Position numbers and translations under genes: made by a program | Notes under the pieces: generated by a model | What the model was told of the DNA's origin: nothing | What the model saw: only the letters and a program-made list of their open reading frames with translations | The model's database searches: none | Shown: positions 1 through 64,000 of the stretch, piece by piece | Position numbering within the stretch: position 1 is the stretch's first letter | Layout: the number at the start of each line of letters is the position of its first letter | Assembly: GCA_029572815.1 (NCBI GenBank) | Contig: JAKPUQ010000112.1 | Location: 1-64,000, forward strand | DNA from: Bacillota bacterium | GTDB taxonomy: Bacteria; Bacillota; Clostridia; Oscillospirales; Ruminococcaceae | Length of the DNA: 64,000 nucleotides | Direction: 5' to 3'

Positions 1-16
1 GCTGTTTTTGATATTC

Positions 17-141
17 TATGCTATAATGAATGCAAAGCATTCATTATAAACGATCAAAATGCCCTTGCAGATACGCAGATCAAAGATCTGCTCCCTGCAA
101 TCGGGCGATTATAGCATAACGCTTCGCTTATATGCTATAAT
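17..141 (+). repeat. 125-bp hairpin repeat, copy 1
   Basis: This element matches the reverse complement of 15588-15712 at about 112 of 125 positions by hand alignment, with no gaps. It starts with TATGCTATAAT, carries the inverse ATTATAGCATA at 108-118, and ends with TATGCTATAAT again at 131-141. Two internal hairpins are conserved, GAATGC-AAA-GCATTC and CAGATC-AAA-GATCTG. The 3' end supplies an extended -10 (TGCTATAAT) just before the RBS of the APH-like gene. It resembles a small non-autonomous (MITE-like) element that delivers a promoter. Confidence 0.75.
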
Positions 142-162
142 GGTTAAAAAGGAGGCGTATAT

Positions 163-948
163 ATGTATTTACCGCATAACATAGCAGAGCTGGTGAAAGA
201 CCGCAGCTTTGATGAAAATACAGTGGGAATGTCCGATTCAAGGGTGTTCACCTTTGATGATATGGTGTTGAAGGTTGAAAAGCACAGCCCCGAATCGGAG
301 CAGGTGCACACAATGATGAAATGGCTTCAGGGGAAGCTTCCCGTGCCGAAGGTTCTTGCTTCCGAAAGCGAAAACGGCACAGACTATCTTCTCGTGTCAA
401 GGGCTGAGGGACAGATGTCCTGCAGCGAGGAGTATATGCTCCGCCCCGAACTGCTGACGGATATTATGGCGGAGGCTCTCAGGCTTCTGTGGAGCGTTGA
501 CGTCTCGGACTGTCCCTGCTCAAACAGTGCACAGAGAAGGCTTGAGCTTGCGGAGTACCGCGTGGAGCACGGACTTGTGGACGTGACTGAGTGTGATCCA
601 GATACATTCGGCAGGAACGGCTTCAGAGATCCCCGACAGCTTCTTGACTGGCTCAGGGACAATATCCCGGAGGAGGAGACCGTACTCTCCCACGGAGACC
701 TGTGTCTGCCCAATATTTTTGTGAAGGACGGCAGGCTCAGCTGCTTCATTGATCTGGGACGCTGCGGAGTCGGCGACAAGTGGAACGACATCGCAATACT
801 CTGCCGCAGTCTCAGGAGCAATTTCCGCGGAGAATACGGCGGAAGAGCCTATGAGGGCTACAGCGAGGATATGCTCTTTGAGCGTCTCGGCATAGAGCCC
901 GACAGGAAGAAAATGGAGTATTTCCGTCTTCTGGACGAGCTTTTCTGA
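163..948 (+). CDS. APH(3')-like aminoglycoside phosphotransferase
   Basis: A 261-residue protein of the aminoglycoside 3'-phosphotransferase family, close in length to APH(3')-III (264 aa). Visible landmarks are a candidate ATP-binding Lys37 in MVLKVEK, the WLQGKLPVPKVL segment (54-65), the Brenner motif HGDLCLPNIF with catalytic Asp179 and metal-binding Asn184 (177-186), and the second metal Asp197 in FIDLGRCG. The C-terminus LLDELF matches the family. The start has AAAGGAGG 8 nt upstream. The -10 lies inside the 125-bp repeat, so expression is probably set by that element. Such enzymes phosphorylate the 3'-OH of kanamycin or neomycin using ATP. Whether this chromosomal copy confers resistance is not visible, and it could act on another small sugar or amine. 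Confidence 0.88.
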   Translation: MYLPHNIAELVKDRSFDENTVGMSDSRVFTFDDMVLKVEKHSPESEQVHTMMKWLQGKLPVPKVLASESENGTDYLLVSRAEGQMSCSEEYMLRPELLTDIMAEALRLLWSVDVSDCPCSNSAQRRLELAEYRVEHGLVDVTECDPDTFGRNGFRDPRQLLDWLRDNIPEEETVLSHGDLCLPNIFVKDGRLSCFIDLGRCGVGDKWNDIAILCRSLRSNFRGEYGGRAYEGYSEDMLFERLGIEPDRKKMEYFRLLDELF

Positions 949-1031
949 GGAATAATATTCGTCATTATGACCAAGGTCAATGCACTATCGACACTTTTTG
1001 CCCATTTTGTGCATGAAATGAAGATGCTTTG

Positions 1032-1060
1032 TTGACACTGCACAGAAACAGCGCTATACT
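1032..1060 (+). promoter_or_regulatory. sigma-A promoter of the serpin gene
   Basis: TTGACA (1032-1037), a 17-bp spacer, then TATACT (1055-1060), about 55 bp upstream of the chosen ATG. The promoter overlaps the longer reading frame that opens at 1067 and so argues for the downstream start at 1115. Confidence 0.75.
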
Positions 1061-1114
1061 GTTAATATGGATAACTGTCCATCAAACTATTTTACTACGA
1101 AAGGAGTAATCACT

Positions 1115-3049
1115 ATGGAAAACATGAAGAAACTCACCAAGGTGACCGCAGGCGTAATGAGCTTTGCACTGGCTCTCAGCGCTGTAGGCACCGCACCATT
1201 CAGCACACCGCAAGGCAGTGCGGCTGCCGCGGACACACCGCATTTGTTCGAATACGAGGTAAAGGACCTGCTGATCTGGGACAAAGACGATTATAAGATT
1301 GAAGCTCTTGTAAAGCCGCCTGAGTCTAACTGGTACGTTTATGATTATGCGTTCAGGAAAGAGTTTGAATACGGTCACTATGATTACTGGGATTACTGGG
1401 ATCCTCAGTGGGGAGATCCCGATGCTGTACGCGAGAAAAATATCGCGCTGATGGATCAGGTGGAAGACAACTCGGTAGTCACTCTGAAGTTCACCTCATT
1501 TGAGTATTATCCCGAATTAATGTCCGGAAACTCTGAGAACAATGGCCACAGAACGGATTATTACAGCATCTATGAGATAACAGGGATCAAGTCCGCGAAT
1601 ATCCATTATTACGGCGATATAAACGATGACGGCGTTATCGACAGCTTCGATGTCATCACATACAGAAAGGCTCTCACAGACAAGCTGGCTGAACCCCTTT
1701 CAGAGGCTCAGTTCACCAACGCCGATATCAACAAAAATCTGGAGATAGACGAGGAAGACCTCCAGCAGGTCATTGACTTCACTATCGGCAAGACCACAGA
1801 GTTCAACGGCGCTGCTGCTATCGGAAGCGTGCGTCTTGACAATACAGTGGATATACTGGCTTCCGAGGGTCAGGCTATCGACGAGGATTTCGCAAAGGCT
1901 GAGATGAACCTTGGCGTGAATATACTGAAGAAGTCCTTCAATCCCACAAAGCCTGACAAGGAGAATCTCCTTATCTCTCCCGTTTCCATCTCGACTGCCC
2001 TTGCCATGACAGCAAACGGCGCTGACGGCAATACACGTGATCAGATGGAGCAGCTTCTGGGAAGCGGTCTCACTCTTGACCAGCTCAACGAGTACATGGC
2101 TTACTACAAGAACAACCTCCCCGATATGGAAAAGGAGAAGCTCTATTTAGCAAACTCTATCTGGTTCAGAGACGATCCCACACTCAAGGTACAGGACAGC
2201 TTCCTTGAGACCAACAAGAAGTTCTATGACTCAGAGATATACAAGACACCTTTTGATAACACCACTGTTGACGATATAAACAGCTGGGTAAACAAAAACA
2301 CAAAAAGCATGATACCCAAGCTCCTTAACCACGGCGACCTTGACGAAAAGAATGATGTAAAGCCAATGATGACGCTTATCAACACTCTCTATTTCGAGGC
2401 TGAGTGGGAAAGTATATATGAGGAGCAGCAGGTCGCCGATGTAAAGTTCACAAACTTCAACGGCGATAAGAATGACATCAAGCTCATGTGCAGCCGTGAG
2501 AAGTACTACTATGACCTGGGCGACGCTGACGCATTCAGAAAGTACTACAAGAACAGGGATTACAGCTTCGTAGGTATCCTTCCCAAGGATAATGACATAG
2601 TTAGCTACGTTGAAAACCTTGACACCGACAAGCTTCTGGAGAGCCTCAAGGAGTACGAGGATCCCGACAGCGTTGAGCTTTACGTTAAGATCCCCAAGTT
2701 CAAGTACAACTATGAGTCAAAGCTCAAGGACGTACTTATCGACCTGGGTATGGGAGATGCCTTTGACCGTTTAAATGCTGACTTCTCGAAGATCAACGAT
2801 CTCTCTGTAGATGACGCAGCAAAACTCTATATCGGCGATGTCCTTCACAAGACCAGGATAGAGATGGGAGAAAAGGGCACAAAGGCAGCCGCAGTTACTG
2901 CTGTTATGATGATAGCAGCTTCTGCCGCACAGCCTCAGCCGAAGAAAGAAGTACACATCGACCTTGACAGACCCTTCATCTATATGATACTTGACAAGAA
3001 CGATGTTCCCGTATTCATCGGTGCAGCAACAGACCTTAAAGCAAACTGA
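1115..3049 (+). CDS. secreted dockerin-serpin (cellulosomal protease inhibitor)
   Basis: A 644-residue secreted serpin with an internal dockerin. The ATG at 1115 is chosen because AAAGGAG lies 8 nt upstream and the signal peptide (MENMKKLTK then a hydrophobic stretch, cleavage near residue 38) begins there. The type I dockerin lies at about 165-225, with calcium loops starting DINDDGVID and DINKNLEID and a helix after each. The serpin fold fills about 255-644. Its reactive-centre loop starts near residue 588 (GTKAAAVTAVMM), and the small-residue hinge is typical of inhibitory serpins. Counting from the hinge puts an Ala-Ser bond at P1-P1', suggesting elastase- or subtilisin-like targets. Dockerin-borne serpins are known to protect cellulosomes from proteases. 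The gene is monocistronic, with its own promoter and terminator. Confidence 0.92.
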   Translation: MENMKKLTKVTAGVMSFALALSAVGTAPFSTPQGSAAAADTPHLFEYEVKDLLIWDKDDYKIEALVKPPESNWYVYDYAFRKEFEYGHYDYWDYWDPQWGDPDAVREKNIALMDQVEDNSVVTLKFTSFEYYPELMSGNSENNGHRTDYYSIYEITGIKSANIHYYGDINDDGVIDSFDVITYRKALTDKLAEPLSEAQFTNADINKNLEIDEEDLQQVIDFTIGKTTEFNGAAAIGSVRLDNTVDILASEGQAIDEDFAKAEMNLGVNILKKSFNPTKPDKENLLISPVSISTALAMTANGADGNTRDQMEQLLGSGLTLDQLNEYMAYYKNNLPDMEKEKLYLANSIWFRDDPTLKVQDSFLETNKKFYDSEIYKTPFDNTTVDDINSWVNKNTKSMIPKLLNHGDLDEKNDVKPMMTLINTLYFEAEWESIYEEQQVADVKFTNFNGDKNDIKLMCSREKYYYDLGDADAFRKYYKNRDYSFVGILPKDNDIVSYVENLDTDKLLESLKEYEDPDSVELYVKIPKFKYNYESKLKDVLIDLGMGDAFDRLNADFSKINDLSVDDAAKLYIGDVLHKTRIEMGEKGTKAAAVTAVMMIAASAAQPQPKKEVHIDLDRPFIYMILDKNDVPVFIGAATDLKAN

Positions 3050-3059
3050 ATAAGCACAA

Positions 3060-3094
3060 TGCCGTCGGTACCCCATATACCGACGGCATTTTTT
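3060..3094 (+). terminator. rho-independent terminator after the serpin
   Basis: Perfect 11-bp stem TGCCGTCGGTA / TACCGACGGCA with a 7-nt loop, followed by six T. Confidence 0.9.
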
Positions 3095-3157
3095 ACATAA
3101 TGAGAGAACGCCGTCCCTACTAAGCGCTATGCACTAACAACTGATTGCTTTTTTTAC

Positions 3158-3186
3158 TTGCATTGCATTGGAAAAAGCTGTATAAT
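3158..3186 (+). promoter_or_regulatory. promoter of the first sigma operon
   Basis: TTGCAT (3158-3163), 17-bp spacer, TATAAT (3181-3186). A GGTTACGGT-type direct repeat (CGTTACGGTTACGG, about 3218-3231) lies in the leader between this promoter and the ATG at 3297. Confidence 0.65.
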
Positions 3187-3296
3187 ATAATTAAAATAAA
3201 AAAATAATTCTGAGGCCGTTACGGTTACGGTATAAGTACAGAATAGATATTATGAAAGCCGATGACGCGTCGGACGCTTTGAAAGAAGGTGAGATC

Positions 3297-3863
3297 ATGA
3301 CACAGAAAGAATACCGTAAGGCTGCGGCTCTGTCCGAGGAGAACGCTCAGCGCTCCCTGTTCGATGAATATTTCAATTACGTTTACACTATCGTTTTCAG
3401 CCGCCTGCGCAGCTGCGCAAGCCGCGAGGATATAGAGGAATGTGTGGGGGACGTCTTTGCGGACGTATATATGCAGTTTGATGAACGTAAGGCATTCAAT
3501 GGAGATCCTACGGGCTTTGTGGGGACTGTTGCAAGGCGCAAGGCTGCCGATATGTACAACAGGCTCACAAAGAAAAGGCAGGGAATGGTGTCCATCGACG
3601 ATGAGGAAGCCGCTGAGATAGAGGCTCCCGACGATACCGAAGATACCGTTGAGAAAAAAGAGCTGAGAGGCTCGCTGATAAAATGTGTGGAGCAGCTTGG
3701 TGAACCCGATTCAACTATAATTATACAGAAATACTTTTTCATGCGCAGCTCCGCCGAGATATCAAAGCTTGTGTCACTGACTCCCGAAGCTGTCCGCGTC
3801 CGATGCAGCCGTGCGCTGAAAAAGCTCAGGGAAACGCTCACCGCTATGAACATTTCACTTTAA
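3297..3863 (+). CDS. ECF-type RNA polymerase sigma factor (cluster 1)
   Basis: A 188-residue sigma-70 family protein of ECF size. The ATG at 3297 is used because GAAGGTGAG precedes it, while an upstream in-frame ATG at 3252 has no ribosome site. Region 2 is seen in LFDEYFNYVYTIVFSRL and EDIEECVGDVFADVY. Region 4 is the C-terminal helix-turn-helix (SSAEISKLVSLTPEAVRVRC then SRALKKLRE). A 13-nt gap separates it from the downstream membrane protein, the usual arrangement of an ECF sigma and its anti-sigma. This is the only one of the three sigma genes here that reads through without a frameshift. Its regulon cannot be told from the sequence. Confidence 0.88.
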   Translation: MTQKEYRKAAALSEENAQRSLFDEYFNYVYTIVFSRLRSCASREDIEECVGDVFADVYMQFDERKAFNGDPTGFVGTVARRKAADMYNRLTKKRQGMVSIDDEEAAEIEAPDDTEDTVEKKELRGSLIKCVEQLGEPDSTIIIQKYFFMRSSAEISKLVSLTPEAVRVRCSRALKKLRETLTAMNISL

Positions 3864-3876
3864 AGGAGGTACAGTT

Positions 3877-5874
3877 ATGAACGATAAGGAATTGAACCTT
3901 GACGTGCTTGAAAACGCCGACGAAGATACAATAAAGAAAATTGCGGCGGACTGTCCTGCTTCCGATGAAGAGAAGGAGAGAACGTTTGCAATGAGCAGAA
4001 AGATATACAAAGAAAGAACCAGGGAAAGCGAATATAAAAATGATATGGAGGTCTCGGGCGTTGACGTCTATAAGAGACCCGTATGGCTCAAGTTTGCAGC
4101 AGCGGCAGCTGCCGTTGCCATCGCAGCAGGTGCAATAACAGGAGGCGGTATACTCCTGAAAAGGCACCGCACTCAGCCCAAGGTGGACAGCTCGGAAATA
4201 GAAGAACGGGCAATGTCTCCCTTCGGCGACCTCAGCGGCTGCCGTGTAAGGCTCACCAATGCCGCCATAGCTCCTGCGGTATTTGAACCAAATGAGGAGA
4301 ACAGGACAGCTCTCCTCACCGCTCTCAATGAGGGCGACTGGAACAAGATATCGCCCGATACTCCTCTCCCCGACGGAGAAACTGAGCTCATTTACCTCAT
4401 GAACGGCACCAAGCCCTGCCGGCTCACCCTCTACGGCGACCACACCATCTGTTACGAGGATAACTCCTCCAAGGAGAGGTATGAGATAGACATTGATACC
4501 GAAAATGCAGTCCGCGAGGCTATAAAGTATGCCCCCGAAGCAGGCGATGAGCTCATCTATCTCGACGTCAATGATTTAAACAATATCAACTCAGTATGGC
4601 TTACCACATCCTCGCTCAATCCCGATTATGCAGACGTTTATATTCCTCCTGCCGGTAAGATCTTCACAGTTCCTGCAAAGAACTGCCGGTTCTGTATAAA
4701 TGAAAAATGGGATGCCGAGGCAGCTTTCAGCTGTGAGGGCGCTCCCGAAGCGATGAGCATATTCACGGAGCTGGAATGGAAAGAGGCAGACTGCGAGCCT
4801 AATTTTGTTGATGATATCTGCTTCTTTTCTTTCAGATGCTCTAACAATGACGGCCTCTTTAATTACTCGCTCAATGTATACTCCAATGGATATGCTTATG
4901 CTGAATACAGCGATAAATCAACAGGAGAGGCAGGATCGTGCATATATATGCTTAAATCTCAGGACCGCGGAAACCTGCAGGCCGCTTTCGTAGGTGCAGC
5001 TTTTGCACAGTTGGATAATATGGATCCGGCTGAAGAAATAAAGCATTGCAAACCTTTGCTTATGCAGATAAGCCGCACCGACGACACATCAAAGCTTTTA
5101 AATCTGTATGATAATGCCATGAATACTGCTGCTGCTGATGCTTTGAAGGCTGCTTCATGGGAAGCTCTTCCCGACGATGCCGAGTGCGGTGAGGAAGTCT
5201 GCCGTTTGAGAATCAACGAAAACCTGTATTTGCAGACATACTATTTTTACGACAATAATGTTGCAGTTATCGGATACGAAAAAAAGAAATACAGCGTTTC
5301 TCCCGAGCTGACAGACACAATAAAGTCTCTCTCGGACTATGCATGGAAAAGAGCTGAACCTCACAGTCAGTTGGAGAACGAAGCTCCTGACACTCTTGAA
5401 CGCGGAAAGGAAGCCTATCAGAACGCCCTCGAAACAAATGGAAAGTTCAACGGCGGAGCACCCGATCTGCTGGATATTGACACAAGCTCTGAGGGATACC
5501 GTGACTTTGGTGACGGATTCAGCGGATACCTTGTTAGAAATGTCAGCAGCATAAACGAGATAAACGAAATGTACCATCAGACCTTCAGCGACCGCTACCC
5601 CGAGAACAGCTTTATCGACGGAAGCCCTTATTTTGAAAGGGACGGCAAGGTATACTGGTATGCCGGAGGAAAGGGAAGCCATATATACTACCTTGGCACA
5701 GAGGTCCTTGGAATACTCCGCAGAACTGACGACGAGATATTCTTCGCCGTTGAAAACAGCTACGGCGGCGGTAATGTGGATGAAACTCCCCCCTGGACAG
5801 AACAGACAGAATTCTCCGTTGTGGTACAGCCCGACGGCTCATGGAAAGTGGGCAAGCTCACTGTTCCCGATTGA
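3877..5874 (+). CDS. membrane-anchored putative anti-sigma / sensor protein
   Basis: A 665-residue protein co-transcribed with the sigma gene, start backed by AAAGGAGG 7 nt upstream. The first 70 residues are charged and presumably cytoplasmic. One transmembrane helix follows at about 71-94 (Ala/Val/Ile-rich, ending before KRHRTQ), leaving about 570 residues outside. The topology and operon position fit an anti-sigma factor with an extracellular sensor, but I see no classical zinc anti-sigma motif. The extracellular part contains repeated acidic, Tyr-rich segments and two heme-free, Cys-poor modules that I cannot assign. Unlike the proteins at 7444 and 16501 it has no dockerin, EF-hand loops or internal start, so it is the simpler form of the same operon type. 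Confidence 0.6.
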   Translation: MNDKELNLDVLENADEDTIKKIAADCPASDEEKERTFAMSRKIYKERTRESEYKNDMEVSGVDVYKRPVWLKFAAAAAAVAIAAGAITGGGILLKRHRTQPKVDSSEIEERAMSPFGDLSGCRVRLTNAAIAPAVFEPNEENRTALLTALNEGDWNKISPDTPLPDGETELIYLMNGTKPCRLTLYGDHTICYEDNSSKERYEIDIDTENAVREAIKYAPEAGDELIYLDVNDLNNINSVWLTTSSLNPDYADVYIPPAGKIFTVPAKNCRFCINEKWDAEAAFSCEGAPEAMSIFTELEWKEADCEPNFVDDICFFSFRCSNNDGLFNYSLNVYSNGYAYAEYSDKSTGEAGSCIYMLKSQDRGNLQAAFVGAAFAQLDNMDPAEEIKHCKPLLMQISRTDDTSKLLNLYDNAMNTAAADALKAASWEALPDDAECGEEVCRLRINENLYLQTYYFYDNNVAVIGYEKKKYSVSPELTDTIKSLSDYAWKRAEPHSQLENEAPDTLERGKEAYQNALETNGKFNGGAPDLLDIDTSSEGYRDFGDGFSGYLVRNVSSINEINEMYHQTFSDRYPENSFIDGSPYFERDGKVYWYAGGKGSHIYYLGTEVLGILRRTDDEIFFAVENSYGGGNVDETPPWTEQTEFSVVVQPDGSWKVGKLTVPD

Positions 5875-5882
5875 AATAGAAA

Positions 5883-5916
5883 AATACCGCAGAGCTTTTA
5901 CTATGCGGTATTTTTT
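5883..5916. terminator. bidirectional terminator
   Basis: Stem AATACCGCA / TGCGGTATT flanked by A-rich and T-rich tracts between convergent genes. The stop codon of the minus-strand methyltransferase lies in the T tract. Confidence 0.8.
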
Positions 5917-6736
5917 ATCGGAATGACAGTTCAACAAGCTGCATGGTCTTCATCTTTACGCCCATTTTTAGTATCAGCTTTGTGATCCATGATATGCGCT
6001 TTGACTTCAGAAGCACATCGGGCAGCTTGTGGTTCACCACACTTTCAAATCTGTCCGACCAGGGAAGGAGTTCCTTTTCGGCGTCCTCAATGGGGAATAC
6101 CAGCATGGAATCGGAATTTCCGCTTTTCTTTACCACGTCATTGGATTTCTTCATACCCATACTGTTCACGGCGTCAAAGCATATGCCGCCCTTTGGGAAG
6201 CGCTGTGCCATGGCTGTAAGGAGCTTTTTGTTCTCAGCCTTGTCAAAGTAGTAGAGCACACCGCCGCATATGGCGAAAAGTCCGTCTTCCGGCGAGGTCT
6301 CTATCTCATCGAACCACTTGGTGTCAAAGGCGCTCATAGCCACGTTCTTTTCCCTTTCACGCAGCGTGAAAAGCTTCTCGCGGGCAGAGATGATGTCGGG
6401 AAGGTCCAGGTTTATCCACCTGCACCTGCCGTTATCCACCTCGGGAAAGCTGTCATCAGCTCCGCAGCCAAGATTGATGATAGTTGCGTTAGGGTGCTTT
6501 TTCAGATACTTTCTTGCAAGTCGGCAGAAAACGTACTTTCTCACTGCCCATGAAAGGGTTGTGATATCGGCGTAATGGAGCTTGCTGAAATCGTAGTCGA
6601 TCTTGTCGATGATCTCTTCAGCCACCTTGTCGGGAAAAGCGTCGGGGAACTTCTTCGAGCAGGTCGCCCTGCCGTAGAGCGGCATAACAAGGGTCTCCAT
6701 GACCGTGTTTGCTTCAATATGTATTTTATCAGACAT
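5915..6736 (-). CDS. class I SAM methyltransferase, leucine carboxyl methyltransferase family
   Basis: A 273-residue protein with the fold signature of the LCM/PPM1 family (also seen in polyketide O-methyltransferases such as TcmP). The SAM-binding motif I is in TIINLGCGADDSF, followed by WINLDLPDIISAREKLF, where the acidic residue would bind the ribose. The later segment DGLFAICGGVLYYFDKAE matches motif IV of the family. The start has AAGGAG 8 nt upstream. The gene is convergent with the sigma operon and divergent from the second sigma gene, so it stands alone. The substrate is unknown. A small carboxylic acid or a protein C-terminus is possible, but nothing nearby indicates which. Confidence 0.8.
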   Translation of the reverse strand: MSDKIHIEANTVMETLVMPLYGRATCSKKFPDAFPDKVAEEIIDKIDYDFSKLHYADITTLSWAVRKYVFCRLARKYLKKHPNATIINLGCGADDSFPEVDNGRCRWINLDLPDIISAREKLFTLREREKNVAMSAFDTKWFDEIETSPEDGLFAICGGVLYYFDKAENKKLLTAMAQRFPKGGICFDAVNSMGMKKSNDVVKKSGNSDSMLVFPIEDAEKELLPWSDRFESVVNHKLPDVLLKSKRISWITKLILKMGVKMKTMQLVELSFR

Positions 6737-6845
6737 AATTACATCTCCTTATGTTAGTTTGAGATAACAAAATGATTATATCATGTTTTCCCTCACGCTG
6801 CAAGGATTATTGCACTGAGTTTACAAGGCGGATATGTATTTCCGC

Positions 6846-6875
6846 TTGGAAATAAAGTTGAAAATATGATATAAT
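6846..6875 (+). promoter_or_regulatory. promoter of the second sigma operon
   Basis: TTGGAA (6846-6851), 18-bp spacer, TATAAT (6870-6875). Transcription would start near 6882 and give a leader of about 100 nt before the GTG at 6983. Confidence 0.55.
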
Positions 6876-6908
6876 CTTATGGTATAGCTGTAGAGCAGTG
6901 ATTTGTTC

Positions 6909-6960
6909 ACAGAATGTTTACAATTATTTCTGCACATCGGCACTGACTTTTCAGTTAATC
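6909..6960 (+). promoter_or_regulatory. conserved upstream element, copy 1
   Basis: ACAGAATGTTTACAATT (6909-6925), 6 bp, GCACAT (6932-6937), 17 bp, TTAATC (6955-6960). The same parts at identical spacing occur at 55632-55683 before another dockerin gene. It could be a regulator site or an alternative-sigma promoter. Confidence 0.45.
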
Positions 6961-6982
6961 ATTAGTGAAGGGAGGTTTGAAT

Positions 6983-7440
6983 GTGTCAGTTGATATCAAT
7001 GACCAATACGACAAAATATTCCGCTATTGCTACTACAAGATCCATGATCGAGATATTGCAGAAGACCTGACACAGGAGACCTTCCTTCGGTTCCTCGAAA
7101 GTCCGCATTATCGCGATATGGGCAAGGAACTGCGATACCTATACACCATCGCAGCCAACCTATGCAGGGACGCTTTTCATCGCAGACAGACCGAGGAGCT
7201 TGACGAAAACCTCGCTGATGACAAGGATTACGAGGACTTTATCCTCACCAATGTTGCCCTTGGAAGTGCAATAAAAAACTTTCCGAGGAAGACAAGGAGA
7301 TCGTGATCCTTCGATACATAAACGATGTTCCCATAGGTGTTCTTGGAGACCTTTTCGGTATGTCAAGGTTCAGAATGAGCAGGCGTATCAGAAGTATCCT
7401 CCAGCACCTCAAAAAAGACCTTGATCGAGAGGAGGGCTGA
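6983..7440 (+). CDS. ECF-type sigma factor (cluster 2), frameshifted
   Basis: The first frame encodes region 2 (ITDQYDKIF-like start, then DIAEDLTQETFLRFLE and LRYLYTIAANLCRDAF) but stops at 7306. Region 4 continues in the -1 frame to the TGA at 7438 (LSEEDKEIVILRY, then IGVLGDLFGMSRFRMSRRIR). The break is at an A6 run followed by C (7273-7279). In the first frame this reads A AAA AAC, a textbook -1 slippery heptamer, and a -1 slip there joins the halves exactly. A missing A in the run would have the same effect. GTG at 6983 is chosen because GGAGG lies 7 nt upstream. The longer frame from 6965 would translate the ribosome site itself. The stop lies 3 nt before the TTG of the dockerin fusion, so the two are coupled. 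Confidence 0.8.
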
Positions 7441-7443
7441 AGC

Positions 7444-9528
7444 TTGAATAAAAAAATGAAACAGGATATCAGGGATTCCTTCAATTTCCCTGATGCAAAG
7501 CACAAGTATGAATTTCTTATGCAGGCTGAGGTCGCTTCTGCTCAGGACAAAAAGCGGAAAATCCCCGTACCCTTGGTGTTCAGAGTTACTGCCGCTGCTG
7601 CGGCGGCTGCGATCGCCATAGGACTGTGGACCAACCTCAGAACAAGACCCGACCCGGGCGGGAAGGACTTCCGCGGCGGCTCTGTTATAGTGACCACCGC
7701 TGAAAATACCGTATCTGCCGTGACCACAACAGCTGACGGAAGCTCCGCAAAGCCCGTCACCACCGTTACTGCACATGATAATGAAACGGCTGTGACTACA
7801 TTTACTGCTGCCACAAACGCTCAGGGAGCAGTAATAACAAGCGCTTTTCCTGCACTGGGAGCGCACACGCTGACTTCCGCAGTTCGTCCGTCGGGCACAG
7901 GCAGGACCGCTGCCGCAGTCCCGGGAAATAACACAACTACTACAACTGTTAATAATGAAATCGAAAGGAGTTTTGAAATGAAAAAATTAGCTGCATTTTT
8001 ATCGGCGTTTACACTTTCAGTCTCAGCTATCGCCACTGATTCACATGCTGCCTATTCGGTTGCAAAGGACAGATATCCCCAGGAAAAGCAGGGAATAAAC
8101 AATATCGATAAGTATGACATGGCTATAGATCTCAATCAGGACGGCAAATTTGATCTGATGGACGGCTGTATACTTTACAGATATATGATTCTTGAGCAGA
8201 CCGATTTCGATGATGTCCCCGAGGAGTTCAGACCGTGGAGCATCAATAATGTTTCTGATGAGATCAACGAATATATCGCTCAGAATGCCGATTATGACAA
8301 AAACGGCGCTATTGACTATAATGATGTGGACATACTGATATGCTATTACTTTATCCATAACAAGGTATCCTATAAGGATATACTCCCAACTACCTATGAT
8401 CCCTCATACAGCGGTTCTATTCATGGCTATCATCTTGATTCATGCAGTGTTGATGCAAGCTTTACCGAGAAGGTAAATAACGAGATCAGTCAGCTGCTTC
8501 TGACCTATTATCTCATTGACGAGCTGATAGATGACGGTCTGCTTGATCTTGATGTTGATGAAAATGGAAGAGTTGACATTATGGACTACACCTATATCTC
8601 AATAGACGGTCAGAATTATCATGATACATATACATTCCCCGTAGAGGACGGAATAGGTATCAGTGAGCGCCCCTATTATCTGGAACCGCCCGCAAACATC
8701 CAGGCCAACTGCGATAACGTTTATCTTGCAAAGCCCTTGATGTACCTGAAAAAATCAAACAGGAACAGCGAAATAGCTCACTTTTTAACGGCGCTTGATG
8801 AGTATTTTGCATCTCATCTGACTCTTATTCCCGAGTATTTCGATGACGATTACTATGAAAGTATTATTGAAGGCAGCGATACATATTATCTCGGCAGAAA
8901 TCTCAGAAACGGAGCAATGCGAATGGACATTATTCCTTCAGGCGAAGACAGCAGCTTCTTTAATATCGACAACGACGTATTCGCGGAAGGCTTTACAAAG
9001 TATTACAATAACGTGCTCAGCGGTAAGCAGCCCGCTCCTGATGTAAATAAGGACGGCGTGGTGAACTCCGTGGATTCAGACATCGCTTTTGAATACATTG
9101 GTGAGATACTTGGCGGACATACCGACGCTCCCGCAAAAATGTCACAGACCGAGTGGTCGGCACTGAAAAATGATTTTGATTTGAATCAGAATGGTACCAG
9201 CGGTGATATTTATGATCTTTTCTTCATATCGGCTTATGCTGCGATCAATGAAGAAGCTCCCGATTCCGCCAACACAGTGGCCTCATACAGATACAACAGC
9301 GGTCTCAGTATGCTCAGCACAGCAGAGATAGACCGCAGCGGCGATGCAAACTGCGACGGCGATACAGACCTTGCAGACGCTATCTTCATTATGCAGTCCA
9401 TGGCTAACCCCGACAAGTATCAGCTCTCGCAGAGAGGCAGATTCAATGCCGATATCAGCGAGCCCGGTCACGGCGTTACCGCAGACGATGCACTTGAGAT
9501 ACAGAACCGTCTCTTACATAACAATTGA
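7444..9528 (+). CDS. anti-sigma-like membrane segment fused to an EF-hand/dockerin protein, dual start
   Basis: A 694-residue frame starting at TTG 7444 behind GAGGAGG. Residues 1-42 are charged and cytoplasmic, a TM helix spans about 43-62, and a Thr/Val/Ala linker runs to about 175. In the same frame at 7964-7970 lies AAAGGAG, then 7 nt, then ATG 7978 (Met179), which opens a standard signal peptide (MKKLAAFLSAFTLSVSAIA). After it come at least five EF-hand-like loops (for example DLNQDGKFD, DYDKNGAID, DVDENGRVD, DVNKDGVVN) and a C-terminal type I dockerin (about 635-694, first loop DANCDGDTD). The gene can therefore make a membrane-held sigma regulator with an extracellular dockerin and a free secreted dockerin protein. 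The paralogue at 16501 has the same design. I recognise no enzymatic domain. Confidence 0.8.
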   Translation: MNKKMKQDIRDSFNFPDAKHKYEFLMQAEVASAQDKKRKIPVPLVFRVTAAAAAAAIAIGLWTNLRTRPDPGGKDFRGGSVIVTTAENTVSAVTTTADGSSAKPVTTVTAHDNETAVTTFTAATNAQGAVITSAFPALGAHTLTSAVRPSGTGRTAAAVPGNNTTTTTVNNEIERSFEMKKLAAFLSAFTLSVSAIATDSHAAYSVAKDRYPQEKQGINNIDKYDMAIDLNQDGKFDLMDGCILYRYMILEQTDFDDVPEEFRPWSINNVSDEINEYIAQNADYDKNGAIDYNDVDILICYYFIHNKVSYKDILPTTYDPSYSGSIHGYHLDSCSVDASFTEKVNNEISQLLLTYYLIDELIDDGLLDLDVDENGRVDIMDYTYISIDGQNYHDTYTFPVEDGIGISERPYYLEPPANIQANCDNVYLAKPLMYLKKSNRNSEIAHFLTALDEYFASHLTLIPEYFDDDYYESIIEGSDTYYLGRNLRNGAMRMDIIPSGEDSSFFNIDNDVFAEGFTKYYNNVLSGKQPAPDVNKDGVVNSVDSDIAFEYIGEILGGHTDAPAKMSQTEWSALKNDFDLNQNGTSGDIYDLFFISAYAAINEEAPDSANTVASYRYNSGLSMLSTAEIDRSGDANCDGDTDLADAIFIMQSMANPDKYQLSQRGRFNADISEPGHGVTADDALEIQNRLLHNN
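7964..7980 (+). promoter_or_regulatory. internal ribosome binding site and start within the fusion gene
   Basis: AAAGGAG (7964-7970), 7-nt spacing, ATG (7978-7980), in frame with the long reading frame and directly before a signal peptide. The paralogue has the identical motif and spacing at 16997-17013. Confidence 0.7.
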
Positions 9529-9554
9529 GGAAACATGATTTTAAATAGATAACG

Positions 9555-9590
9555 AAAAAGGCTTCCCGACAGCTCTCGGGGAGCCTTTTT
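9555..9590 (+). terminator. terminator after the cluster 2 fusion gene
   Basis: Stem AAAAAGGCTTCCC / GGGGAGCCTTTTT (one G-T pair) ending in a five-T run. Confidence 0.88.
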
Positions 9591-9708
9591 CATGTCCGTA
9601 GCCCTGAAAAGAGGGAAGCGCTTTGTGAAATACATACAATCGAACTGGCGCGAATAAGGTGTGCTGATGTGAAAAGTCACGATATTTTATAAAACTTGCA
9701 ATATTGTA

Positions 9709-9741
9709 TTGACAAGTAATATTATACGACGTATAATATTA
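9709..9741 (+). promoter_or_regulatory. padR promoter with overlapping palindromic operator
   Basis: TTGACA (9709-9714), 17-bp spacer, TATAAT (9732-9737). A perfect dyad TAATATTATAC-GAC-GTATAATATTA covers 9717-9741, filling the spacer and the -10. Its position and size fit an autorepressor site for the PadR protein encoded next. Confidence 0.8.
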
Positions 9742-9800
9742 TCAGAAACCAGATATTACAGTTCGCAAAATACTATATGGTTTCAGAAAGGAGCTACACT

Positions 9801-10133
9801 ATGGGATTTTCTATAAACGCAGGTCTGCTGGACGCCATGGTGCTTTCCATCGTTCAGAATAATGACACCTACGGATATGAGATCACTCAGTATTTGCGTA
9901 AGGCTGTGGATATTTCCGAATCCACCCTCTACCCCGTGCTGAGACGATTGCAGAAGGGCGAAATGCTCGAGACCTATGACAAGGAATTTATGGGCAGGAA
10001 CCGAAGGTATTACCGTATAACCACCAAGGGTAACGATTCCCTTGAGGAGTACAGAGAAGAGTGGCGCAGCCATAAGAAAAAAATCGACAGTATTTTATTG
10101 AATGAGGGAGCTGGATACAATGAACAAACTTGA
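9801..10133 (+). CDS. PadR-family transcriptional repressor
   Basis: A 110-residue winged-helix regulator of the PadR family. The fold is visible in GLLDAMVLSIVQNNDTYGYEI, ISESTLYPVLRRLQKGEMLE and GRNRRYYRITTKG, the usual PadR wing. ATG 9801 is chosen because AAAGGAG precedes it. It overlaps the next gene by 14 bp, so padR and the DUF1700 gene are translated together. A perfect palindrome sits on its own promoter. PadR/DUF1700/DUF4097 operons are common in Firmicutes and usually respond to envelope stress or membrane-active compounds. That role here is inferred from family. Confidence 0.92.
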   Translation: MGFSINAGLLDAMVLSIVQNNDTYGYEITQYLRKAVDISESTLYPVLRRLQKGEMLETYDKEFMGRNRRYYRITTKGNDSLEEYREEWRSHKKKIDSILLNEGAGYNEQT

Positions 10134-10779
10134 ATTCCTTACAAGGCTGAGAAATAACCTCGAAAGAGGCGGTCTGCCTTCAGATGATATCAATGATGCG
10201 CTTTCGTATTATGAGGAGGTATTCCTCGACGCAGGCTTCGGAAAGGAAGAGGAGACTGCCGCTTCCATGGGTTCTCCCGAGGACGTGGCTGTGAACATAC
10301 TCCGTGAGAGCGGTATCCATGTGGGCGGAGCTCCCATTATGCCTCCCCAGAGGACAGGTGCTCCTCAGGGACAGCAGCAGGGACCCATGATGGGCGGATA
10401 TGTTCCTCCTAAAAAGAAGGCTTCCGGCGGCACCATCGCTCTGGGCATAATACTTGGCATAGTTACATTCCCCATCTGGTTCCCCATCGTATGTGTGGTA
10501 GTTTCACTGTTATTCGCACTCATCGTCGTTCTCATCTCACTTGTTATCGCATTCTTCGCAGCAGCTATCGGACTTCTTTTCGGAGGTGTGGTAGCACTCA
10601 CAGAGTTCCCCGCAGTAGGAATGATGTTCCTTGGCGCAGGACTCATACTCACAGGTATCGCAATACTGGTCTGCAAGCCTGCATTCAGCGCAGCTATCCC
10701 TGCTATCGGCAGAGGTATAAAGGGCTTTTGCGGCTGGATAGTTGGTCTTTTCAAAAAAGGAGGAAAAGAAAATGTCTGA
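10120..10779 (+). CDS. DUF1700 family membrane protein
   Basis: A 219-residue protein. The N-terminal 75 residues (EFLTRLRNNLERGGLPSDDI, then YYEEVFLDAGFGKEEETAA and MGSPEDVA) match the DUF1700 cytoplasmic helical region. After a Pro/Gly/Gln-rich stretch, four hydrophobic segments follow between about 105 and 205. ATG 10120 is used because GAGGGAG lies upstream; the frame remains open from 10102. It overlaps padR upstream and the DUF4097 gene downstream (10772), so all three form one tightly coupled operon. Its biochemical function is not known to me; it may form a membrane sensor with the DUF4097 protein. Confidence 0.88.
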   Translation: MNKLEFLTRLRNNLERGGLPSDDINDALSYYEEVFLDAGFGKEEETAASMGSPEDVAVNILRESGIHVGGAPIMPPQRTGAPQGQQQGPMMGGYVPPKKKASGGTIALGIILGIVTFPIWFPIVCVVVSLLFALIVVLISLVIAFFAAAIGLLFGGVVALTEFPAVGMMFLGAGLILTGIAILVCKPAFSAAIPAIGRGIKGFCGWIVGLFKKGGKENV

Positions 10780-11650
10780 AAACAACATCAATGTACAGGA
10801 GCAGCAGACTGCTCCTGCTAAGGAGAAAAAGGGAGGCGGAGCTCTCTGGGCAGCTGTTATCGCAATAGCTCTCGGACTTATCCTTCTCATCACAGGATAT
10901 ATTCTTTACATACACAGCGACAAGGACAAGTATTATAAAGTCAAGGACTACAATGAGGTCTTTGACGGCGCAAAGGTGACAGAGCTTGAGCTGAGTCTGG
11001 ACTGGGGCGACCTCATTATCGAAAAGAGCAGCGACGATAGTATCCATGTGGACGCTACCGATGTTTCCGAGCACTTTGAGGCAAAGGTATCGGGAAGCAA
11101 GTTCACCATGGGCTACGATTCAAAGAAGGAACGTGCTATCCCCTTTGGACTTGTTTTACGCCCCATGAATTATAACCCGGTCGTTAAGCTCATGCTCCCC
11201 GATAATGAATATGACCGCTTTGTACTTGGCATGGGTGCAGGAGATGCCAAAATAAACTCTGTAAAATGTTCATTCCTGGACGTTGACTGCGGAGCAGGTG
11301 ATGTGAACTTCAGCGGCATCGAATGCAGCAAGGTTGAGATAGACTGCGGCGCAGGCGACCTGAATATAACAGGAATAGACTGCTCAGGCATTATGGACAT
11401 AGACGGCGGTGCAGGCGATATTACCATCAGGGACGCTGTTGCAGGCGGTATGGATCTCGATCAGGGCGTAGGAGACTTCGACTATACAGGCACCATGAAC
11501 GGCAATGTTGATGCTGACGGCGGCGTGGGCGACATTACCTTCCGTCTTACAAATCCTGCTTCTGATTTCTACAAGGGAAGCGGAAAGTACAGTCTCACTA
11601 TCGACAGCGGCGTAGGCTCTGAAAACGTTATCTATAACTCAGGACAGTGA
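10772..11650 (+). CDS. DUF4097 family beta-repeat membrane protein
   Basis: A 292-residue protein with one TM helix near residues 23-45 and an extracellular repetitive beta region. Short repeats containing D-C-G-A-G-D (DVDCGAGDVN, EIDCGAGDLN, DIDGGAGDIT, DLDQGVGDFD) recur every 18-20 residues from about 165 to 260, as in the right-handed beta-solenoid of DUF4097 (LiaG-like) proteins. The start ATG 10772 has AGGAGG upstream and overlaps the DUF1700 stop. It is the third gene of the PadR operon. Family members are linked to cell-envelope stress responses. No catalytic residues are evident. Confidence 0.87.
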   Translation: MSENNINVQEQQTAPAKEKKGGGALWAAVIAIALGLILLITGYILYIHSDKDKYYKVKDYNEVFDGAKVTELELSLDWGDLIIEKSSDDSIHVDATDVSEHFEAKVSGSKFTMGYDSKKERAIPFGLVLRPMNYNPVVKLMLPDNEYDRFVLGMGAGDAKINSVKCSFLDVDCGAGDVNFSGIECSKVEIDCGAGDLNITGIDCSGIMDIDGGAGDITIRDAVAGGMDLDQGVGDFDYTGTMNGNVDADGGVGDITFRLTNPASDFYKGSGKYSLTIDSGVGSENVIYNSGQ

Positions 11651-11654
11651 TGCT

Positions 11655-11855
11655 ATGCTGGACCACAGGCTCATCAGAAAGGGCGACAGGCTCCGTCATC
11701 GTCTTTTCGGGACAGGCACCGTCACGGACACCCTTCCCTTAGGTGACGATACCGTCGTTACCATAGAATTTGACAGCGGCTCCACAAAAAAGCTGTGCGC
11801 CGTTATCTCGGCACTGGAATATGCTGAGGATACCAAGGAACAAAAGGATAAATAA
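11655..11855 (+). CDS. small protein resembling the UvrD/PcrA C-terminal Tudor-like domain
   Basis: A 66-residue protein beginning 4 nt after the DUF4097 stop. The core GDRLRHRLFGTGTVTDTL followed by TVVTIEFDSGSTKKL resembles the small SH3/Tudor-like fold at the C-terminus of PcrA/UvrD helicases, which contacts RNA polymerase. As a stand-alone protein it could bind RNA polymerase or a nucleic acid, but that is inference. A weak AGGA lies upstream. A strong terminator follows, closing the PadR operon. Confidence 0.65.
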   Translation: MLDHRLIRKGDRLRHRLFGTGTVTDTLPLGDDTVVTIEFDSGSTKKLCAVISALEYAEDTKEQKDK

Positions 11856-11858
11856 AAA

Positions 11859-11892
11859 GCTCCCCGAATCGTCTTTCACGGTTCGGGGAGCT
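11859..11892. terminator. bidirectional terminator
   Basis: Stem GCTCCCCGAATCG / CGGTTCGGGGAGC (one G-T pair) between convergent genes, with A-rich and T-rich flanks. Confidence 0.85.
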
Positions 11893-11916
11893 TCTGTTAT
11901 TACAGTTTTTATATCA

Positions 11917-12858
11917 TCAATGATAGTATGAGTCGATACCGAAGTATTCCTCAAGAGTGAGTCCGCTGTCATGGATAGGATAGGACATATCCGTGCCCAC
12001 ATAGCGGATGTGCCATGACTCGTACTTGTAGCCTGTGATGTCCTGCTTGCCCTGAGGATAGCGGAGGATAAATCCGTACTCATGGCAGTGGTTCTCAAGC
12101 CAGATAGCCTCGGGAGTTCCGATGAATGAGTCGTCTATCTGGTTTACGTCGATAGCCAGACCCGACTGGTGCTCGGAGTGACCGGGACGTGCGGAGTATG
12201 TATCAGCCGCAGCCTGTCCGTCGCGGGCAACGTAGTTGTTGTAGATCTGGTTCTGGTAGTCATATGAGCGGAAGCCCGATGAGAGCCAGATGTTCAGACC
12301 CTGTGCCGCTGCATCGCTCTGGAGCTTGTTGAACTGGCTCTGACAGGTGGGGTCAAGTCCGGGATTGAAGTCAGCAGGGAGACTGTAGCTCTTGTTGGCG
12401 ATGAGCACGCCCTGGATATAGGTGAGACCGTCATTGCTGTACTGTGCGGGAGCAGATCCGTAGTTGTAGTCCTCGGGGGAGGGAGCATAGTCGCGGTTTG
12501 CAGGTGCTGCCTCCTGTGCGGTGCTTCCTGAATTTCCTGAGCCGCCTGCATTGCCTGAACTTCCGGAATTGCTCTGTCCGCTGCCGCCTGCTGCGGAGCC
12601 CTGGTCTGCTGAAGCAGCGGGTGTATCGGTATTTGCGGCAGCTTCAGTGGTGGTAGTCTCCTCAGACTCGCCCTCGGCAGTAGTGGTAACGGCAGTTGTT
12701 GCCTTTGCGGTTGTGGTAGTCTCGGGTGATTCTGTTGAAGCAGCTGTTGTCGCGGGAGTCAGGGGAGACTCGTCGCTCTTGCCCACTATGTCCTTGCCGC
12801 AGGCTGTACACGATAATACGGCTGCAAGTGCAGCTGCGATGATGATATTCCTTTTCAT
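11917..12858 (-). CDS. VanY-type D-alanyl-D-alanine carboxypeptidase lipoprotein
   Basis: A 313-residue extracellular peptidase of family M15B. ATG 12858 is chosen (AAAGGAG 7 nt upstream) because it opens a lipoprotein signal, MKRNIIIAAALAAVLSC. A Thr/Ser/Gly-rich low-complexity spacer follows to about residue 120. The catalytic domain shows LSSGFRSYDYQNQIY, the zinc motif SEHQSGLAIDV (His and Asp ligands) and ESWHIRYVG (third ligand His). It should trim the terminal D-Ala of peptidoglycan stem peptides outside the membrane. No vanS/vanR or vanA genes are present, so this is most likely housekeeping wall remodelling rather than glycopeptide resistance. It has its own promoter at 12981-13009 and a palindrome in the leader. 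Confidence 0.9.
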   Translation of the reverse strand: MKRNIIIAAALAAVLSCTACGKDIVGKSDESPLTPATTAASTESPETTTTAKATTAVTTTAEGESEETTTTEAAANTDTPAASADQGSAAGGSGQSNSGSSGNAGGSGNSGSTAQEAAPANRDYAPSPEDYNYGSAPAQYSNDGLTYIQGVLIANKSYSLPADFNPGLDPTCQSQFNKLQSDAAAQGLNIWLSSGFRSYDYQNQIYNNYVARDGQAAADTYSARPGHSEHQSGLAIDVNQIDDSFIGTPEAIWLENHCHEYGFILRYPQGKQDITGYKYESWHIRYVGTDMSYPIHDSGLTLEEYFGIDSYYH

Positions 12859-12917
12859 TTTTATTCTCCTTTTTTTCCTTAGAGGTGTTGCTTTCAATTA
12901 AGTAATCGTACTCAGAG

Positions 12918-12930
12918 GTGACAGTGTCAC
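12918..12930 (-). promoter_or_regulatory. leader palindrome of the vanY-like gene
   Basis: GTGACA-G-TGTCAC, a perfect 6+1+6 dyad in the transcribed leader, about 50 bp downstream of the -10. It could be an operator; no regulator gene is adjacent. Confidence 0.45.
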
Positions 12931-12980
12931 ATGATGTCATATATTTTTTTATTTTAACGATTAAAATCCTTTATGTTAAT

Positions 12981-13009
12981 ATTATATCACCTTTTGTCGA
13001 TGATTGCAA
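12981..13009 (-). promoter_or_regulatory. promoter of the vanY-like gene (minus strand)
   Basis: On the minus strand TTGCAA (13009-13004), 17-bp spacer, TATAAT (12986-12981). Confidence 0.65.
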
Positions 13010-13027
13010 CAGATATTTTGTTAATAA

Positions 13028-13052
13028 AAAAAGCCGCAGAAAGCGGCTTTTT
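13028..13052. terminator. terminator downstream of the 82-residue gene
   Basis: Stem AAAAAGCCGC / GCGGCTTTTT with a short loop, ahead of the stop at 13061 on the minus strand. Confidence 0.85.
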
Positions 13053-13060
13053 CGGTCATA

Positions 13061-13309
13061 TCAGTCAAAATAGTCTCCCACGGGAGCACTTGCGTTATAC
13101 TCCTTGCGGACACGGAGTATTATAGCTCCGTCAGGCTGTTCCTCCTCGGAGTCTATCCTGTGGCGGGTGCGGCTTTTCTCAAGCTGAGCCTTGTAGCGTG
13201 TGACCTCGTCCCTGTTCATACGGAGCAGAGCTTCCCTGGGAAGACCTGTGCCGTCCTTCTGCTGAAACCTGAGTGTCTGCATAATGCAGGCTGATTGTAT
13301 TCTTTTCAT
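13061..13309 (-). CDS. small hypothetical protein
   Basis: An 82-residue basic, soluble protein. ATG 13309 is preferred to 13318 because the GGAG ribosome site would touch the earlier ATG and sits 9 nt from the later one. The N-terminal half (FQQKDGTGLPREALLRMNRD) is followed by a charged helix (EVTRYKAQLEKSRTRHRID) and a C-terminal strand-like part (GAIILRVRKEY). No family is recognised. It has its own terminator, and codon use is like its neighbours, so I believe it is a real gene. Confidence 0.6.
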   Translation of the reverse strand: MKRIQSACIMQTLRFQQKDGTGLPREALLRMNRDEVTRYKAQLEKSRTRHRIDSEEEQPDGAIILRVRKEYNASAPVGDYFD

Positions 13310-13436
13310 GTGTATCATCTCCGTTATTATTCAGCAATGCTGTGATATAATTATAGCATTTTTTCACGGATATTTTCAAAGCCATTTTTGCACAAAAACA
13401 GTGGGTGAAGTATTTGTACAAAAAGCTCAGTCCGTA

Positions 13437-13465
13437 TTGAAAAGGCGAGTTTTATGTGGTATACT
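13437..13465 (+). promoter_or_regulatory. promoter of the GNAT / P-loop kinase pair
   Basis: TTGAAA (13437-13442), 17-bp spacer, TATACT (13460-13465), about 22 bp before the ATG at 13488. Confidence 0.65.
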
Positions 13466-13487
13466 TTAGAAAAAGGAGGGGACAGGT

Positions 13488-13916
13488 ATGGAATACACGA
13501 TACTTCACGACAAACTCAGTACAGATGATTATATAAAGCTTTTCAGCTCCGCAGGCTGGGGCGAGCCCGACCGCGGACTGGTGGAGAAGTCACTGAAAAA
13601 CAGCTACGTTACATTTTCCGTTACGGAGGGGGATAAGGTCATAGCAATGGCGAGACTTATCGGTGACGGCGGCATGGCGTTCTTCCTCAAGGACCTCATA
13701 GTTTCTCCCGAATATCAGGGAAAGGGCGTGGGCAGGGAGCTCATGTGCCATATCGAGGATTACATCCGCGGGGAGCTGGAGGAGGGCTGGGAGTGTCGTT
13801 TCCAGCTTATCAGTGCCAGGGATAAGGAGGAGTTTTACCGCAAGTGCGGCTATACCGCCCACCCTCATGAGCACAGCGGTCCGGGATTTACCAAGATGAT
13901 ACGGAGGGAGAAATAA
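13488..13916 (+). CDS. GNAT family N-acetyltransferase
   Basis: A 142-residue single-domain acetyltransferase. The acetyl-CoA pyrophosphate loop is QGKGVG within FLKDLIVSPEYQGKGVGREL (about 72-91), and the C-terminal strand and helix carry FYRKCGYTAHPHEHSGPGF. The start has AAAGGAGGGG upstream. The stop codon abuts the ATG of the P-loop kinase, so the two form one transcript. The sequence resembles small GNATs that acetylate amines or amino groups; the substrate cannot be told. Confidence 0.85.
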   Translation: MEYTILHDKLSTDDYIKLFSSAGWGEPDRGLVEKSLKNSYVTFSVTEGDKVIAMARLIGDGGMAFFLKDLIVSPEYQGKGVGRELMCHIEDYIRGELEEGWECRFQLISARDKEEFYRKCGYTAHPHEHSGPGFTKMIRREK

Positions 13917-14390
13917 ATGGCTAAAGTCATAATGACCTGCGGCAGGATATGCTCGGGAAAGAGCACCTATGCGCAGAAACTGAAAAACGAGCTGGGAGCA
14001 GTCATTCTCTCCATAGACGAGCTCATGCTGGACATTCTCGGCAGCGATACGGGAGACCGCCACGATGAATACGTCCGCCGCACCGAGCAGTATCTGTATA
14101 AAAAGTCGGCGGAGATAGTCTCCGCAGGCACCGACGTTATCCTCGACTGGGGCTTCTGGACCCGTAAGGGCAGGGACTTCGCAAGGGAGTTCTATCGCTC
14201 ACGGGGCATTGCAAACGAGATACACTTCATCTCCGTTGACGATGAGGAGTGGCAGCGCCGTGTGGACAAGCGCAATGCTGAGGTAGCCGCAGGCAGGAGC
14301 GACGCCTATTTCATTGACGAGGGGCTGGCTAAAAAGTTTGCCGGTATATTTGAAGTCCCCGATAGCAGCGAGATAGACCTTTATGTATAA
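13917..14390 (+). CDS. P-loop small-molecule kinase-like ATPase (AAA_33 type)
   Basis: A 157-residue P-loop protein starting immediately after the GNAT stop. Walker A is GRICSGKST (9-17). SIDELMLDILG and VILDWGFWTRKGRDFAREFY follow the zeta-toxin / chloramphenicol-phosphotransferase-like AAA_33 pattern, with the Asp of ILDWGF in the Walker B place. The C-terminal half is shorter than in zeta toxins, and no antitoxin gene is adjacent. The pairing with a GNAT suggests a small-molecule modification or detoxification pair, but this is inference. Confidence 0.78.
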   Translation: MAKVIMTCGRICSGKSTYAQKLKNELGAVILSIDELMLDILGSDTGDRHDEYVRRTEQYLYKKSAEIVSAGTDVILDWGFWTRKGRDFAREFYRSRGIANEIHFISVDDEEWQRRVDKRNAEVAAGRSDAYFIDEGLAKKFAGIFEVPDSSEIDLYV

Positions 14391-14393
14391 AGA

Positions 14394-14432
14394 TACGCCC
14401 CCGAGCGGTCACAGGAACACTCAGGGGCGTTT
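14394..14432. terminator. bidirectional terminator
   Basis: Stem ACGCCCCCGAG / CTCAGGGGCGT (one mismatch) with a 15-nt loop between convergent genes. Confidence 0.7.
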
Positions 14433-14452
14433 GATTTGCATTGTATGAACGG

Positions 14453-15001
14453 TCAGTCCACGAATTCCATGGTGAAAAGCTTTGACAGGATACTGCCTGC
14501 GTAGCTGTTCATGAGGGCTTTGTACTCCGATGCCTTTACATCGCCGCCTACGCCGAGTATATCGTATATGACATTGCCCTCGCGGAGCTTTCTTCTCAGC
14601 TCCTCAAAGCCGCTGCGGAGATAGAAGTCTCTGCGGCTGACGCGCTGGCTGTAATTCTCGGCGCTCTCGTCAAGCTCCTCAATGGCGAGGAACAGCCTGC
14701 GGTCCTTGTATATCTCCTGTGCGGACCTGAGTATGGCGCTGCCGATGCCTCTGCCTCTCAGTTCCTCTGAGACAGCAAGGTAGAACACATAGGAAAGGTC
14801 GCGGTAGTTGACGATATAGAGCATACCTGCCCACTGTCCGTCGCAGGTTATGCTCCAGAAGTCCACTCCTTTTTTCTTGGCTTTGAGAACCAGCATGAGG
14901 AATGGCGCCCTCTCGTCATCGGGGAAGGCTCTCATGTAGAGCTGCTTAATTTTGCGGAAATCGGGGGAATTTGGCTTGAGCTTGGTGAAGCTGAGTTTCA
15001 T
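14453..15001 (-). CDS. GNAT family N-acetyltransferase
   Basis: A 182-residue acetyltransferase. ATG 15001 is chosen because AAAGGAGG lies 7 nt upstream; the open frame continues to 15082. Acetyl-CoA binding is seen in FYLAVSEELRGRGIGSAILR (motif RGRGIG) and in the preceding WAGMLYIVNYRDLSYVFY strands. The C-terminal part includes FYLRSGFEELRRKL. It is the second gene of a two-gene GNAT operon, 13 nt after the RimJ-like gene. Target unknown. Confidence 0.84.
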   Translation of the reverse strand: MKLSFTKLKPNSPDFRKIKQLYMRAFPDDERAPFLMLVLKAKKKGVDFWSITCDGQWAGMLYIVNYRDLSYVFYLAVSEELRGRGIGSAILRSAQEIYKDRRLFLAIEELDESAENYSQRVSRRDFYLRSGFEELRRKLREGNVIYDILGVGGDVKASEYKALMNSYAGSILSKLFTMEFVD

Positions 15002-15014
15002 GGCGTTCCTCCTT

Positions 15015-15557
15015 TCAGCTTCTCTCGATGCAGTAGCACACCTCTCCCTCGGGGAGAATGCCCTGCTGTCGGAAGCGTTCAATGTTATCGGTTATATGCA
15101 TTGCGGACTTTTCAAGCACCCGTCCCGATCTGGTATTCTCGGCGCGGTGATAGGCTTCAAGCCGCTGAAAATCAGTGCTTGCGAAGATGTGACCGATGAC
15201 TGCGGATAGAGCCTCTCCCGCATAGCCCCTGCCCTGAAAGGCGGTGCCGATGCAGTATTCTATCTCGGCGGTGCGGAGCTCCTCATATACGCGGCAGAAG
15301 GCTATCTGACCGATGTTGCGTCCGCTTTCCTTTTCGATGACTGCCCAGCGGTAGAAGCTGTCGGAGGCGTAGCCGCTGATGTACTTGTTGAGAAGTCCCT
15401 CAGCCTCCTGCATGGTGGAGTACACGGGCTCGCCGTATTCGGTCTGAACGGCAGGGTCGGAAGCCCAGTTTTCCAGCATATCCCTGAGGTCGCCTGCTTC
15501 AAATCTGCGAAGCAGCAGACGGGGAGTATCAATGGTACGGGTGCCGCAGTGGTGCAT
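15015..15557 (-). CDS. RimJ/RimL-type GNAT acetyltransferase
   Basis: A 180-residue acetyltransferase of the RimJ/RimL group (N-terminal TPRLLLRRFEAGDLRDMLENW, acetyl-CoA loop in IEYCIGTAFQGRGYAGEALS, then LEAYHRAENTRSGRVLEKSA). Members acetylate ribosomal protein N-termini or small molecules. ATG 15557 is preferred because GGAG lies 8 nt upstream; an ATG six bases earlier is too close to it. The promoter is the TGCTATAAT at the end of the second 125-bp repeat copy, mirroring the APH-like gene at 163. Confidence 0.84.
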   Translation of the reverse strand: MHHCGTRTIDTPRLLLRRFEAGDLRDMLENWASDPAVQTEYGEPVYSTMQEAEGLLNKYISGYASDSFYRWAVIEKESGRNIGQIAFCRVYEELRTAEIEYCIGTAFQGRGYAGEALSAVIGHIFASTDFQRLEAYHRAENTRSGRVLEKSAMHITDNIERFRQQGILPEGEVCYCIERS

Positions 15558-15587
15558 GGTCATCTCTCCTCTGGTTTCGTTGCTTAT

Positions 15588-15712
15588 ATTATAGCATATA
15601 AGCGAAGCGTTATGCTATAATTTCCCGATTGCAGGGAGCAGATCTCTGATCTGTGCATCTGCAAGGGCTTTCAGATAATTTATAATGAATGTTCTACATT
15701 CATTATAGCATA
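15588..15712 (-). repeat. 125-bp hairpin repeat, copy 2 (inverted)
   Basis: Same length as the copy at 17-141 but in opposite orientation. Within the first hairpin a C-G pair of copy 1 is a T-A pair here (GAATGT-AGA-ACATTC), a compensatory change that keeps the stem. The gene-proximal TGCTATAAT lies about 30 bp before the GNAT start. Confidence 0.75.
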
Positions 15713-15958
15713 AAAGCGTTTTAATAGCAAGATGCGCGGAGAGAAAGTTCTGTTTTCGAGACTGTATCGTGAAAAGGTGGCGGCGTTTCCTACAGTGGTC
15801 CCGGACATCTGTAACATGAGGCATGGTTGGATAATATCTGCCCATGCTATGCACTACGCACTGCCTGCTGAAAAATTTTTCAGAATTTACTAAGATAATC
15901 GAAAAAAACTTCCGTCTAATATATTGAAAGGCAAAATTTCCGGAAAGGAGCCTTGTCT
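15713..15958 (+). other. non-coding stretch before the third sigma gene
   Basis: No credible gene. It contains a short palindrome TGAAAAATTTTTCA near 15869-15882 and an A-rich tract, then AAAGGAG before the ATG at 15959. I could not identify a convincing -35/-10 pair; CGTCTAATAT near 15913 may be part of a non-housekeeping promoter. Confidence 0.35.
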
Positions 15959-16514
15959 ATGGATAATGGTTCAAGTAGCTACGGCCGTTATCTTGCCGGT
16001 GATGACTCGGCTATGGGTGATCTCGTCCGAGAATACAAGGACGGTCTTACTCTGTTTCTCAATAGTTTTACCAATGATCTTTTTTGATGCGGAAGAGCTC
16101 ATGGAAGAGACCTTCCTCAGACTGGCGTACAAAAAACCTAAATACTCAGGAAAAAGCTCCTTCAGGACGTGGCTTTACGCTATCGCGAGAAATCTGGCGA
16201 TAGACTATCTGAGGAAAAGAAAACGTGCGGCGGCTGTATCATCTGAGGAGATGTATGATGTACCATCAGAGCAGAACATCGAGGAGGATTACTTGCTGGA
16301 GGAACGAAAGGCGATCATTCATAAGCTGATGCGGAAGCTGAAGGACGAATACCGACAGGTGATATGTCTGATATACATCGAGGGCTTTTCAAATTCAGAA
16401 ACTGCACAGATAATGCACAAGAATAACCGGCAGATAACTAATCTGCTGTATCAGGCTAAAAAAGCTCTGAGGTCAGAGCTGGAAAAGGAGGGAATAACGT
16501 ATGCGGGATTATGA
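15959..16514 (+). CDS. ECF-type sigma factor (cluster 3), frameshifted
   Basis: ATG 15959 has AAAGGAG 8 nt upstream. The first frame encodes MDNGSSSYGRYLAGDD then DGLTLFLNSFTNDLF, the start of region 2, and stops at TGA 16085. The +1 frame continues without a gap as FDAEELMEETFLRLAYKKP, FRTWLYAIARNLAIDYLRKR and a C-terminal region 4 helix-turn-helix (GFSNSETAQIMHKNNRQITN). The break is a T6 run (16080-16085). One T fewer restores the frame, and a +1 slip on TTT before TGA would also do so. The gene overlaps the dockerin fusion by 14 bp. Together with cluster 2 it forms a second copy of the sigma/dockerin-fusion operon. Confidence 0.8.
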
Positions 16515-18780
16515 CGAAGTTACTCAGACCGTACTGAGGCGTCGGGACGAACTGATCGCAAGGGACAGAAGACGTGGGCTCATCCTGAAAAGAAGCGGTG
16601 TTGCAGCACTGTCAGTATGTGCTGCGGCGGTGGTCGGTATCGGAGTTTTCAGAATGAACAGCAAGGATATCGAACTTCCCGATGACGGCGGTATCATCGT
16701 TGCGGAAACTACTGCTCCACCCGTAAGTACGTACGTTACTGCCTCCGCAGTCACCACCTACGGGACCGCTGCTGCAGGTACGACGGTCACATCGGTGAAG
16801 GATACGGTAACATCTGCACCCGTATCAGTCAAAGCGGCAGCAACAACAGCTGCTGCAAACACAGTCGGTACAGCTATCCATAGTACGAAATCACAAAACG
16901 GAACTGCAGCGGCTGCGGTATCGTCGTCTATCCCTCGGACGACTGCTGCTGCTCCTGCTGTGGTCACAACCGTTACAACGACCATGATAAATCCCGAAAG
17001 GAGTGTTGACATGAAAAGGCTTATGCCGTTTACGGCTTCGCTTGTTATGATGGCTAATGCGGCTGCCCCCTCCGGTGCGGCGGCTGCTGAGACCTATAAT
17101 GATTATACTATAATGACGGAAATGGATAACGGGGATCTTGATATAGATATTGATAAAGACGGTGAGTTCACTGTAAAGGACTGCTTCTATCTCATGGCAT
17201 TCGACTACAGACATGAGCCGGACGAAGCTGTCAGGAACAATATCCTCGAAATAGCCGATTATGACAGAGACGGCAAGGTGGGGCACAACGATGCCGATGT
17301 GCTGCTGAAGTATTTTATCGGCGAGAGAAAAGTGAAGAAGGAACACCTCTTTACAGATTATTATGCGGACTTCGATATAGTTTACAATGAGAACGGCAAG
17401 CCCATATACGGACCTGCTGACCCGGAGCTGAAGGAAAAGATAGATGCCCTTGAGCTGGAATATGACAAGTCAAAGCATACTTATGAAGAGCTTGAGGAGA
17501 TCGAGGCTGAGTACAATGAACTCATGGAGCAGTACAATGAGCAGATGAATGATCCGGTCATCGTGGGTTATGAGCAGGTGGAGAGCAGATTTTCCGACAT
17601 TTTTGTCTCCAATCTCAGATCCTATATGGGCGATGTTTTCGGCGGCTCCGGTCTCTTCCGCAACTGCCTTGAGGACGGCGACATGGACATGGACATCGAC
17701 GGCGACGGCAGCTTCACATTCGATGATCTGGCGAGATATCACCTTTATGAGCATCAGAGATACAACACTAACCGTTACAGATCAGATGATCCTTTTTTTG
17801 ACTTCAGTGCCTTTACAGATCAGTCAGAGGATGAACCGCTTGAAGAAAAAATACTGCAAAACGTTACTTCTCTCACTGAGGCACAGTGGGACAAGTGCGC
17901 TGAAAATTACAGCTTGTTTACTGAAACTCTTGGCATAAATAATACAGTAGGGATCGCTATGTATTATCTCTTTGAGAGAGATGGTGAGCCTGATGCGAAA
18001 TATTTTGACAACGAGCATTATGACGCGCTGTTCCCGCTGGGCGAAAGGTTCCGCTTCGGAGAGCGTGTAAGAATGAGCTACAGCCAGATATACCAGGTGG
18101 ATGAAAGGCTGACATACGATAATACCAATATCCACTGTACTATGAGCGAGTATCTCGATGATATAGCAGCAGGCAGAAAAGAGCCTGTTGACATAAACGA
18201 AGACGGCTCCATTGATTACAAGGATGTTCTCATCTCGGATATGTTTCTCTATGATTACAAGAATAAGATACCGCATGAAGAGTCATGTATTCCTTCCGAT
18301 GTCTGGACCCGTTTTATGTATGAACTTGACCTTAACGAGAACGGCATATACGGAGACCTCAATGATGTTACCATGTATCAGTTTTCCGTGTACGTCTACA
18401 GAGAGTCCGTGCTGGGCGAAGAGGCCCCTCTCTTCGGCGAGGACAAGGACTATTATGATTATATAGCGGATTACCGCATGGAGCTCGCAGAGCAGAAGGC
18501 GGGCCGCAAGGTCGATGTGCAGCCCGCTCCCGTGATGGTCGAGAGCAACGTAAGCAAGGCTTTACAGGACACTACAATAGAGCGCAGCGGCGACTCAAAC
18601 TGCGACGGCAATACAGATCTTGCAGACGCTATCTTCATCATGCAGAGCATTGCTAATCCAGATAAGTACAGGCTGGGGACCGCAGGCAGGTTCAACGGCG
18701 ACGTATGCGAAACAGGCGGCGGTATTACCGCAAATGACGCTCTGACCATTCAGAACGGCCTCCTCACAGGCAAATACTGA
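16501..18780 (+). CDS. anti-sigma-like membrane segment fused to an EF-hand/dockerin protein, dual start (paralogue)
   Basis: A 759-residue frame starting at ATG 16501 behind GGAGGG, overlapping the sigma gene. Residues 1-30 are cytoplasmic, a TM helix lies at about 31-51, and a Thr/Val/Ala linker extends to about 168. An internal AAAGGAG-7 nt-ATG at 16997-17013 (Met171) opens a signal peptide (MKRLMPFTASLVMMANAAAP). Then come EF-hand-like loops (DIDKDGEFT, DYDRDGKVG, DIDGDGSFT, DINEDGSID, DLNENGIYG) and a C-terminal dockerin (first loop DSNCDGNTD, about 700-759). The layout matches the protein at 7444 throughout. The peptide around the internal start is ERS..MK in both, because GAA AGG AGT encodes the ribosome site. 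No enzyme domain is recognised. Confidence 0.8.
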   Translation: MRDYDEVTQTVLRRRDELIARDRRRGLILKRSGVAALSVCAAAVVGIGVFRMNSKDIELPDDGGIIVAETTAPPVSTYVTASAVTTYGTAAAGTTVTSVKDTVTSAPVSVKAAATTAAANTVGTAIHSTKSQNGTAAAAVSSSIPRTTAAAPAVVTTVTTTMINPERSVDMKRLMPFTASLVMMANAAAPSGAAAAETYNDYTIMTEMDNGDLDIDIDKDGEFTVKDCFYLMAFDYRHEPDEAVRNNILEIADYDRDGKVGHNDADVLLKYFIGERKVKKEHLFTDYYADFDIVYNENGKPIYGPADPELKEKIDALELEYDKSKHTYEELEEIEAEYNELMEQYNEQMNDPVIVGYEQVESRFSDIFVSNLRSYMGDVFGGSGLFRNCLEDGDMDMDIDGDGSFTFDDLARYHLYEHQRYNTNRYRSDDPFFDFSAFTDQSEDEPLEEKILQNVTSLTEAQWDKCAENYSLFTETLGINNTVGIAMYYLFERDGEPDAKYFDNEHYDALFPLGERFRFGERVRMSYSQIYQVDERLTYDNTNIHCTMSEYLDDIAAGRKEPVDINEDGSIDYKDVLISDMFLYDYKNKIPHEESCIPSDVWTRFMYELDLNENGIYGDLNDVTMYQFSVYVYRESVLGEEAPLFGEDKDYYDYIADYRMELAEQKAGRKVDVQPAPVMVESNVSKALQDTTIERSGDSNCDGNTDLADAIFIMQSIANPDKYRLGTAGRFNGDVCETGGGITANDALTIQNGLLTGKY
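16997..17013 (+). promoter_or_regulatory. internal ribosome binding site and start within the paralogous fusion gene
   Basis: AAAGGAG (16997-17003), 7-nt spacing, ATG (17011-17013), in frame, followed by a signal peptide; identical layout to 7964-7980. Confidence 0.7.
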
Positions 18781-18828
18781 TACACATTACCCGATCATTT
18801 TTATCCTCCCATATTATATTGAGAACAG

Positions 18829-18865
18829 GCTCCTCACAGCGGCATTCTGTGGGGAGCATTTTTTT
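18829..18865 (+). terminator. terminator after the cluster 3 fusion gene
   Basis: Stem GCTCCTCACAG / CTGTGGGGAGC (one G-T pair) then ATTTTTTT. Confidence 0.88.
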
Positions 18866-18905
18866 GTAAAAATCTATTTGTTTTGTTGTAAACTTATTCA
18901 AATTA

Positions 18906-18934
18906 TTGACAAAAGTAGTGAAAAGTGCTATAAT
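18906..18934 (+). promoter_or_regulatory. promoter of the FHA/PP2C/kinase operon
   Basis: TTGACA (18906-18911), 17-bp spacer, TATAAT (18929-18934), a consensus housekeeping promoter with a leader of about 110 nt. Confidence 0.8.
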
Positions 18935-19050
18935 AAACGTATATGTATATTTTTGACATCTTCAGGACCACAGTATAGAGATATTTATTTTTTTTAAGTT
19001 TGCCGAAGTACGGTGTTATGGCGTTTCGGCGGGTTTCAAGGGGTGAGTAT

Positions 19051-20406
19051 ATGGCAGGCAGCGTCAATACCAAGCTTCTCTATCAGAACTGCGATACTTT
19101 TATGCAGGCGGGGCTGAAAAAGAAGGACAGGATAGACGAGGATCAGCTTCAGCTGATCAACAGCAGGAGAGATGTGGGATTTCTCGGTATAAGGTGGGAA
19201 AAGACCGCCACGAGAAATGTCTTTAAATATAACGTCAGCAATATGACGGCACTTTCCGAGTACATCAAACAGACGATGTCTCAGGAAAAGTATTTCAGTA
19301 TCATAAATCAGTTCCAGAAGATATATGAGTTCTGCGCAAGGACAGAGGGCCTTTCCGCAGACAATCTTCTTCTCAGCGACTTGAAGAACGTGTACTACGA
19401 TGTGGAGAGACAGAGGGTGTTCGTGGCTTATCTGCCTCTTTCAGAGAACATCTACAAGTGCGCCAACGTGGTGAAGTTCCTCACTAAGCTGAACAAGAAT
19501 GCAAGCATTACCATAACCAACGGCACGGTCATGCAGAAGTACAGCTTCTTCCTGGAGGACCTTATGGGCAAGCAGAACAGCAAGACACCGAAAAACGGCG
19601 GCCTTTCCTATGCCCAGCTCTATACGCTCCTTCATGAGGTGCTGTCCATACCTGTGGAGGGCCCCGTCCCTGCGGCTGATACTGCGGCGGAGGCTCCTTC
19701 CCCTGCGGCAGGTGCTGCCGACGCTCCGATAGATGATGACGGCGACCATACTATCCTCGTCAGCAGAAGAAGCTCGGACTGCCTTGCCTTCCTCAAGGAC
19801 GAGAACAACAGGGAGTTCCCGATAGACCATGTGCCCTTTACCATAGGCAGACGTCCCGACAATGACCTGTCACTTACAGACAAGGGTACGGTGTCAAAGG
19901 TCCACGCGGTAGTGGGCTTCGAGGACGGAGAGTGGTTCGTGGAGGACAAGGGCTCAGCCAACGGCACCTTCCTCAATGACTTTGCGGAGAATGCACGCAG
20001 GATTACAAAGGAGCCCCTCAATAGCGGCGATGTCATCTATATCTATGACGTTCCCTTTGTGTTCACTGTGAACGCAGGTGATGCAGCTACTGTCATCGTT
20101 GGTGCGGCAGGCGCCAAGCAGCAGCCTCCGAAGAACAAGGTGAAGAAGATAGCCTACTTCATAAACGGCTCAAGCAATGAGAGGATACCTGTTTTCGTGT
20201 ATCCCTTTACCTGTGCGGAGCTCTCGGGCGTGGTCATTGACCGTGAGAGCAACGGAAGCAGGCATAATATCTGCATCGAGAATATCTCCTGCAACTCCCT
20301 CAGCGTGGAGGGAAGCGATATTCCCGCAGGAGAGAAGACCGTGATATTCTCAGGCTGTAATTTCCTGTATCACGGCATATCATATACATTCTACGAAGAG
20401 AACTGA
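19051..20406 (+). CDS. FHA-domain phosphothreonine-binding adaptor
   Basis: A 451-residue cytoplasmic protein; ATG 19051 has AAGGGGTGAG upstream and is preferred to an upstream ATG in the same frame. The N-terminal about 200 residues (LLLSDLKNVYYDVERQRVFV, then AYLPLSENIYKC) look like the DUF6382-type domain found before FHA domains in Firmicutes. The FHA domain at about 252-335 shows FTIGRRPDNDLSL, GTVSKVHAVV and GSANGTFLND, with the Arg, Ser and Asn used for phosphothreonine binding. A C-terminal beta domain follows. TILVS and TVIVG motifs flank the FHA domain and could be phosphorylation sites of the neighbouring kinase. Confidence 0.87.
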   Translation: MAGSVNTKLLYQNCDTFMQAGLKKKDRIDEDQLQLINSRRDVGFLGIRWEKTATRNVFKYNVSNMTALSEYIKQTMSQEKYFSIINQFQKIYEFCARTEGLSADNLLLSDLKNVYYDVERQRVFVAYLPLSENIYKCANVVKFLTKLNKNASITITNGTVMQKYSFFLEDLMGKQNSKTPKNGGLSYAQLYTLLHEVLSIPVEGPVPAADTAAEAPSPAAGAADAPIDDDGDHTILVSRRSSDCLAFLKDENNREFPIDHVPFTIGRRPDNDLSLTDKGTVSKVHAVVGFEDGEWFVEDKGSANGTFLNDFAENARRITKEPLNSGDVIYIYDVPFVFTVNAGDAATVIVGAAGAKQQPPKNKVKKIAYFINGSSNERIPVFVYPFTCAELSGVVIDRESNGSRHNICIENISCNSLSVEGSDIPAGEKTVIFSGCNFLYHGISYTFYEEN

Positions 20407-20418
20407 CGGTGAACGTGA

Positions 20419-21198
20419 ATGAAATATATGTTTTCTTATGTGACTACCGAGGGCGCAGTGAGAAAGGTCAATCAGGACTCTCTCTTTGCTGCTGAGGCAG
20501 AGTTCAGGGGCGAGAACATCTTCTTCGCCGCTGTCTGCGACGGTGTAGGCGGTCTCTCCTCGGGCGAGAGAGCCAGCGGCTATGTCTGCAAGCGAATGAA
20601 CGAATGGTTTGCTGAGGACTTCGCCGACCTCATGAGAAGGGGAGCCTCGATACTGAAGATAAGGGAGTCTATCGATGACAGGCTCCATGAGCTCAATGAC
20701 AGGATAAACGCCTATGCGGAAAAGCACGCTTCCGATATGGCGACTACCTTCACGGGGATACTTATTATCCCTCAGCTGAAGCGTATGCTCACCGCACATG
20801 TGGGCGACTCCCGTCTGTATAAGATCACAGACGAGGAGATAAAGGTGCTGACCTCCGACCATTCGGTAGTGGGACAGGAAGTCAGGGAGGGGGTCATCAC
20901 AGCGGAGATGGCTGAGACCGATCCCCGCCAGAACCAGCTCACCAACTGTATCGGAGCAGGTCTCGACGATACCTCCTACGATTACAGCATAGGAGCCTAC
21001 GGTGAGAATGAGTGCTATATGCTCTGCACCGACGGCTTCAGGAAAAAGATCACGGCTGACGAGATGCAGTTCCTGCTGAAGCCCTCCATCAACGAGGACG
21101 AGAAGATAATGTCGGGACATCTTGAAAAGCTGAAAAACAAGGTCATCAAGGGCGGGGAGAAGGATAACATAACCGCTCTTATGGTCAAGCTCTGCTGA
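20419..21198 (+). CDS. PP2C-family Ser/Thr protein phosphatase
   Basis: A 259-residue PPM phosphatase. All family motifs are visible: VNQDSLF, VCDGVGGLSSGE (metal Asp and DGxGG), MATTFTG, AHVGDSRLYKI, CTDGFRKKI and the terminal KDNITALM. It starts 12 nt after the FHA gene and is followed by the kinase, so it most likely reverses that kinase's phosphorylation. No membrane segment is present, so it acts in the cytoplasm. Confidence 0.93.
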   Translation: MKYMFSYVTTEGAVRKVNQDSLFAAEAEFRGENIFFAAVCDGVGGLSSGERASGYVCKRMNEWFAEDFADLMRRGASILKIRESIDDRLHELNDRINAYAEKHASDMATTFTGILIIPQLKRMLTAHVGDSRLYKITDEEIKVLTSDHSVVGQEVREGVITAEMAETDPRQNQLTNCIGAGLDDTSYDYSIGAYGENECYMLCTDGFRKKITADEMQFLLKPSINEDEKIMSGHLEKLKNKVIKGGEKDNITALMVKLC

Positions 21199-21214
21199 AA
21201 GCGAGGAGATCTAT

Positions 21215-22916
21215 TTGCTCAATAAAGGTTTCGTCCTTGAAAACAGATACAAGATCGTCAACATTGCGGGAAAGGGCGGCACTTCCGTTGTTTACAGGGC
21301 TGTCGACCTGAAAGCCAACAACGCTCAGCGTGCGGTGAAGGAGGTCATGAAGACCAACGGCGCCGATGCCTATAACGCCAGACAGGAGTCGCTCCTTATC
21401 AAGGAATTCTGCGAGAAGGACGTAAAAAACTCCTACTTCCCCAATATCATCGAGATAATCGACAATAAGCCCGAGGCTCTGTATATAGTTCAGGATTATA
21501 TCGACGGTGTATCCATGGAGAAGCTTCTTGCATACGATCCATTCCGCCACAAGACCGTTCTCAGGTATGCCAAGGATATCTGTTCGGTAATGTCATTCAT
21601 TCATAAGTGCGGAATGATACACAGTGATATGAAGCCCGACAACATCATGGTGGTAAGAAGCTTCGATGACTTTGAGAATATGAAGCGCCCCGACAAGTAC
21701 GGGAAGCTCAAATTCATCGACTTCGGCTCAGTTATCGAAAGAAGACAGGGTACCTTTGCCTATACCCCTGCCTACGCCGCCCCAGAACAGTTCAACAAGG
21801 AGGAACTGGACGAGAGGACGGATATTTTCAATATCGGCGCCACTCTGTATCATATGCTTACGGGTAAAAAAGCCCCTTAATGTTTCCGCTGACGGAAAGC
21901 TGGTAAGCTCCGCCGATAGGTTCATCTTCGGCAAGGGCATGAACTCGGCTCTTGTCAGGATAATCAAGAAGTGCGTCAACGAGGACAGGAGCAAAAGATA
22001 CCGCAGCTGTGATGAGCTCTACGATGCCCTCTATAAGGCTGAGAACCACACCTACGCGAGAGCTACCGGCATACTTGCAGGTCTTGCGGCAGTGTTCCTG
22101 GGCTTTTCGTTCTTCGCGGGAACTATGGCTAACAAGAGCAGGAGCGAGGACTTCAACAAGCTGGTGGAAAGGGCTGAGAACTCCACAGAATACGGTGAAA
22201 GATCCGTCGCCTTCGAGGAGGTAATCAACGCTGACGGTTCCTATTCAGACGCCTATCTCAAGCTCATAGAGCTGTACAAGACGGATATGGTCTTTGATGA
22301 GAAGGAGACAAGTCAGATACTGACTCTTATAAATGAAAATATCAACGAGCTCAAGCGTGATCCTCAGTATGAGGAGGTCGCCTATGAGCTGGGTATACTA
22401 TACTGGTATTACTACTTCTACGGCAATGACGGTGACAGCTCCAGGCAGAACGGAAGCACCACAGGCAAGATAGCCTCGGTGAAGTGGTTCAGTGAGGCAC
22501 AGACCGAGAACTTCAGGAAGTATGACCAGGATAAATACGATATCGCCAGGGTGTACTGCGCTATCGGCGATTTCTACTCACAGACACAGAAGAAGGAGAA
22601 CGAGCTACTCAAGAAAAACTTCTCCGCTGACCTGTGGAAAAGCATGAATGAACTGGATACACTGGTCGATGAGGCAAATGCAGGCTCTGAGATCATCATA
22701 CTTGAGACCTACAAGACCCTGGTAAATCTGGAAAATTCCAATATGAACGACTTTGCCAAGGCCGGTATCTCCTATGATGAGCAGAGGAGGTTCCTTGACA
22801 ATATAAAGGCAAAGACAGAGAATATGACCGCTGCCGAAGAACGGGCGGCTGAGGCCAAGGAATATATCCTGGGCTTCTATGACAGAGTCGTCGAGAGCAT
22901 CGACGGCGCAGAATAA
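21215..22916 (+). CDS. membrane Ser/Thr protein kinase, frameshifted
   Basis: Starts at TTG 21215 behind GAGGAG. The kinase lobe shows GKGGTSVVYRAV, the Lys in RAVKEV, the catalytic loop IHSDMKPDNIMV (HSD in place of HRD, so a non-RD kinase), FIDFGSV and AYAAPEQF. The first frame ends at 21880. The other frame carries on as KKPLNVSADGKLVSSADRF, RIIKKCVNEDRSKRYRSCDE (the end of the kinase fold), a TM helix (ATGILAGLAAVFLGFSFFAG) and about 250 extracellular helical, TPR-like residues. The break is an A6 run at 21866-21871; five A restore the frame. Without the repair the protein lacks its anchor and sensor. It has no PASTA repeats. Confidence 0.85.
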
Positions 22917-22927
22917 GGAGGTGCGGC

Positions 22928-23329
22928 ATGAGTTCATTCGACTGGCAGGTGGTATCTCAAATATCTCTGGGCATCGGACTGGTGCTGCTCCTTGCGGCAC
23001 TGGTGATCGCAGTCAGGTTCAGGGTGATATCAAATCTGGTCTCTGAGCTGACTTCAAAGGGCGGCAGAGCCGAGCCCGCTTCACAGTCACCGTCTGTAAG
23101 CAGGTCTCTCAGAGCTTCCGAGAATATGGCTTTTGACGATCAGTCTGACGATAACAAGGACGGCGACATAATAACCGTGGTAGTCGGACATAAGAAAAAG
23201 GAAAATATCAGCGATACCGTCGTAGTGGGTACCAAGACCGACAGCGGCAGCGATTTCAGGATAGTAAGAAATGTACTGCTTATAAATGCCGATGTTGAGG
23301 CAATTGACGATCACGGCAGAGACAGATGA
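22928..23329 (+). CDS. small single-pass membrane protein of the phosphosignalling operon
   Basis: A 133-residue protein with AAGGAGG before the ATG, 11 nt after the kinase gene. One TM helix lies at about 11-30 (ISLGIGLVLLLAALVIAVRF). The rest is a hydrophilic cytoplasmic or extracellular tail containing ITVVVGHKK, DTVVVGTKT and a Ser-rich patch. The T-V-V-V-G motif occurs twice, and a similar TVIVG occurs in the FHA protein, so the threonines are good candidates for kinase sites read by the FHA domain. No known family is recognised. Confidence 0.7.
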   Translation: MSSFDWQVVSQISLGIGLVLLLAALVIAVRFRVISNLVSELTSKGGRAEPASQSPSVSRSLRASENMAFDDQSDDNKDGDIITVVVGHKKKENISDTVVVGTKTDSGSDFRIVRNVLLINADVEAIDDHGRDR

Positions 23330-23645
23330 AAATGACTGACCTCCTCCCGCTGAGGCAGGAGAAAAGGACATTATACGTATTATTTTGTATGCGCCCTTAC
23401 GGGGAGCAATTTCAAGACACAGTGAGTTATCCCGCATCTGGCAGCTTCATGATGAAGCCTGTCTCTCACAGCTATGAGGACTGTGGGCACTGTAATAAGC
23501 TCGGAACAGCCCGCCGCTGCTGCATACAGCGGAGGTCAGAGAGTCCGAAGTTCCCTCTTCGGACTTCTCGGCTGTAATGAAGCGGCGGCTAAGGCTGTGA
23601 CGATGCGGCTTCTGGTCTTGAAACAAGTAAAAGGAGGTAATCAGG
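23330..23645 (+). other. 316-nt intergenic leader with hairpin potential
   Basis: No gene seen. Near its start ACCTCCT (about 23339-23345) is the exact complement of AGGAGGT in the next gene's ribosome site (about 23634-23640). A hairpin GTCCGAAG-TTCCCT-CTTCGGAC lies at about 23546-23567, and CTCCT / AGGAG pair across a G-C-rich loop at its 5' end. I matched it to no known riboswitch. Confidence 0.35.
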
Positions 23646-26600
23646 ATGAATAACGGCATCTTTGATTTCAGAAAAAGAATAGCTGCTGTGGCCGCCCTTG
23701 TCTTTGTTTCACACACTCTCTGCGGTATGCCTGTTTCAGAGGGAAAAGCGGCATCAGTAGTACAGATAAGTGATTTTCAGCCCACAGCGGCTGATAATGA
23801 TGGCGGTGACGACGCTGATGAGAATGACGGTGAAACAGAGACCGTCACATATACAGTGACCTTCACTAACTGTACCTTAAATGAAGACGAATTCAAGCAA
23901 CTGTCAGACCAGCTTTTCAGCACAGAGAAAACTACTGTTTTCTCTGCCGGTACAAATACGGGAGCTATCAGTGTCAGTGATGACGCTGTGCTCCAGAAAA
24001 ACGATATCTATGTTAACGGAAGACTTTACAGGGTCGATGATGAGTTCTCTGACACAGACAACAGAAAAATAGTCATAAGCCGTTTTGTAGCGGTGGATAG
24101 TATCCCTTCCTTCGACGAGCTGGATTTTATGGGAGTAGTTGATGGTAAATATGTCCGCGTCGGCTTCGACCTAACTATCACTCCCAAGAACGAGTATATA
24201 CTCAGGGGTGAGGTCGAGGGAATGACCTTTTCTGTTGGAGATAACTTCTATATCTACAGACAGAATGAGGACACAGAGGCTGATACCTATGAGATGAACG
24301 TTGCAGGCAATGTGCTCCGTGTTGCGCCCAGGACCTTTACCATTGAAAGAGAAAATACGGATATATCCGTATTCCTCAACAGCGTTTATGTGGTCCCCGA
24401 GGAAAGGACTTTCAGATGGAAGGATGCAGCCTCTATTATAGTTATACCTTCCTCCAGCAGTGCTATGGAGGTATCCTGCGACGGAAACAAGTATATCTTC
24501 AACGTAAGCAACTCAAGATTCAGGATGAGCGAAGTGCTTGAGAAGGAGGGCGTAGGCTACAAGCAGAATGCAAAGATAGGCCTCAGGGCTGTGCCGAATA
24601 CTATCAATGCCGTACTCAATTACGAGGGGGATGAAGAGCGCTCAGGCGCAAATCAGCTCCTCAAGGTACAGAATCTGGACGATGAGCTCTTCTATCGTGT
24701 GCCTTATCTGGAAAACGGCGGGTATTACCTATACAGTTATGACTACCGCGGAGAGGTCACCGTGCCGCAGAGCCAGCTTTATTCTGATGTAAGCACCAAC
24801 GAGAGGTTCTTCAATATCCCTGCCCAGCCCGGTGAGGCTGAGATAACTCTCAACTACAAGAAGCTTCCCACATTCGGAAGCTATACATACAAGCCTGCTG
24901 ACGGAATCAGCAAAAGAAATCAGAACTGCTATACCATTGACGGAAGGAACAGCAATACTGCACTGATGACATTTACCTCAGAGCAGTTCGGCTCTGCCTT
25001 TGTGTATGACAGCTTCAGCGGTGAGAATGCTTCGGGCTTCAGCTCCTCTGGATTTATCATCAACAGCCGTAAGAACGCTTATACCGTAACAAGGAGCCAG
25101 ATCGAGAATTCACACTTCTTCTTTGCAAAGGACGTACTGAAAAACGGCGAAGAAACTGCAACCGGTCTCGGCTCGGATGTATGCTTCTATGTGGACAGGA
25201 ATACACCGGTGTCTTCCGTTAAGGATACGGAAACAGGCGGAGCTCCCGACAGCGGCAAATGGTCGGGGAAGAGCGGGCTCACAGTTGCTCTCGATATCGA
25301 TGATACCGAGGCCTGTCCTCTCAGCGGAAATTCCTCGTCCTATGAGGAGCGCACTGTAAGGGACGTATACGACAGATATATCAATGCAGTCTCAGATGAC
25401 GGCAGCGAGATACGCTCGGTAGTCATAGGCGATCACCGCTTTGACAGACCCGCAAACGGCTGGACCGACACCGCAAATATAGTAAGCTATATTGAAAATG
25501 ACGCTGTCCGTGCAGGAGAGCAGAAGGCTGTTGAATACCTCATGAGCAACAGCCTTGCAGACGCTGATACAGTACATATAGCCCGTGACAGGGAATATTT
25601 TTACTATAAGACCCTGCTCAGGAACGGCATCTGTGAACGTATCGAGACTGAGCTCAGCAATGAACTTGATGAGGCAGAACACCTTATAAAGGCATATGCG
25701 GAAAATGAAGAGGACGTTCCCGCGGAAGTAATTTCTCAGTCTCAGAAGGCTGATGAGAGATTGACAGCTTTCAGGGCAGCTGTAAGCGATTACAGAAAAG
25801 CTCTGGCAGCAGCAAAGACTGCATATAAGGCTGTTCCTTCGCTCTCGTATGATACGGAGAACAAGAGATTTGTGATCAGTCTGAAGGCAAATGCTGCAAG
25901 CGCAAACAGCATATTTACAGAGACTATCCCCGTTTTTGCCGTGGATAACAGCAATAACAGCGGCATAGGCGAAAAGTCTGATGAGATAGTATTCAACTAT
26001 GACGGAGCAGCTCCCGTCATCGCCGATAACGATATCCGCATAGAGAATGCGGTGCTCATAGGCGAGAAGAACGGCGTAAAGCAGTACGTTCTCAGGGACG
26101 GCACAGAGCTCAGTGCAAAGGTGGACGATGTGCTCCGCTCAGGCAGCAGCGAGAAGCAGGGCACAGGTGTTGACAGCGTGGTATGGGAGCTTGACGGTGT
26201 CCGTCACAGAATGAACGGCTACGGCGACAGCTACAGTGCACGTCTTAACGCAGAAGATGTTGGCGGAAACGATGTTAATTCCGAGATAACATTCTATGCA
26301 GTTGACCGGGTGGGCAACGAGACAAAGCTGGGTTCAGGCTCTGCAAAGGACAAATTCCGCGTTATCATCGACAATACTGCTCCCTCCTGCGAGATAACGG
26401 ATATATCCGATCCCTCGGTGGCTTATGCTGACGAGGAGCATAACAAGAAGTGGTTCAGCTCCTACAGCGGTATAAAAATGCAGGTCAGCGCAGATGACAG
26501 CGATCCTGCAAAGAGCTCCGGCATCGAGAAGCTCGTCATAAACATTAATGGCAGGGACAACGAGGTAAATATCGCCTCATCCGGTATCGATCCCACGGCT

Positions 26601-29258
26601 CTCAGCAAGGGCGGCTACTATATCACCTTTGAGGCGGATCAGGCTCCCGACAGCTTTAAGGCTTCGCTGAGAAGCAGCGCAGATCAGGGCTTTGAGGTAT
26701 CACTGGGCGGAAATTACTACCGTATTGGACGCAGCTTCGACGGAAGCTATGAGGATATTCCCGACAAGGGTGCAGTTTCTGTAAAGGTAAGTGCTGTTGA
26801 CTTTGCAGGGCACAGCACTGACTCAGGCCGCGAGAAAGCTTTTCTTGACCTTGAAAAGCCAAGTGTTTCAAGGATAGAATACGGCGGCAGAAATATCATA
26901 AACAGGGACGGAGTTGTGAAATATTCCGTATTTGCAGGATCAGAGGCTGAATTTACCGTCAAAGCAGGCGATAACCTGCCTGTTTCGGGAATTGAGAGCA
27001 TGAACGTGAGCCTTGTTAACGCGGACGGCACTCCCTACAAGGGTGAAATAGAGGTGAGAAACACCGTTCCCGACAAGGAATGGAGGTTCACCATTCCCGC
27101 AGGTTTCAGGGGAAAGGTTTCCGCATATGTTGAGAGCGACGTTCACAGGCGCTCTGATACAGTGAATACCTACGGTATCATAACTGAGAGCGCTCAGATA
27201 CATGAGCAGAATTCATCGGCAGCTGTTGAGCTTCCCGCTGCACAGCACCATGATGCACAGGGACTTCCTCTCTACAGCGGCGACGTTGACGTAAAGCTCA
27301 GTGTCCGCGACGGATTTTCGGGAATTTCTCAGGTATATCTTACCTCCTCGGGAGCAGGCGGCGGCAACGCATATGTAAGTGATGACGGAAATATCGAGAA
27401 CGCTGAGACAGGCAACTGGAGTGTGGCTGGCAAGTACGAAAATCTTGTTACCGCTATGAACGGTTCTATCCGCATCTCAGACAATGTGAACGGAAGCAGC
27501 GTTTCTCTGGGCTATCTGGACAATGCAGGCTACTATGAGGAGGCAGCTGCTTCAGAGAGCTTCAGCATAGACAAGACAGACCCGAGGGTAGAGGTATCAT
27601 TTACCGACCAGAACAGCGGCGGAGATCAGGAGTTCAGGGACGTATACAAGAATTCGAGGCGTGCGGTCATCACTATAACCGAGCGCAATTTCGATCCCGA
27701 TCTGGTCGAGGTTACGGTAAACGGCACAAGGCAGAGAGTGGACTTCCCGCTGACAGGCGGCACAGCAGGCACGGATACGGCTCAGTACCGCGGCGAGGTG
27801 CCCTTCGATGATGACGGCACATATACTCTCTCGGTAAAGTGCACGGATATGGCAGGCAGAAGCGCAGGTGACTACACCTCCGACAGCTTCACCATCGACA
27901 AGACCGCTCCCGCTTTAAACGTGGGCTTCGACAAGACCCTTGAGAATGACCATTTCTACCATGATAACATGACCATGACCTTCAAGGTCAGCGACGAGAA
28001 TTTCGAGCCCTCCAGGATCAATATTTCGGGAACCTATAACGGAAGCGCCGAGAGCTTCCCCAAGGCTTCCGACTGGAGCAGAGTGGGCAAGGATTACTTT
28101 TCTACCATTAAATTCGGCAGGGACGGAGAGTATTCCGTAAGCGTGTCGGGAAGCGACAAGGCGGGAAATGCTCTTGATCCATACAACACAAAGTTCTGTA
28201 TCGACACCACCGCTCCCTCTATCAGCATAGGAGAGGTGGAAAAGGCTAACGGCGGTGCTGAGATACGTCCCCATATCCTTTTCAACGACACCAACCTTGA
28301 CAGGGACAGCATAAGCATTACCCTTGAGGGTGCAAAGCGAGGCAAGGATCTTCCTTTTGACGGTCAGTTCAATGAGACTCCCGAGGGACTTGATTATGTT
28401 TTCGACAACTTCCCCGCACGCAAGGCATACGATGACATCTATACCATCAAGGCAAGCGTAAAGGACAGCGCTGACAATCAGCTGGACAAGGAACTGAGAT
28501 TTTCAGTAAACAGATTCGGCTCCACCTTTGAGTTCGACAAGGACTCAAGGATGCTGGCTGACAAGTATATCTCCAAGGCGCAGGATATAGTGCTCATGGA
28601 GTATAACGTTGATAAGCACGCTGAAAAGTGCGGTGTGTTCATTACCAGGGACTCCGAGATGATAGAGCTTACCGAGGGCAGGGACTACTCCGTAGAGCAC
28701 AGCGGCGGCAGCGGAGAGTGGTCCGAGTATAAGTATATCATATATGCCAGCAACTTCGACACCGACGCCAAATATACCGTTTCTGTTCACACTGTGGACG
28801 AGGCAGGCAATATCAACATAAGCGACTCCGACAAGAAGAAGGCTGAGCTCTCATTCTTCGTGGACAAGACAAAGCCTCTGTGCATACCGCTGAATATCAG
28901 TGAAAACAGCGCATACAAGGGGGAGAGCTATACCGCTCATCTTTCTGTCACCGACAATATCGACCTCAAGAATGTTGAGGTATACATCAATGGTGACAAG
29001 ACAGGCACAAGACTTGATAATGACGAGTGCACATTCGATATCCCCAATTCGTCGCGCTCTCAGGACATCAGAGTCATACTCACGGATATGGCTGACAACG
29101 AGATAGAGTACAACTACAGGAACGTTCTCGTTACTACAAACGTGGCAAGACTCCTTATCCGAAAGACCTGGGTAAAGGTAACAGGTATCTCTGCCATCGC
29201 TCTTGCAGGAGCAGGCGCATTCCTTCTGAGGAGAAGAAGAAAGAACAAGCTCCTCTGA
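23646..29258 (+). CDS. giant cell-surface protein with Ig-like repeats
   Basis: A 1870-residue protein with AAAGGAGG upstream, an N-terminal signal peptide (FRKRIAAVAALVFVSHTLCG) and a C-terminal TM helix (about 1843-1862) followed by RRRRKNKLL, so it is anchored with nearly all of it outside. The second half contains at least eight repeats of roughly 90-110 residues, each beginning with a phrase of the type DKTxPxxxxxF or DxTAPxxxI (FSIDKTDPRVEVSF, FTIDKTAPALNVGF, FCIDTTAPSISIGE, FFVDKTKPLCIPLN). These are typical of bacterial Ig-like adhesin modules. No LPXTG motif or dockerin is present. The position behind FHA, phosphatase and kinase genes suggests it is controlled by, or signals to, that system. 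Confidence 0.8.
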   Translation: MNNGIFDFRKRIAAVAALVFVSHTLCGMPVSEGKAASVVQISDFQPTAADNDGGDDADENDGETETVTYTVTFTNCTLNEDEFKQLSDQLFSTEKTTVFSAGTNTGAISVSDDAVLQKNDIYVNGRLYRVDDEFSDTDNRKIVISRFVAVDSIPSFDELDFMGVVDGKYVRVGFDLTITPKNEYILRGEVEGMTFSVGDNFYIYRQNEDTEADTYEMNVAGNVLRVAPRTFTIERENTDISVFLNSVYVVPEERTFRWKDAASIIVIPSSSSAMEVSCDGNKYIFNVSNSRFRMSEVLEKEGVGYKQNAKIGLRAVPNTINAVLNYEGDEERSGANQLLKVQNLDDELFYRVPYLENGGYYLYSYDYRGEVTVPQSQLYSDVSTNERFFNIPAQPGEAEITLNYKKLPTFGSYTYKPADGISKRNQNCYTIDGRNSNTALMTFTSEQFGSAFVYDSFSGENASGFSSSGFIINSRKNAYTVTRSQIENSHFFFAKDVLKNGEETATGLGSDVCFYVDRNTPVSSVKDTETGGAPDSGKWSGKSGLTVALDIDDTEACPLSGNSSSYEERTVRDVYDRYINAVSDDGSEIRSVVIGDHRFDRPANGWTDTANIVSYIENDAVRAGEQKAVEYLMSNSLADADTVHIARDREYFYYKTLLRNGICERIETELSNELDEAEHLIKAYAENEEDVPAEVISQSQKADERLTAFRAAVSDYRKALAAAKTAYKAVPSLSYDTENKRFVISLKANAASANSIFTETIPVFAVDNSNNSGIGEKSDEIVFNYDGAAPVIADNDIRIENAVLIGEKNGVKQYVLRDGTELSAKVDDVLRSGSSEKQGTGVDSVVWELDGVRHRMNGYGDSYSARLNAEDVGGNDVNSEITFYAVDRVGNETKLGSGSAKDKFRVIIDNTAPSCEITDISDPSVAYADEEHNKKWFSSYSGIKMQVSADDSDPAKSSGIEKLVININGRDNEVNIASSGIDPTALSKGGYYITFEADQAPDSFKASLRSSADQGFEVSLGGNYYRIGRSFDGSYEDIPDKGAVSVKVSAVDFAGHSTDSGREKAFLDLEKPSVSRIEYGGRNIINRDGVVKYSVFAGSEAEFTVKAGDNLPVSGIESMNVSLVNADGTPYKGEIEVRNTVPDKEWRFTIPAGFRGKVSAYVESDVHRRSDTVNTYGIITESAQIHEQNSSAAVELPAAQHHDAQGLPLYSGDVDVKLSVRDGFSGISQVYLTSSGAGGGNAYVSDDGNIENAETGNWSVAGKYENLVTAMNGSIRISDNVNGSSVSLGYLDNAGYYEEAAASESFSIDKTDPRVEVSFTDQNSGGDQEFRDVYKNSRRAVITITERNFDPDLVEVTVNGTRQRVDFPLTGGTAGTDTAQYRGEVPFDDDGTYTLSVKCTDMAGRSAGDYTSDSFTIDKTAPALNVGFDKTLENDHFYHDNMTMTFKVSDENFEPSRINISGTYNGSAESFPKASDWSRVGKDYFSTIKFGRDGEYSVSVSGSDKAGNALDPYNTKFCIDTTAPSISIGEVEKANGGAEIRPHILFNDTNLDRDSISITLEGAKRGKDLPFDGQFNETPEGLDYVFDNFPARKAYDDIYTIKASVKDSADNQLDKELRFSVNRFGSTFEFDKDSRMLADKYISKAQDIVLMEYNVDKHAEKCGVFITRDSEMIELTEGRDYSVEHSGGSGEWSEYKYIIYASNFDTDAKYTVSVHTVDEAGNINISDSDKKKAELSFFVDKTKPLCIPLNISENSAYKGESYTAHLSVTDNIDLKNVEVYINGDKTGTRLDNDECTFDIPNSSRSQDIRVILTDMADNEIEYNYRNVLVTTNVARLLIRKTWVKVTGISAIALAGAGAFLLRRRRKNKLL

Positions 29259-29270
29259 TAAAAACAACAG

Positions 29271-29310
29271 AGCCCTGAGACGGCGTAAAAGCTGCCTCAG
29301 GGCTTGTTTT
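29271..29310. terminator. bidirectional terminator
   Basis: Stem AGCCCTGAG / CTCAGGGCT with flanking A and T tracts between the surface protein gene and the convergent histidine kinase gene. Confidence 0.85.
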
Positions 29311-30181
29311 ATATCTTCATGGTCATAACGAGTCTTCCCTCTGTAAGCTCCGCGGTCAGGCTTCCGCCTGCCCTTTCGGCAAGGGTCCGCGCTATGGAGA
29401 GCCCAAGACCCGTGGAGCTTCTTGCAGTCTCAACTGTGTAGAAACGGTCGAATAGCTGCGCTGCCTGCACTGATGTCATGTTATCAGCTGTATTGGCAAA
29501 GGTGATGACACCATCGGCGGTCAGCCTTATCTCAAGGTCGCCGCTGCTGTACTTGGCGGCGTTGGTCAGCAGATTGGAGAACACTCTGGAGAGCTCCGAC
29601 CTGTTGGCGGTGCGTATGACCTTTTCTTCGGTCAGGTCTATATCGGGACTTATCCCGCTCTCGGTAAGAACGGGATAATAGCTGCTTATACACTCCGCAA
29701 GGAGCTGATTTATGTATATCTCCTCCGTATCCCCGGGCTCGTCCTTTGATATGATGACGGAGTAGCTGAAAAGCTCCTCTGTCAGCTGCTGCATGGCGTC
29801 TGTGCGCTGGGAGATCACCGAGATATAGCGGCGGAGCTTCTGCGGATCATCGGTCTTTTCCGCAAGGTCAAGGTAGCCGCGTATTGCCGTGAGAGGTGTC
29901 CGCAGGTCATGGGAGATATTTGTTACTGCGTTTTTCAGCTCTCTGTTGCCCTGTATACAGGACAGCTTCTCCCTGCGGAGGACGGAAAGCTGAGAGTCAA
30001 GGCTCTCAGCCAGACTGCGTATATCCTTATCTCCGGAGGAAACATAAATGGTGTTATTGGTGTCATTTTTTAGTCTGTCAGCAAACTGCGCGGATATTTC
30101 CCGTGCCGACTTTTTCAGCAGATATATCTTGACGCAGAGCAGTATTATCACAACTGCGGCGCATAACAGACAGTAAACCAT
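29309..30181 (-). CDS. sensor histidine kinase
   Basis: A 290-residue histidine kinase with a single N-terminal TM helix (1-21) and almost no extracellular part, so it probably senses within the membrane or through the transporter. The phosphorylated His91 lies in NISHDLRTPLTAIRGYLDLA. The ATPase shows the N box (LSRVFSNLLTNAAKYS), a reduced G1 box (VITFANTADNMT), and the F and G2 boxes (LFDRFY, STGLGLSIA). Start with AGGAGG upstream, 17 nt after the permease gene. It is the last gene of a four-gene locus (regulator, ABC ATPase, ABC permease, kinase), as in antibiotic-sensing detoxification modules. Confidence 0.9.
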   Translation of the reverse strand: MVYCLLCAAVVIILLCVKIYLLKKSAREISAQFADRLKNDTNNTIYVSSGDKDIRSLAESLDSQLSVLRREKLSCIQGNRELKNAVTNISHDLRTPLTAIRGYLDLAEKTDDPQKLRRYISVISQRTDAMQQLTEELFSYSVIISKDEPGDTEEIYINQLLAECISSYYPVLTESGISPDIDLTEEKVIRTANRSELSRVFSNLLTNAAKYSSGDLEIRLTADGVITFANTADNMTSVQAAQLFDRFYTVETARSSTGLGLSIARTLAERAGGSLTAELTEGRLVMTMKI

Positions 30182-30198
30182 TTTTTCCTCCTGTGTGG

Positions 30199-30909
30199 TT
30201 ATTTAAGGTCGGCTTTGCGGAAGTTTACCACTCCCGCTGTTATGAAAAATACGGTGAGTATCAGTGAATATACTATGTGAATGGCGGCGCGTTTGTCAGG
30301 CACTGCAAGTACAGTCATCTGGCTCAGGGGAATGATGTCATTCATCACCTGCATCCACTTTGAATCGCCGAATTCCTGAGACATAACAGCGAACATCAGC
30401 AGGGGATACATGATTATTATGGGGAGAACTCCACCTGCGGCGCTTTTTACGGTCATGGCGAGAAATGTGGTGAGAGCGGATACAGCCACCACCGCAAAGA
30501 AGCAAACGGTCATGTTTTTCAGCACATCAGATGCAGCTGCACCCTTTGCACCGATGACTATAAGGTCAGCGGCAGATGATACCGCAAAGAAAAGTATGAG
30601 GCACACGCCGAAAAATACTGTCTCCGCTATCTGATTTGCAAGGTAGATGTGGGAGCGCTTATGCCCCACAGTGAGCTTGTTGCGTATGGTGTTCTGAGTG
30701 TAGTCGCGGCTTATGAAGAGACCTCCCACAGCCGACATGAACATCATCATTATCAGTGGTATCTCAAACATACCGAACCAGTCAAGGCTGCCGTTGAGCT
30801 TGCCTATGAGGACCTCCAGCAGGGCGAGCACTGCCGACATGATGACGCATATCATCGTATCCTTTCTGCGGAGCATGAGCTTCAGGTTTACTTTCAGGAG
30901 TTTATTCAT
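30199..30909 (-). CDS. ABC-2 type transporter permease
   Basis: A 236-residue membrane protein with six hydrophobic segments. ATG 30909 is chosen since AGGAGG lies 7 nt upstream and it overlaps the ATPase stop by 8 nt. The segment GLFISRDYTQNTIRNKLTVG is the usual conserved cytoplasmic loop of ABC-2 permeases of the antibiotic/lantibiotic export type. It should pair with the adjacent ATPase. Substrate unknown, though the kinase/regulator context suggests an antimicrobial peptide. Confidence 0.87.
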   Translation of the reverse strand: MNKLLKVNLKLMLRRKDTMICVIMSAVLALLEVLIGKLNGSLDWFGMFEIPLIMMMFMSAVGGLFISRDYTQNTIRNKLTVGHKRSHIYLANQIAETVFFGVCLILFFAVSSAADLIVIGAKGAAASDVLKNMTVCFFAVVAVSALTTFLAMTVKSAAGGVLPIIIMYPLLMFAVMSQEFGDSKWMQVMNDIIPLSQMTVLAVPDKRAAIHIVYSLILTVFFITAGVVNFRKADLK

Positions 30910-31816
30910 TGCTGCCACCTCCTACCAGTGAGATAAAGAAGCCTTCAAGGTTCTCATCGTGCTCGGAGGCGGAGAGTATCTCACACTTCTCCTCCCACAG
31001 GCTGAATGCCAGCTTTGTGATATTCGGAGAGGCGAAGATGTCAGCCGTTTCCTTGTCGATCATTCTGTAATCGGTGCCCATTCCGTCAAGCACTCTTGCA
31101 AGGGTAGCCGTGTCGGTGACCCTTACCCTCACACACTTGCGGCACTCGTTTTCCAGCTCCTCAGCGCTCATTTCGCGGACTATCTGCCCGCCGTTGATGA
31201 AGCCGTAATGTGTGGCTACCTTTGCCAGTTCGTCAAGGATATGGCTGGAGATAAGAATGGTGATGTTGTTTTCGCGGTTGAGCTTGAGTATGAGCTCGCG
31301 CATTTCGATGATGCCCTGGGGGTCAAGACCGTTTATGGGCTCGTCAAGGACGAGAAAATCCGGCTTTCCGCAGAGTGCCACAGCTATGCCGAGACGCTGG
31401 CGCATTCCCAGCGAGAAGTCTCTGGCGTGTTTATTGCCTGTGTTTTTCAGTCCCACAAGTTCAAGGAGCTCATCGATGCCATTATAGTCGGGCATTCCCA
31501 TGATGTCATACTGCATTTCCAGGTTTTTCCTTGCGGAGAGATAGGGGAGTATTGACGGGGTCTCCACAACTGCCCCCATTCTCCTTCTGGTCTCGGAGAT
31601 ATCGGGGTCATTGTTTTTGACGCCGTAGAGCTCGAAGCTGCCGTCCGTGGGGAACTGTATCCCGCACACCATGCGTATGAGAGTGGTCTTTCCTGCGCTG
31701 TTCCTGCCTACAAAGCCGTATATGGAGCCCTTGGGAACGTTCATGGTGAGACCGTTCAGGGCTTTGAAGTCCTTGTATTGCTTGGTAAGCGCATTTGTTC
31801 TGAGTACATAGTCCAT
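30902..31816 (-). CDS. ABC transporter ATP-binding protein
   Basis: A 304-residue ATPase. Walker A is GRNSAGKTTLIR, the signature motif FSLGMRQRLGIA, and Walker B FLVLDEPINGLDP, followed by ILISSHILDELAKVA. About 80 C-terminal residues are typical of the bacitracin/lantibiotic (BcrA-like) subfamily. The start has GAAGGAGG upstream. Transcription probably begins at the regulated promoter at 31847-31903 within the gap to the response regulator. Confidence 0.92.
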   Translation of the reverse strand: MDYVLRTNALTKQYKDFKALNGLTMNVPKGSIYGFVGRNSAGKTTLIRMVCGIQFPTDGSFELYGVKNNDPDISETRRRMGAVVETPSILPYLSARKNLEMQYDIMGMPDYNGIDELLELVGLKNTGNKHARDFSLGMRQRLGIAVALCGKPDFLVLDEPINGLDPQGIIEMRELILKLNRENNITILISSHILDELAKVATHYGFINGGQIVREMSAEELENECRKCVRVRVTDTATLARVLDGMGTDYRMIDKETADIFASPNITKLAFSLWEEKCEILSASEHDENLEGFFISLVGGGSNE

Positions 31817-31846
31817 ATAAGAACCTCCTTCTTTCTTTCTGATATG

Positions 31847-31903
31847 AGTATATCACAGGAAGGTTAAGAAATCGGTTAAGAAAAGAGTTAAGATTTGGTT
31901 AAT
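31847..31903 (-). promoter_or_regulatory. response-regulator binding repeats and promoter for the ABC genes
   Basis: Four copies of GGTTAAG-like sequence start at 31862, 31874, 31886 and 31897, spaced 11-12 bp (one helical turn). On the minus strand the last TTAACC lies 9 bp before TATACT (31852-31847). This is the layout of an OmpR-family-activated promoter, with the direct repeats replacing a -35. Confidence 0.7.
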
Positions 31904-32567
31904 TATTCTCGGAAAGCATATAGCCTATACCCCACACTGCTGAGATACAGTCGCTTCCCATTGCAGCTTTCAGCTTGCGGCGTAGATTGTGGACATGGAT
32001 TTTCAGTGAGTCCTCGGTGCAGTCGGGGGTATCATCGCTTATGCGGTCGAGTATGGTCAGCTTCGCCACCACCTGCCCCTTATTCTGCATGAGGAGCTTG
32101 AGTATGGCGTATTCCGTCCTTGTGAGCCTTATCTCACCGCCCCGGCAGGTCACGATATGTGAGTCGGTGTCAAGGCTGAGACTGCCGCAGGTGAGCAGCT
32201 CCTTTTCCGAAGCGGAAGCGTTCCTGCGCAGCTGCACCACTATTCTTGCAAGGAGCTCCTCCGTGTCGAAGGGCTTGGTGATGTAGTCGGCAGCACCGCC
32301 GAGAAGCATATTCACCTTGCCTGCACGGTCGGACTTGGCACTGAGCACGATAACGGGAATGTCCTTTATCTGCGGGAGCAGTTTCTCTCCGCTGAGTCCC
32401 GGGAGCATAAGGTCAAGGAGTATAAGGTCGGGAGTGGTCTGCTGCAATATGAGCAGAGCCTCTGTGCCGGAATAAGCCCTTTTTACGGCATATCCCTCGC
32501 CTGTCAGCACCTCGCTGAGCATATCATTTATATGTATATCGTCGTCGATTATCATTATAACTGCCAT
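31899..32567 (-). CDS. OmpR-family response regulator
   Basis: A 222-residue regulator. ATG 32567 is chosen because AGGAGG lies 7 nt upstream; the open frame extends to 32621. The receiver domain has IMIIDDDIHIN (acidic pair), phosphorylated Asp in LILLDLMLPGLSG, and the Lys in YITKPFDTEELLARI. The winged helix shows LTRTEYAILKLLMQNKGQVV and DSLKIHVHNLRRKL. It heads the locus of ABC transporter and kinase genes and probably binds the GGTTAAG repeats just past its own stop codon. Confidence 0.92.
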   Translation of the reverse strand: MAVIMIIDDDIHINDMLSEVLTGEGYAVKRAYSGTEALLILQQTTPDLILLDLMLPGLSGEKLLPQIKDIPVIVLSAKSDRAGKVNMLLGGAADYITKPFDTEELLARIVVQLRRNASASEKELLTCGSLSLDTDSHIVTCRGGEIRLTRTEYAILKLLMQNKGQVVAKLTILDRISDDTPDCTEDSLKIHVHNLRRKLKAAMGSDCISAVWGIGYMLSENN

Positions 32568-32630
32568 GTGTCCGCCTCCTGCCGTTTTAACTATTATAAC
32601 ATCAGAGGAAGATTTTTGCAAGCCGCAGAC

Positions 32631-32659
32631 TTGATTTGGCGCGGCGTCTGTGCTATAAT
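32631..32659 (+). promoter_or_regulatory. promoter of the HPP-like membrane protein gene
   Basis: TTGATT (32631-32636), 17-bp spacer, TATAAT (32654-32659). It lies inside the longest open frame, which supports the later TTG start. Confidence 0.65.
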
Positions 32660-32692
32660 TGTAAAAGACTATTTACAGAAAAGGTGACCTGT

Positions 32693-33649
32693 TTGCAAAA
32701 ATTCAGAAAAGCCCTGCCCTCGGTCATATCCCTTGTACTTGCGGTACTTATGGTGGCGGCGGCAGAGCTTGCACATGAAAAAGAAATGATATTCCCCGAG
32801 ATAACCGCAATAGCTATCGGAGCACTTGCGGCTCCGCGGCAGGTGTGGAACACCTCAAGGCTGAGGCTGCTGCTGACCATATCAGCCTGTGCTGCGGCAG
32901 GAGTGGGCATAGTTTATCTGATGCCCCTGCCTCTTGCGGCGCAGATACCCATAGGACTTGTTGTCGCTTTCGGGCTTATAACCCTTTCGGGTACGGAGTT
33001 CCTGCCTGCGGTGTCAGCCTGTGTGCTGCCTGTGCTGCTGGGCACAAGGAGCCCCATATACATACTCTCCGTCGTTGTGATGACCACCCTGATACTGGGA
33101 GTACAGCTGCTTCTTGAGAAGACAGGCATGAGAGAGAAATACGCCTTTTGTCCCGTAGAGCCTGACCGCGAGCTGTTGCTGCTCCGCGGAAAGCAGATAG
33201 TATGCGCGTCGCTGATACGCCTTATCCCTGCGCTGTTCCACGAGATATTCTTCATAGCTCCGCCTCTTATAGTAGGATTTGCGGAGATGAGCAAGCCGGG
33301 TTCAAAGCTGAGGGAAAAGGCGCCTGCCACTGTGGGGCTTATCGCACTTGCTGCGGCAGCAGGCTGTGCTTCACGCTATCTCCTGTGCGTTACAATGGGA
33401 CTTCCGCTTGCATTGGCGGCTGCGATCTCATGCGGAGCCATACTCAGCGCAGTAAACGCTGCAAAGCTCTATTTTCCGCCTTGCGGAGCGGCTGCCACGC
33501 TGCCATTCATAATCCCTGAGGCAGCACTGCTGAAGTTCCCCTTCGAGCTGACCGCAGGCTATGCGATACTTACCGCAGCGGTGTTCCTGTTCTTCGGTGA
33601 GAGACCGTTTGCTTCCGTAAGGAAAATAGCCGCGATAATACGCAGATAA
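32693..33649 (+). CDS. HPP-like integral membrane protein
   Basis: A 318-residue protein with about nine hydrophobic segments, initiated at TTG 32693 behind AAAGGTGA. The segment LYFPPCGAAATLPFIIP resembles the H-P-P motif of HPP-family proteins (some of which are nitrite transporters), with Phe for His. The C-terminal half repeats the hydrophobic pattern of the N-terminal half. It is monocistronic, divergent from the response regulator locus. Transport role is inferred from membrane topology only. Confidence 0.6.
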   Translation: MQKFRKALPSVISLVLAVLMVAAAELAHEKEMIFPEITAIAIGALAAPRQVWNTSRLRLLLTISACAAAGVGIVYLMPLPLAAQIPIGLVVAFGLITLSGTEFLPAVSACVLPVLLGTRSPIYILSVVVMTTLILGVQLLLEKTGMREKYAFCPVEPDRELLLLRGKQIVCASLIRLIPALFHEIFFIAPPLIVGFAEMSKPGSKLREKAPATVGLIALAAAAGCASRYLLCVTMGLPLALAAAISCGAILSAVNAAKLYFPPCGAAATLPFIIPEAALLKFPFELTAGYAILTAAVFLFFGERPFASVRKIAAIIRR

Positions 33650-33652
33650 CAC

Positions 33653-33682
33653 TTGACACGGGGGGAGAAATAGTGTTATAAT
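33653..33682 (+). promoter_or_regulatory. promoter of the queuosine operon
   Basis: TTGACA (33653-33658), 18-bp spacer, TATAAT (33677-33682). Confidence 0.75.
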
Positions 33683-33689
33683 ATCTCTC

Positions 33690-33815
33690 GGACAACGCTC
33701 CCGACAGTTCGTTTGCGCCATCCTGTCGTTAAACAAAACCAGGGCATCTGTGAGTGCAGGGATAATGCGCTCTTAATGTGATACAGATGCGTCTGCCGGT
33801 GGCAGGCGCTTTTTT
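33690..33815 (+). ncRNA. putative preQ1 riboswitch leader with terminator
   Basis: A structured leader directly upstream of queDE-folE-queCF. It contains CGACAG / CTGTCG closing a 15-nt loop (about 33700-33726), whose GTTTG can pair with downstream CAAA(A)C as a pseudoknot. Next comes a long hairpin, GCATCTGT / ACAGATGC (33744-33751 and 33783-33790), with an inner GAGTGCA / TGCGCTC stem. A terminator (GCGTCTGCC-GGT-GGCAGGCGC then six T, 33789-33815) shares its first two bases with the long hairpin. The context and overall shape fit a preQ1 riboswitch, most like class III of Ruminococcaceae, acting by termination. Class assignment is by context and needs a covariance search. Confidence 0.65.
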
Positions 33816-33840
33816 GTTGATATTATCATGAGGTGAAGAA

Positions 33841-34266
33841 ATGTATTATCTGAAAACTTCCGCTGAGTTCGACAGCGCACACTTCCTTGCAGGCTATAAG
33901 GGTAAGTGTGCCAATATCCACGGCCATCGCTGGAAGGTAGAGGTGACTGTGGCTGCGGACGCTCTTATTGAAAGCGGCGAGAAAAGAGGAATGGTCATCG
34001 ACTTCGGCGACTTGAAGCACGAGGTAAGGGCTCTTGCAGACAGCTTCGACCACGCACTTATATATGAAAGCGGCTCACTGAAGGAGAACACACTTGCGGC
34101 TCTCCGCGATGAGGATTTCCGCCTTATTGAGGTGGCTTACCGCCCCACAGCCGAAAACTTCGCAAAGGGCTTCTTCGGCATACTGAGAGAAAAGGGACTT
34201 CCCATCAAGACTGTCACGGTCTATGAGACTCCCGAAAACTGCGCTGTATATGAGGAGGAGATATAA
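33841..34266 (+). CDS. queD: 6-carboxy-5,6,7,8-tetrahydropterin synthase
   Basis: A 141-residue member of the 6-pyruvoyl-tetrahydropterin synthase fold. Zinc ligands are seen in SAEFDSAHFL and NIHGHRWKVEV, with the catalytic Cys in KGKCANIHGH; the Glu of VYETPENCAVY is the pterin anchor. It converts 7,8-dihydroneopterin triphosphate to 6-carboxytetrahydropterin, the second step of queuosine precursor synthesis. It is first in the operon after the riboswitch, and its stop overlaps the next ATG. Confidence 0.95.
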   Translation: MYYLKTSAEFDSAHFLAGYKGKCANIHGHRWKVEVTVAADALIESGEKRGMVIDFGDLKHEVRALADSFDHALIYESGSLKENTLAALRDEDFRLIEVAYRPTAENFAKGFFGILREKGLPIKTVTVYETPENCAVYEEEI

Positions 34267-34925
34267 TGCTGCCCGTAGTTGAAAAATTTGTCAGCATAAA
34301 CGGTGAGGGCGCTCACGCAGGCGAGCTTGCGGTGTTCGTGCGCTTCCGCGGCTGCAATCTTAACTGCTCTTACTGCGATACCAGCTGGGCAAACAGCGGC
34401 AATGCTCCTGCGGAGTTTGAGACTCCCGGGGAGATAGCCGACTGGGTAAGCGAAACAGGCGTCCGCAACGTTACCCTGACAGGGGGAGAGCCCCTGCTGC
34501 ACAAGGAGTGCGCGGAGGTAATAAGCCTTCTCATGGAGAGGGGCTGCCGCGTGGAGATAGAGACCAACGGCAGCATTGCACTTGATAATTATGCTGAGGC
34601 TGACCGCCGCCCCGTTTTTACCATGGACTACAAGCTGCCCTCCAGCGGCATGGAGGAGTTTATGTGCAGGAGCAATTTCCGCCTGCTGGGCAGCCATGAC
34701 ACGGTGAAGTTCGTTTCGGGCAGCATGGAGGACCTGGAAAGAGCTGCGGAGATAATAGAGGAGTACAGGCTCACGGAGCGCTGCCATGTTTACATCAGTC
34801 CCGTTTTCGGCGAGATAGAGCCTGCTGACATAGTTGAGTTCATGGAGGAGCGGAATATGAACGGGGTAAGGCTCCAGCTCCAGCTCCACAAGTTTATATG
34901 GGAGCCTACAAGGAGGGGCGTCTGA
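34266..34925 (+). CDS. queE: 7-carboxy-7-deazaguanine synthase (radical SAM)
   Basis: A 219-residue radical SAM enzyme. The cluster motif is CNLNCSYC (C-x3-C-x2-C) in RFRGCNLNCSYCDTSW; a TGGEPLL segment and INGEGAHAGELAVFVR are typical of QueE. It rearranges 6-carboxytetrahydropterin to 7-carboxy-7-deazaguanine. Its start overlaps the queD stop by one base, and its stop overlaps the folE start. Confidence 0.95.
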   Translation: MLPVVEKFVSINGEGAHAGELAVFVRFRGCNLNCSYCDTSWANSGNAPAEFETPGEIADWVSETGVRNVTLTGGEPLLHKECAEVISLLMERGCRVEIETNGSIALDNYAEADRRPVFTMDYKLPSSGMEEFMCRSNFRLLGSHDTVKFVSGSMEDLERAAEIIEEYRLTERCHVYISPVFGEIEPADIVEFMEERNMNGVRLQLQLHKFIWEPTRRGV

Positions 34926-35494
34926 TGGACAGAGAAAAAATAGAATATCACGTTCTCGGACTTCTCGAAGCTATAGGAGAGGACCCGAACCGCGAGGGAC
35001 TCAGGGAGACTCCTGCCCGTGTGGCGCGTATGCTTGAGGAGGTCCTTGAGGGAACTGCATATACAAATCACCAGATAGCCGAGATGTTCGGCAAGACCTT
35101 TGAGACTGAGAATGATCCCGATATGGACAGCGCTGTGGTCATGAAGGATATTACCGTTTTCAGCTACTGCGAGCACCATCTGGCACTTATGTACGATATG
35201 AGCGTGAATGTGGCGTACATTCCCCACGGCAGAGTGCTTGGACTCAGCAAGATAGCCCGTATCTGCGATATGGCGGCGAAGCGTTTGCAGCTTCAGGAGC
35301 GTCTCGGCAGGGACATCGCAGAGATAATCTCCGAGGCGGCAGGTACTCCCGATGTGGGCGTAATGATAAGGGGCAGTCACAGCTGCATGACTGCCAGAGG
35401 TATCCGAAATGCCGGCGCAAAGACGGTGACGGGTACGTTCATGGGCGCTTTCAGGGACAGTGCGGAGCTGAAATCCCTGGTGAAGTTTGACTGA
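34925..35494 (+). CDS. folE: GTP cyclohydrolase I
   Basis: A 189-residue FolE of normal length. ATG 34925 is chosen (AAGGAGG upstream, overlapping the queE stop). Motifs include NREGLRETPARVARML, zinc-binding CEHHLALM, GLSKIARI and SHSCMTARGI with the third zinc Cys. Placement within the que operon dedicates it to queuosine: it makes dihydroneopterin triphosphate for QueD, giving a complete GTP to preQ1 route under one leader. Confidence 0.95.
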   Translation: MDREKIEYHVLGLLEAIGEDPNREGLRETPARVARMLEEVLEGTAYTNHQIAEMFGKTFETENDPDMDSAVVMKDITVFSYCEHHLALMYDMSVNVAYIPHGRVLGLSKIARICDMAAKRLQLQERLGRDIAEIISEAAGTPDVGVMIRGSHSCMTARGIRNAGAKTVTGTFMGAFRDSAELKSLVKFD

Positions 35495-35504
35495 GGAGGA
35501 TATT

Positions 35505-36191
35505 ATGAAAGCATTGGTACTTTTCAGCGGCGGCGTTGACAGCACCACCTGTCTCGCCATCGCTGCTGATAAATACGGAGCAGATGAGGTGCTTGCACTG
35601 TCCCTTTACTACGGACAGAAGCACAGCCGCGAGCTTGAGGCGGCAAGGAAGATAGCTGCCCATTACGGCGTAAAGCACAAGGAGCTCGATCTGGCACTGA
35701 TATTCGCTGACAGTGACTGCACTCTGCTTAAAGGCTCCGATGGGGAGATACCCAAGGAGAGCTATGCGGAGCAGCTTGAAAAGACCGACGGCAAGCCTGT
35801 CTCAACCTATGTCCCCTTCAGAAACGGACTTTTCCTGGCTTCTGCGGCAAGTATTGCCCTGTCAAACGGCTGTGAGGAGATATACTACGGCGCTCACAGC
35901 GATGACGCCGCAGGCAATGCCTACCCCGATTGCAGCAGCGACTTCAATGACGCTATCAACCGCGCTATCTACTTGGGAAGCGGCTGTGAGCTGAAGGTAA
36001 CGGCTCCGTTTATAGGCATGAACAAGGCTCAGGTCATCGCAAAGGGACTGGAGCTGGGCGTGCCCTATGAGCTCACCTGGAGCTGCTATGAGGGCGGCAA
36101 CAAGCCCTGCGGAGTCTGCGGAACCTGCCGCGACAGGATAGCCGCATTCAGAGCCAACGGCATGGAAGACCCTGCTATGAAAGGAGAATAA
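35505..36191 (+). CDS. queC: 7-cyano-7-deazaguanine synthase
   Basis: A 228-residue ATP-dependent enzyme. ATG 35505 follows GAGGAGG. The PP-loop is [15 protein letters not shown], and the C-terminal zinc site is in [16 protein letters not shown]. It converts 7-carboxy-7-deazaguanine to preQ0 using ATP and ammonia. Spacing of 10 nt from folE and 1 nt to queF shows operon membership. Confidence 0.96.
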
Positions 36192-36192
36192 T

Positions 36193-36690
36193 ATGAGCGG
36201 AAGAACCGAAAATGAAAAGGGGAGCATAACTCTCCTTGGCAATAACAATACCAAGTATTCATCGGATTACGACCCGTCGGTGCTGGAGACCTTTCCCAAC
36301 AAGCACCCCGATAATGATTATTTCGTAAAGTTCAACTGTCCCGAGTTCACAAGCCTGTGTCCTATTACGGGTCAGCCCGACTTTGCCTCAATCTACATAT
36401 CCTATATTCCGGGAGAGAGAATGGTAGAGAGCAAGTCGCTGAAGCTGTATCTGTTCAGCTTCCGCAACCACGGCGACTTCCATGAGGACTGCGTGAACAT
36501 CATCATGAAGGACCTTATAAAGCTTATGGAGCCCAAGTATATTGAGGTATGGGGAAAGTTTCTGCCCCGCGGCGGCATCTCCATAGACCCCTACTGCAAC
36601 TACGGCATTCCCGGTACAAAGTGGGAACAGCTTGCCTGGGACAGGCTCGCACACCATGATATGTATCCCGAGAGTGTAAATAACAGGTGA
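36193..36690 (+). CDS. queF: NADPH-dependent preQ0 reductase
   Basis: A 165-residue unimodular QueF (YkvM type). The catalytic Cys is in [14 protein letters not shown], and the QueF signature is in [20 protein letters not shown] with the substrate-binding Glu. It reduces the nitrile of preQ0 to preQ1, the riboswitch ligand, closing the feedback loop. A strong terminator follows. Confidence 0.96.
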
Positions 36691-36702
36691 TATATAAAAC
36701 AA

Positions 36703-36738
36703 GCCCCTGAGTGAATGAACACTCAGGGGCGTTTCTGT
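36703..36738. terminator. terminator after the que operon
   Basis: Perfect 11-bp stem GCCCCTGAGTG / CACTCAGGGGC with loop AATGAA, between convergent genes. Confidence 0.85.
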
Positions 36739-36765
36739 TTTATTCAGTTGTCAGCTGTTTGCTTA

Positions 36766-39719
36766 TCAGTCCAGTGATTCGACCAGGTGGAGGAGATGCT
36801 CCTGAATGCGGAGAGCGTCTCCTGAGGTTATGCCCTTTGTGGACTTGTCAACATCTGCATTTGCCTTGCCCTGAGGAGTAAGGTGCTTGGGCGCTGTGCC
36901 GCTGAGACCGTACTTGTCGGGGTTAGCCAGTGACTGCATAATGAGGATAGCGTCTGCAAGCTCAACTGTATCATCGCAGTTTGCGTCGCCTGACTTTGTG
37001 ACAGCAATATCAGTTGTGGTAGTGGTCTTGCCGGGGTCAGGTGTTGTTGTGGTAGTTGTAGTGGTAGTAGGAGGTGTTGTGGTAGTTGTGGTTGTGGTCG
37101 GCAGAGGTCCGGGAACATCCCATGCGTTCTCGGCAAAGTTGATGTTCCATGCGAAGGAAGCCTGCCAGTCTACAGCTGAATCGTTTGTGCTCCATGAGCT
37201 TACGGAATCGGCGTAGCATTTCTGAGCAGGTACCTTTCCGCGCTCCATTCCCAGACTCTTTACATAGTCATCCTGAATTCCTGAGGCGGGACCGCTGACC
37301 ATTACTCCTGAGGGAGCCATGGGGAAATCGTGGTCCAGCTCATATATCCAGTATCTGTTTGAGGGATTATTTGAGTGGTATGTACCGTAGCCTGTGACAT
37401 AGGATATGCCGAGACCGTTTCTTCCGAAAATGTAGTCCATAGCCTGAGTCATGCCGTTGAGATACTTCATATCTGCGTTTGATGCTTCATAAGCATAAGC
37501 CATGATCATGGCGTTATTAGTTATACAAGCATTTGAACCGGCCTCATATCCTGCATGAGTATCATCACCGGGCATACCGATACGCTCCATGACTTCGGCT
37601 CCTTTGAATGGTATACCCATTCCGTTTTTAGAGCTGTTTTCAATTTCAAGCATAGATTCTGCGGCTTGTATGATATTATACTCGATGATTTCCTTGTCCC
37701 TCGCAGCTGTCTTATCGCTGAGGTAAAGCGAAAGTGTTCCCAGAGTAGTAGTATCACTGTTATTGAAGGCTGAGTAGGTAACACCATCTAATTGGGACAG
37801 CTCTATGTCAAACGCCTTTGTGACTCCAGCTCTGCTGTATTTGTTTTCATAGTTCTTCAGCTCGTCATAGTACTCCTCAGCACCTGTGGTTGCGAAGAGC
37901 TCGCAGGCAGCCCAGTATGCTTCGTCCTTGACGCAGCTGTCCTCGTATATGCCTGTGCCCACATATGAGCCTATGGGAGCAAACTGAGGATCCACCCAAT
38001 AATGTCCGCTGCTGACACCGCTGACATCCCATTTTTCCTTGTATGCCATTACAGCCTTCCAGGAATCCTCTGCGTGTTTGAGGCACTCCTTTGCGAAATC
38101 ATCGTCTATGCCCTCCCAGAGACGTGCAGCCTGGGCTGCGCAGGCTATCATATTGAATGTAGCTGCATACGTAGGAGGTCTTACGATACGGACAGGCATA
38201 TATTCTTCGTCATATATGTAGGTTTTTCCTGCAAAACTGTTGGGCCTGTAGTCGCCTGCCTGGTGGTATACGAAGTTTGCGTGATCCTTGCCCCATACTG
38301 AGTCCTTGTCAGCATCAACGATCATCTTGAACATCCACTCAAGCTCATATCTTGCTTCTCTGAGGGACTCCTCGGAGGCATCGCCCCTTGACTTGTCCAT
38401 TTCGTACATATTCTGGAGGAGCCATACAGCGTTAGCGCCTGTGATGACGTTCTTTGTGCTGTCGGAGCCTGTGTACCAGCCGCCTGTTACGTCGATAGAA
38501 TCCCTCTTATCGCCGTCAAATTCTCTGCCGTAGGTTTTTATCCATTCTGACTGGATATATGCGGTATCGTTCTTGTGCATTGCAGAATGAGCAAGCTTGG
38601 ACTTCTTGTCCTTTGGGTTTGATGAGGTTATCTTTGATTCCTCAATATCCTCGTCGGAACGGTTCTGATAGTAGTAGTTCAGGGTGTCTTTGAGGATACC
38701 ACTGTAAACATCATTACCTATCTTGAACTCATGGCTGATGTATTTCTTATAGGTCTCGCCTGTGCGGGAATTTGTGTATATGTTGTCCTTGTCGTCCACC
38801 TCAATTGTGTATGTACCGGGCTCGGAAACAGTTGAGAAATCGAGTATCTGGCAGTAATCGCCTGCTGTTTCGTCATATCCTATGGGAGTACCCTTGCCTG
38901 TGTATACGGTCTCGCCGTTTTTCTTGACTGTGAAGCTTACGGGTTCCTTTATCTCCTTGCTTGTGGCGTATGTAGCCTTTTTGTCATTGGCTGTGTAATA
39001 GCCCATCTGGTTCACTCTTACATCGCTTCTGGGGGTAATGATTCCCATTTCATTTGTGGGATCCCAGAGGCAGGGGGGGTGGACTGTGCGTCCTTGTATT
39101 CCTCGCCGCAGGTCTCGCACTCAAGTGTGAGATTATCGAACTTCAGCACTGTTCCCTCGGGGAAGCAGTCCATAGGCTGGTAAGAGCCTGCGCCGCCGTA
39201 CTGGAATGACCATTCAGCCACTTCGATAGTTTTTGTGGCAGTAAATTCACTGTCGAAGCTGTTCTTGCCTTGAATTATTTTGACGTTGTCCCAGCCCTGA
39301 TCCCAGTTGCTGGCATTGTTCTGCCATACGCCTACGCCGTTATAGTCAGTACCTGCGATATGAGTGTGCAGCTCTCCTTCGGCAGAGGCTTCTAACTCCC
39401 AGTGTACCTTGTACTTGTGCCCCTGCTCAATATGGAGATTTCTGTGGCGTATACCCAGATCCCATCTTGAGTCGCCGCCGCGCTGATATCCGCCGGGATT
39501 GACGATAGTGATATTAAAGCTGCCGTCCTTGGTGTCGAAGCGCTGCTCTGCGGGGCGAATGGAATATGCTGTCCATGGCAGCACTATCCCGTCGTTGAAG
39601 TCATTCTGTCCGAGACAATCAGCATTAGCTGTAAATGGTGCAAATGCGGCAGTGCTTACCGCAGCTATTGAAGCTGCCATTAGTCTCTGAATGATTTTTT
39701 TGGGTGACCTGTGTTTCAT
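36766..39719 (-). CDS. GH9-family dockerin glycoside hydrolase with CBM4-like module, frameshifted
   Basis: Begins at ATG 39719 (GGGAGGG upstream) with a signal peptide. A CBM4-like carbohydrate-binding module follows at about 35-205 (HIEQGHKYKVHWELEASAEG, then EWSFQYGGAGSY). The frame breaks in a G7 run at 39073-39079, and the other frame carries the Ig-like domain (DVRVNQMGYY), the GH9 catalytic domain, a Pro/Thr linker and a type I dockerin (about the last 75 residues, first loop DANCDDTVE). Joined, the protein is about 980 residues. Catalytic motifs are altered: GGWYTGSDS instead of GGWYDAGDH, NPSNR instead of PHHR, and TNDSAVDW instead of TNEVxIxW, so the usual acid Glu is Asp. It should be a cellulosomal subunit, but its activity is doubtful or specialised. 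Confidence 0.85.
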
Positions 39720-39769
39720 GATTGTTCCCTCCCTGATATGTTTGCCGTTTTTACGGCATATTATTTATC

Positions 39770-39825
39770 ATATCCGCGGTAATAATTGTTGTAAAAAATA
39801 ACAATCATTTTAACTTATATCCGCG
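39770..39825 (-). promoter_or_regulatory. leader repeats of the GH9 gene
   Basis: ATATCCGCG occurs at 39770-39778 and 39817-39825, 47 bp apart, and between them lies ATTGTT-N9-AACAAT. They sit between the minus-strand promoter and the ATG and may bind a regulator. Confidence 0.45.
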
Positions 39826-39836
39826 AATATATATCT

Positions 39837-39865
39837 ATTATATACTATTGTTTTATGTTAGTCAA
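39837..39865 (-). promoter_or_regulatory. promoter of the GH9 gene (minus strand)
   Basis: On the minus strand TTGACT (39865-39860), 17-bp spacer, TATAAT (39842-39837); leader of about 110 nt. Confidence 0.7.
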
Positions 39866-39876
39866 GTATAAAAAGC

Positions 39877-39908
39877 CCGCTCCCGAGTTTTTTCGGGAGC
39901 GGTTTTTT
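39877..39908. terminator. terminator between the diguanylate cyclase and GH9 genes
   Basis: Stem CCGCTCCCGA / TCGGGAGCGG with loop GTTTTT and flanking A and T tracts. Both genes are on the minus strand, so it ends the cyclase transcript. Confidence 0.85.
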
Positions 39909-39946
39909 AAGAGAGGCTTTACACAAGCTTGACTGTATGTCATAAT

Positions 39947-41254
39947 TCAGCGAAATACCGCCTTTACGCAGTTTCTTCCCACGGACTTTGCTTCGTATAC
40001 AGCTTTGTCCATACGGTCAAAGGCAGATGATATGCTGTCATCGGCGGATATTGTCGTTACCCCTATACTACAGGTGATATTGCCGATCTTGTCGAATTGC
40101 TCGGCGGCAACTCTCTCTCGGAGAGCCTCGGCGGTAGAGACAGCTTTGTCGGCGTCCGAATTGTAGAGCACAACTACGAACTCCTCGCCGCCCCAGCGTC
40201 CTGCAACAGCCTTCATGCCCGACACAAAGCCGTCGATGACCTGTGCAAAGTGTACCAGAGTGGCATCGCCTGCGGAGTGACCATATAGGTCATTTACCCG
40301 CTTGAAGAAGTCTATATCCAGTATCATAATGGCAGCGCTGCCGCCGTCTTTTCTGATACCCTCGATGGCGTTGTCCATTTCGGTCTCGATCTGTCTGTGG
40401 TTGTATATGCCTGTCAGCGGATCCTTCAATGCCAGATCCTCATAGGTTTTCAGTGTAGTCATAAGCTTTTCAGCACTCTCGTGGATATCCTGCACCATGA
40501 ATACGAAGCGAAAATCATCGGGATTAGCGGTCTCGGCACGTCTGAATATGAGCTTTACCCATATGTACTTGCCCTCAAGGTTCATCATGAGGCAGTCATA
40601 GGAGGAGGTGCGTCCCACGGACAGGTTTTTCTTCAGGTACTCGGGATCGGTGCGTTCAAGGAATATGTCCTGATCCTCGGGCCAGATCATGTTGACGATC
40701 ATAAGCCGCCAGTCCGAGTATTTAAGCTGCTGGTTCATGACTTCGTCAGATATTTCGGTGATGCTGATACTGTTGGTGGTGTCCTTGATCAGATCCACAT
40801 ACATTGAGAAAAGATAGGTATCCTGAATGGTGTCAACCTTCTTGGTAGTGAGAGTCTCGTCGATATACTGGCTTCCGTCCAGCTCGTCCAGTAATATGAG
40901 GTATACCTCCTGGCTTACTAAGGGATAAACGGTCATCTGGACTATATGGGTAATGCTGTCCACATTTATGTTTATCCTCTTGCTGTATTTGCCTACGAAT
41001 TTGCCGGCAGTGGGGATAAATACGCGGTAGCCCTCTATGACGGTATCTGAGCTGTTGTTCAGGTGGTACCAGAGCTTTTCTATAAGGTCGTGGTAGCTGC
41101 CGTCTTTTTCAAGAAAGGTCTCAAAGACTCCACGTCTTATGAGCGTTCTGTAGACGTCCTTTTTGCCGTCGGCAATGACTACTGCGTCAACGTTTTCGCC
41201 TGCATAGCGCATTGCCTCCTCGAGAGTGATCTCGTTGATGTTGTCGGTATTCAC
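39947..41254 (-). CDS. diguanylate cyclase (GGDEF)
   Basis: A 435-residue protein started by GTG 41254 after AGGGGGA. The C-terminal GGDEF domain (about 270-435) begins with DPLTGIYNHRQIETEM, has metal site MILDIDFFKRVND and active site GRWGGEEFVVVL, so it should make c-di-GMP. The allosteric RxxD I-site, normally five residues before the active site, is absent (SGMK), so product inhibition by that route is unlikely. The N-terminal about 260 residues are soluble, with a PAS-like segment (MNLEGKYIWVKLIFRRAET); no TM helix is present. It stands alone. Confidence 0.9.
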   Translation of the reverse strand: MNTDNINEITLEEAMRYAGENVDAVVIADGKKDVYRTLIRRGVFETFLEKDGSYHDLIEKLWYHLNNSSDTVIEGYRVFIPTAGKFVGKYSKRININVDSITHIVQMTVYPLVSQEVYLILLDELDGSQYIDETLTTKKVDTIQDTYLFSMYVDLIKDTTNSISITEISDEVMNQQLKYSDWRLMIVNMIWPEDQDIFLERTDPEYLKKNLSVGRTSSYDCLMMNLEGKYIWVKLIFRRAETANPDDFRFVFMVQDIHESAEKLMTTLKTYEDLALKDPLTGIYNHRQIETEMDNAIEGIRKDGGSAAIMILDIDFFKRVNDLYGHSAGDATLVHFAQVIDGFVSGMKAVAGRWGGEEFVVVLYNSDADKAVSTAEALRERVAAEQFDKIGNITCSIGVTTISADDSISSAFDRMDKAVYEAKSVGRNCVKAVFR

Positions 41255-41490
41255 GTTCAGTCCCCCTAAAAGCTGTATAGTTCAGCTTCTCACGGCGTAT
41301 CATGCCGGAAAAGTTTTATTCTTTATGTATATGATAACATATAATAACATTTGAAATGATAATATTCTGTAAATTTTCAACAATTGATATAGCTATTTGT
41401 AACAGTACACAATCCAAGGCAGCTTGACTTGTATAAAATGCAGAAAACACAGGCTTTTCAGAAAAAAGAAAAGTTTTTTTGAAAAAGTAC
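41255..41490. other. AT-rich intergenic stretch
   Basis: No gene or strong structure seen apart from AT-rich imperfect palindromes near 41330-41360 (ATATGATAACATATAATAAC). It must hold the cyclase promoter, but I could not fix a clear -35/-10 pair. Confidence 0.3.
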
Positions 41491-41522
41491 TTGACATCTT
41501 ATTATTTTTATGATATTATCAT
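41491..41522 (+). promoter_or_regulatory. nrtR-pncA-pncB promoter with dyad at the -10
   Basis: TTGACA (41491-41496), 17-bp spacer, TATTAT (41514-41519). The palindrome ATGATA-T-TATCAT (41510-41522) covers the -10 and is a candidate operator for the encoded NrtR. Confidence 0.65.
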
Positions 41523-41544
41523 AATAGAAATAACAGAGGAGGTG

Positions 41545-42372
41545 ATGCTGGTGGCAACAGAAAAGGAGTTCCTGTCGGCATATAAGCTCAGCGACTATGA
41601 GAGACCTTCCGTCACAGCCGATGTGGCGGCGTTCATGATAAGGTCCGAGGAAAAGACCAGCTACCGCCGCAATCCCGAGAACAGGCTCACATTGCTGCTG
41701 ATAAAGAGGGGCGGTCATCCCTATAAGGATATGTGGGCGCTGCCGGGGGGCTTTCTCAACTCAAATGAGACGATCGAGGAATGTGCTCTCAGGGAGATAA
41801 AGGAGGAGACCAATGTCCTTCCCGTTTCCATCATGCCTGTGGGAGTTTTCAGCCGCCCCGGCCGTGACCCGAGAGGCTGGATAATCTCACACGCCTATGT
41901 TTCCGTCATCGGGGACGAGTCCGTGAAGCAGGTCGCTATGGACGACGCCTCCGACGCACAGTGGTTCGATGTGGACTTCGACAGGGGCGAGGGCGGTGAA
42001 TATCACCTGACTCTCAGCTGCGGAGATGTGGTGCTGAGGGCTGTCCTCACCGAGGAGAGCTCGGGCTTCGGACGTACCTCATTCGCCATAAAGGACAGCG
42101 GTACCCTTGCCTTTGACCACGCAGCCATGATAGCTTCTGCCGTTACAGCTCTCAGGAGAGCGGCGAGAAGCTACGATACCATTTTTGACTTCCTGCCTGA
42201 GGCGTTTACTCTCACCGCCTTCCAGAAGGTGCAGGAGACCATACTGAACGTTTCCTTCCTGTCTGCAAATTTCAGACGAATGGTCAGCAGGTATGTGGAG
42301 GAGACAGGGGAGATAGTAAGGGGCGAGGGACATCGTCCCGCCAAGCTCTACAGACGCAAAAACAATGATTAA
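41545..42372 (+). CDS. nrtR: NrtR-type Nudix/winged-helix regulator of NAD metabolism
   Basis: A 275-residue protein with an N-terminal Nudix domain and a C-terminal winged helix. The Nudix box GGFLNSNETIEECALREI then KEETN fits G-x5-E-x7-R-E-x2-E-E. The C-terminal part (TIFDFLPEAFTLTAFQKVQE then ILNVSFLSANFRRMV) is the NrtR DNA-binding domain. NrtR proteins repress NAD-biosynthesis genes and respond to ADP-ribose. ATG 41545 is used because GGAGGTG precedes it; GTG 41551 is an alternative. It is first in an operon with pncA and pncB, the expected targets. Confidence 0.88.
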   Translation: MLVATEKEFLSAYKLSDYERPSVTADVAAFMIRSEEKTSYRRNPENRLTLLLIKRGGHPYKDMWALPGGFLNSNETIEECALREIKEETNVLPVSIMPVGVFSRPGRDPRGWIISHAYVSVIGDESVKQVAMDDASDAQWFDVDFDRGEGGEYHLTLSCGDVVLRAVLTEESSGFGRTSFAIKDSGTLAFDHAAMIASAVTALRRAARSYDTIFDFLPEAFTLTAFQKVQETILNVSFLSANFRRMVSRYVEETGEIVRGEGHRPAKLYRRKNND

Positions 42373-42385
42373 GGAGGAGATCATC

Positions 42386-42910
42386 ATGAAAAATATTCTG
42401 GTTGTAGTTGATATGCAGAAGGACTTTGTGGACGGAGCCCTGGGCTCTGCTGAGGCCTGTGCTATAGTTCCTGCGGCTGCAAAGAAGATAGCCGCATTCG
42501 AGGGTGAGATATTCGTTACCTTCGACACTCATTCTGAGAATTATCTGGAGACAGCCGAGGGGAAGAAGCTTCCCGTTCCTCACTGCATAAAGGGCACAGA
42601 GGGCTGGGAGCTGGACAAGGATATTGCAGAGGCTCTCAAGGGAAAGAACTTTACTCCCGTTGAGAAAAAGACCTTCGGCTCTGTTGATCTTCCGAAGCTC
42701 ATAAAAAAGGCAGCGGGCAATGAGGAGTTCACTGTTGAGCTCATCGGTCTCTGCACGGATATATGCGTTGTAAGCAACGCCCTGCTCATAAAGGCGAGCT
42801 TCCCCGAGGCTCCCATAGCCGTGGACGCAGCCTGCTGCGCAGGAGTTACACCTCTTAAGCACGATGCAGCCCTTGAGACCATGAGAAGCTGCCAGATAGA
42901 CGTTATATAA
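42386..42910 (+). CDS. pncA: nicotinamidase
   Basis: A 174-residue isochorismatase-fold amidase. The catalytic Asp lies in VVDMQKDFVDGALG, the metal ligands in TFDTHSENY, and the nucleophilic Cys in LIGLCTDICVVSNALL. It hydrolyses nicotinamide to nicotinate for NAD salvage. ATG 42386 follows AAGGAGG. It lies 13 nt after nrtR and 18 nt before pncB. Confidence 0.92.
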   Translation: MKNILVVVDMQKDFVDGALGSAEACAIVPAAAKKIAAFEGEIFVTFDTHSENYLETAEGKKLPVPHCIKGTEGWELDKDIAEALKGKNFTPVEKKTFGSVDLPKLIKKAAGNEEFTVELIGLCTDICVVSNALLIKASFPEAPIAVDAACCAGVTPLKHDAALETMRSCQIDVI

Positions 42911-42928
42911 CAGAAAGGATTTGATATT

Positions 42929-44131
42929 ATGAAGCTTGAACCCATTGTTGTTTCACTCCTTGACACTGACCTGTACAAGTTCAACATGGACCAGGTCATC
43001 TTCCACAAGCACACAGACCTCTGCGGACAGTATTACTTCAAATGCCGCAATAAGGGCATAGTTTTCACTGACGAGATGGTGCAGGAGATAAACGCTCAGA
43101 TCGACCACCTGTGCACTCTCAGCTTCAAAAATGAGGAGCTGGACTACCTTCGCTCTATCCGCTTCATCAAGAACGACTATGTTGAGTTCCTCAGACTCTG
43201 GCACCCCATCAGGGACTACGTTACTGCTGAGCTCAATGCTGACGGCGAGCTTGAGATCGTTGTGGACGGTCCGCTGTTCTCGGCAATGCAGTTCGAGATA
43301 TATCTCCTTGAGATAGTCAACGAGGTGTACTTCCGCATGAAGTACGATTACGAAAAGCTGAGAAAGTCTGCCGAGGAGCGCCTTGACGCCAAGATAAAGG
43401 CTCTGAACGACGGAACGTATACATTCAAATTCGCAGAGTTCGGCTGCCGCAGAAGACTGTCACGCGAGTGGGAGGACGTTGTGGTAAAGCGCCTCTGCAC
43501 AGAGACCGACAAGTGCGTGGGTACTTCAAATGTTTACCTTGCCATGAAGTACAACGTAACTCCCATCGGCACCTATGCTCACGAGTTCGTGCAGATGTAT
43601 CAGGGAATTGACTCAATACCCCTTGCATACACCAACCACTATGCCATGAAGGACTGGTATGACGAGTATGACGGCGATAACGGAACGGCTCTTACGGATA
43701 CTATCACAACAGACCTGTTCCTGCTGGACTTCAACCGCTCAATGGTCAACAACTACACAGGTGTCCGCCACGACAGCGGAGATCCCTATGAGTGGGGCGA
43801 GAAGATGATCGCTCACTATAAGAAGTACGGCGTTGATCCCAGGACGAAGCTGCTGCTGTTCAGCGACAGCCTGGACTTCGACCGCGCACAGAAGCTTTAC
43901 GATCATTTCTGCGACAAGACCAAGGTTTCCTTCGGTATAGGAACATTCTGCTCCAACGATACCGAGGAGGAGGCTCTCAACATCGTTATAAAGCTCCAGT
44001 TCGTCAACGGCAGACCCGTGGCGAAGCTGTCCGACGCTGTTGGCAAGGCAATGTGCCGCGATGAGGAGTACCTTGAGTACCTCAAGCGCTCTGTTGACTT
44101 CAGACTGAAAAGAGAAGCCGATAAAAAATAA
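42929..44131 (+). CDS. pncB: nicotinate phosphoribosyltransferase
   Basis: A 400-residue enzyme of normal family length. N-terminal LLDTDLYKFNMDQVIFHKH and core segments FAEFGCRRRLSRE, TSNVYLAMKYNVTPIGTYAHE and GVRHDSGDPYEWGEK match PncB; the GTxAHE and DSGDP phrases bind the ribose phosphate. It converts nicotinate and PRPP to nicotinate mononucleotide, following PncA. A strong terminator ends the operon. Confidence 0.94.
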   Translation: MKLEPIVVSLLDTDLYKFNMDQVIFHKHTDLCGQYYFKCRNKGIVFTDEMVQEINAQIDHLCTLSFKNEELDYLRSIRFIKNDYVEFLRLWHPIRDYVTAELNADGELEIVVDGPLFSAMQFEIYLLEIVNEVYFRMKYDYEKLRKSAEERLDAKIKALNDGTYTFKFAEFGCRRRLSREWEDVVVKRLCTETDKCVGTSNVYLAMKYNVTPIGTYAHEFVQMYQGIDSIPLAYTNHYAMKDWYDEYDGDNGTALTDTITTDLFLLDFNRSMVNNYTGVRHDSGDPYEWGEKMIAHYKKYGVDPRTKLLLFSDSLDFDRAQKLYDHFCDKTKVSFGIGTFCSNDTEEEALNIVIKLQFVNGRPVAKLSDAVGKAMCRDEEYLEYLKRSVDFRLKREADKK

Positions 44132-44140
44132 GTATCCCAT

Positions 44141-44176
44141 ACGGAGAAGGCAATGAGTGAGCCTTCTCCGTTTTTT
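44141..44176 (+). terminator. terminator after pncB
   Basis: Perfect 11-bp stem ACGGAGAAGGC / GCCTTCTCCGT followed by six T. Confidence 0.92.
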
Positions 44177-44212
44177 GTTACAAATGTCACTGCGAAAGTT
44201 ATTCCTGTCATC

Positions 44213-44241
44213 TTGCGGAAATGTAACATTTGCGGTATAAT
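44213..44241 (+). promoter_or_regulatory. promoter of the two membrane-protein genes
   Basis: TTGCGG (44213-44218), 17-bp spacer, TATAAT (44236-44241). Confidence 0.6.
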
Positions 44242-44272
44242 CAGAGCATAGAAACACGGAAGGGGGATCACT

Positions 44273-44821
44273 ATGAGAGTTGATTACTACGGAATGGATA
44301 ATTGTACCTATGATATGTACTGCGGCAGACCTGCGCTGTTTGCTCCCGAGGGCGCAGATGAGGCTATGCTGGCAGGCTACGGCTTCGCAAGGCTTCCCGA
44401 CGGAAGATACATCCACTTCCTGGACCAGCAGGAATACTTCCACATAATAAACAATGAGGTGAACGGAAGGGTGGTATTCGATCAGGCTACCCACTACATG
44501 ATAACTCAGTATTACCGGTCACAGTACGCACCGCCGCCGCCTGTAAACCGCTCCGAGGGCGGCACTGTAATGTGTATCATCAGCCTGGCACTGTTCCTGA
44601 TAAGCCCCTTATTGATACTGGTAAATCCGGGCATCTCGATGCTGGGCTGGATAGCTTCACTGGTGCTTATGATAATCGTCAAAGCCACTTATCCTAAGAA
44701 TGTATTCGGCACAGTTCTTCTGATACTTCACATCGTTGCTTTTGTCGTAGGTTTCATCGCCCTGCTGCTTCTCATGGCAGCCTGCTATGATATTCTGAAC
44801 CAGTGCAGTCACATTGCCTGA
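44273..44821 (+). CDS. membrane protein of unknown function
   Basis: A 182-residue protein with GGAAGGGGG upstream. The N-terminal 90 residues are soluble and aromatic-rich (YYGMDNCTYDMYCGRPALF, YIHFLDQQEYFHIINN). Three hydrophobic helices follow between about 98 and 175. No known family is recognised. It lies 13 nt before the Lgt-like gene, so they are probably co-transcribed. Confidence 0.6.
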   Translation: MRVDYYGMDNCTYDMYCGRPALFAPEGADEAMLAGYGFARLPDGRYIHFLDQQEYFHIINNEVNGRVVFDQATHYMITQYYRSQYAPPPPVNRSEGGTVMCIISLALFLISPLLILVNPGISMLGWIASLVLMIIVKATYPKNVFGTVLLILHIVAFVVGFIALLLLMAACYDILNQCSHIA

Positions 44822-44834
44822 AAGGAGAGAAAAT

Positions 44835-45560
44835 ATGAATATACATATCTGTACAGACCACGGTCTCATACCGCCCTATGCCATAATGCTAATGCTGTCT
44901 TTTGCAGCAGGACTTGTGCTGCAGTTCTTACTGAATATCAGAGGCGGAATAAAGCGCAATATCGCAGCTTACAGTATTCTCCTTGCAATGCCCATGAGCA
45001 TTTTCTTTGCACTGCTCCTCACTTATATCTCCACAGGAGGAAAGGCTTTCGGTATTTCCTCCATCGGCGGAGCTGCCGGAATGTACGCCTCCGCTCTCAC
45101 CATGGCAGCTATCTCCCGCAGACGTGAGAGCTTCGGAGTCATGCTCCGCAGCTGCACCCTTTCTCTTCCACTGATGTACAGCATATCAAAGATAGGCTGC
45201 CTGCTGGGAGGCTGCTGCCGCGGTGTGGATTACAGCGGCGTCATGTGCGTTGAGTACAGCGGCGAGCGTATGGGGCATCTCTGCGCATTCCCCGTTCAGA
45301 TAGCTGAGTCCGCAGCCTTTTTCGCCATATTCATCATGGGTATGATGATGTATCTCAGACGCAGCAGGAGCGCAGTTCCAGCGGTGTTCCTTCTCTCCGC
45401 AGGGGCTAAATTCGTTCTGGACTTCCTCAGGGTTTCCCACACGGGAAAGGTCATCTCCCTCAACCAGCTGCTCTGCGCCGCAGCTGCGGCGGTATGCGTT
45501 GCAGTTATAGTCCTTCGGGAGCGTAAGTCCCGCGGCTTTGCAGAACGTGCATATAACTGA
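44835..45560 (+). CDS. Lgt-like prolipoprotein diacylglyceryl transferase family protein
   Basis: A 241-residue polytopic protein with about seven TM helices. ATG 44835 follows AAAGGAG. The central SKIGCLLGGCCRGVDYSG resembles the Lgt-related phrase RIGCFLxGCCYG, and EYSGERMGHLCAFPVQIAES matches the downstream part of that family. Classical Lgt transfers diacylglyceryl to the lipoprotein Cys. This shorter variant may be a paralogue with another acceptor, since the core HGG and Arg motifs of Lgt are not obvious. Confidence 0.68.
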   Translation: MNIHICTDHGLIPPYAIMLMLSFAAGLVLQFLLNIRGGIKRNIAAYSILLAMPMSIFFALLLTYISTGGKAFGISSIGGAAGMYASALTMAAISRRRESFGVMLRSCTLSLPLMYSISKIGCLLGGCCRGVDYSGVMCVEYSGERMGHLCAFPVQIAESAAFFAIFIMGMMMYLRRSRSAVPAVFLLSAGAKFVLDFLRVSHTGKVISLNQLLCAAAAAVCVAVIVLRERKSRGFAERAYN

Positions 45561-45564
45561 GAAA

Positions 45565-45591
45565 ACGGCTCACAGTCTTACTGTGAGCCGT
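45565..45591. terminator. bidirectional terminator
   Basis: Stem ACGGCTCACAG / CTGTGAGCCGT with loop TCTTA. It overlaps the stop codon of the convergent ABC exporter gene. Confidence 0.75.
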
Positions 45592-47290
45592 CTGTATTAT
45601 CGGTGAAATCAATGACCCTGTCGCAAATCTCCAGAGCCGCAGGTCTGTGTGTTACTATGACCACGGTCTTGTCAGTCATGCTGCGGAGGTTTTCAAGGAG
45701 CTGCCTTTCTGTGCCCTCATCAAGGGCGCTGGTGGCTTCGTCCAGAAGCAGTACGGGACTTTCCGAGAACACTGCCCTTGCAATGGCTATCCTCTGCATC
45801 TGTCCTTCCGAGAGACCTGTTCCGCGCTCGCCAAGGAGAGTGTCCGCGCCTGCCTCAAGCTCCGCAACAAAGCCGTCGGCGCAGGCTATTTCCAGGGATT
45901 TGTTCAGCCGCTCGCTGTTGTCCATATCAGCCTTGTCGCTGAATGCCACCACCTCGCGGATAGTTCCGCTCATGAGCTGATTGCCCTGTGGGACGTAGGC
46001 GAAAAGCCTGTGCCACTGAGGCGTCAGCTCAGTCTCATTGCCCTTTGTATCAGTGAGATAGCGCTTGCCGCCGTCCAGCCTGTAAATGCTCATGAGAAGC
46101 TTCAGCACTGTGGATTTTCCGCAGCCGCTGTGTCCCGTGAACGCCACATACTCACCCTTCTTTATGTCGATACTGATATCACTGAGCACCTCAGGCATAT
46201 CATCTTTGGACAGCTTCTTTATACTGTCGGCAGCAGGGTAGTAGGTGAAGCTTGCATTGCGTATACCGAAGGAGCTCAGCTCCTGTGAGTAATACCTTCC
46301 AACCTCTTCGGTGCTGAGGGGAGCAAGGTCGCTGTCATCGTCAAAGCTCTCTATCTCCATAAGCCTTTCCGCACTGGCGGTCATGGCGTAGAATTTGGGG
46401 AGATAGCCTGTGATATTGGCAAATGGAGTCTGTATCTGTGAGATGAGCTGGGTAATGGCGGTGAGGGTGCCGTAGCTTATGGTGCCCATGAGTATGCCGT
46501 AGCCGCAGTAGCAGACGCCGAAAAGGTACATACCGTTCATGGCGGCGGCAAAGCCTATATTGCAGAGATTGGAGAAGCGGTTCTTCTTCAGTCTGGCGGA
46601 CTTATGGGCGTTCATTCTGTCTGCGGCGTCCTTCTCTGTCTGATTCTCGGCGGCGAATGAGCGTATCATCATCATGCTGCCGATGCGCTCCTGCAGGAAC
46701 ACCCTCAGCCTGCCGTCTTTTTCCTGTACCTGCTTGTGGAGCCGTTTCAGCACCTTGCGGAAGCCGTAGGTGAAAAGCAGCATCACCACCGCGCAGGGGA
46801 GAAGTATAAGCGCGAACCGTCGGTCCAGCACTATCATCATTATGACGGCGCTTATCATCTTGACTATCATGCCTGCCAGCCCCGGGAGTATCTCCACATA
46901 GCTGTCTGCCACCACCACGGTGTCGCTGGTGAGGCGGTTCAGCCATTCTCCCGAGTGTACGGCGCTGACAGTGGCGAAGTCCTTGCGGAGGATATTGTCC
47001 ATGAGCCGTGCCTTGAACAGGTTCTCGAAGGTGGCGCGGGAGAGCTCATTGAGCCACCTCACCATTGCCCTCAGACCTATCTGAACAAGGATCAGTATTA
47101 CCGTAAGGAGGGTATATCTGAAAAAACCGTCCCTGTCACGGGCTGCCGCGGAGTCTACTATATTCCTCAGCAGCAAAGCGTACAGGACTCCGCTGGCGCC
47201 GTGGAGCGCCTGTATTATTACCAGAGCCAGTATGTACAGCTTCTTTCCTCCGGGGACGGAATAAAGCCGTTTTATCGGATCGTTCTTCAT
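45578..47290 (-). CDS. ABC exporter, fused permease and ATPase
   Basis: A 570-residue half-transporter. Six TM helices fill the N-terminal about 310 residues. The ATPase has Walker A GHSGCGKSTVLKLL, signature LSEGQMQRIAIARA and Walker B VLLLDEATSALDEG. ATG 47290 is preferred to a GTG at 47335 because it overlaps the peptidase stop as ATGA, the junction used elsewhere in this cluster. No N-terminal C39 peptidase is present, so any leader removal would fall to the S24/S26-like protein. It is the last gene and the likely exporter of the cluster's product. Confidence 0.87.
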   Translation of the reverse strand: MKNDPIKRLYSVPGGKKLYILALVIIQALHGASGVLYALLLRNIVDSAAARDRDGFFRYTLLTVILILVQIGLRAMVRWLNELSRATFENLFKARLMDNILRKDFATVSAVHSGEWLNRLTSDTVVVADSYVEILPGLAGMIVKMISAVIMMIVLDRRFALILLPCAVVMLLFTYGFRKVLKRLHKQVQEKDGRLRVFLQERIGSMMMIRSFAAENQTEKDAADRMNAHKSARLKKNRFSNLCNIGFAAAMNGMYLFGVCYCGYGILMGTISYGTLTAITQLISQIQTPFANITGYLPKFYAMTASAERLMEIESFDDDSDLAPLSTEEVGRYYSQELSSFGIRNASFTYYPAADSIKKLSKDDMPEVLSDISIDIKKGEYVAFTGHSGCGKSTVLKLLMSIYRLDGGKRYLTDTKGNETELTPQWHRLFAYVPQGNQLMSGTIREVVAFSDKADMDNSERLNKSLEIACADGFVAELEAGADTLLGERGTGLSEGQMQRIAIARAVFSESPVLLLDEATSALDEGTERQLLENLRSMTDKTVVIVTHRPAALEICDRVIDFTDNTDGSQ

Positions 47291-47711
47291 TTTTTCAATA
47301 TCTGCCTTAGTTTTATTTTTGCCTTCTTGAAGCACTTTCTCAGGGGATAGGTGAAAACGATGAATCGGCTGTAAAGGCGGTAGGGGAGCTCATTGACGGA
47401 ATGCTCCCTGCCCTTGCGGACGAAGCCCGTCATAACGCCGATGACGTTCTCCTCCATGATGTTATTCTCCTTGTTGAGACAGTTGTCGCCCAGGGTGACA
47501 TAGCTGCCGCTGCAGACCTTCACCACGCGATGGAGCACATAGCTCTCGGGGGGCGCCTGTAGAGTATAACGTCATACTTCCTGCACCTCTCCTCGCCCTT
47601 TCGTCTTACAGTGAACATATCCCTGTCCTGTTTCAGCAGGGGCAGCATACTCACTCCGCGGTTGGTGTAGGTCATCTCACCGTTTTTTTCAAGGTATTCT
47701 TCGTAAGTCAT
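47287..47711 (-). CDS. S24/S26-like peptidase, frameshifted
   Basis: The first frame (from ATG 47711) encodes MTYEEYLEKNGEMTYTNRGV then SMLPLLKQDRDMF, where the Ser of GVSMLP is the expected nucleophile, and KYDVILYRRPP. It then breaks at a G6 run (47548-47553 on the plus strand). The continuation LHRVVKVCSGSYVTLGDNCL is in the next frame and gives the usual second half of an S24/S26 signal-peptidase-like fold. One extra base in the run restores about 141 residues. The start overlaps the HPrK-like stop (ATGA). Such proteins occur beside PqqD and HPrK-like genes in peptide-modification clusters. Confidence 0.78.
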
Positions 47712-48439
47712 CTCATGCCCTCATATGCGGTCACTGCCGCCGAAATATCCATGTTGCAGCCCAGGCGGTAGAGAGCGGTCTGCTCTGCCAGCATATCCGC
47801 AAGGGTCAGTGTCTTCTGCATTTTCGCCATATCCGAGGGACGGTATATCTGCTGTATAAGCATAGGATAAGCCTCCGCGGCGGATATGGGGACTATGCTG
47901 TTTTCCGCGGCTCTTGTGAGTATGCATATCGCCTTCAGCGGTACGGATATGTTAGCTCCCAGCCTGTGCTTGCCGTTATATGGGGTGCCGAATGCTGTGA
48001 CTCCGCTTTCGCTTATCCTCAGAAGAGGCTTGTCATCGTTGACCATAACGGCGCGGCTGCCGAAGTATTCTCTCCACAGCCTTGTGTGGGTGGATTTTCC
48101 CGTTCCCGATTTAGCCGTGAAAAGATAGCCCACTCCGTCAACTGCCACAACAGAGCCGTGGAAGAGAACGGTGTCAAAGTCAGGCATTTTTTCTGCGATC
48201 TTGCGGTAGACCGCCAGCTCCTCAAGGTAGCTGTCGCTGTATACCTGTACAGGGCGTCCCTCAAATCTGTCTTCATTGGCGGAGCGCTGACGCTCAGAGT
48301 CAATATCGGACTTGTCAGTGATTACGGTGTATTCCGCTTCCTTATCTGTTAGGTAGTCCCTGCAATAATCGTGTACCTCGTCATAGAGTGAGTCCACACA
48401 GACTACTCTGTCGGCTATCATGTAGTTATTCTTTATCAT
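47708..48439 (-). CDS. HPr kinase-like P-loop protein
   Basis: A 243-residue protein with the C-terminal fold of HPr kinase / PEP carboxykinase. Walker A is FTAKSGTGKSTHTRLW, followed by AVMVNDDKPLL and the TPYNGKHRLG segment. It lacks the HPrK N-terminal domain. Similar short HPrK-like kinases in lasso-peptide clusters phosphorylate the precursor peptide. It overlaps the nucleotidyltransferase frame upstream and the peptidase downstream, so it is translationally coupled to both. Confidence 0.85.
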   Translation of the reverse strand: MIKNNYMIADRVVCVDSLYDEVHDYCRDYLTDKEAEYTVITDKSDIDSERQRSANEDRFEGRPVQVYSDSYLEELAVYRKIAEKMPDFDTVLFHGSVVAVDGVGYLFTAKSGTGKSTHTRLWREYFGSRAVMVNDDKPLLRISESGVTAFGTPYNGKHRLGANISVPLKAICILTRAAENSIVPISAAEAYPMLIQQIYRPSDMAKMQKTLTLADMLAEQTALYRLGCNMDISAAVTAYEGMR

Positions 48440-49551
48440 GTTTTTTCAGTGCCTTTACCTCTGCGGCGATCTTCTGGTGATTGACGATGATCCCTTTGAC
48501 CCAGCGGCATACATATCCTACGGGGACAAATGCCTTGTACCTGCAAAGGCGGGGATATATGTGTTTCATATAATCATGGTCGGGGAACAGTCTTGCGCGG
48601 ACAAAGCCTGCCTTTGAGCTCTTTCCCGACTGTCTTTCGTATTTTTTCAAAGCATTGTCGGCAGCGTTGCTTCTTGTGCCGTAGGTGCCGTAGTCAAGGA
48701 AGCTGTCCAGCAGCTTCTCCTCGGTTTCCGTCAGGTCGGGGACCCCCGGGTGAGGAGAAGAGCTTCATTGCAAGAGCAAGGCGCTCCTGTTCGTATTCCT
48801 CAATGCCCAGCTCCTTCATCTGTTCGGAGATATAGCCGCGGTCGATGCTGCTGCCCTTTGCCTTCATGAAAACGTAACAGTCAAGCAGCGAGCGTATACC
48901 TGTTCCGCCGCAGCTGTAGTGCTTGTACTCATGGGCGGTCACATACACATAGAAGTCCTCATCGGACAGGCGGCAGCCGTATTTTCTGCCCTCGTCCGGC
49001 TTCAGCAGACGTCCGGGATCCTGATAGTAGTCATAGAGCTTCTTTGTGTCATAGCTGAACAGACGGGTGTGCATCTCGAAATTCATTACGGGCGGCTTCA
49101 TATAGATGTCGTCGGCAGCCTTGCCCACTCTCTCGGCAGTATAGCCCCTTGCCAGCATTATATCCCTGACTTCATTCTGGAAGGCAGGGTCATAGAGTAT
49201 ATCGTTATCAGACATCTCGCGCATACCGCCGCGGGGATAGAGCTCCTTGAGTATCACGCCTTTAAGCGGCAGATACCATATGCCGTGGCATTCAAACTCA
49301 GCGGTTATGGCTTCACGCTCTGAGTCAAGGAGGATATTTTTCCTGACAGCCTTGTTGTATGCCTGAATGAATTTTTCATCTGCGGCTCCTGCTTTCTCAA
49401 GGGGCACATATACTGCCGCCCTGACGGTATGAGCCTTGCAGAGACTGTACAGCTTTTCAATATCCATAGCCTTTACTTTTTCGGCGTCCGGAGCTGTATC
49501 GTTCACCGCACAGGCGAGCAGATATATCAGATCCTTTTTGATATCGTTCAT
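48426..49551 (-). CDS. nucleotidyltransferase family protein (NTP_transf_5-like), frameshifted
   Basis: ATG 49551 overlaps the PqqD stop. The N-terminal portion shows YLPLKGVILKELYPRGGMRE followed by MSDNDILYDP, the K-G and D-x-D active-site pattern of this family. The frame is lost at a C5 run (48743-48747). The other frame continues with VPDLTETEEKLLDSFLDYGT and KKYERQSGKSSKAGFVRARL to the stop at 48426; one base fewer in the run gives about 375 residues. This type is seen in lasso-like and related clusters, where it may adenylate a peptide or another partner. Here the target is unknown. Confidence 0.8.
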
Positions 49552-49808
49552 TCTGTGACAGCTCCAATAGAGCGGAGCTTAGCGATGACAGCGGCAGTGT
49601 CTCTCTCTGCCACTGAGCGTTCAACGTCATACTTTTCGAGAAGCTTATCAACGATAGCAGTCTCGGTGGTATCCGACTTGAGGCACTCGATTATGAAAGC
49701 GGCAGTGGGATTGCTGCGGATAAGACCGCTCCACTTAGTACCGCTGGTGGAAACTGTGATGTGTTCACCTCTTGATACATGGGTGAGAAATCCCGGGTCA
49801 AGTTTCAT
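49548..49808 (-). CDS. PqqD-family RiPP recognition element
   Basis: An 86-residue stand-alone PqqD-like protein, the RRE fold that binds leader peptides. The pattern is FLTHVSRGEHITVSTSG followed by TKWSGLIRSNPTAAFIIECL and the C-terminal helix TAIVDKLLEKYDVERSVAE. It overlaps the lipoprotein stop (ATGA) upstream and the nucleotidyltransferase start downstream. Its presence implies that a ribosomal peptide is processed by the cluster. Confidence 0.85.
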   Translation of the reverse strand: MKLDPGFLTHVSRGEHITVSTSGTKWSGLIRSNPTAAFIIECLKSDTTETAIVDKLLEKYDVERSVAERDTAAVIAKLRSIGAVTE

Positions 49809-50215
49809 GGATAAAACTCCTTTCTGTCAGTCGATGGGATAATGGGCAGCTCAATAACGCCGCTGTCCGATGTTGTGTCGGGAAGTGGTGAGACCGGCTG
49901 TGCAGGGGCTTCCTCTGCCTCCGGAGGGATTATACCCGCCTCGATAAGCGCAGATGTTTCGGGATCGTCTGCTGAGGCTGAGCTGTTTGCGGCAGCTGTA
50001 GTAACAGCCGTTTCCGTTGAAGCAGCAGTGGTCACCTCGGGGGCTGATCCGGTAGTTCCGGCAGCTGTTGTGGCCGCTGCAGCGGTGGTATCTGCGGCAG
50101 TTGTAACAGCAGATGCCTCCGATGAGGAGACAGGCTTCGAGCTTCCGCCCTTGCCGTCGTTACAGCCTGTCAGCATAAGAGCTGCGGCGAATAATACAGG
50201 TAATGTTCTTTTCAT
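49805..50215 (-). CDS. Thr/Ala-rich lipoprotein of the peptide cluster
   Basis: A 136-residue lipoprotein. ATG 50215 (GAAGGAG upstream) begins MKRTLPVLFAAALMLTGCND, with the lipobox Cys at 18. A low-complexity Ser/Thr/Ala region (about 28-95) leads to an acidic and Pro-rich tail ending in GVIELPIIPSTDRKEFYP. It is first in the cluster, so it may hold the product at the membrane or itself be the substrate of the modification enzymes; its short C-terminal segment could be a core. No family is recognised. Confidence 0.65.
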   Translation of the reverse strand: MKRTLPVLFAAALMLTGCNDGKGGSSKPVSSSEASAVTTAADTTAAAATTAAGTTGSAPEVTTAASTETAVTTAAANSSASADDPETSALIEAGIIPPEAEEAPAQPVSPLPDTTSDSGVIELPIIPSTDRKEFYP

Positions 50216-50242
50216 AATGTACTCCTTCAAATTTATACGAAC

Positions 50243-50271
50243 ATTATAACACAAAAGCTTGAGAATAGCAA
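50243..50271 (-). promoter_or_regulatory. promoter of the PqqD/HPrK-like cluster (minus strand)
   Basis: On the minus strand TTGCTA (50271-50266), 17-bp spacer, TATAAT (50248-50243), about 28 bp before the lipoprotein ATG. Confidence 0.65.
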
Positions 50272-50294
50272 GCTGTGAAAGTAAACTGCGAAAA

Positions 50295-50320
50295 ACAGGC
50301 AGCCCATAAGGACTGCCTGT
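50295..50320 (-). terminator. terminator after the 32-residue peptide gene
   Basis: On the minus strand ACAGGCAGTC / GGCTGCCTGT-type stem followed by TTTTT. It separates the LRR/peptide transcript from the PqqD cluster promoter. Confidence 0.75.
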
Positions 50321-50329
50321 ATCAGAACT

Positions 50330-50428
50330 TTACTGGGGTTCGAGCTCGGGATCGCTGGTGGTGATTACGTCCTCGTTCTCAAACTCTATGAGCTCCATAT
50401 CGGGAGCAGTGTATTTTTCCTTCATCAT
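50330..50428 (-). CDS. 32-residue acidic peptide, candidate precursor
   Basis: A very short gene that is easy to miss. ATG 50428 (or the next codon, ATG 50425) has AAAGGAG 7 nt upstream and overlaps the TGA of the LRR gene as ATGA, so it is translationally coupled. The peptide starts MMKEKYTAPDMELIEFENED and ends VITTSDPELEPQ, then TAA at 50330. It is acidic, has no Cys and no signal peptide, and ends with a Thr-Thr-Ser stretch that could be phosphorylated or otherwise modified. A terminator follows, and then the promoter of the PqqD/HPrK-like/nucleotidyltransferase cluster. It is a reasonable precursor candidate, although a small chaperone-like partner of the LRR protein cannot be excluded. 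Confidence 0.6.
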   Translation of the reverse strand: MMKEKYTAPDMELIEFENEDVITTSDPELEPQ

Positions 50429-52644
50429 GTGGTCTCCTTTAAAGATTTGTTGTAGTCATAAGCAGCCTTGCCGTAAGCGTAGAGCATCTCGCAAACACCG
50501 TAGAGATCGCTGCCGATATCGCCTTTATCAAGAACGCGCTGAACGTAGGACATGGTGCTGAATGTTACAGACTTACCGCCTATGGTGATGGTATAGTCGT
50601 CAAAGAGCTGATGTGCAGCGATGTCGGGTATCTCGAAGTACTTGCCGTACTTTCCTGTTTTTGAGGTAAGGGTCTTGCCGCCAAGGTCAGCGGTATTCTC
50701 TTCACCGTCGTAGTATATTCTGATAGCAGTGTCGGAGTTGAGTACCACCGAGATCTTGCACTTGCCTGTTTCGTCGATCATCTTCTTGTTGGATATGAAG
50801 TCGCGCTCAGAGGGAGCGATATTGGGGTGAGCGTAGTAGACACTTGTTCCGTTGAAGTATCCGTCAGCAGCAGTGCAGAGGTGTCTGAGATGTTTTGCAA
50901 GATCGCGGACTTCCTCTGAAAGGGTTTCATTTGAAAAAACAGCTGCGAGATAATTATCGAGTGTCGTTGTGGACTGGGAGTGGTCAAGGAGACCATCGCT
51001 GCTGTTTACCACGATGAGTCTGTTGCCATCGTAATCGTATGCCTTCAGAGTAACATCAGAGTAGCCCTGTGAAGCATTGAGGGGATAGGTTATCTTGTAA
51101 TAGCCATTGATCCACTCGCAGCCGCTGAGATCAGTTTCCACATCTCCGTCGGGACCGCTGATGACTATCTTGTCAAGGCGTTCGGGGCGTGTTATGAAGA
51201 AGTTGAGACCGATACTGCTGTTCAGTGTGGCATTATTTGCCGCGGCAGTAACGATGTAAGGCTTCATAGCATCACAGCCTGTAAACATATTTCTATTGTT
51301 GGTAATACTGCTCATGTCAAAGCCTGATAAGTCTATATATCCCAGTTTATTGCAGTTTTTGAACATTGAATCTGTGCTTTTGACATTTGAAGTGTCAAAA
51401 CTGCTTATATCAAGATATTCAAGGTTTGTGCAGCCATTGAACATATAGTCCATTAATGTAACTGATCCAGTGCTGAATCCGCTGAGATCAAGCTTATAGA
51501 GCTGTGAGCAGCCGTTGAACATACGATCCATATCCATGACCTTTTCGGTATTGAAATTATTCAGATCAAGTTCATGAAGAGCAGAACAGCCATTGAACAT
51601 ATAGCCCATATCCGTAACATTTGAGGTATCGAATGAGTGGAGGCGAAGCTGCTGAAGATTTCTGCATCCGCTGAACATATCTCCCATGTTTGTAACATTT
51701 GAGGTGTTGAAGCGCAGGTCAAGTTCCTCAAGGCTGCTGCAATTGCTGAACATATAAGCCATGGAGGTGACAGCGGAGGTATCAAAATTTCCGAATTCGA
51801 TCCACTTGAGATTTTTGGAGGCTGAGAACATATGCCCCATGTTCGTTACATTTGAGGTATTGAAATTGGATATATCCAGGAATTCAAGAGAAGTGCAGTT
51901 GTGGAACATACAGTACATATTTGTTGCAGAAACTGTATAAAAACTGCTTACGTCAATGGATTTAAGCTTGGAACAGTTGTCAAACATAGAATCAAATCCC
52001 TTGACTTTATCGGTATGGAAGCCTGATACATCAAGAAAGTCAAGGCCTGTACAGCTTGAAAACATATTGTTCATGCAAACGACGTGATCCGTATTGAAGT
52101 TTGTAACATCAAGATGAGTGAGGCTTCGGCAGCTATGGAACATCCATGACATATCAGTTACAATATTGGTATTAAAGCTGCTTACGTCAAGAAAAGTAAG
52201 CTTGTTGCAGTATTGGAACATACCACTCATATTGGTTACATGGGATGTATCGAAGCTGCTTATATTAAGATCGGTAAGATTTTCACAGCTATAGAACATA
52301 TGGCTCATATTATGTACATTTCGGGTATCAGCCGATGAAAGGTCTATGATTTGCGCCTTGAAATATGAGAAAAGATAATCGCTTTCAACGGGGAGAACTG
52401 TGTCATCAAGAGCGAAAACAATTTTGACCTTGTTGTTGTACTTGTAGTTGCTGAGGTCGTCCTTGGTGATGTTTCCGCTGAGTGTGAGTAAGCCTGATTC
52501 TTCGTCAAATGTGATATTGCTCTCAGCGTGGGCGATTACAGACGTTCCGAACAGGGGAGAACCGCCGTTATATGGCAGCGCACCTCCTATGAGCGCAACA
52601 GCAAGAATGGCTGCAGCTGCTTTTCTGATGTGTCTGGTATCCAT
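50425..52644 (-). CDS. secreted BspA-type leucine-rich repeat protein
   Basis: A 739-residue protein with AAAGGAG upstream and a signal peptide (KAAAAILAVALIGGALPYNG). From about 105 to 470 it holds about 15 repeats of 23-24 residues of the pattern LDISxFNTSNVTNMxxMFxxC, the DUF285/BspA class of Treponema pallidum-type LRRs. The C-terminal 270 residues are a non-repeat region (YFNGTSVYYAHPNIAPSE, then IGGKSVTFSTMSYVQRVLDK) with no TM helix, LPXTG or dockerin. LRRs of this class bind proteins or polysaccharides at the cell surface. Its stop overlaps the start of the 32-residue peptide, linking a surface protein with the neighbouring peptide cluster. Confidence 0.85.
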   Translation of the reverse strand: MDTRHIRKAAAAILAVALIGGALPYNGGSPLFGTSVIAHAESNITFDEESGLLTLSGNITKDDLSNYKYNNKVKIVFALDDTVLPVESDYLFSYFKAQIIDLSSADTRNVHNMSHMFYSCENLTDLNISSFDTSHVTNMSGMFQYCNKLTFLDVSSFNTNIVTDMSWMFHSCRSLTHLDVTNFNTDHVVCMNNMFSSCTGLDFLDVSGFHTDKVKGFDSMFDNCSKLKSIDVSSFYTVSATNMYCMFHNCTSLEFLDISNFNTSNVTNMGHMFSASKNLKWIEFGNFDTSAVTSMAYMFSNCSSLEELDLRFNTSNVTNMGDMFSGCRNLQQLRLHSFDTSNVTDMGYMFNGCSALHELDLNNFNTEKVMDMDRMFNGCSQLYKLDLSGFSTGSVTLMDYMFNGCTNLEYLDISSFDTSNVKSTDSMFKNCNKLGYIDLSGFDMSSITNNRNMFTGCDAMKPYIVTAAANNATLNSSIGLNFFITRPERLDKIVISGPDGDVETDLSGCEWINGYYKITYPLNASQGYSDVTLKAYDYDGNRLIVVNSSDGLLDHSQSTTTLDNYLAAVFSNETLSEEVRDLAKHLRHLCTAADGYFNGTSVYYAHPNIAPSERDFISNKKMIDETGKCKISVVLNSDTAIRIYYDGEENTADLGGKTLTSKTGKYGKYFEIPDIAAHQLFDDYTITIGGKSVTFSTMSYVQRVLDKGDIGSDLYGVCEMLYAYGKAAYDYNKSLKETT

Positions 52645-52777
52645 GGTATACTCTCCTTTTCTGCCGCTTTTGTTTTTGATCCGTCACCGCGGCTTGCGAC
52701 GGTATTATGTTCAACATTATGGTGCAGATTTAAAATATAATTTTCATATAGTAAAAAAAATGCACTTTTGAATGTTT

Positions 52778-52806
52778 ATTTTATCATAATTTATTTGATT
52801 TGTCAA
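52778..52806 (-). promoter_or_regulatory. promoter of the LRR/peptide operon (minus strand)
   Basis: On the minus strand TTGACA (52806-52801), 17-bp spacer, TAAAAT (52783-52778), with an AT-rich leader of about 125 nt. Confidence 0.7.
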
Positions 52807-52858
52807 TACATTTTTTGCCCATTTGCCAAAAAACAGCCTTCTGTCGATAATTCTACGC

Positions 52859-52886
52859 AGAAAAAAGGCAGCCCTGAGACTGCCTT
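52859..52886 (-). terminator. terminator after the dockerin hydrolase gene
   Basis: On the minus strand AAGGCAG / CTGCCTT with an 8-nt loop, then TTTTTT. Confidence 0.8.
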
Positions 52887-52908
52887 GTGTGAATATTCTG
52901 TTATGAGC

Positions 52909-55482
52909 TCAGTCCCTACCCAGCAGGAAACGTGTGACTCCCACAAGGTCGGCAATGGTGTAGCCGTCGCCTGCGATAACGCTCTGCCTTATGAGTACAA
53001 GGTCGAAAACGTCCACAGTGCCGTCCCGGTCTGCATCCCAGTCCCTGTATGGGGAGACATAGCCGTAGAAGGCAAGCTCATTCAGATCGCCGCTCTCCTT
53101 GACTATCTTCAGACAGTCGGTGGGAGAGGAGTCAGCGGTGAGAGACACCGAGCGGCTCATGTAGCTGTCAAGTTTACTGCTCCAGAGAAGCTGGTCCGTA
53201 TGGGCGTCATAGACAGAGATACCTCCCGTGCCGTAGGTGTCATAGACTCCGAAGCTGTTGAAAACGCAGGGCTGGTCAAAGAAGGCGTATGCGGTCACAC
53301 CTGATTTGTTCACAGCGGTCTCGGGAGCCTTCATGCCGCCTGTATTGCCGTACACAGGGTCGGGCATCGTATCGGGCTCGTCGAACATACGGTATATTGC
53401 CGCAAGAGCGCCGTCCTTGGGCGCTGCTTTCAGGTCACATATCTCCGTGGACTTATCCTGTGTGAGACATATCGCACGGGGCCTCAGCTGAGAGCTCCTG
53501 CCGTTGATGATAGTCATGGGCTTGTCCGTGAAGGTAATGAACAGGGGAGAGCCACTGATCTTGGCGGTTACCTTTCCGTCCTTTATTTCCAGTTCCTCTG
53601 TGAAGCCCTCGGCAATGCCCTCCTGCGGAACAGTGACATAGGCGTACCTGCCCTCGGCGTCAAAGCTGACCTTCTCTGAGCCTGTGGTATTGTATGCGCA
53701 TTTGATGATACTGCTGCCGTCGGTGAAGGTGTAGACATAGCGGCTGCCGCTGTTTTCCATTTTGGAAAAGTCTGCGTTTTTCAGCAGGCTGGTCATGCAG
53801 GAGAGATAGTACCAGGCGGGCTTTTTGTTCCAGCTGCCTTTTTGTGTGACCAGTCCCGAGTTGTAGTACACTCCCTCGCCCTCGTCGCGGAGCTGGAACT
53901 TGGTTATGTAGTTCAGTGAGGGAGTACACAGTGCGCGGAGATATGTCCTCGCCACACGCTGAGCGTAGACCAGCTGATAGTTCTCGTTTTCATGGTCATC
54001 AACGCCCTCAACTTCACAGTCACTCATGGGAATCTCAAATTCCGATACCCACAGTTCGGTGCCGGGAGCATTTTTCTCTATCCAGTCATTGAGCTCCTCA
54101 AGTTTTTCTGAGTAGCTTCCGTTTTCGATATCGTCACCGTCGGGACCTATATGTACGTTGATGATATCCACCGCGAATTTGCCGTCGCTGCGGTTGTAGT
54201 CGAACCAGAGCTTCATCTCGTCAAGGTATTGCAGCATGGTGGAATAGCCCACAAGTCCGCCCATGGCAAGCTTGAAATCAGGGTCGGCAGTGTGAACTCC
54301 CGCATTGGGGATAGTACCCTCGTGACCGTCATAATCGGCGGAGCACATGGCTGCCAGCTCGTAGGGAGTAAAGTAATTCGCCTTGCCTGCCCAGCTCTTG
54401 TTGGGTTCATTGGAGTTTTCCAGTGCCGTAAGGAGCCCCATACCCGTTCTGACCTCCTGAGCATCGGTGATATTTATCGTTTCGGGAGCAATATCCCTGT
54501 TGCTGCCGTAACGCGCCGCTACTTGATACATTGCCTGAGCGTGGACAGCATAGCTCTTGGGGTCAAGGGTATCCGCGTCCTTTGGAACGGGAATCTCTGC
54601 GGCTTTTTCGCCCCCTGAAATAGCGGTGCTGCCTCCCTGAAAGCAGGGGATGATATTGATACCGCGGTCATGGAGAGCGGAGTAATAGCTGTCCATATCG
54701 CCCCATGTACCCTGTGTGAACTTCACTTTGCAGTCAGAGTCCAGCAGCCAGCTCAGGTTATGGTATTCGCGGATAGTACCTGCGGACATCATGGCAGTCA
54801 TAGGGTCGTCGATAAAGGCATTGAAGCCCAGTCGGCTGCCTGCCGGGGTACCGTTGTCGGAAACTCCGCCGTTTTTCGGCACAGCTGCGGTCTTTGCCTT
54901 CTGTGCGGCAGTCAGCTCCGAGGACTTATAGCCGTAAATGGCGAGCTCGCTCACGCCGCTGTCGCAGTAGTCGGAGCTGAAATGGAGATATCGCGTCGCC
55001 TGAGGCTTGTCGAAGGTGACCGCCCTCCAGGAGTTGTACCGGTCCATATTCACTTCGGCAATGTCATGCCAGCTGAAGGGCTCTCCGGCGGAGACAATCC
55101 ATGTGGGAGTGCCGTTGGTATCCAGGAAGGCAATGCCCGTGATTACATAATTAGCTCCCATATCGATATAGAAGGAAGCCGCACCGTATTCCGTCTGCTG
55201 ATTTGGCGTCCAGTTGGAGCGTGAGGTAGCCTCCCAAACCTCCTTGTCCACCTTGGTATCATCGGGACTTGCAGGGACCTTGTCCTGATCGTCGAAAAGA
55301 TAGGACACGTCGCGGAGATAGGTGCCCTTGCTGAGGTGGACGAAGTTCTCATCGCGGATAGTGAAGGAGCTTACGTCCAGCAGGTGCGGAGCCTCCTGTG
55401 CAGCCCTTGCGGGTACAGCGGAAAGACTTGCCAGGTATACTGCCGCAGCAGAAGCCGCAGCCATAAAACGCTTCATATTCAT
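52909..55482 (-). CDS. secreted dockerin protein, putative TIM-barrel glycoside hydrolase
   Basis: An 857-residue protein. ATG 55482 (GGAGG 8 nt upstream) begins MNMKRFMAAASAAAVYLASL, a signal peptide. Residues about 35-200 form an F5/8 type C (discoidin-like) module (YGAASFYIDMGANYVITGIA, then ATRYLHFSSDYCD). A long central domain (about 235-600) looks like a (beta/alpha)8 glycosidase: Glu near 357 in ALENSNEPNKSW fits an acid/base NEP, and Glu near 480 in ELWVSEFEIP fits a clan A nucleophile. A second discoidin-like stretch precedes the C-terminal dockerin (last about 50 residues, loop DADRDGTVD), whose second half keeps the helix but not a calcium loop. I cannot assign the GH family; GH39- or GH5-like folds are possible. 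Confidence 0.7.
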   Translation of the reverse strand: MNMKRFMAAASAAAVYLASLSAVPARAAQEAPHLLDVSSFTIRDENFVHLSKGTYLRDVSYLFDDQDKVPASPDDTKVDKEVWEATSRSNWTPNQQTEYGAASFYIDMGANYVITGIAFLDTNGTPTWIVSAGEPFSWHDIAEVNMDRYNSWRAVTFDKPQATRYLHFSSDYCDSGVSELAIYGYKSSELTAAQKAKTAAVPKNGGVSDNGTPAGSRLGFNAFIDDPMTAMMSAGTIREYHNLSWLLDSDCKVKFTQGTWGDMDSYYSALHDRGINIIPCFQGGSTAISGGEKAAEIPVPKDADTLDPKSYAVHAQAMYQVAARYGSNRDIAPETINITDAQEVRTGMGLLTALENSNEPNKSWAGKANYFTPYELAAMCSADYDGHEGTIPNAGVHTADPDFKLAMGGLVGYSTMLQYLDEMKLWFDYNRSDGKFAVDIINVHIGPDGDDIENGSYSEKLEELNDWIEKNAPGTELWVSEFEIPMSDCEVEGVDDHENENYQLVYAQRVARTYLRALCTPSLNYITKFQLRDEGEGVYYNSGLVTQKGSWNKKPAWYYLSCMTSLLKNADFSKMENSGSRYVYTFTDGSSIIKCAYNTTGSEKVSFDAEGRYAYVTVPQEGIAEGFTEELEIKDGKVTAKISGSPLFITFTDKPMTIINGRSSQLRPRAICLTQDKSTEICDLKAAPKDGALAAIYRMFDEPDTMPDPVYGNTGGMKAPETAVNKSGVTAYAFFDQPCVFNSFGVYDTYGTGGISVYDAHTDQLLWSSKLDSYMSRSVSLTADSSPTDCLKIVKESGDLNELAFYGYVSPYRDWDADRDGTVDVFDLVLIRQSVIAGDGYTIADLVGVTRFLLGRD

Positions 55483-55631
55483 AGTATGCGCCTCCATAGG
55501 TGATGTCACTATAATTATATCAGTTCTGCATAAATCTTTCAAGATACGGAGCGTAAAATTTACATTTTATACAAGAACGGAGTGCCGCTTTTGCAGACAG
55601 AGCCGAAAATATCGACCTTGTGTGCGAATTA

Positions 55632-55683
55632 ACAGAATGTTTACAATTTCAGCCGCACATTTTGCCGCCCTATCCGTTATAAT
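55632..55683 (+). promoter_or_regulatory. conserved upstream element, copy 2, with -10
   Basis: ACAGAATGTTTACAATT (55632-55648), 6 bp, GCACAT (55655-55660), 17 bp, TATAAT (55678-55683). Same parts and spacing as 6909-6960 before the second sigma operon. Confidence 0.5.
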
Positions 55684-55724
55684 ATATGTAAAAACGGAAA
55701 GTTTTTCCGAAAGGAGGTATTTTT

Positions 55725-58274
55725 ATGAAACTATTCAAGCAAATTCTCACATCATTCCTTGCAGGCTCGGTCATGATGTCGGCAGGAGCTTCTGCACTGC
55801 CTGTTACTGCGGTAACTGTGCCTGTCGGTGATGTCAGCATAGTTACAGCAGACCAGACACTTGCTCAGCCGAAAGCCTACCCGAAAAACTACCTTGAGGC
55901 TCTGGACTTCGTCAATACCTACGGCAGCGGCTGTATTGCCAACGGTGATATCTGCATAGTTCAGCAGCGCTCAGACGCAGAGGACGCTTATTACGATATT
56001 GTCTGCAAAAGTGTTGACGCAGCAGACGCCAAGGTCAGGTGCATCTATTCCGATGACCTGTACTTTTCTTCCGATATTATTCCCAAGGAGGGCTTTCCCG
56101 AGAAGCAGGAGAAGCTCCGCGCACTTATGGAGAAATACGGCATAGATGAGGACACAGTCTCTCTTGACAACCATTTCAGAGTAGAGGTCTATATGTCCTC
56201 GACGCCAAATCTGCTGTTCGGTCTTATTTCGGGCTATATGGACGGGGACAAGCCTGTTGAAACGGATATGCAGCCCTATTTCTTCGGCATCGGAACGGAT
56301 ATTTTCGACAAGAGACAGAGCGACATCTATGAGTTTGCTCCCGACTGCGTTGGCGAGTACAACAGCTTCATAGAAGAAAACGGAAATCTTGCAGCCGCAG
56401 GAAAGTATATCATCTTTTGCGGTGACGTTCAGCGTGCTTCCGGCTTTGATGTTACCATGACACAGAGCGGTAAGGGCGAGGTCAAAGAGGTTGCAAGGTA
56501 CGCCGTTAAAGATGTAAAGGCAGATATGGCCGAAATAAGCGACGGCAGCGCTGTGAAGACGGTCATCGTTTACGAGCCCACAGCAGAGGGCGAGGTGGAC
56601 CTGGAGTTCAATATAGCTTCACAGGTCCAGGGGGCAGGCGATCCGCATAGCGTAAATGGCAGCTTTACCATCACTGCTAAGCCAAATGAACGGTTTGAGA
56701 TAGTTGAGAACAGGACGGACGTTCCCGATTGGGTACCCACGGATTTTGCTGAGGCTCTGGAGTTTGACAGAAACTACGGTGCTACCCGTGCAGCCGACGG
56801 CTATGCCTGCTGCGTCCGCAGAATGATACAGGGCAGGAGCTACACGAAGTCAGGCGTTCACGCCCTTGACAAGCAGCAGAAAAATGCGGATCCAGGCAAG
56901 GTCTATGAAAGGACCTTCACCCTTGATGTGCCCGACAAGAGCGACACCGAGGCATATGAGAGCTATCTTGCCATGCTGAAAAAGTGCGGTCTCACCGAAA
57001 GGGACGTTCAGAACGCCGATAAAGAAATATACTATACCGTTGAGGTGTTCAAGCCCGAAAAGAACACCACTCTTTCCGTGTTCTGGGATAATATGTACAC
57101 ATACGAAAACGGCAAGCCAAAGGACTACATAGATCTTGAATTTGCTGTCGATGACAGCGGAAACGTCACTGAAACCGATATTTTTGGCTGGCTTCCCGAC
57201 TCAATGACAGAGATGAGAGAGTGGATAACGGAGCAGGGCAACCTGGCAGCTCATGAGGACTATGTTGTGTTCTCTGTCATTTCAAATGCTTACAATATGA
57301 AGATGTCCTATGAGGGTATCCCCGAGATAACTGAGGCGTTCAGATACAGATTTGAAGCTCCTTCCATCGTGACCACATTGGGAGCTCCATATGCAGAGGC
57401 GGTGCTCTATCAGGGCTGGAGACAGGGAAAGGACATAATGACCTTCGATTACAGCGGCGGCAAGGGACCGTATGAGCCCCCGGCAAAGACCGTTCAGACA
57501 GTCAGCTTTAATCTTGATCTCAATGCCAGTCTGGTTGACGATGCTGGACTTGATCCCCTTGTTAAGGGCGATTGCAATTATGACGGTATGCTGGGAGTCG
57601 CCGATGTTGTGGCACTTCAGAACTGGCTCCTGGGCAGGGACAGTCTCAGAAAGCCCGAAAACGCTGATATTGACGGCGACGGCGTTCTTGACGTATTCGA
57701 CCTCATGCAGCTGAGAAAGCTGCTGCTGGAGTCTCCTCTCTGGGGAGAGGGTATCGTTGACGATCCCGAGCCTATGATGGTGGTCATCAGTGAGAACTTC
57801 GCATGGACTCCTCAGCAGAGTATAACCGTATATGACCAGAACGGAACGGGATACAACATGGTCTACTCCGCAGACGCTTCCAGGGATGGCAATACATATG
57901 GTACTATTATAAATCTCAGTAATGACAGCTGGTATGAGGACATAAAGGCGGTAATGAAGAACGAAAAAGCCAAAAAGACCTGTATGCCCGATACTGCGGT
58001 AGCTCCCACAAGAAAGATAACAGCGGAGCTTGCAGAGCATATGGGCGAGGAATTATCAAAGGGCTATGTTTTCGGTTTTGATATGGGTCAGACAAATACC
58101 TTCCTCATCGGAAAGGATGAAAAGGGCGATCCCTGCCGGCTTGAGATCTTTACCACAGGGGGCTATGTGGCTTGGTCGGAGTGCGATGAGATACGCACAT
58201 ACCTTAAGAAGATAAGCGGAACGGGACTGGCTGCAGATCCGAAAGAAATAAAGAAATTATCAAAGCTTGATTGA
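55725..58274 (+). CDS. secreted protein with duplicated orphan domain and internal dockerin
   Basis: An 849-residue protein with AAAGGAGG upstream and a signal peptide. Two copies of a domain of about 190 residues lie at roughly 40-260 and 335-540; compare PKNYLEALDFVNTYGSGCIA with PTDFAEALEFDRNYGATRAA, and EENGNLAAAGKYIIF with TEQGNLAAHEDYVVF. A type I dockerin lies within the chain at about 613-675 (DCNYDGMLGV, then DIDGDGVLDVFDLMQLRKLL), with both calcium loops intact. About 175 residues with no recognised fold follow it. No catalytic domain is apparent. It would dock into the cellulosome as a structural, binding or novel enzymatic subunit. Confidence 0.75.
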   Translation: MKLFKQILTSFLAGSVMMSAGASALPVTAVTVPVGDVSIVTADQTLAQPKAYPKNYLEALDFVNTYGSGCIANGDICIVQQRSDAEDAYYDIVCKSVDAADAKVRCIYSDDLYFSSDIIPKEGFPEKQEKLRALMEKYGIDEDTVSLDNHFRVEVYMSSTPNLLFGLISGYMDGDKPVETDMQPYFFGIGTDIFDKRQSDIYEFAPDCVGEYNSFIEENGNLAAAGKYIIFCGDVQRASGFDVTMTQSGKGEVKEVARYAVKDVKADMAEISDGSAVKTVIVYEPTAEGEVDLEFNIASQVQGAGDPHSVNGSFTITAKPNERFEIVENRTDVPDWVPTDFAEALEFDRNYGATRAADGYACCVRRMIQGRSYTKSGVHALDKQQKNADPGKVYERTFTLDVPDKSDTEAYESYLAMLKKCGLTERDVQNADKEIYYTVEVFKPEKNTTLSVFWDNMYTYENGKPKDYIDLEFAVDDSGNVTETDIFGWLPDSMTEMREWITEQGNLAAHEDYVVFSVISNAYNMKMSYEGIPEITEAFRYRFEAPSIVTTLGAPYAEAVLYQGWRQGKDIMTFDYSGGKGPYEPPAKTVQTVSFNLDLNASLVDDAGLDPLVKGDCNYDGMLGVADVVALQNWLLGRDSLRKPENADIDGDGVLDVFDLMQLRKLLLESPLWGEGIVDDPEPMMVVISENFAWTPQQSITVYDQNGTGYNMVYSADASRDGNTYGTIINLSNDSWYEDIKAVMKNEKAKKTCMPDTAVAPTRKITAELAEHMGEELSKGYVFGFDMGQTNTFLIGKDEKGDPCRLEIFTTGGYVAWSECDEIRTYLKKISGTGLAADPKEIKKLSKLD

Positions 58275-58281
58275 ACCACTC

Positions 58282-58312
58282 AGCGGAGCACAGTAATGTG
58301 CTCCGCTTTTTG
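58282..58312 (+). terminator. terminator after the orphan dockerin gene
   Basis: Perfect 11-bp stem AGCGGAGCACA / TGTGCTCCGCT with loop GTAA, then five T. Confidence 0.92.
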
Positions 58313-58582
58313 TAAGACGAGGTTAATATTAAATATATATGGGGCACTTTTTTCACGGTGCAGAAAAGTTACTATCCGAAGCTGATACATATGCTCCGAA
58401 AGGGCAGATTCTTTAAGAGCAGTCCGGAGCATTCCCTCCGTTTTATTTGCGTAAAGGGGAAATAAGAGCCTGGTGACAGAATGGGCTGAGATCAGAGAGC
58501 GTTCAGGGGAGAAGATGTTCTTAAATTACCAAAAAAAGCAAATAAATAAAATATATAAAATAAAAAAACAAAAAAATAAATA
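58313..58582. other. non-coding stretch with A/T-rich tract
   Basis: No gene is supported. About 58510-58582 is almost entirely A, T and a few C or G (many runs of 3-7 A), which may act as an UP element or mark a junction with the NRPS cluster. The part before it holds an imperfect TCCGAAG/CCGGAG repeat near 58376-58435 but no known RNA. Confidence 0.4.
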
Positions 58583-58611
58583 TTGACGGAAAAGAAGGAT
58601 TGATATATAAT
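58583..58611 (+). promoter_or_regulatory. promoter of the hydrolase gene at the head of the NRPS region
   Basis: TTGACG (58583-58588), 17-bp spacer, TATAAT (58606-58611). The -10 lies in TGATATATAATTAACAATCA, whose ends (TGAT...ATCA) and centre (TAATTA) are symmetrical. Confidence 0.65.
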
Positions 58612-58652
58612 TAACAATCAGTTGGTACATACAAACAAGATGCGGAGGAGAA

Positions 58653-59669
58653 ATGAACAGGAAGAATATCATGTATCCTTACGGCAGTGAGGGCATATGC
58701 CATTATGGTCTCGCGAAAATAAACGGCATAAGACATTATGTGCAGATAAGGGGCAGAAACAGAAATGCTCCTGTTCTGCTTGTGATACACGGAGGTCCCG
58801 GAAGCTCTCTGGCCGGTCTGTGCCATGTTATGCAGACAAGCTGGGAGCAGGATCTGGTTGTGGTTAATTACGATCAGCGCGGTACCTGCAAGACCTATAT
58901 GGCTGAACGTGAAAGAGCCGATGAGATCGGCAGAACAGGAACTATTGAGGATCACATCGGCGACGTGGACGGAGTTATAGACTATCTTCACCGCTTTCTC
59001 AATTTTGAGAAGGTCTTTATTCTCGGCTTTTCATGGGGGACGGTCATAGGGGCGGAGTACGCGCGGAGACATCCCGAAAGGGTCATGGGATATATCGCTG
59101 CGGGGCAGGTTGTGAATTTTCGCAGAGGCATTGAGCTTACCTGCAAAGAGCTGACTGATACCGTAAGGCGGAAGGGCAGCAAAAAGGAGCTTATGCTCCT
59201 TGAGAAATGCAGGAGAAGTATCCCTGATAAGCCCGTGATGACAGAGGAGTTCCTCAGGGGACTGATGTCCTGCCTGAAGATAGCGAACAAGTACATGGCT
59301 CCCCATGGAAAGCCTTTTCCTCTGGGGAAATATATGCTTTCTCCATTTATGACACTAAGAGAGAAGCTGACCATGTTCTCAACGGACATCTCAAGGCTTA
59401 GGGGGACTTACAGGACGCTGCTCAGCTATGATCTGGCAGCCGGTGGAGATATCCCCGTCCCCGTGTGCTTCGTGTACGGCGATGAGGACGTATGCTGCCG
59501 CACAGCGCTTATGGAGGAATGCTATGACAGTATAGCTGCACCCTTGAAAAAGCTTTTCATCATAAAAAAGGCTTCACATATGTGCTTTTATGATGTAACG
59601 GAAGAGTTTAACAAAATAATGTCGGAATTTTTTGATGAAGCAATAAAAGTATCAGGATCAACAGTATAG
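58653..59669 (+). CDS. alpha/beta hydrolase, proline iminopeptidase-like (S33)
   Basis: A 338-residue alpha/beta hydrolase. HGGPGSS forms the oxyanion region, VVNYDQRGTCKT the family YDQRG motif, GFSWGTVIG the nucleophile elbow (Ser), with Asp in VYGDEDVC and His in KKASHMCFYD completing the triad. A GGAGG lies upstream. It has its own promoter and terminator, yet lies directly before thiazoline NRPS genes. It could be an editing or offloading hydrolase for the assembly line, or an unrelated peptidase. Confidence 0.82.
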   Translation: MNRKNIMYPYGSEGICHYGLAKINGIRHYVQIRGRNRNAPVLLVIHGGPGSSLAGLCHVMQTSWEQDLVVVNYDQRGTCKTYMAERERADEIGRTGTIEDHIGDVDGVIDYLHRFLNFEKVFILGFSWGTVIGAEYARRHPERVMGYIAAGQVVNFRRGIELTCKELTDTVRRKGSKKELMLLEKCRRSIPDKPVMTEEFLRGLMSCLKIANKYMAPHGKPFPLGKYMLSPFMTLREKLTMFSTDISRLRGTYRTLLSYDLAAGGDIPVPVCFVYGDEDVCCRTALMEECYDSIAAPLKKLFIIKKASHMCFYDVTEEFNKIMSEFFDEAIKVSGSTV

Positions 59670-59730
59670 TTTTCGGATTTTTAACACAGCAATAAGCTGG
59701 CTTTACAGTAGAATTATCTGTATATCTATG

Positions 59731-59775
59731 GATCCCGCAGATGCTTTTATTACAGAGCAGATGCGGGATCTTTTT
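59731..59775 (+). terminator. terminator after the hydrolase gene
   Basis: Stem GATCCCGCA / TGCGGGATC with an internal repeat in the loop, then five T. Confidence 0.85.
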
Positions 59776-59782
59776 GATTAAA

Positions 59783-59800
59783 TGTTAGTTTATACTAACA
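59783..59800 (+). promoter_or_regulatory. DtxR-like dyad before the NRPS biosynthetic genes
   Basis: TGTTAGT-TTAT-ACTAACA, a perfect 7+4+7 palindrome holding TTAG-N6-CTAA, the core spacing of DtxR/IdeR/MntR operators. It overlaps TATACT (59791-59796) and lies beside AAAGGAGG of the next gene. It is a candidate metal-dependent repressor site. Confidence 0.55.
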
Positions 59801-59811
59801 AAGGAGGATAA

Positions 59812-60885
59812 ATGATGATAAGGATAGGAGTGCTTGGAGGAGCGGGCAGCGTGGGACGCTATGCTCTCGGATATCTGGCGGAAACGGAAAAATTCGCGAT
59901 AGAAGCTGCTTCACGCAGTATAACGGCTTCCTGCGGTATGTTCAGCTGCGGAATGGATAATGTCAGCCTGACCGACCTTGATGTGAATGACAAAACTGCC
60001 CTGGGGGAGTTCATCTCGCGAAATGATATTGTGCTCAACCTGGTGCCCGCGGCAGTATTCAGCGGCACAGAGACAGCAAGGCTGTGCGCGGAGAAGTCAA
60101 CGCCCCTGGTGGACGCAGGAACGGCTCAGGGCTATGAGGCAATAGGCGGGAACTGCATCTACAGCGCAGGAGCTCTCCCGGGATTTTCGGCACCTCTTGC
60201 AGTGTACGCAGCAGAGGGCTTCGACAGTATAAGCTCATTCACCCATATCTCCTCTATGAGCGGAGTTTTCTCATTCGGAGCGGCTTATGACTATCTTGAG
60301 GGAGTTGCAGGTTCCTCATCACAGGAAAATGTAAGGCAGCTTCGCGGCGCTGAGATACCATTTGTGGGAGAAGGCGATATGACCTCATACTCTGACAGAG
60401 AGACGGAATATGTGCGCAGAAGGCTCGGAGCGGAGGGAACGCACTATATCTCCTTCGGGGGAAGCGAGACCTCGTCTCTGCTCAAGCGTGCGGCGATGAC
60501 CTTTGGCAGCGACAAAAACGGCTCTGCTAAAAAGCTGGTTGAGATGAGCCGTATGTACAGTATAAAAGCAAACGAGCATTTTGCGTTTGTCATTGAGATA
60601 AATGGATATAAGAACGGCGGGGTAAAGACTGAGACACTGGTTCTCAAGGCTGATTCCTCACAGTCTTTGACGGGTATATGTGCAGGTCTGTGTACGGAGA
60701 TGGCAGCGGAAAATCTGAACTCCACAGGAGTTTTCAGCTTTTCTGAATTTGCCGAAACTCCTCTATACAGCCGATATATGCCTTATTTTATTGAAAAGCT
60801 CGGGAAAAACAGACATATCATCATGCTTGAGCGCTTTGATATGTCCGTGGAGGAGCTGTGCGAAGAAAGCAGTGGTGAGATATGA
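59812..60885 (+). CDS. saccharopine dehydrogenase-like NAD(P)-dependent oxidoreductase
   Basis: A 357-residue protein with AAAGGAGG upstream. The N-terminal Rossmann motif is RIGVLGGAGSVGRYALGYLA, then DIVLNLVPAAVFSGTETARL, as in saccharopine dehydrogenase-related reductases. It is shorter than lysine-pathway enzymes, and no lysine genes adjoin it. Its stop overlaps the thiazolinyl reductase start (ATGA), so it most likely takes part in the NRPS pathway, for example reducing or tailoring an imine. That assignment is inference from context. Confidence 0.8.
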   Translation: MMIRIGVLGGAGSVGRYALGYLAETEKFAIEAASRSITASCGMFSCGMDNVSLTDLDVNDKTALGEFISRNDIVLNLVPAAVFSGTETARLCAEKSTPLVDAGTAQGYEAIGGNCIYSAGALPGFSAPLAVYAAEGFDSISSFTHISSMSGVFSFGAAYDYLEGVAGSSSQENVRQLRGAEIPFVGEGDMTSYSDRETEYVRRRLGAEGTHYISFGGSETSSLLKRAAMTFGSDKNGSAKKLVEMSRMYSIKANEHFAFVIEINGYKNGGVKTETLVLKADSSQSLTGICAGLCTEMAAENLNSTGVFSFSEFAETPLYSRYMPYFIEKLGKNRHIIMLERFDMSVEELCEESSGEI

Positions 60886-61970
60886 TGGAGAGAATAAAGA
60901 ACATAGTATGCGGTACTACATTCGGGCAGTTTTACTGTGAGGCGATGAATGAGCTGAAGGACGAGGCGGAGTTCTGCGGCATACTTGCAGCAGGCAGCAG
61001 ACGCTCGGCTGAATGTGCCGAGAGGTACGGAGTGAAGATGTACACCTCCGCCGCCGACCTCCCCGGTGACATCGGACTTGCCTGTGTGGTCACAAGGTCA
61101 GGAGTGCTTGGCGGAAACGGCACTGAGCTGGCGAAGGAGCTCCTTGGCAGGGGAATAAATGTCATACAGGAGCAGCCCGTTCATTACAGGGATATTGAGG
61201 AGTGCGCGAAGCTGGCAAGAAAAAACGGGCTGTTCTACCGCGTGGGAGACCTGTATAAAAGCCTCAGGAACGTCAGCTGCTTTATTGAAGCCGCAAGGCG
61301 TATCACCGAGGTCTCAGCGCCTGTCTGCATGGATATAGGCTGTGCCTCGCAGGTTTCGTATCCTGTATTCGAGATCATCTCGGAGGTGCTGAAAAGCAGC
61401 CGTCCATTTGCGGTCAGAGCCGGGGAGAACGATAAGCCCTATCAGTACGCTGATACTGAGATCGGCGGACTTCCTGTCCGCTTTACGGTGCAGAATCAGG
61501 TGAATCCTGATGATCCCGACAACTTCATGCACTATCTTTTCAGGCTTGAGCTCATAACTCAGCACGGAAGGCTCAGGCTTGATGATGTAATGGGAGGTGT
61601 CTGCTGGTACAACAAGATGTTTGTGCCCGTACACGGAGGAAACGCAGCAGATCTCCGCAGCGGTGATGTGCTCAGCGCCATGAGCTGCACAGAGCTCTGC
61701 AAGGCGGCGGAGAAGAGCTTCAGCAGAGTGTTCACAGAGGAGTGGATACCTGCCATAGCCGAGGATATCCGCAGCTTTATCAGTGTCATAAGAGCGTCAG
61801 ACAACAGCAGCATGAACAGATACTATACAAGGACTCTTGCTGCTGCAAGAATGTGGCACAGCTTTACCTCGGAGACGGGCTTTCCCGCGCTCATATCCTC
61901 GGATACGGCGCCTCAGCCCGACACGGACAGTATCATGCAGCAGATAAAAGAAAAATATTCGGAAAAATAA
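60882..61970 (+). CDS. thiazolinyl imide reductase-like protein
   Basis: A 362-residue oxidoreductase of the Gfo/Idh/MocA-like fold with features of thiazolinyl imide reductases (Irp3/YbtU, PchG): IVCGTTFGQFYCEAM, CGILAAGSRRSAECAERYGV, and RGINVIQEQPVHYRDIEECA with the conserved EQPVH. These reduce a carrier-bound thiazoline to thiazolidine with NADPH during siderophore synthesis. It overlaps the upstream gene by four bases and lies 15 nt before the NRPS, so the three form one transcript. Confidence 0.85.
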   Translation: MMERIKNIVCGTTFGQFYCEAMNELKDEAEFCGILAAGSRRSAECAERYGVKMYTSAADLPGDIGLACVVTRSGVLGGNGTELAKELLGRGINVIQEQPVHYRDIEECAKLARKNGLFYRVGDLYKSLRNVSCFIEAARRITEVSAPVCMDIGCASQVSYPVFEIISEVLKSSRPFAVRAGENDKPYQYADTEIGGLPVRFTVQNQVNPDDPDNFMHYLFRLELITQHGRLRLDDVMGGVCWYNKMFVPVHGGNAADLRSGDVLSAMSCTELCKAAEKSFSRVFTEEWIPAIAEDIRSFISVIRASDNSSMNRYYTRTLAAARMWHSFTSETGFPALISSDTAPQPDTDSIMQQIKEKYSEK

Positions 61971-61985
61971 CGATAGGAGCAGAAT

Positions 61986-64000
61986 ATGAAAAACAGGATC
62001 AGTATTGCAGAGGAGCTTATAGCAAGTCTGGCAGCAAAGGGCGTAAAGCTCTGGACAGAGGACGAGAAGATAAAATACAAGGCAGGAGCAGGTGCACTCG
62101 GCAGGGAGGATATCGCCGCTCTGAAGGAGTACAAGGCAGAGGTTATTGACGTACTCAGTGCCATGAAGGGCAGGATAAGGCTTGTGGAGGACAAGAAGGG
62201 ACGCTATGAGCCATTTGTGCTCACAGATGTTCAGCAGTCCTATCTCATGGGCAGGAAGAAGCTTTTTGACTATGGCGGAGTTGCCTGCCATATCTATCTC
62301 CAGCTGAACTACGATCATATCGACGCTGCAAGGGCTGAGGAGATATGGAACAAGCTCATCGCTCACCATGAGATGCTGAGGGCGGTCATCCATGAGGAGG
62401 GCTATCAGCAAATAATGGAGAAGGCGCCTCACTTTACCGTCATGGACCTTGGAGATATGAGCGGCGAGGAGGTAATGAAGAAAATGGGCCACAGCTGTTA
62501 TCAGGTGGGAGGCTGGCCGTATTTCTCCGTTGCGGTCACAAATTATGAGAACAGCGCTGTAATGCATCTTTCCATAGAGTTCATCATTGCCGACTGGACA
62601 AGTATATGGCTGCTTCTTCTCCAGTTCGAGGGAATGTATTTCGGCAGGATAACCGAGCTTCCCGGGATAAACGCCAGCTTCAGGGACTACGTAATTGCCG
62701 AGAGAGAGCTCAAGGCTGGGGCGGCATATGAGAACGATATGAAGTACTGGCTGGAGAAGCTTGAGGATTTCCCCACCTGTCCGCATCTTGATGTCAAAAA
62801 ATACGATCCCGGTGAGACAGCGGCTTTTGAGAGAAAATTCCTTCAGTTCACCCCTGAGCAGTGGGCAGCTGTAAAGCGCTGTGCAGTTGAGAATTTGATC
62901 ACTCCTACGGCTCTGGTGCTGATGATATACAGCGCTGTGCTGGAGAGATACAGCGAGAACAAGCGCTTTGCCATTAATCTCACAGTCCTCGGCAGACAGG
63001 ACTGCCACCGCGATATACATAAGGTGGTGGGAGACTTTACCAGCCTTGTGCTTCTGGATGTGGACCTTGAAAACAGCAGCAGCTTCTCAGAGGCAGCAAG
63101 GAGGACAAATGCCCTGCTGTTTGAGGACATGGATCACGGCCTATACAGCGGTGTGTCATTTATGCGCGAGCTCTCAAGGAAAAAGGGCAGTGACGCCGCA
63201 TTTATGCCCTATGTTTTCACCAGTGCGATCGGACTCCTCAATTCAATGGACGCGGAATCACTGAAAGGAATGGTCAGCGGTATAGGCATAAGCCAGACAC
63301 CCCAGGTCTTCATAGACTGTCAGGTTATGGACGGTCCCTTCGGTATGCAGGTGAACTGGGATATACGAAAAAACGTCTTCAAAGACGGCACAGCGGAGGA
63401 TATGTTCGGACTTTTCGGCGATATACTCAGGGCTGTGGCAGATGGCGCCGACCTTGAGAGCGCTGTCTCTCAGGACTATCCTGCTTATCAGAGCGAGATA
63501 TTCTCATCAGCGAATGATACTTCTCTTGAGCTTCCCGAGCATCTTCTTCATGAGAGGATACTTGCGGCGGCAGAGAAAATGCCTGATAAGACCGCCGTTA
63601 TCGCAGACGGTCAGGTATACACATACAGTGACCTCATGGCGATTGCAGGCGGTATCGCAGCAAAGCTAAGGGAGGCAGGCTGCGGAAAGGGCGAGCCCGT
63701 AGGTATTCTCTCGGGAAAATCGGTGTATCAGCCTGCGGGAGCTGTTGCCGTGCTGTCCCTGGGCGGTGTATATGTTCCCATATCCGCGGAACAGGGAGCA
63801 AACCGTATCAGCAGTATCATTGAACGCGCAGGGATAAAAGTGTTCCTGACGGTTTCTGAGGACAGGACCTCCTATCCGGAGGGAACGGTGCTGATAAATA
63901 TGGACGAGGCAGGCAGAGGTGTCCTGCAGCCATCCGCAGATACTGCTCTGACCGATCCTGCGTATATAATCTTCACATCGGGCTCCACAGGCGAGCCCAA
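61986..64000 (+). CDS. non-ribosomal peptide synthetase, docking-Cyc-A, partial
   Basis: Starts at ATG 61986 (GGAG upstream) and runs off the window end after 671 codons without a stop. Residues 1-60 look like a TubC-type N-terminal docking domain (IAEELIASLAAKGVKLWTED). A heterocyclization (Cyc) domain spans about 70-500: IEFIIADWTS is the D/ExxxxDxxS motif (Glu in the first place), and VVGDFTSLVLLDV is the usual Cyc phrase. An adenylation domain begins near 520 (KMPDKTAVIADGQVYTYSDL) and reaches the A3 motif YIIFTSGSTGEP at the edge. Cyc plus thiazolinyl reductase predict a Cys- (or Ser/Thr-) derived thiazoline/thiazolidine product, as in yersiniabactin or pyochelin. The loading enzyme and substrate code lie outside the window. 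Confidence 0.9.
   Translation, partial: MKNRISIAEELIASLAAKGVKLWTEDEKIKYKAGAGALGREDIAALKEYKAEVIDVLSAMKGRIRLVEDKKGRYEPFVLTDVQQSYLMGRKKLFDYGGVACHIYLQLNYDHIDAARAEEIWNKLIAHHEMLRAVIHEEGYQQIMEKAPHFTVMDLGDMSGEEVMKKMGHSCYQVGGWPYFSVAVTNYENSAVMHLSIEFIIADWTSIWLLLLQFEGMYFGRITELPGINASFRDYVIAERELKAGAAYENDMKYWLEKLEDFPTCPHLDVKKYDPGETAAFERKFLQFTPEQWAAVKRCAVENLITPTALVLMIYSAVLERYSENKRFAINLTVLGRQDCHRDIHKVVGDFTSLVLLDVDLENSSSFSEAARRTNALLFEDMDHGLYSGVSFMRELSRKKGSDAAFMPYVFTSAIGLLNSMDAESLKGMVSGIGISQTPQVFIDCQVMDGPFGMQVNWDIRKNVFKDGTAEDMFGLFGDILRAVADGADLESAVSQDYPAYQSEIFSSANDTSLELPEHLLHERILAAAEKMPDKTAVIADGQVYTYSDLMAIAGGIAAKLREAGCGKGEPVGILSGKSVYQPAGAVAVLSLGGVYVPISAEQGANRISSIIERAGIKVFLTVSEDRTSYPEGTVLINMDEAGRGVLQPSADTALTDPAYIIFTSGSTGEP

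Follow-up and report, generated by a model that had tools for sequence, protein, structure and literature searches.

The gene at 7444-9528 of the window (the whole 64,000-nucleotide stretch of contig JAKPUQ010000112.1 analysed here) probably belongs to a Ruminococcus pair made up of an ECF sigma factor and a dockerin-bearing, anti-sigma-like protein, with two translation starts that would supply an anchored and a free form of the same sensor. The comparison behind this reading covers the fused frame, its pairing with a sigma gene, selection on the internal Shine-Dalgarno (SD) site and on the N-terminus, the type of the dockerin, and the exchange of ectodomain cassettes. From it we infer sigma binding, membrane topology, protein levels, the signal and the way in which that signal is released.

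Layout of the locus and its neighbourhood

One open reading frame encodes, in order, an N-terminus, a transmembrane (TM) helix, a Thr/Ala-rich linker, an SD site with its ATG, a signal peptide, an EF-hand-like ectodomain and a dockerin. The features of the locus are as follows.

6846..6875, + strand: vegetative-type promoter-like site, TTGGAA-18-TATAAT with TG preceding the second hexamer, 5' of the sigma gene (consensus scan only)
6965..7440, + strand: ECF sigma gene, frame broken near 7277, region 2 and region 4 in different frames
7429..7436, + strand: Shine-Dalgarno-like GAGGAGGG of the first start, within the 3' end of the sigma gene and 7 nt ahead of the TTG
7444..9528, + strand: fused, stop-free frame of 694 aa with TTG start, a dockerin-bearing, anti-sigma-like predicted membrane protein
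7444..7569, + strand: predicted cytoplasmic N-terminus, residues 1-42, proposed sigma-binding segment
7570..7629, + strand: transmembrane helix TM1, about residues 43-62 (hydropathy)
7630..7963, + strand: Thr/Ala/Ser/Val-rich linker, fast evolving
7964..7970, + strand: internal Shine-Dalgarno AAAGGAG (sequence; comparison among family members)
7978..9528, + strand: second start, ATG at 7978, for a secreted ectodomain plus dockerin, predicted 516-aa precursor
7978..8049, + strand: signal peptide of the internal product, cleavage site approximate (sequence)
8008..9310, + strand: cassette exchanged relative to the syntenic ortholog L070, flanked by conserved DNA, edges approximate
8050..9324, + strand: ectodomain core, mostly helical in the model, with EF-hand-like loops
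9325..9525, + strand: C-terminal dockerin of Ruminococcus flavefaciens group 1 type
9572..9594, + strand: terminator-like hairpin with T-rich tail, 3' of the stop (consensus scan)

The internal AAAGGAG lies 7 nt from its ATG, which is in frame with the start at 7444. A first-pass annotation, made from the letters of the sequence, had described this frame as stop-free, with a TM helix, linker, AAAGGAG-7-ATG and signal segment and with a dockerin at its C-terminal end; the layout is as it described, and Pfam finds the dockerin (Dockerin_1, E = 2.3e-10, three stretches). The EF-hand match falls below the Pfam cut-off, and for residues 1-42 nothing in Pfam or NCBIfam scored above cut-off. Inside the exchanged cassette there may be two more dockerin-like modules, with weak support, at about 8116-8364 and 9022-9246.

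The same annotation had placed an ECF sigma gene directly 5' of this frame. Searched separately against Pfam, the two pieces of that gene match Sigma70_r2 (1.9e-11, 6965-7306) and Sigma70_r4 (9.2e-8, up to 7440), and the claim needs one correction: the sigma gene in the window is frameshifted. Its counterpart in L070, apparently from R. flavefaciens ND2009, is intact. The window also carries a second copy of the architecture.

15924..16514, + strand: ECF sigma gene belonging to the second copy, out of frame in its 5' part
16501..18780, + strand: second copy, 759 aa, with internal AAAGGAG at 16997-17003 and ATG at 17011

In all, the window's genome holds five further fused copies, the one at 16501-18780 among them, and one stand-alone secreted copy. 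In two paralogs on contig C104 of this genome, the dockerin is out of frame. These breaks probably stem from draft errors, because both sigma genes of the window and both C104 dockerins are affected. At 36766-39719 on the - strand, a dockerin-bearing protein that is GH9-like by eye appears to be split across two overlapping frames; together with the sigma genes and the paralogous dockerins, it suggests several indel errors in the draft. By sequence and position, 3252-3863 and 3877-5874 (+ strand) look like a third sigma/membrane-partner pair, with a TM-like segment in the partner, whose large ectodomain lacks a dockerin; the partner gave no Pfam or NCBIfam match.

The family and its two starts

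Of 100 genomes sampled from the window's genus, 46, its own included, contain the family by a match at E <= 1e-15 to a profile (A1) built from seven ectodomain cores. In the window's taxonomic family, where 197 genomes spanning 125 genera were scanned, the only match at E <= 1e-12 came from the window's own genome, so that one genus of the 125 sampled contains it. Carriers among the matches listed include R. flavefaciens FD-1, ND2009, MA2007, XPD3002, Y1 and SAb67, metagenome-assembled genomes, Ruminococcus sp. and one record titled Clostridiales bacterium Firm_05. Homologous frames numbered 140, or 115 after removal of duplicates; the regions were picked by hand from the E <= 1e-15 list and represent nearly all members, perhaps not all. 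The 115 comprise 95 fused genes with a signal segment, 18 stand-alone genes, one fused gene devoid of a signal peptide (L116) and one dockerin-only fragment. The fused genes fall into 49 clusters at 50% identity, and the rows counted below are therefore not independent; L046, which starts at a contig end, is omitted from the linker and TM statistics (94 rows).

Sigma genes, detected in other members with a model from five sigma genes of the window's genome, adjoin 94 of the 95 fused members, and the remaining one begins at a contig end. None of the 18 stand-alone members adjoins one. We rejected the idea that the latter are fusions with an overlooked chassis, since all 18 lack an upstream sigma gene; the last 70 residues of the upstream frames of 14 of them were inspected, and none was of chassis type. 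A missing stop through sequencing error was likewise rejected, as the frame runs unbroken across the linker in every one of the 95 fused members counted (linker length 91-235 aa over the 94 rows). In 92 of these 94, TM1 exceeds the internal signal segment in hydrophobicity, and a strict A-x-A motif occurs in 33 of the 94 signal segments. Thus the comparison across Ruminococcus genomes that the first-pass annotation proposed finds dockerin-bearing, anti-sigma-like fusions recurring in 95 members.

The internal start stands out from its surroundings. Its SD duplex reaches -8 kcal/mol or lower in 81 of 95 fused members and in all 18 stand-alone genes, as against 29 of 1451 other in-frame ATGs in the same frames; it lies above -8 in 14 of the 95 and above -6 in nine. 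The start codon is ATG in 93 fused members, GTG in one and GTC in one, with the start of 12 members placed by hand. The residues encoded at the junction vary (E-R-S, E-G-S, H-R-R, E-G-G or K-E-D), and the DNA is mostly AGGAG-like. Codon choice there is distinctive: Ser is AGY in 68 of 69 cases (38% elsewhere in the same genes), Gly is GGG in 22 of 27 (3.8%), and Arg is AGG in 64 of 81 (20%). The SD site occupies codon register 1 in 75 members, register 0 in two and register 2 in two. When synonymous codons are shuffled, the SD is weaker on average, going from -11.0 to -5.3 (controls, -2.3 and -2.6), and 5% or fewer of the shuffles are as strong as the original for 62 of 95 internal sites and 10 of 190 controls. 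The region around the internal start is also less structured than its own shuffles (p = 5e-8); that around control Met codons is not. A chance SD is rejected by the control Met codons and the shuffles, and a conserved E-R/G-S amino acid motif by codon choice and by SD sites in other registers. On these sequence comparisons, the SD site and the internal start codon are under selection independent of the protein.

The upstream half is under selection as well. With codons overlapping the sigma gene removed, 13 of 15 pairs show a lower dN than dS for the N-terminus plus TM (dN/dS of 0.010/0.52, 0.017/0.60 and 0.032/0.55 among them); two other pairs have one change and none. A prior run with the overlapping codons included (16 pairs, 15 of them fused) gave dN below dS for the N-terminus in 12 of 15. 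The linker evolves fast, yet with dN lower than dS in 11 of the 15 fused pairs, and signal-peptide protein identity is 0.92-1.00 in 11 of 15. Window and L070 do not show this pattern: for their N-termini, dN is 0.034 and dS 0.017, on about five changes. Sigma and N-terminus diverge together: over 92 loci, with the overlap removed, their distances correlate with a Spearman rho of 0.60, a value reached in none of 199 permutations (0.73 when codons overlapping sigma are included). The correlation between sigma and ectodomain over the same loci is weak (rho = 0.10), a value that saturated ectodomain distances may depress. The 92 rows leave aside the window with its broken sigma gene, L093 and L046. 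Adjacency in 94 of 95 fused members and this co-divergence agree with the earlier description of a predicted membrane protein paired with an ECF sigma factor. Because the internal SD is kept at the nucleotide level and the upstream half is selected, both starts look functional, one for a dockerin-bearing membrane anti-sigma and the other for a free secreted form. The dual-start proposal of the first-pass annotation therefore holds as far as selection on both starts goes, on the evidence of SD conservation, codon choice, shuffles and N-terminal dN/dS.

The dockerin itself resembles R. flavefaciens group 1 dockerins (PDB 5M2O, 5M2S) in sequence, predicted fold and most cohesin contact positions. 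In Doc1a numbering, the window's contact residues are L39, I43, Q47 and Q83, those at 39 and 43 being conservative changes; across the family, Q47 is found in 89 of 91, Q83 in 86 of 91, and V, I or L at 43 in 87 of 91. Among fused members, 91 of 95 have a group-1-like dockerin, as do 17 of the 18 stand-alone ones. Of the four fused exceptions, two have a different dockerin-like pair, a third is out of frame, and the last shows none. A cohesin-type dockerin at the outer end of a sigma regulator, as had been proposed at the outset, is consistent with these three kinds of likeness.

Some members depart from the common plan. L087 lacks both SD and dockerin. L116 (G054, contig C44) is fused but has neither a signal peptide nor a recognised dockerin, only an EF-hand-type sensor predicted to be anchored. 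At L014:1675-3311 (G000, contig C161), a sigma gene and N-terminus similar to those of the window locus precede an unrelated ectodomain, by eye without signal peptide or dockerin; the chassis would thus carry other sensors too.

Cassette exchange and competing readings

In 100-base bins, the window and L070 are 91-99% identical from 6800 to 8000, 35-57% identical from 8000 to 9300, and 82-100% identical from 9300 to 10800. Since identity is high on both sides of the divergent stretch, we conclude from the alignment that the ectodomain was replaced between signal peptide and dockerin. Among 44 locus pairs with similar sigma-end, N-terminus and linker DNA, 11 have dissimilar ectodomains (matched fraction under 0.35, one of them borderline at 0.32) and 33 do not. 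The 11 are spread over four or five chassis lineages, and the reverse case, a similar ectodomain on a dissimilar chassis, was not seen in this comparison. Ectodomain DNA shows no match at all in window/L070 and in L077/L082; where some similarity remains, fast divergence instead of exchange may be the cause.

Such exchange bears on an unlikely reading in which secreted dockerin genes or cassettes were repeatedly captured behind an anti-sigma chassis, the internal start being an unselected leftover. The swapping of ectodomains between chassis and the existence of stand-alone relatives are in keeping with it. So is the distribution of SD variants: the nearest neighbour has the same variant in 70 of 76 cases by ectodomain and in 63 of 76 by N-terminus. 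With agreement at least as good for the ectodomain, the idea that the variant tracks the chassis is rejected, and on this pattern the SD may partly travel with cassettes. Against a leftover stand the constrained synonymous codons at the SD and its position on the conserved chassis side of the window/L070 exchange. Moreover, on a quick midpoint-rooted tree of 114 ectodomains, a 38-row clade made up wholly of fused genes retains the SD in 36 rows (support 84).

Quite unlikely, in our judgement, is that only the full-length anchored protein functions, with the SD-like stretch and hydrophobic segment serving that form, perhaps by causing a pause while the chain enters the membrane or by adding another membrane-associated segment. 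Fifteen rows were scored by eye as having a weak or lost SD; this state arises through eight changes on the tree, seven of them forced by starred branches, and SD-less lineages keep the hydrophobic segment, as this reading would expect; L116, predicted to be anchored while lacking an internal signal peptide, fits it too. It accounts poorly for the conservation of the start codon itself and the reduced local structure, and for the stand-alone secreted genes, which have SD, ATG and signal segment and sit within the tree at a cost of two changes. Five SD-degraded members are the window copy's nearest ectodomain relatives. In this fused clade (L032, L034, L036, L088 and L096), the SD looks degraded, and ATG and hydrophobic segment are retained, a combination well suited to comparisons on what the free form does.

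That the gene chiefly yields the free secreted protein, leaving the fused outer part of the anchored form merely passive, is very unlikely, for although the window copy has a strong internal SD and ATG against a TTG at the first start, no counted fused member loses the frame through its linker and L116 retains the direct fusion with no signal peptide at all.

Under the two-product reading that we prefer, one operon would give the sigma factor, a membrane anti-sigma with an outer dockerin, and a free secreted sensor. Initiation at 7444 would produce a single-pass membrane protein whose residues 1-42 keep the partner sigma at the membrane, with TM1 as anchor; the Thr/Ala-rich stalk and EF-hand-rich ectodomain would lie outside, and the terminal dockerin would plug into scaffoldin cohesins. 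The full-length chain has two successive N-in signals, and the weaker second one must cross uninserted or be cleaved. Initiation at the strong internal site at 7978 would yield a free dockerin protein consisting of that ectodomain behind a signal peptide of its own. When a scaffoldin or substrate engages the anchored ectodomain or dockerin, the anti-sigma would be lost and sigma released. The free form could occupy the same cohesins and damp the signal, or else bring the ectodomain into the cellulosome. More tentatively, and with doubt outweighing confidence, the anchored dockerin may report vacant cohesins and the free copy compete for them, as sensor cassettes swap on a fixed sigma chassis. 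If so, sensor specificity would evolve apart from the regulon.

Relation to known systems

The Ruminococcus cellulosome is very large. Carrier genomes have from one to several candidate receptors that could physically join it, so that regulation by cellulosome assembly becomes testable with named genes. We found no report of a dockerin-bearing anti-sigma in the literature searched. In the portions of PMC5429695 available to us, the group 1 dockerins mentioned are those of enzymes and of the scaffoldin ScaC, whereas the window's dockerin sits on a predicted membrane regulator. Strain FD-1 has 225 dockerin modules, some in proteins of unknown function, and the accessible part of PMC2721979 names no sigma or membrane regulator among these.

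It is useful to contrast the family with RsgI-type anti-sigma-I proteins of Acetivibrio/Clostridium thermocellum. As far as the available parts of PMC3413522 and PMC11557425 describe them, these are membrane anti-sigmas with a sigma partner gene, several paralogs per genome and an outer module linked to plant-fibre degradation, all of which the present family resembles. Here, too, a single hydropathy-predicted TM carries an outer module beside a sigma gene in 94 of 95 fused members. RsgI outer modules are, in the same sources, CBM, PA14-like or GH domains, whereas ours combines an EF-hand ectodomain with a dockerin; a dedicated RsgI suite is found only in Acetivibrio-type cellulosome bacteria, according to the portion seen of the 2024 genome survey (PMC11557425).

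The suggested kinship with RsgI found no support in the domain searches. RsgI_N (PF12791), the RsgI N-terminal domain, was not matched when the complete protein of the window and eight N-terminal segments were scanned with Pfam. The window's sigma pieces match Sigma70_r2/r4 and ECF models (Pfam/NCBIfam), and a SigI model is absent among the best 25 of 65 families for region 2 and the 18 shown for region 4.

Closer in outline are ECF sigma/anti-sigma pairs, with adjacent or overlapping genes, a short N-terminus, one TM and an outer part, although the family's N-terminus matched no Pfam or NCBIfam anti-sigma family. The locus departs from such pairs in its ectodomain, exchanged as a cassette, and in its internal secreted start. 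Finally, Spa33 and the endolysins CTP1L and LysIME-EF1 likewise draw several products from one gene through a second in-frame translation start; as the accessible accounts describe them, none couples a membrane anti-sigma to a secreted copy of its own outer part. To these systems the family adds a selected membrane/secreted pair encoded by one gene, and sensor cassettes exchanged on a fixed sigma chassis.
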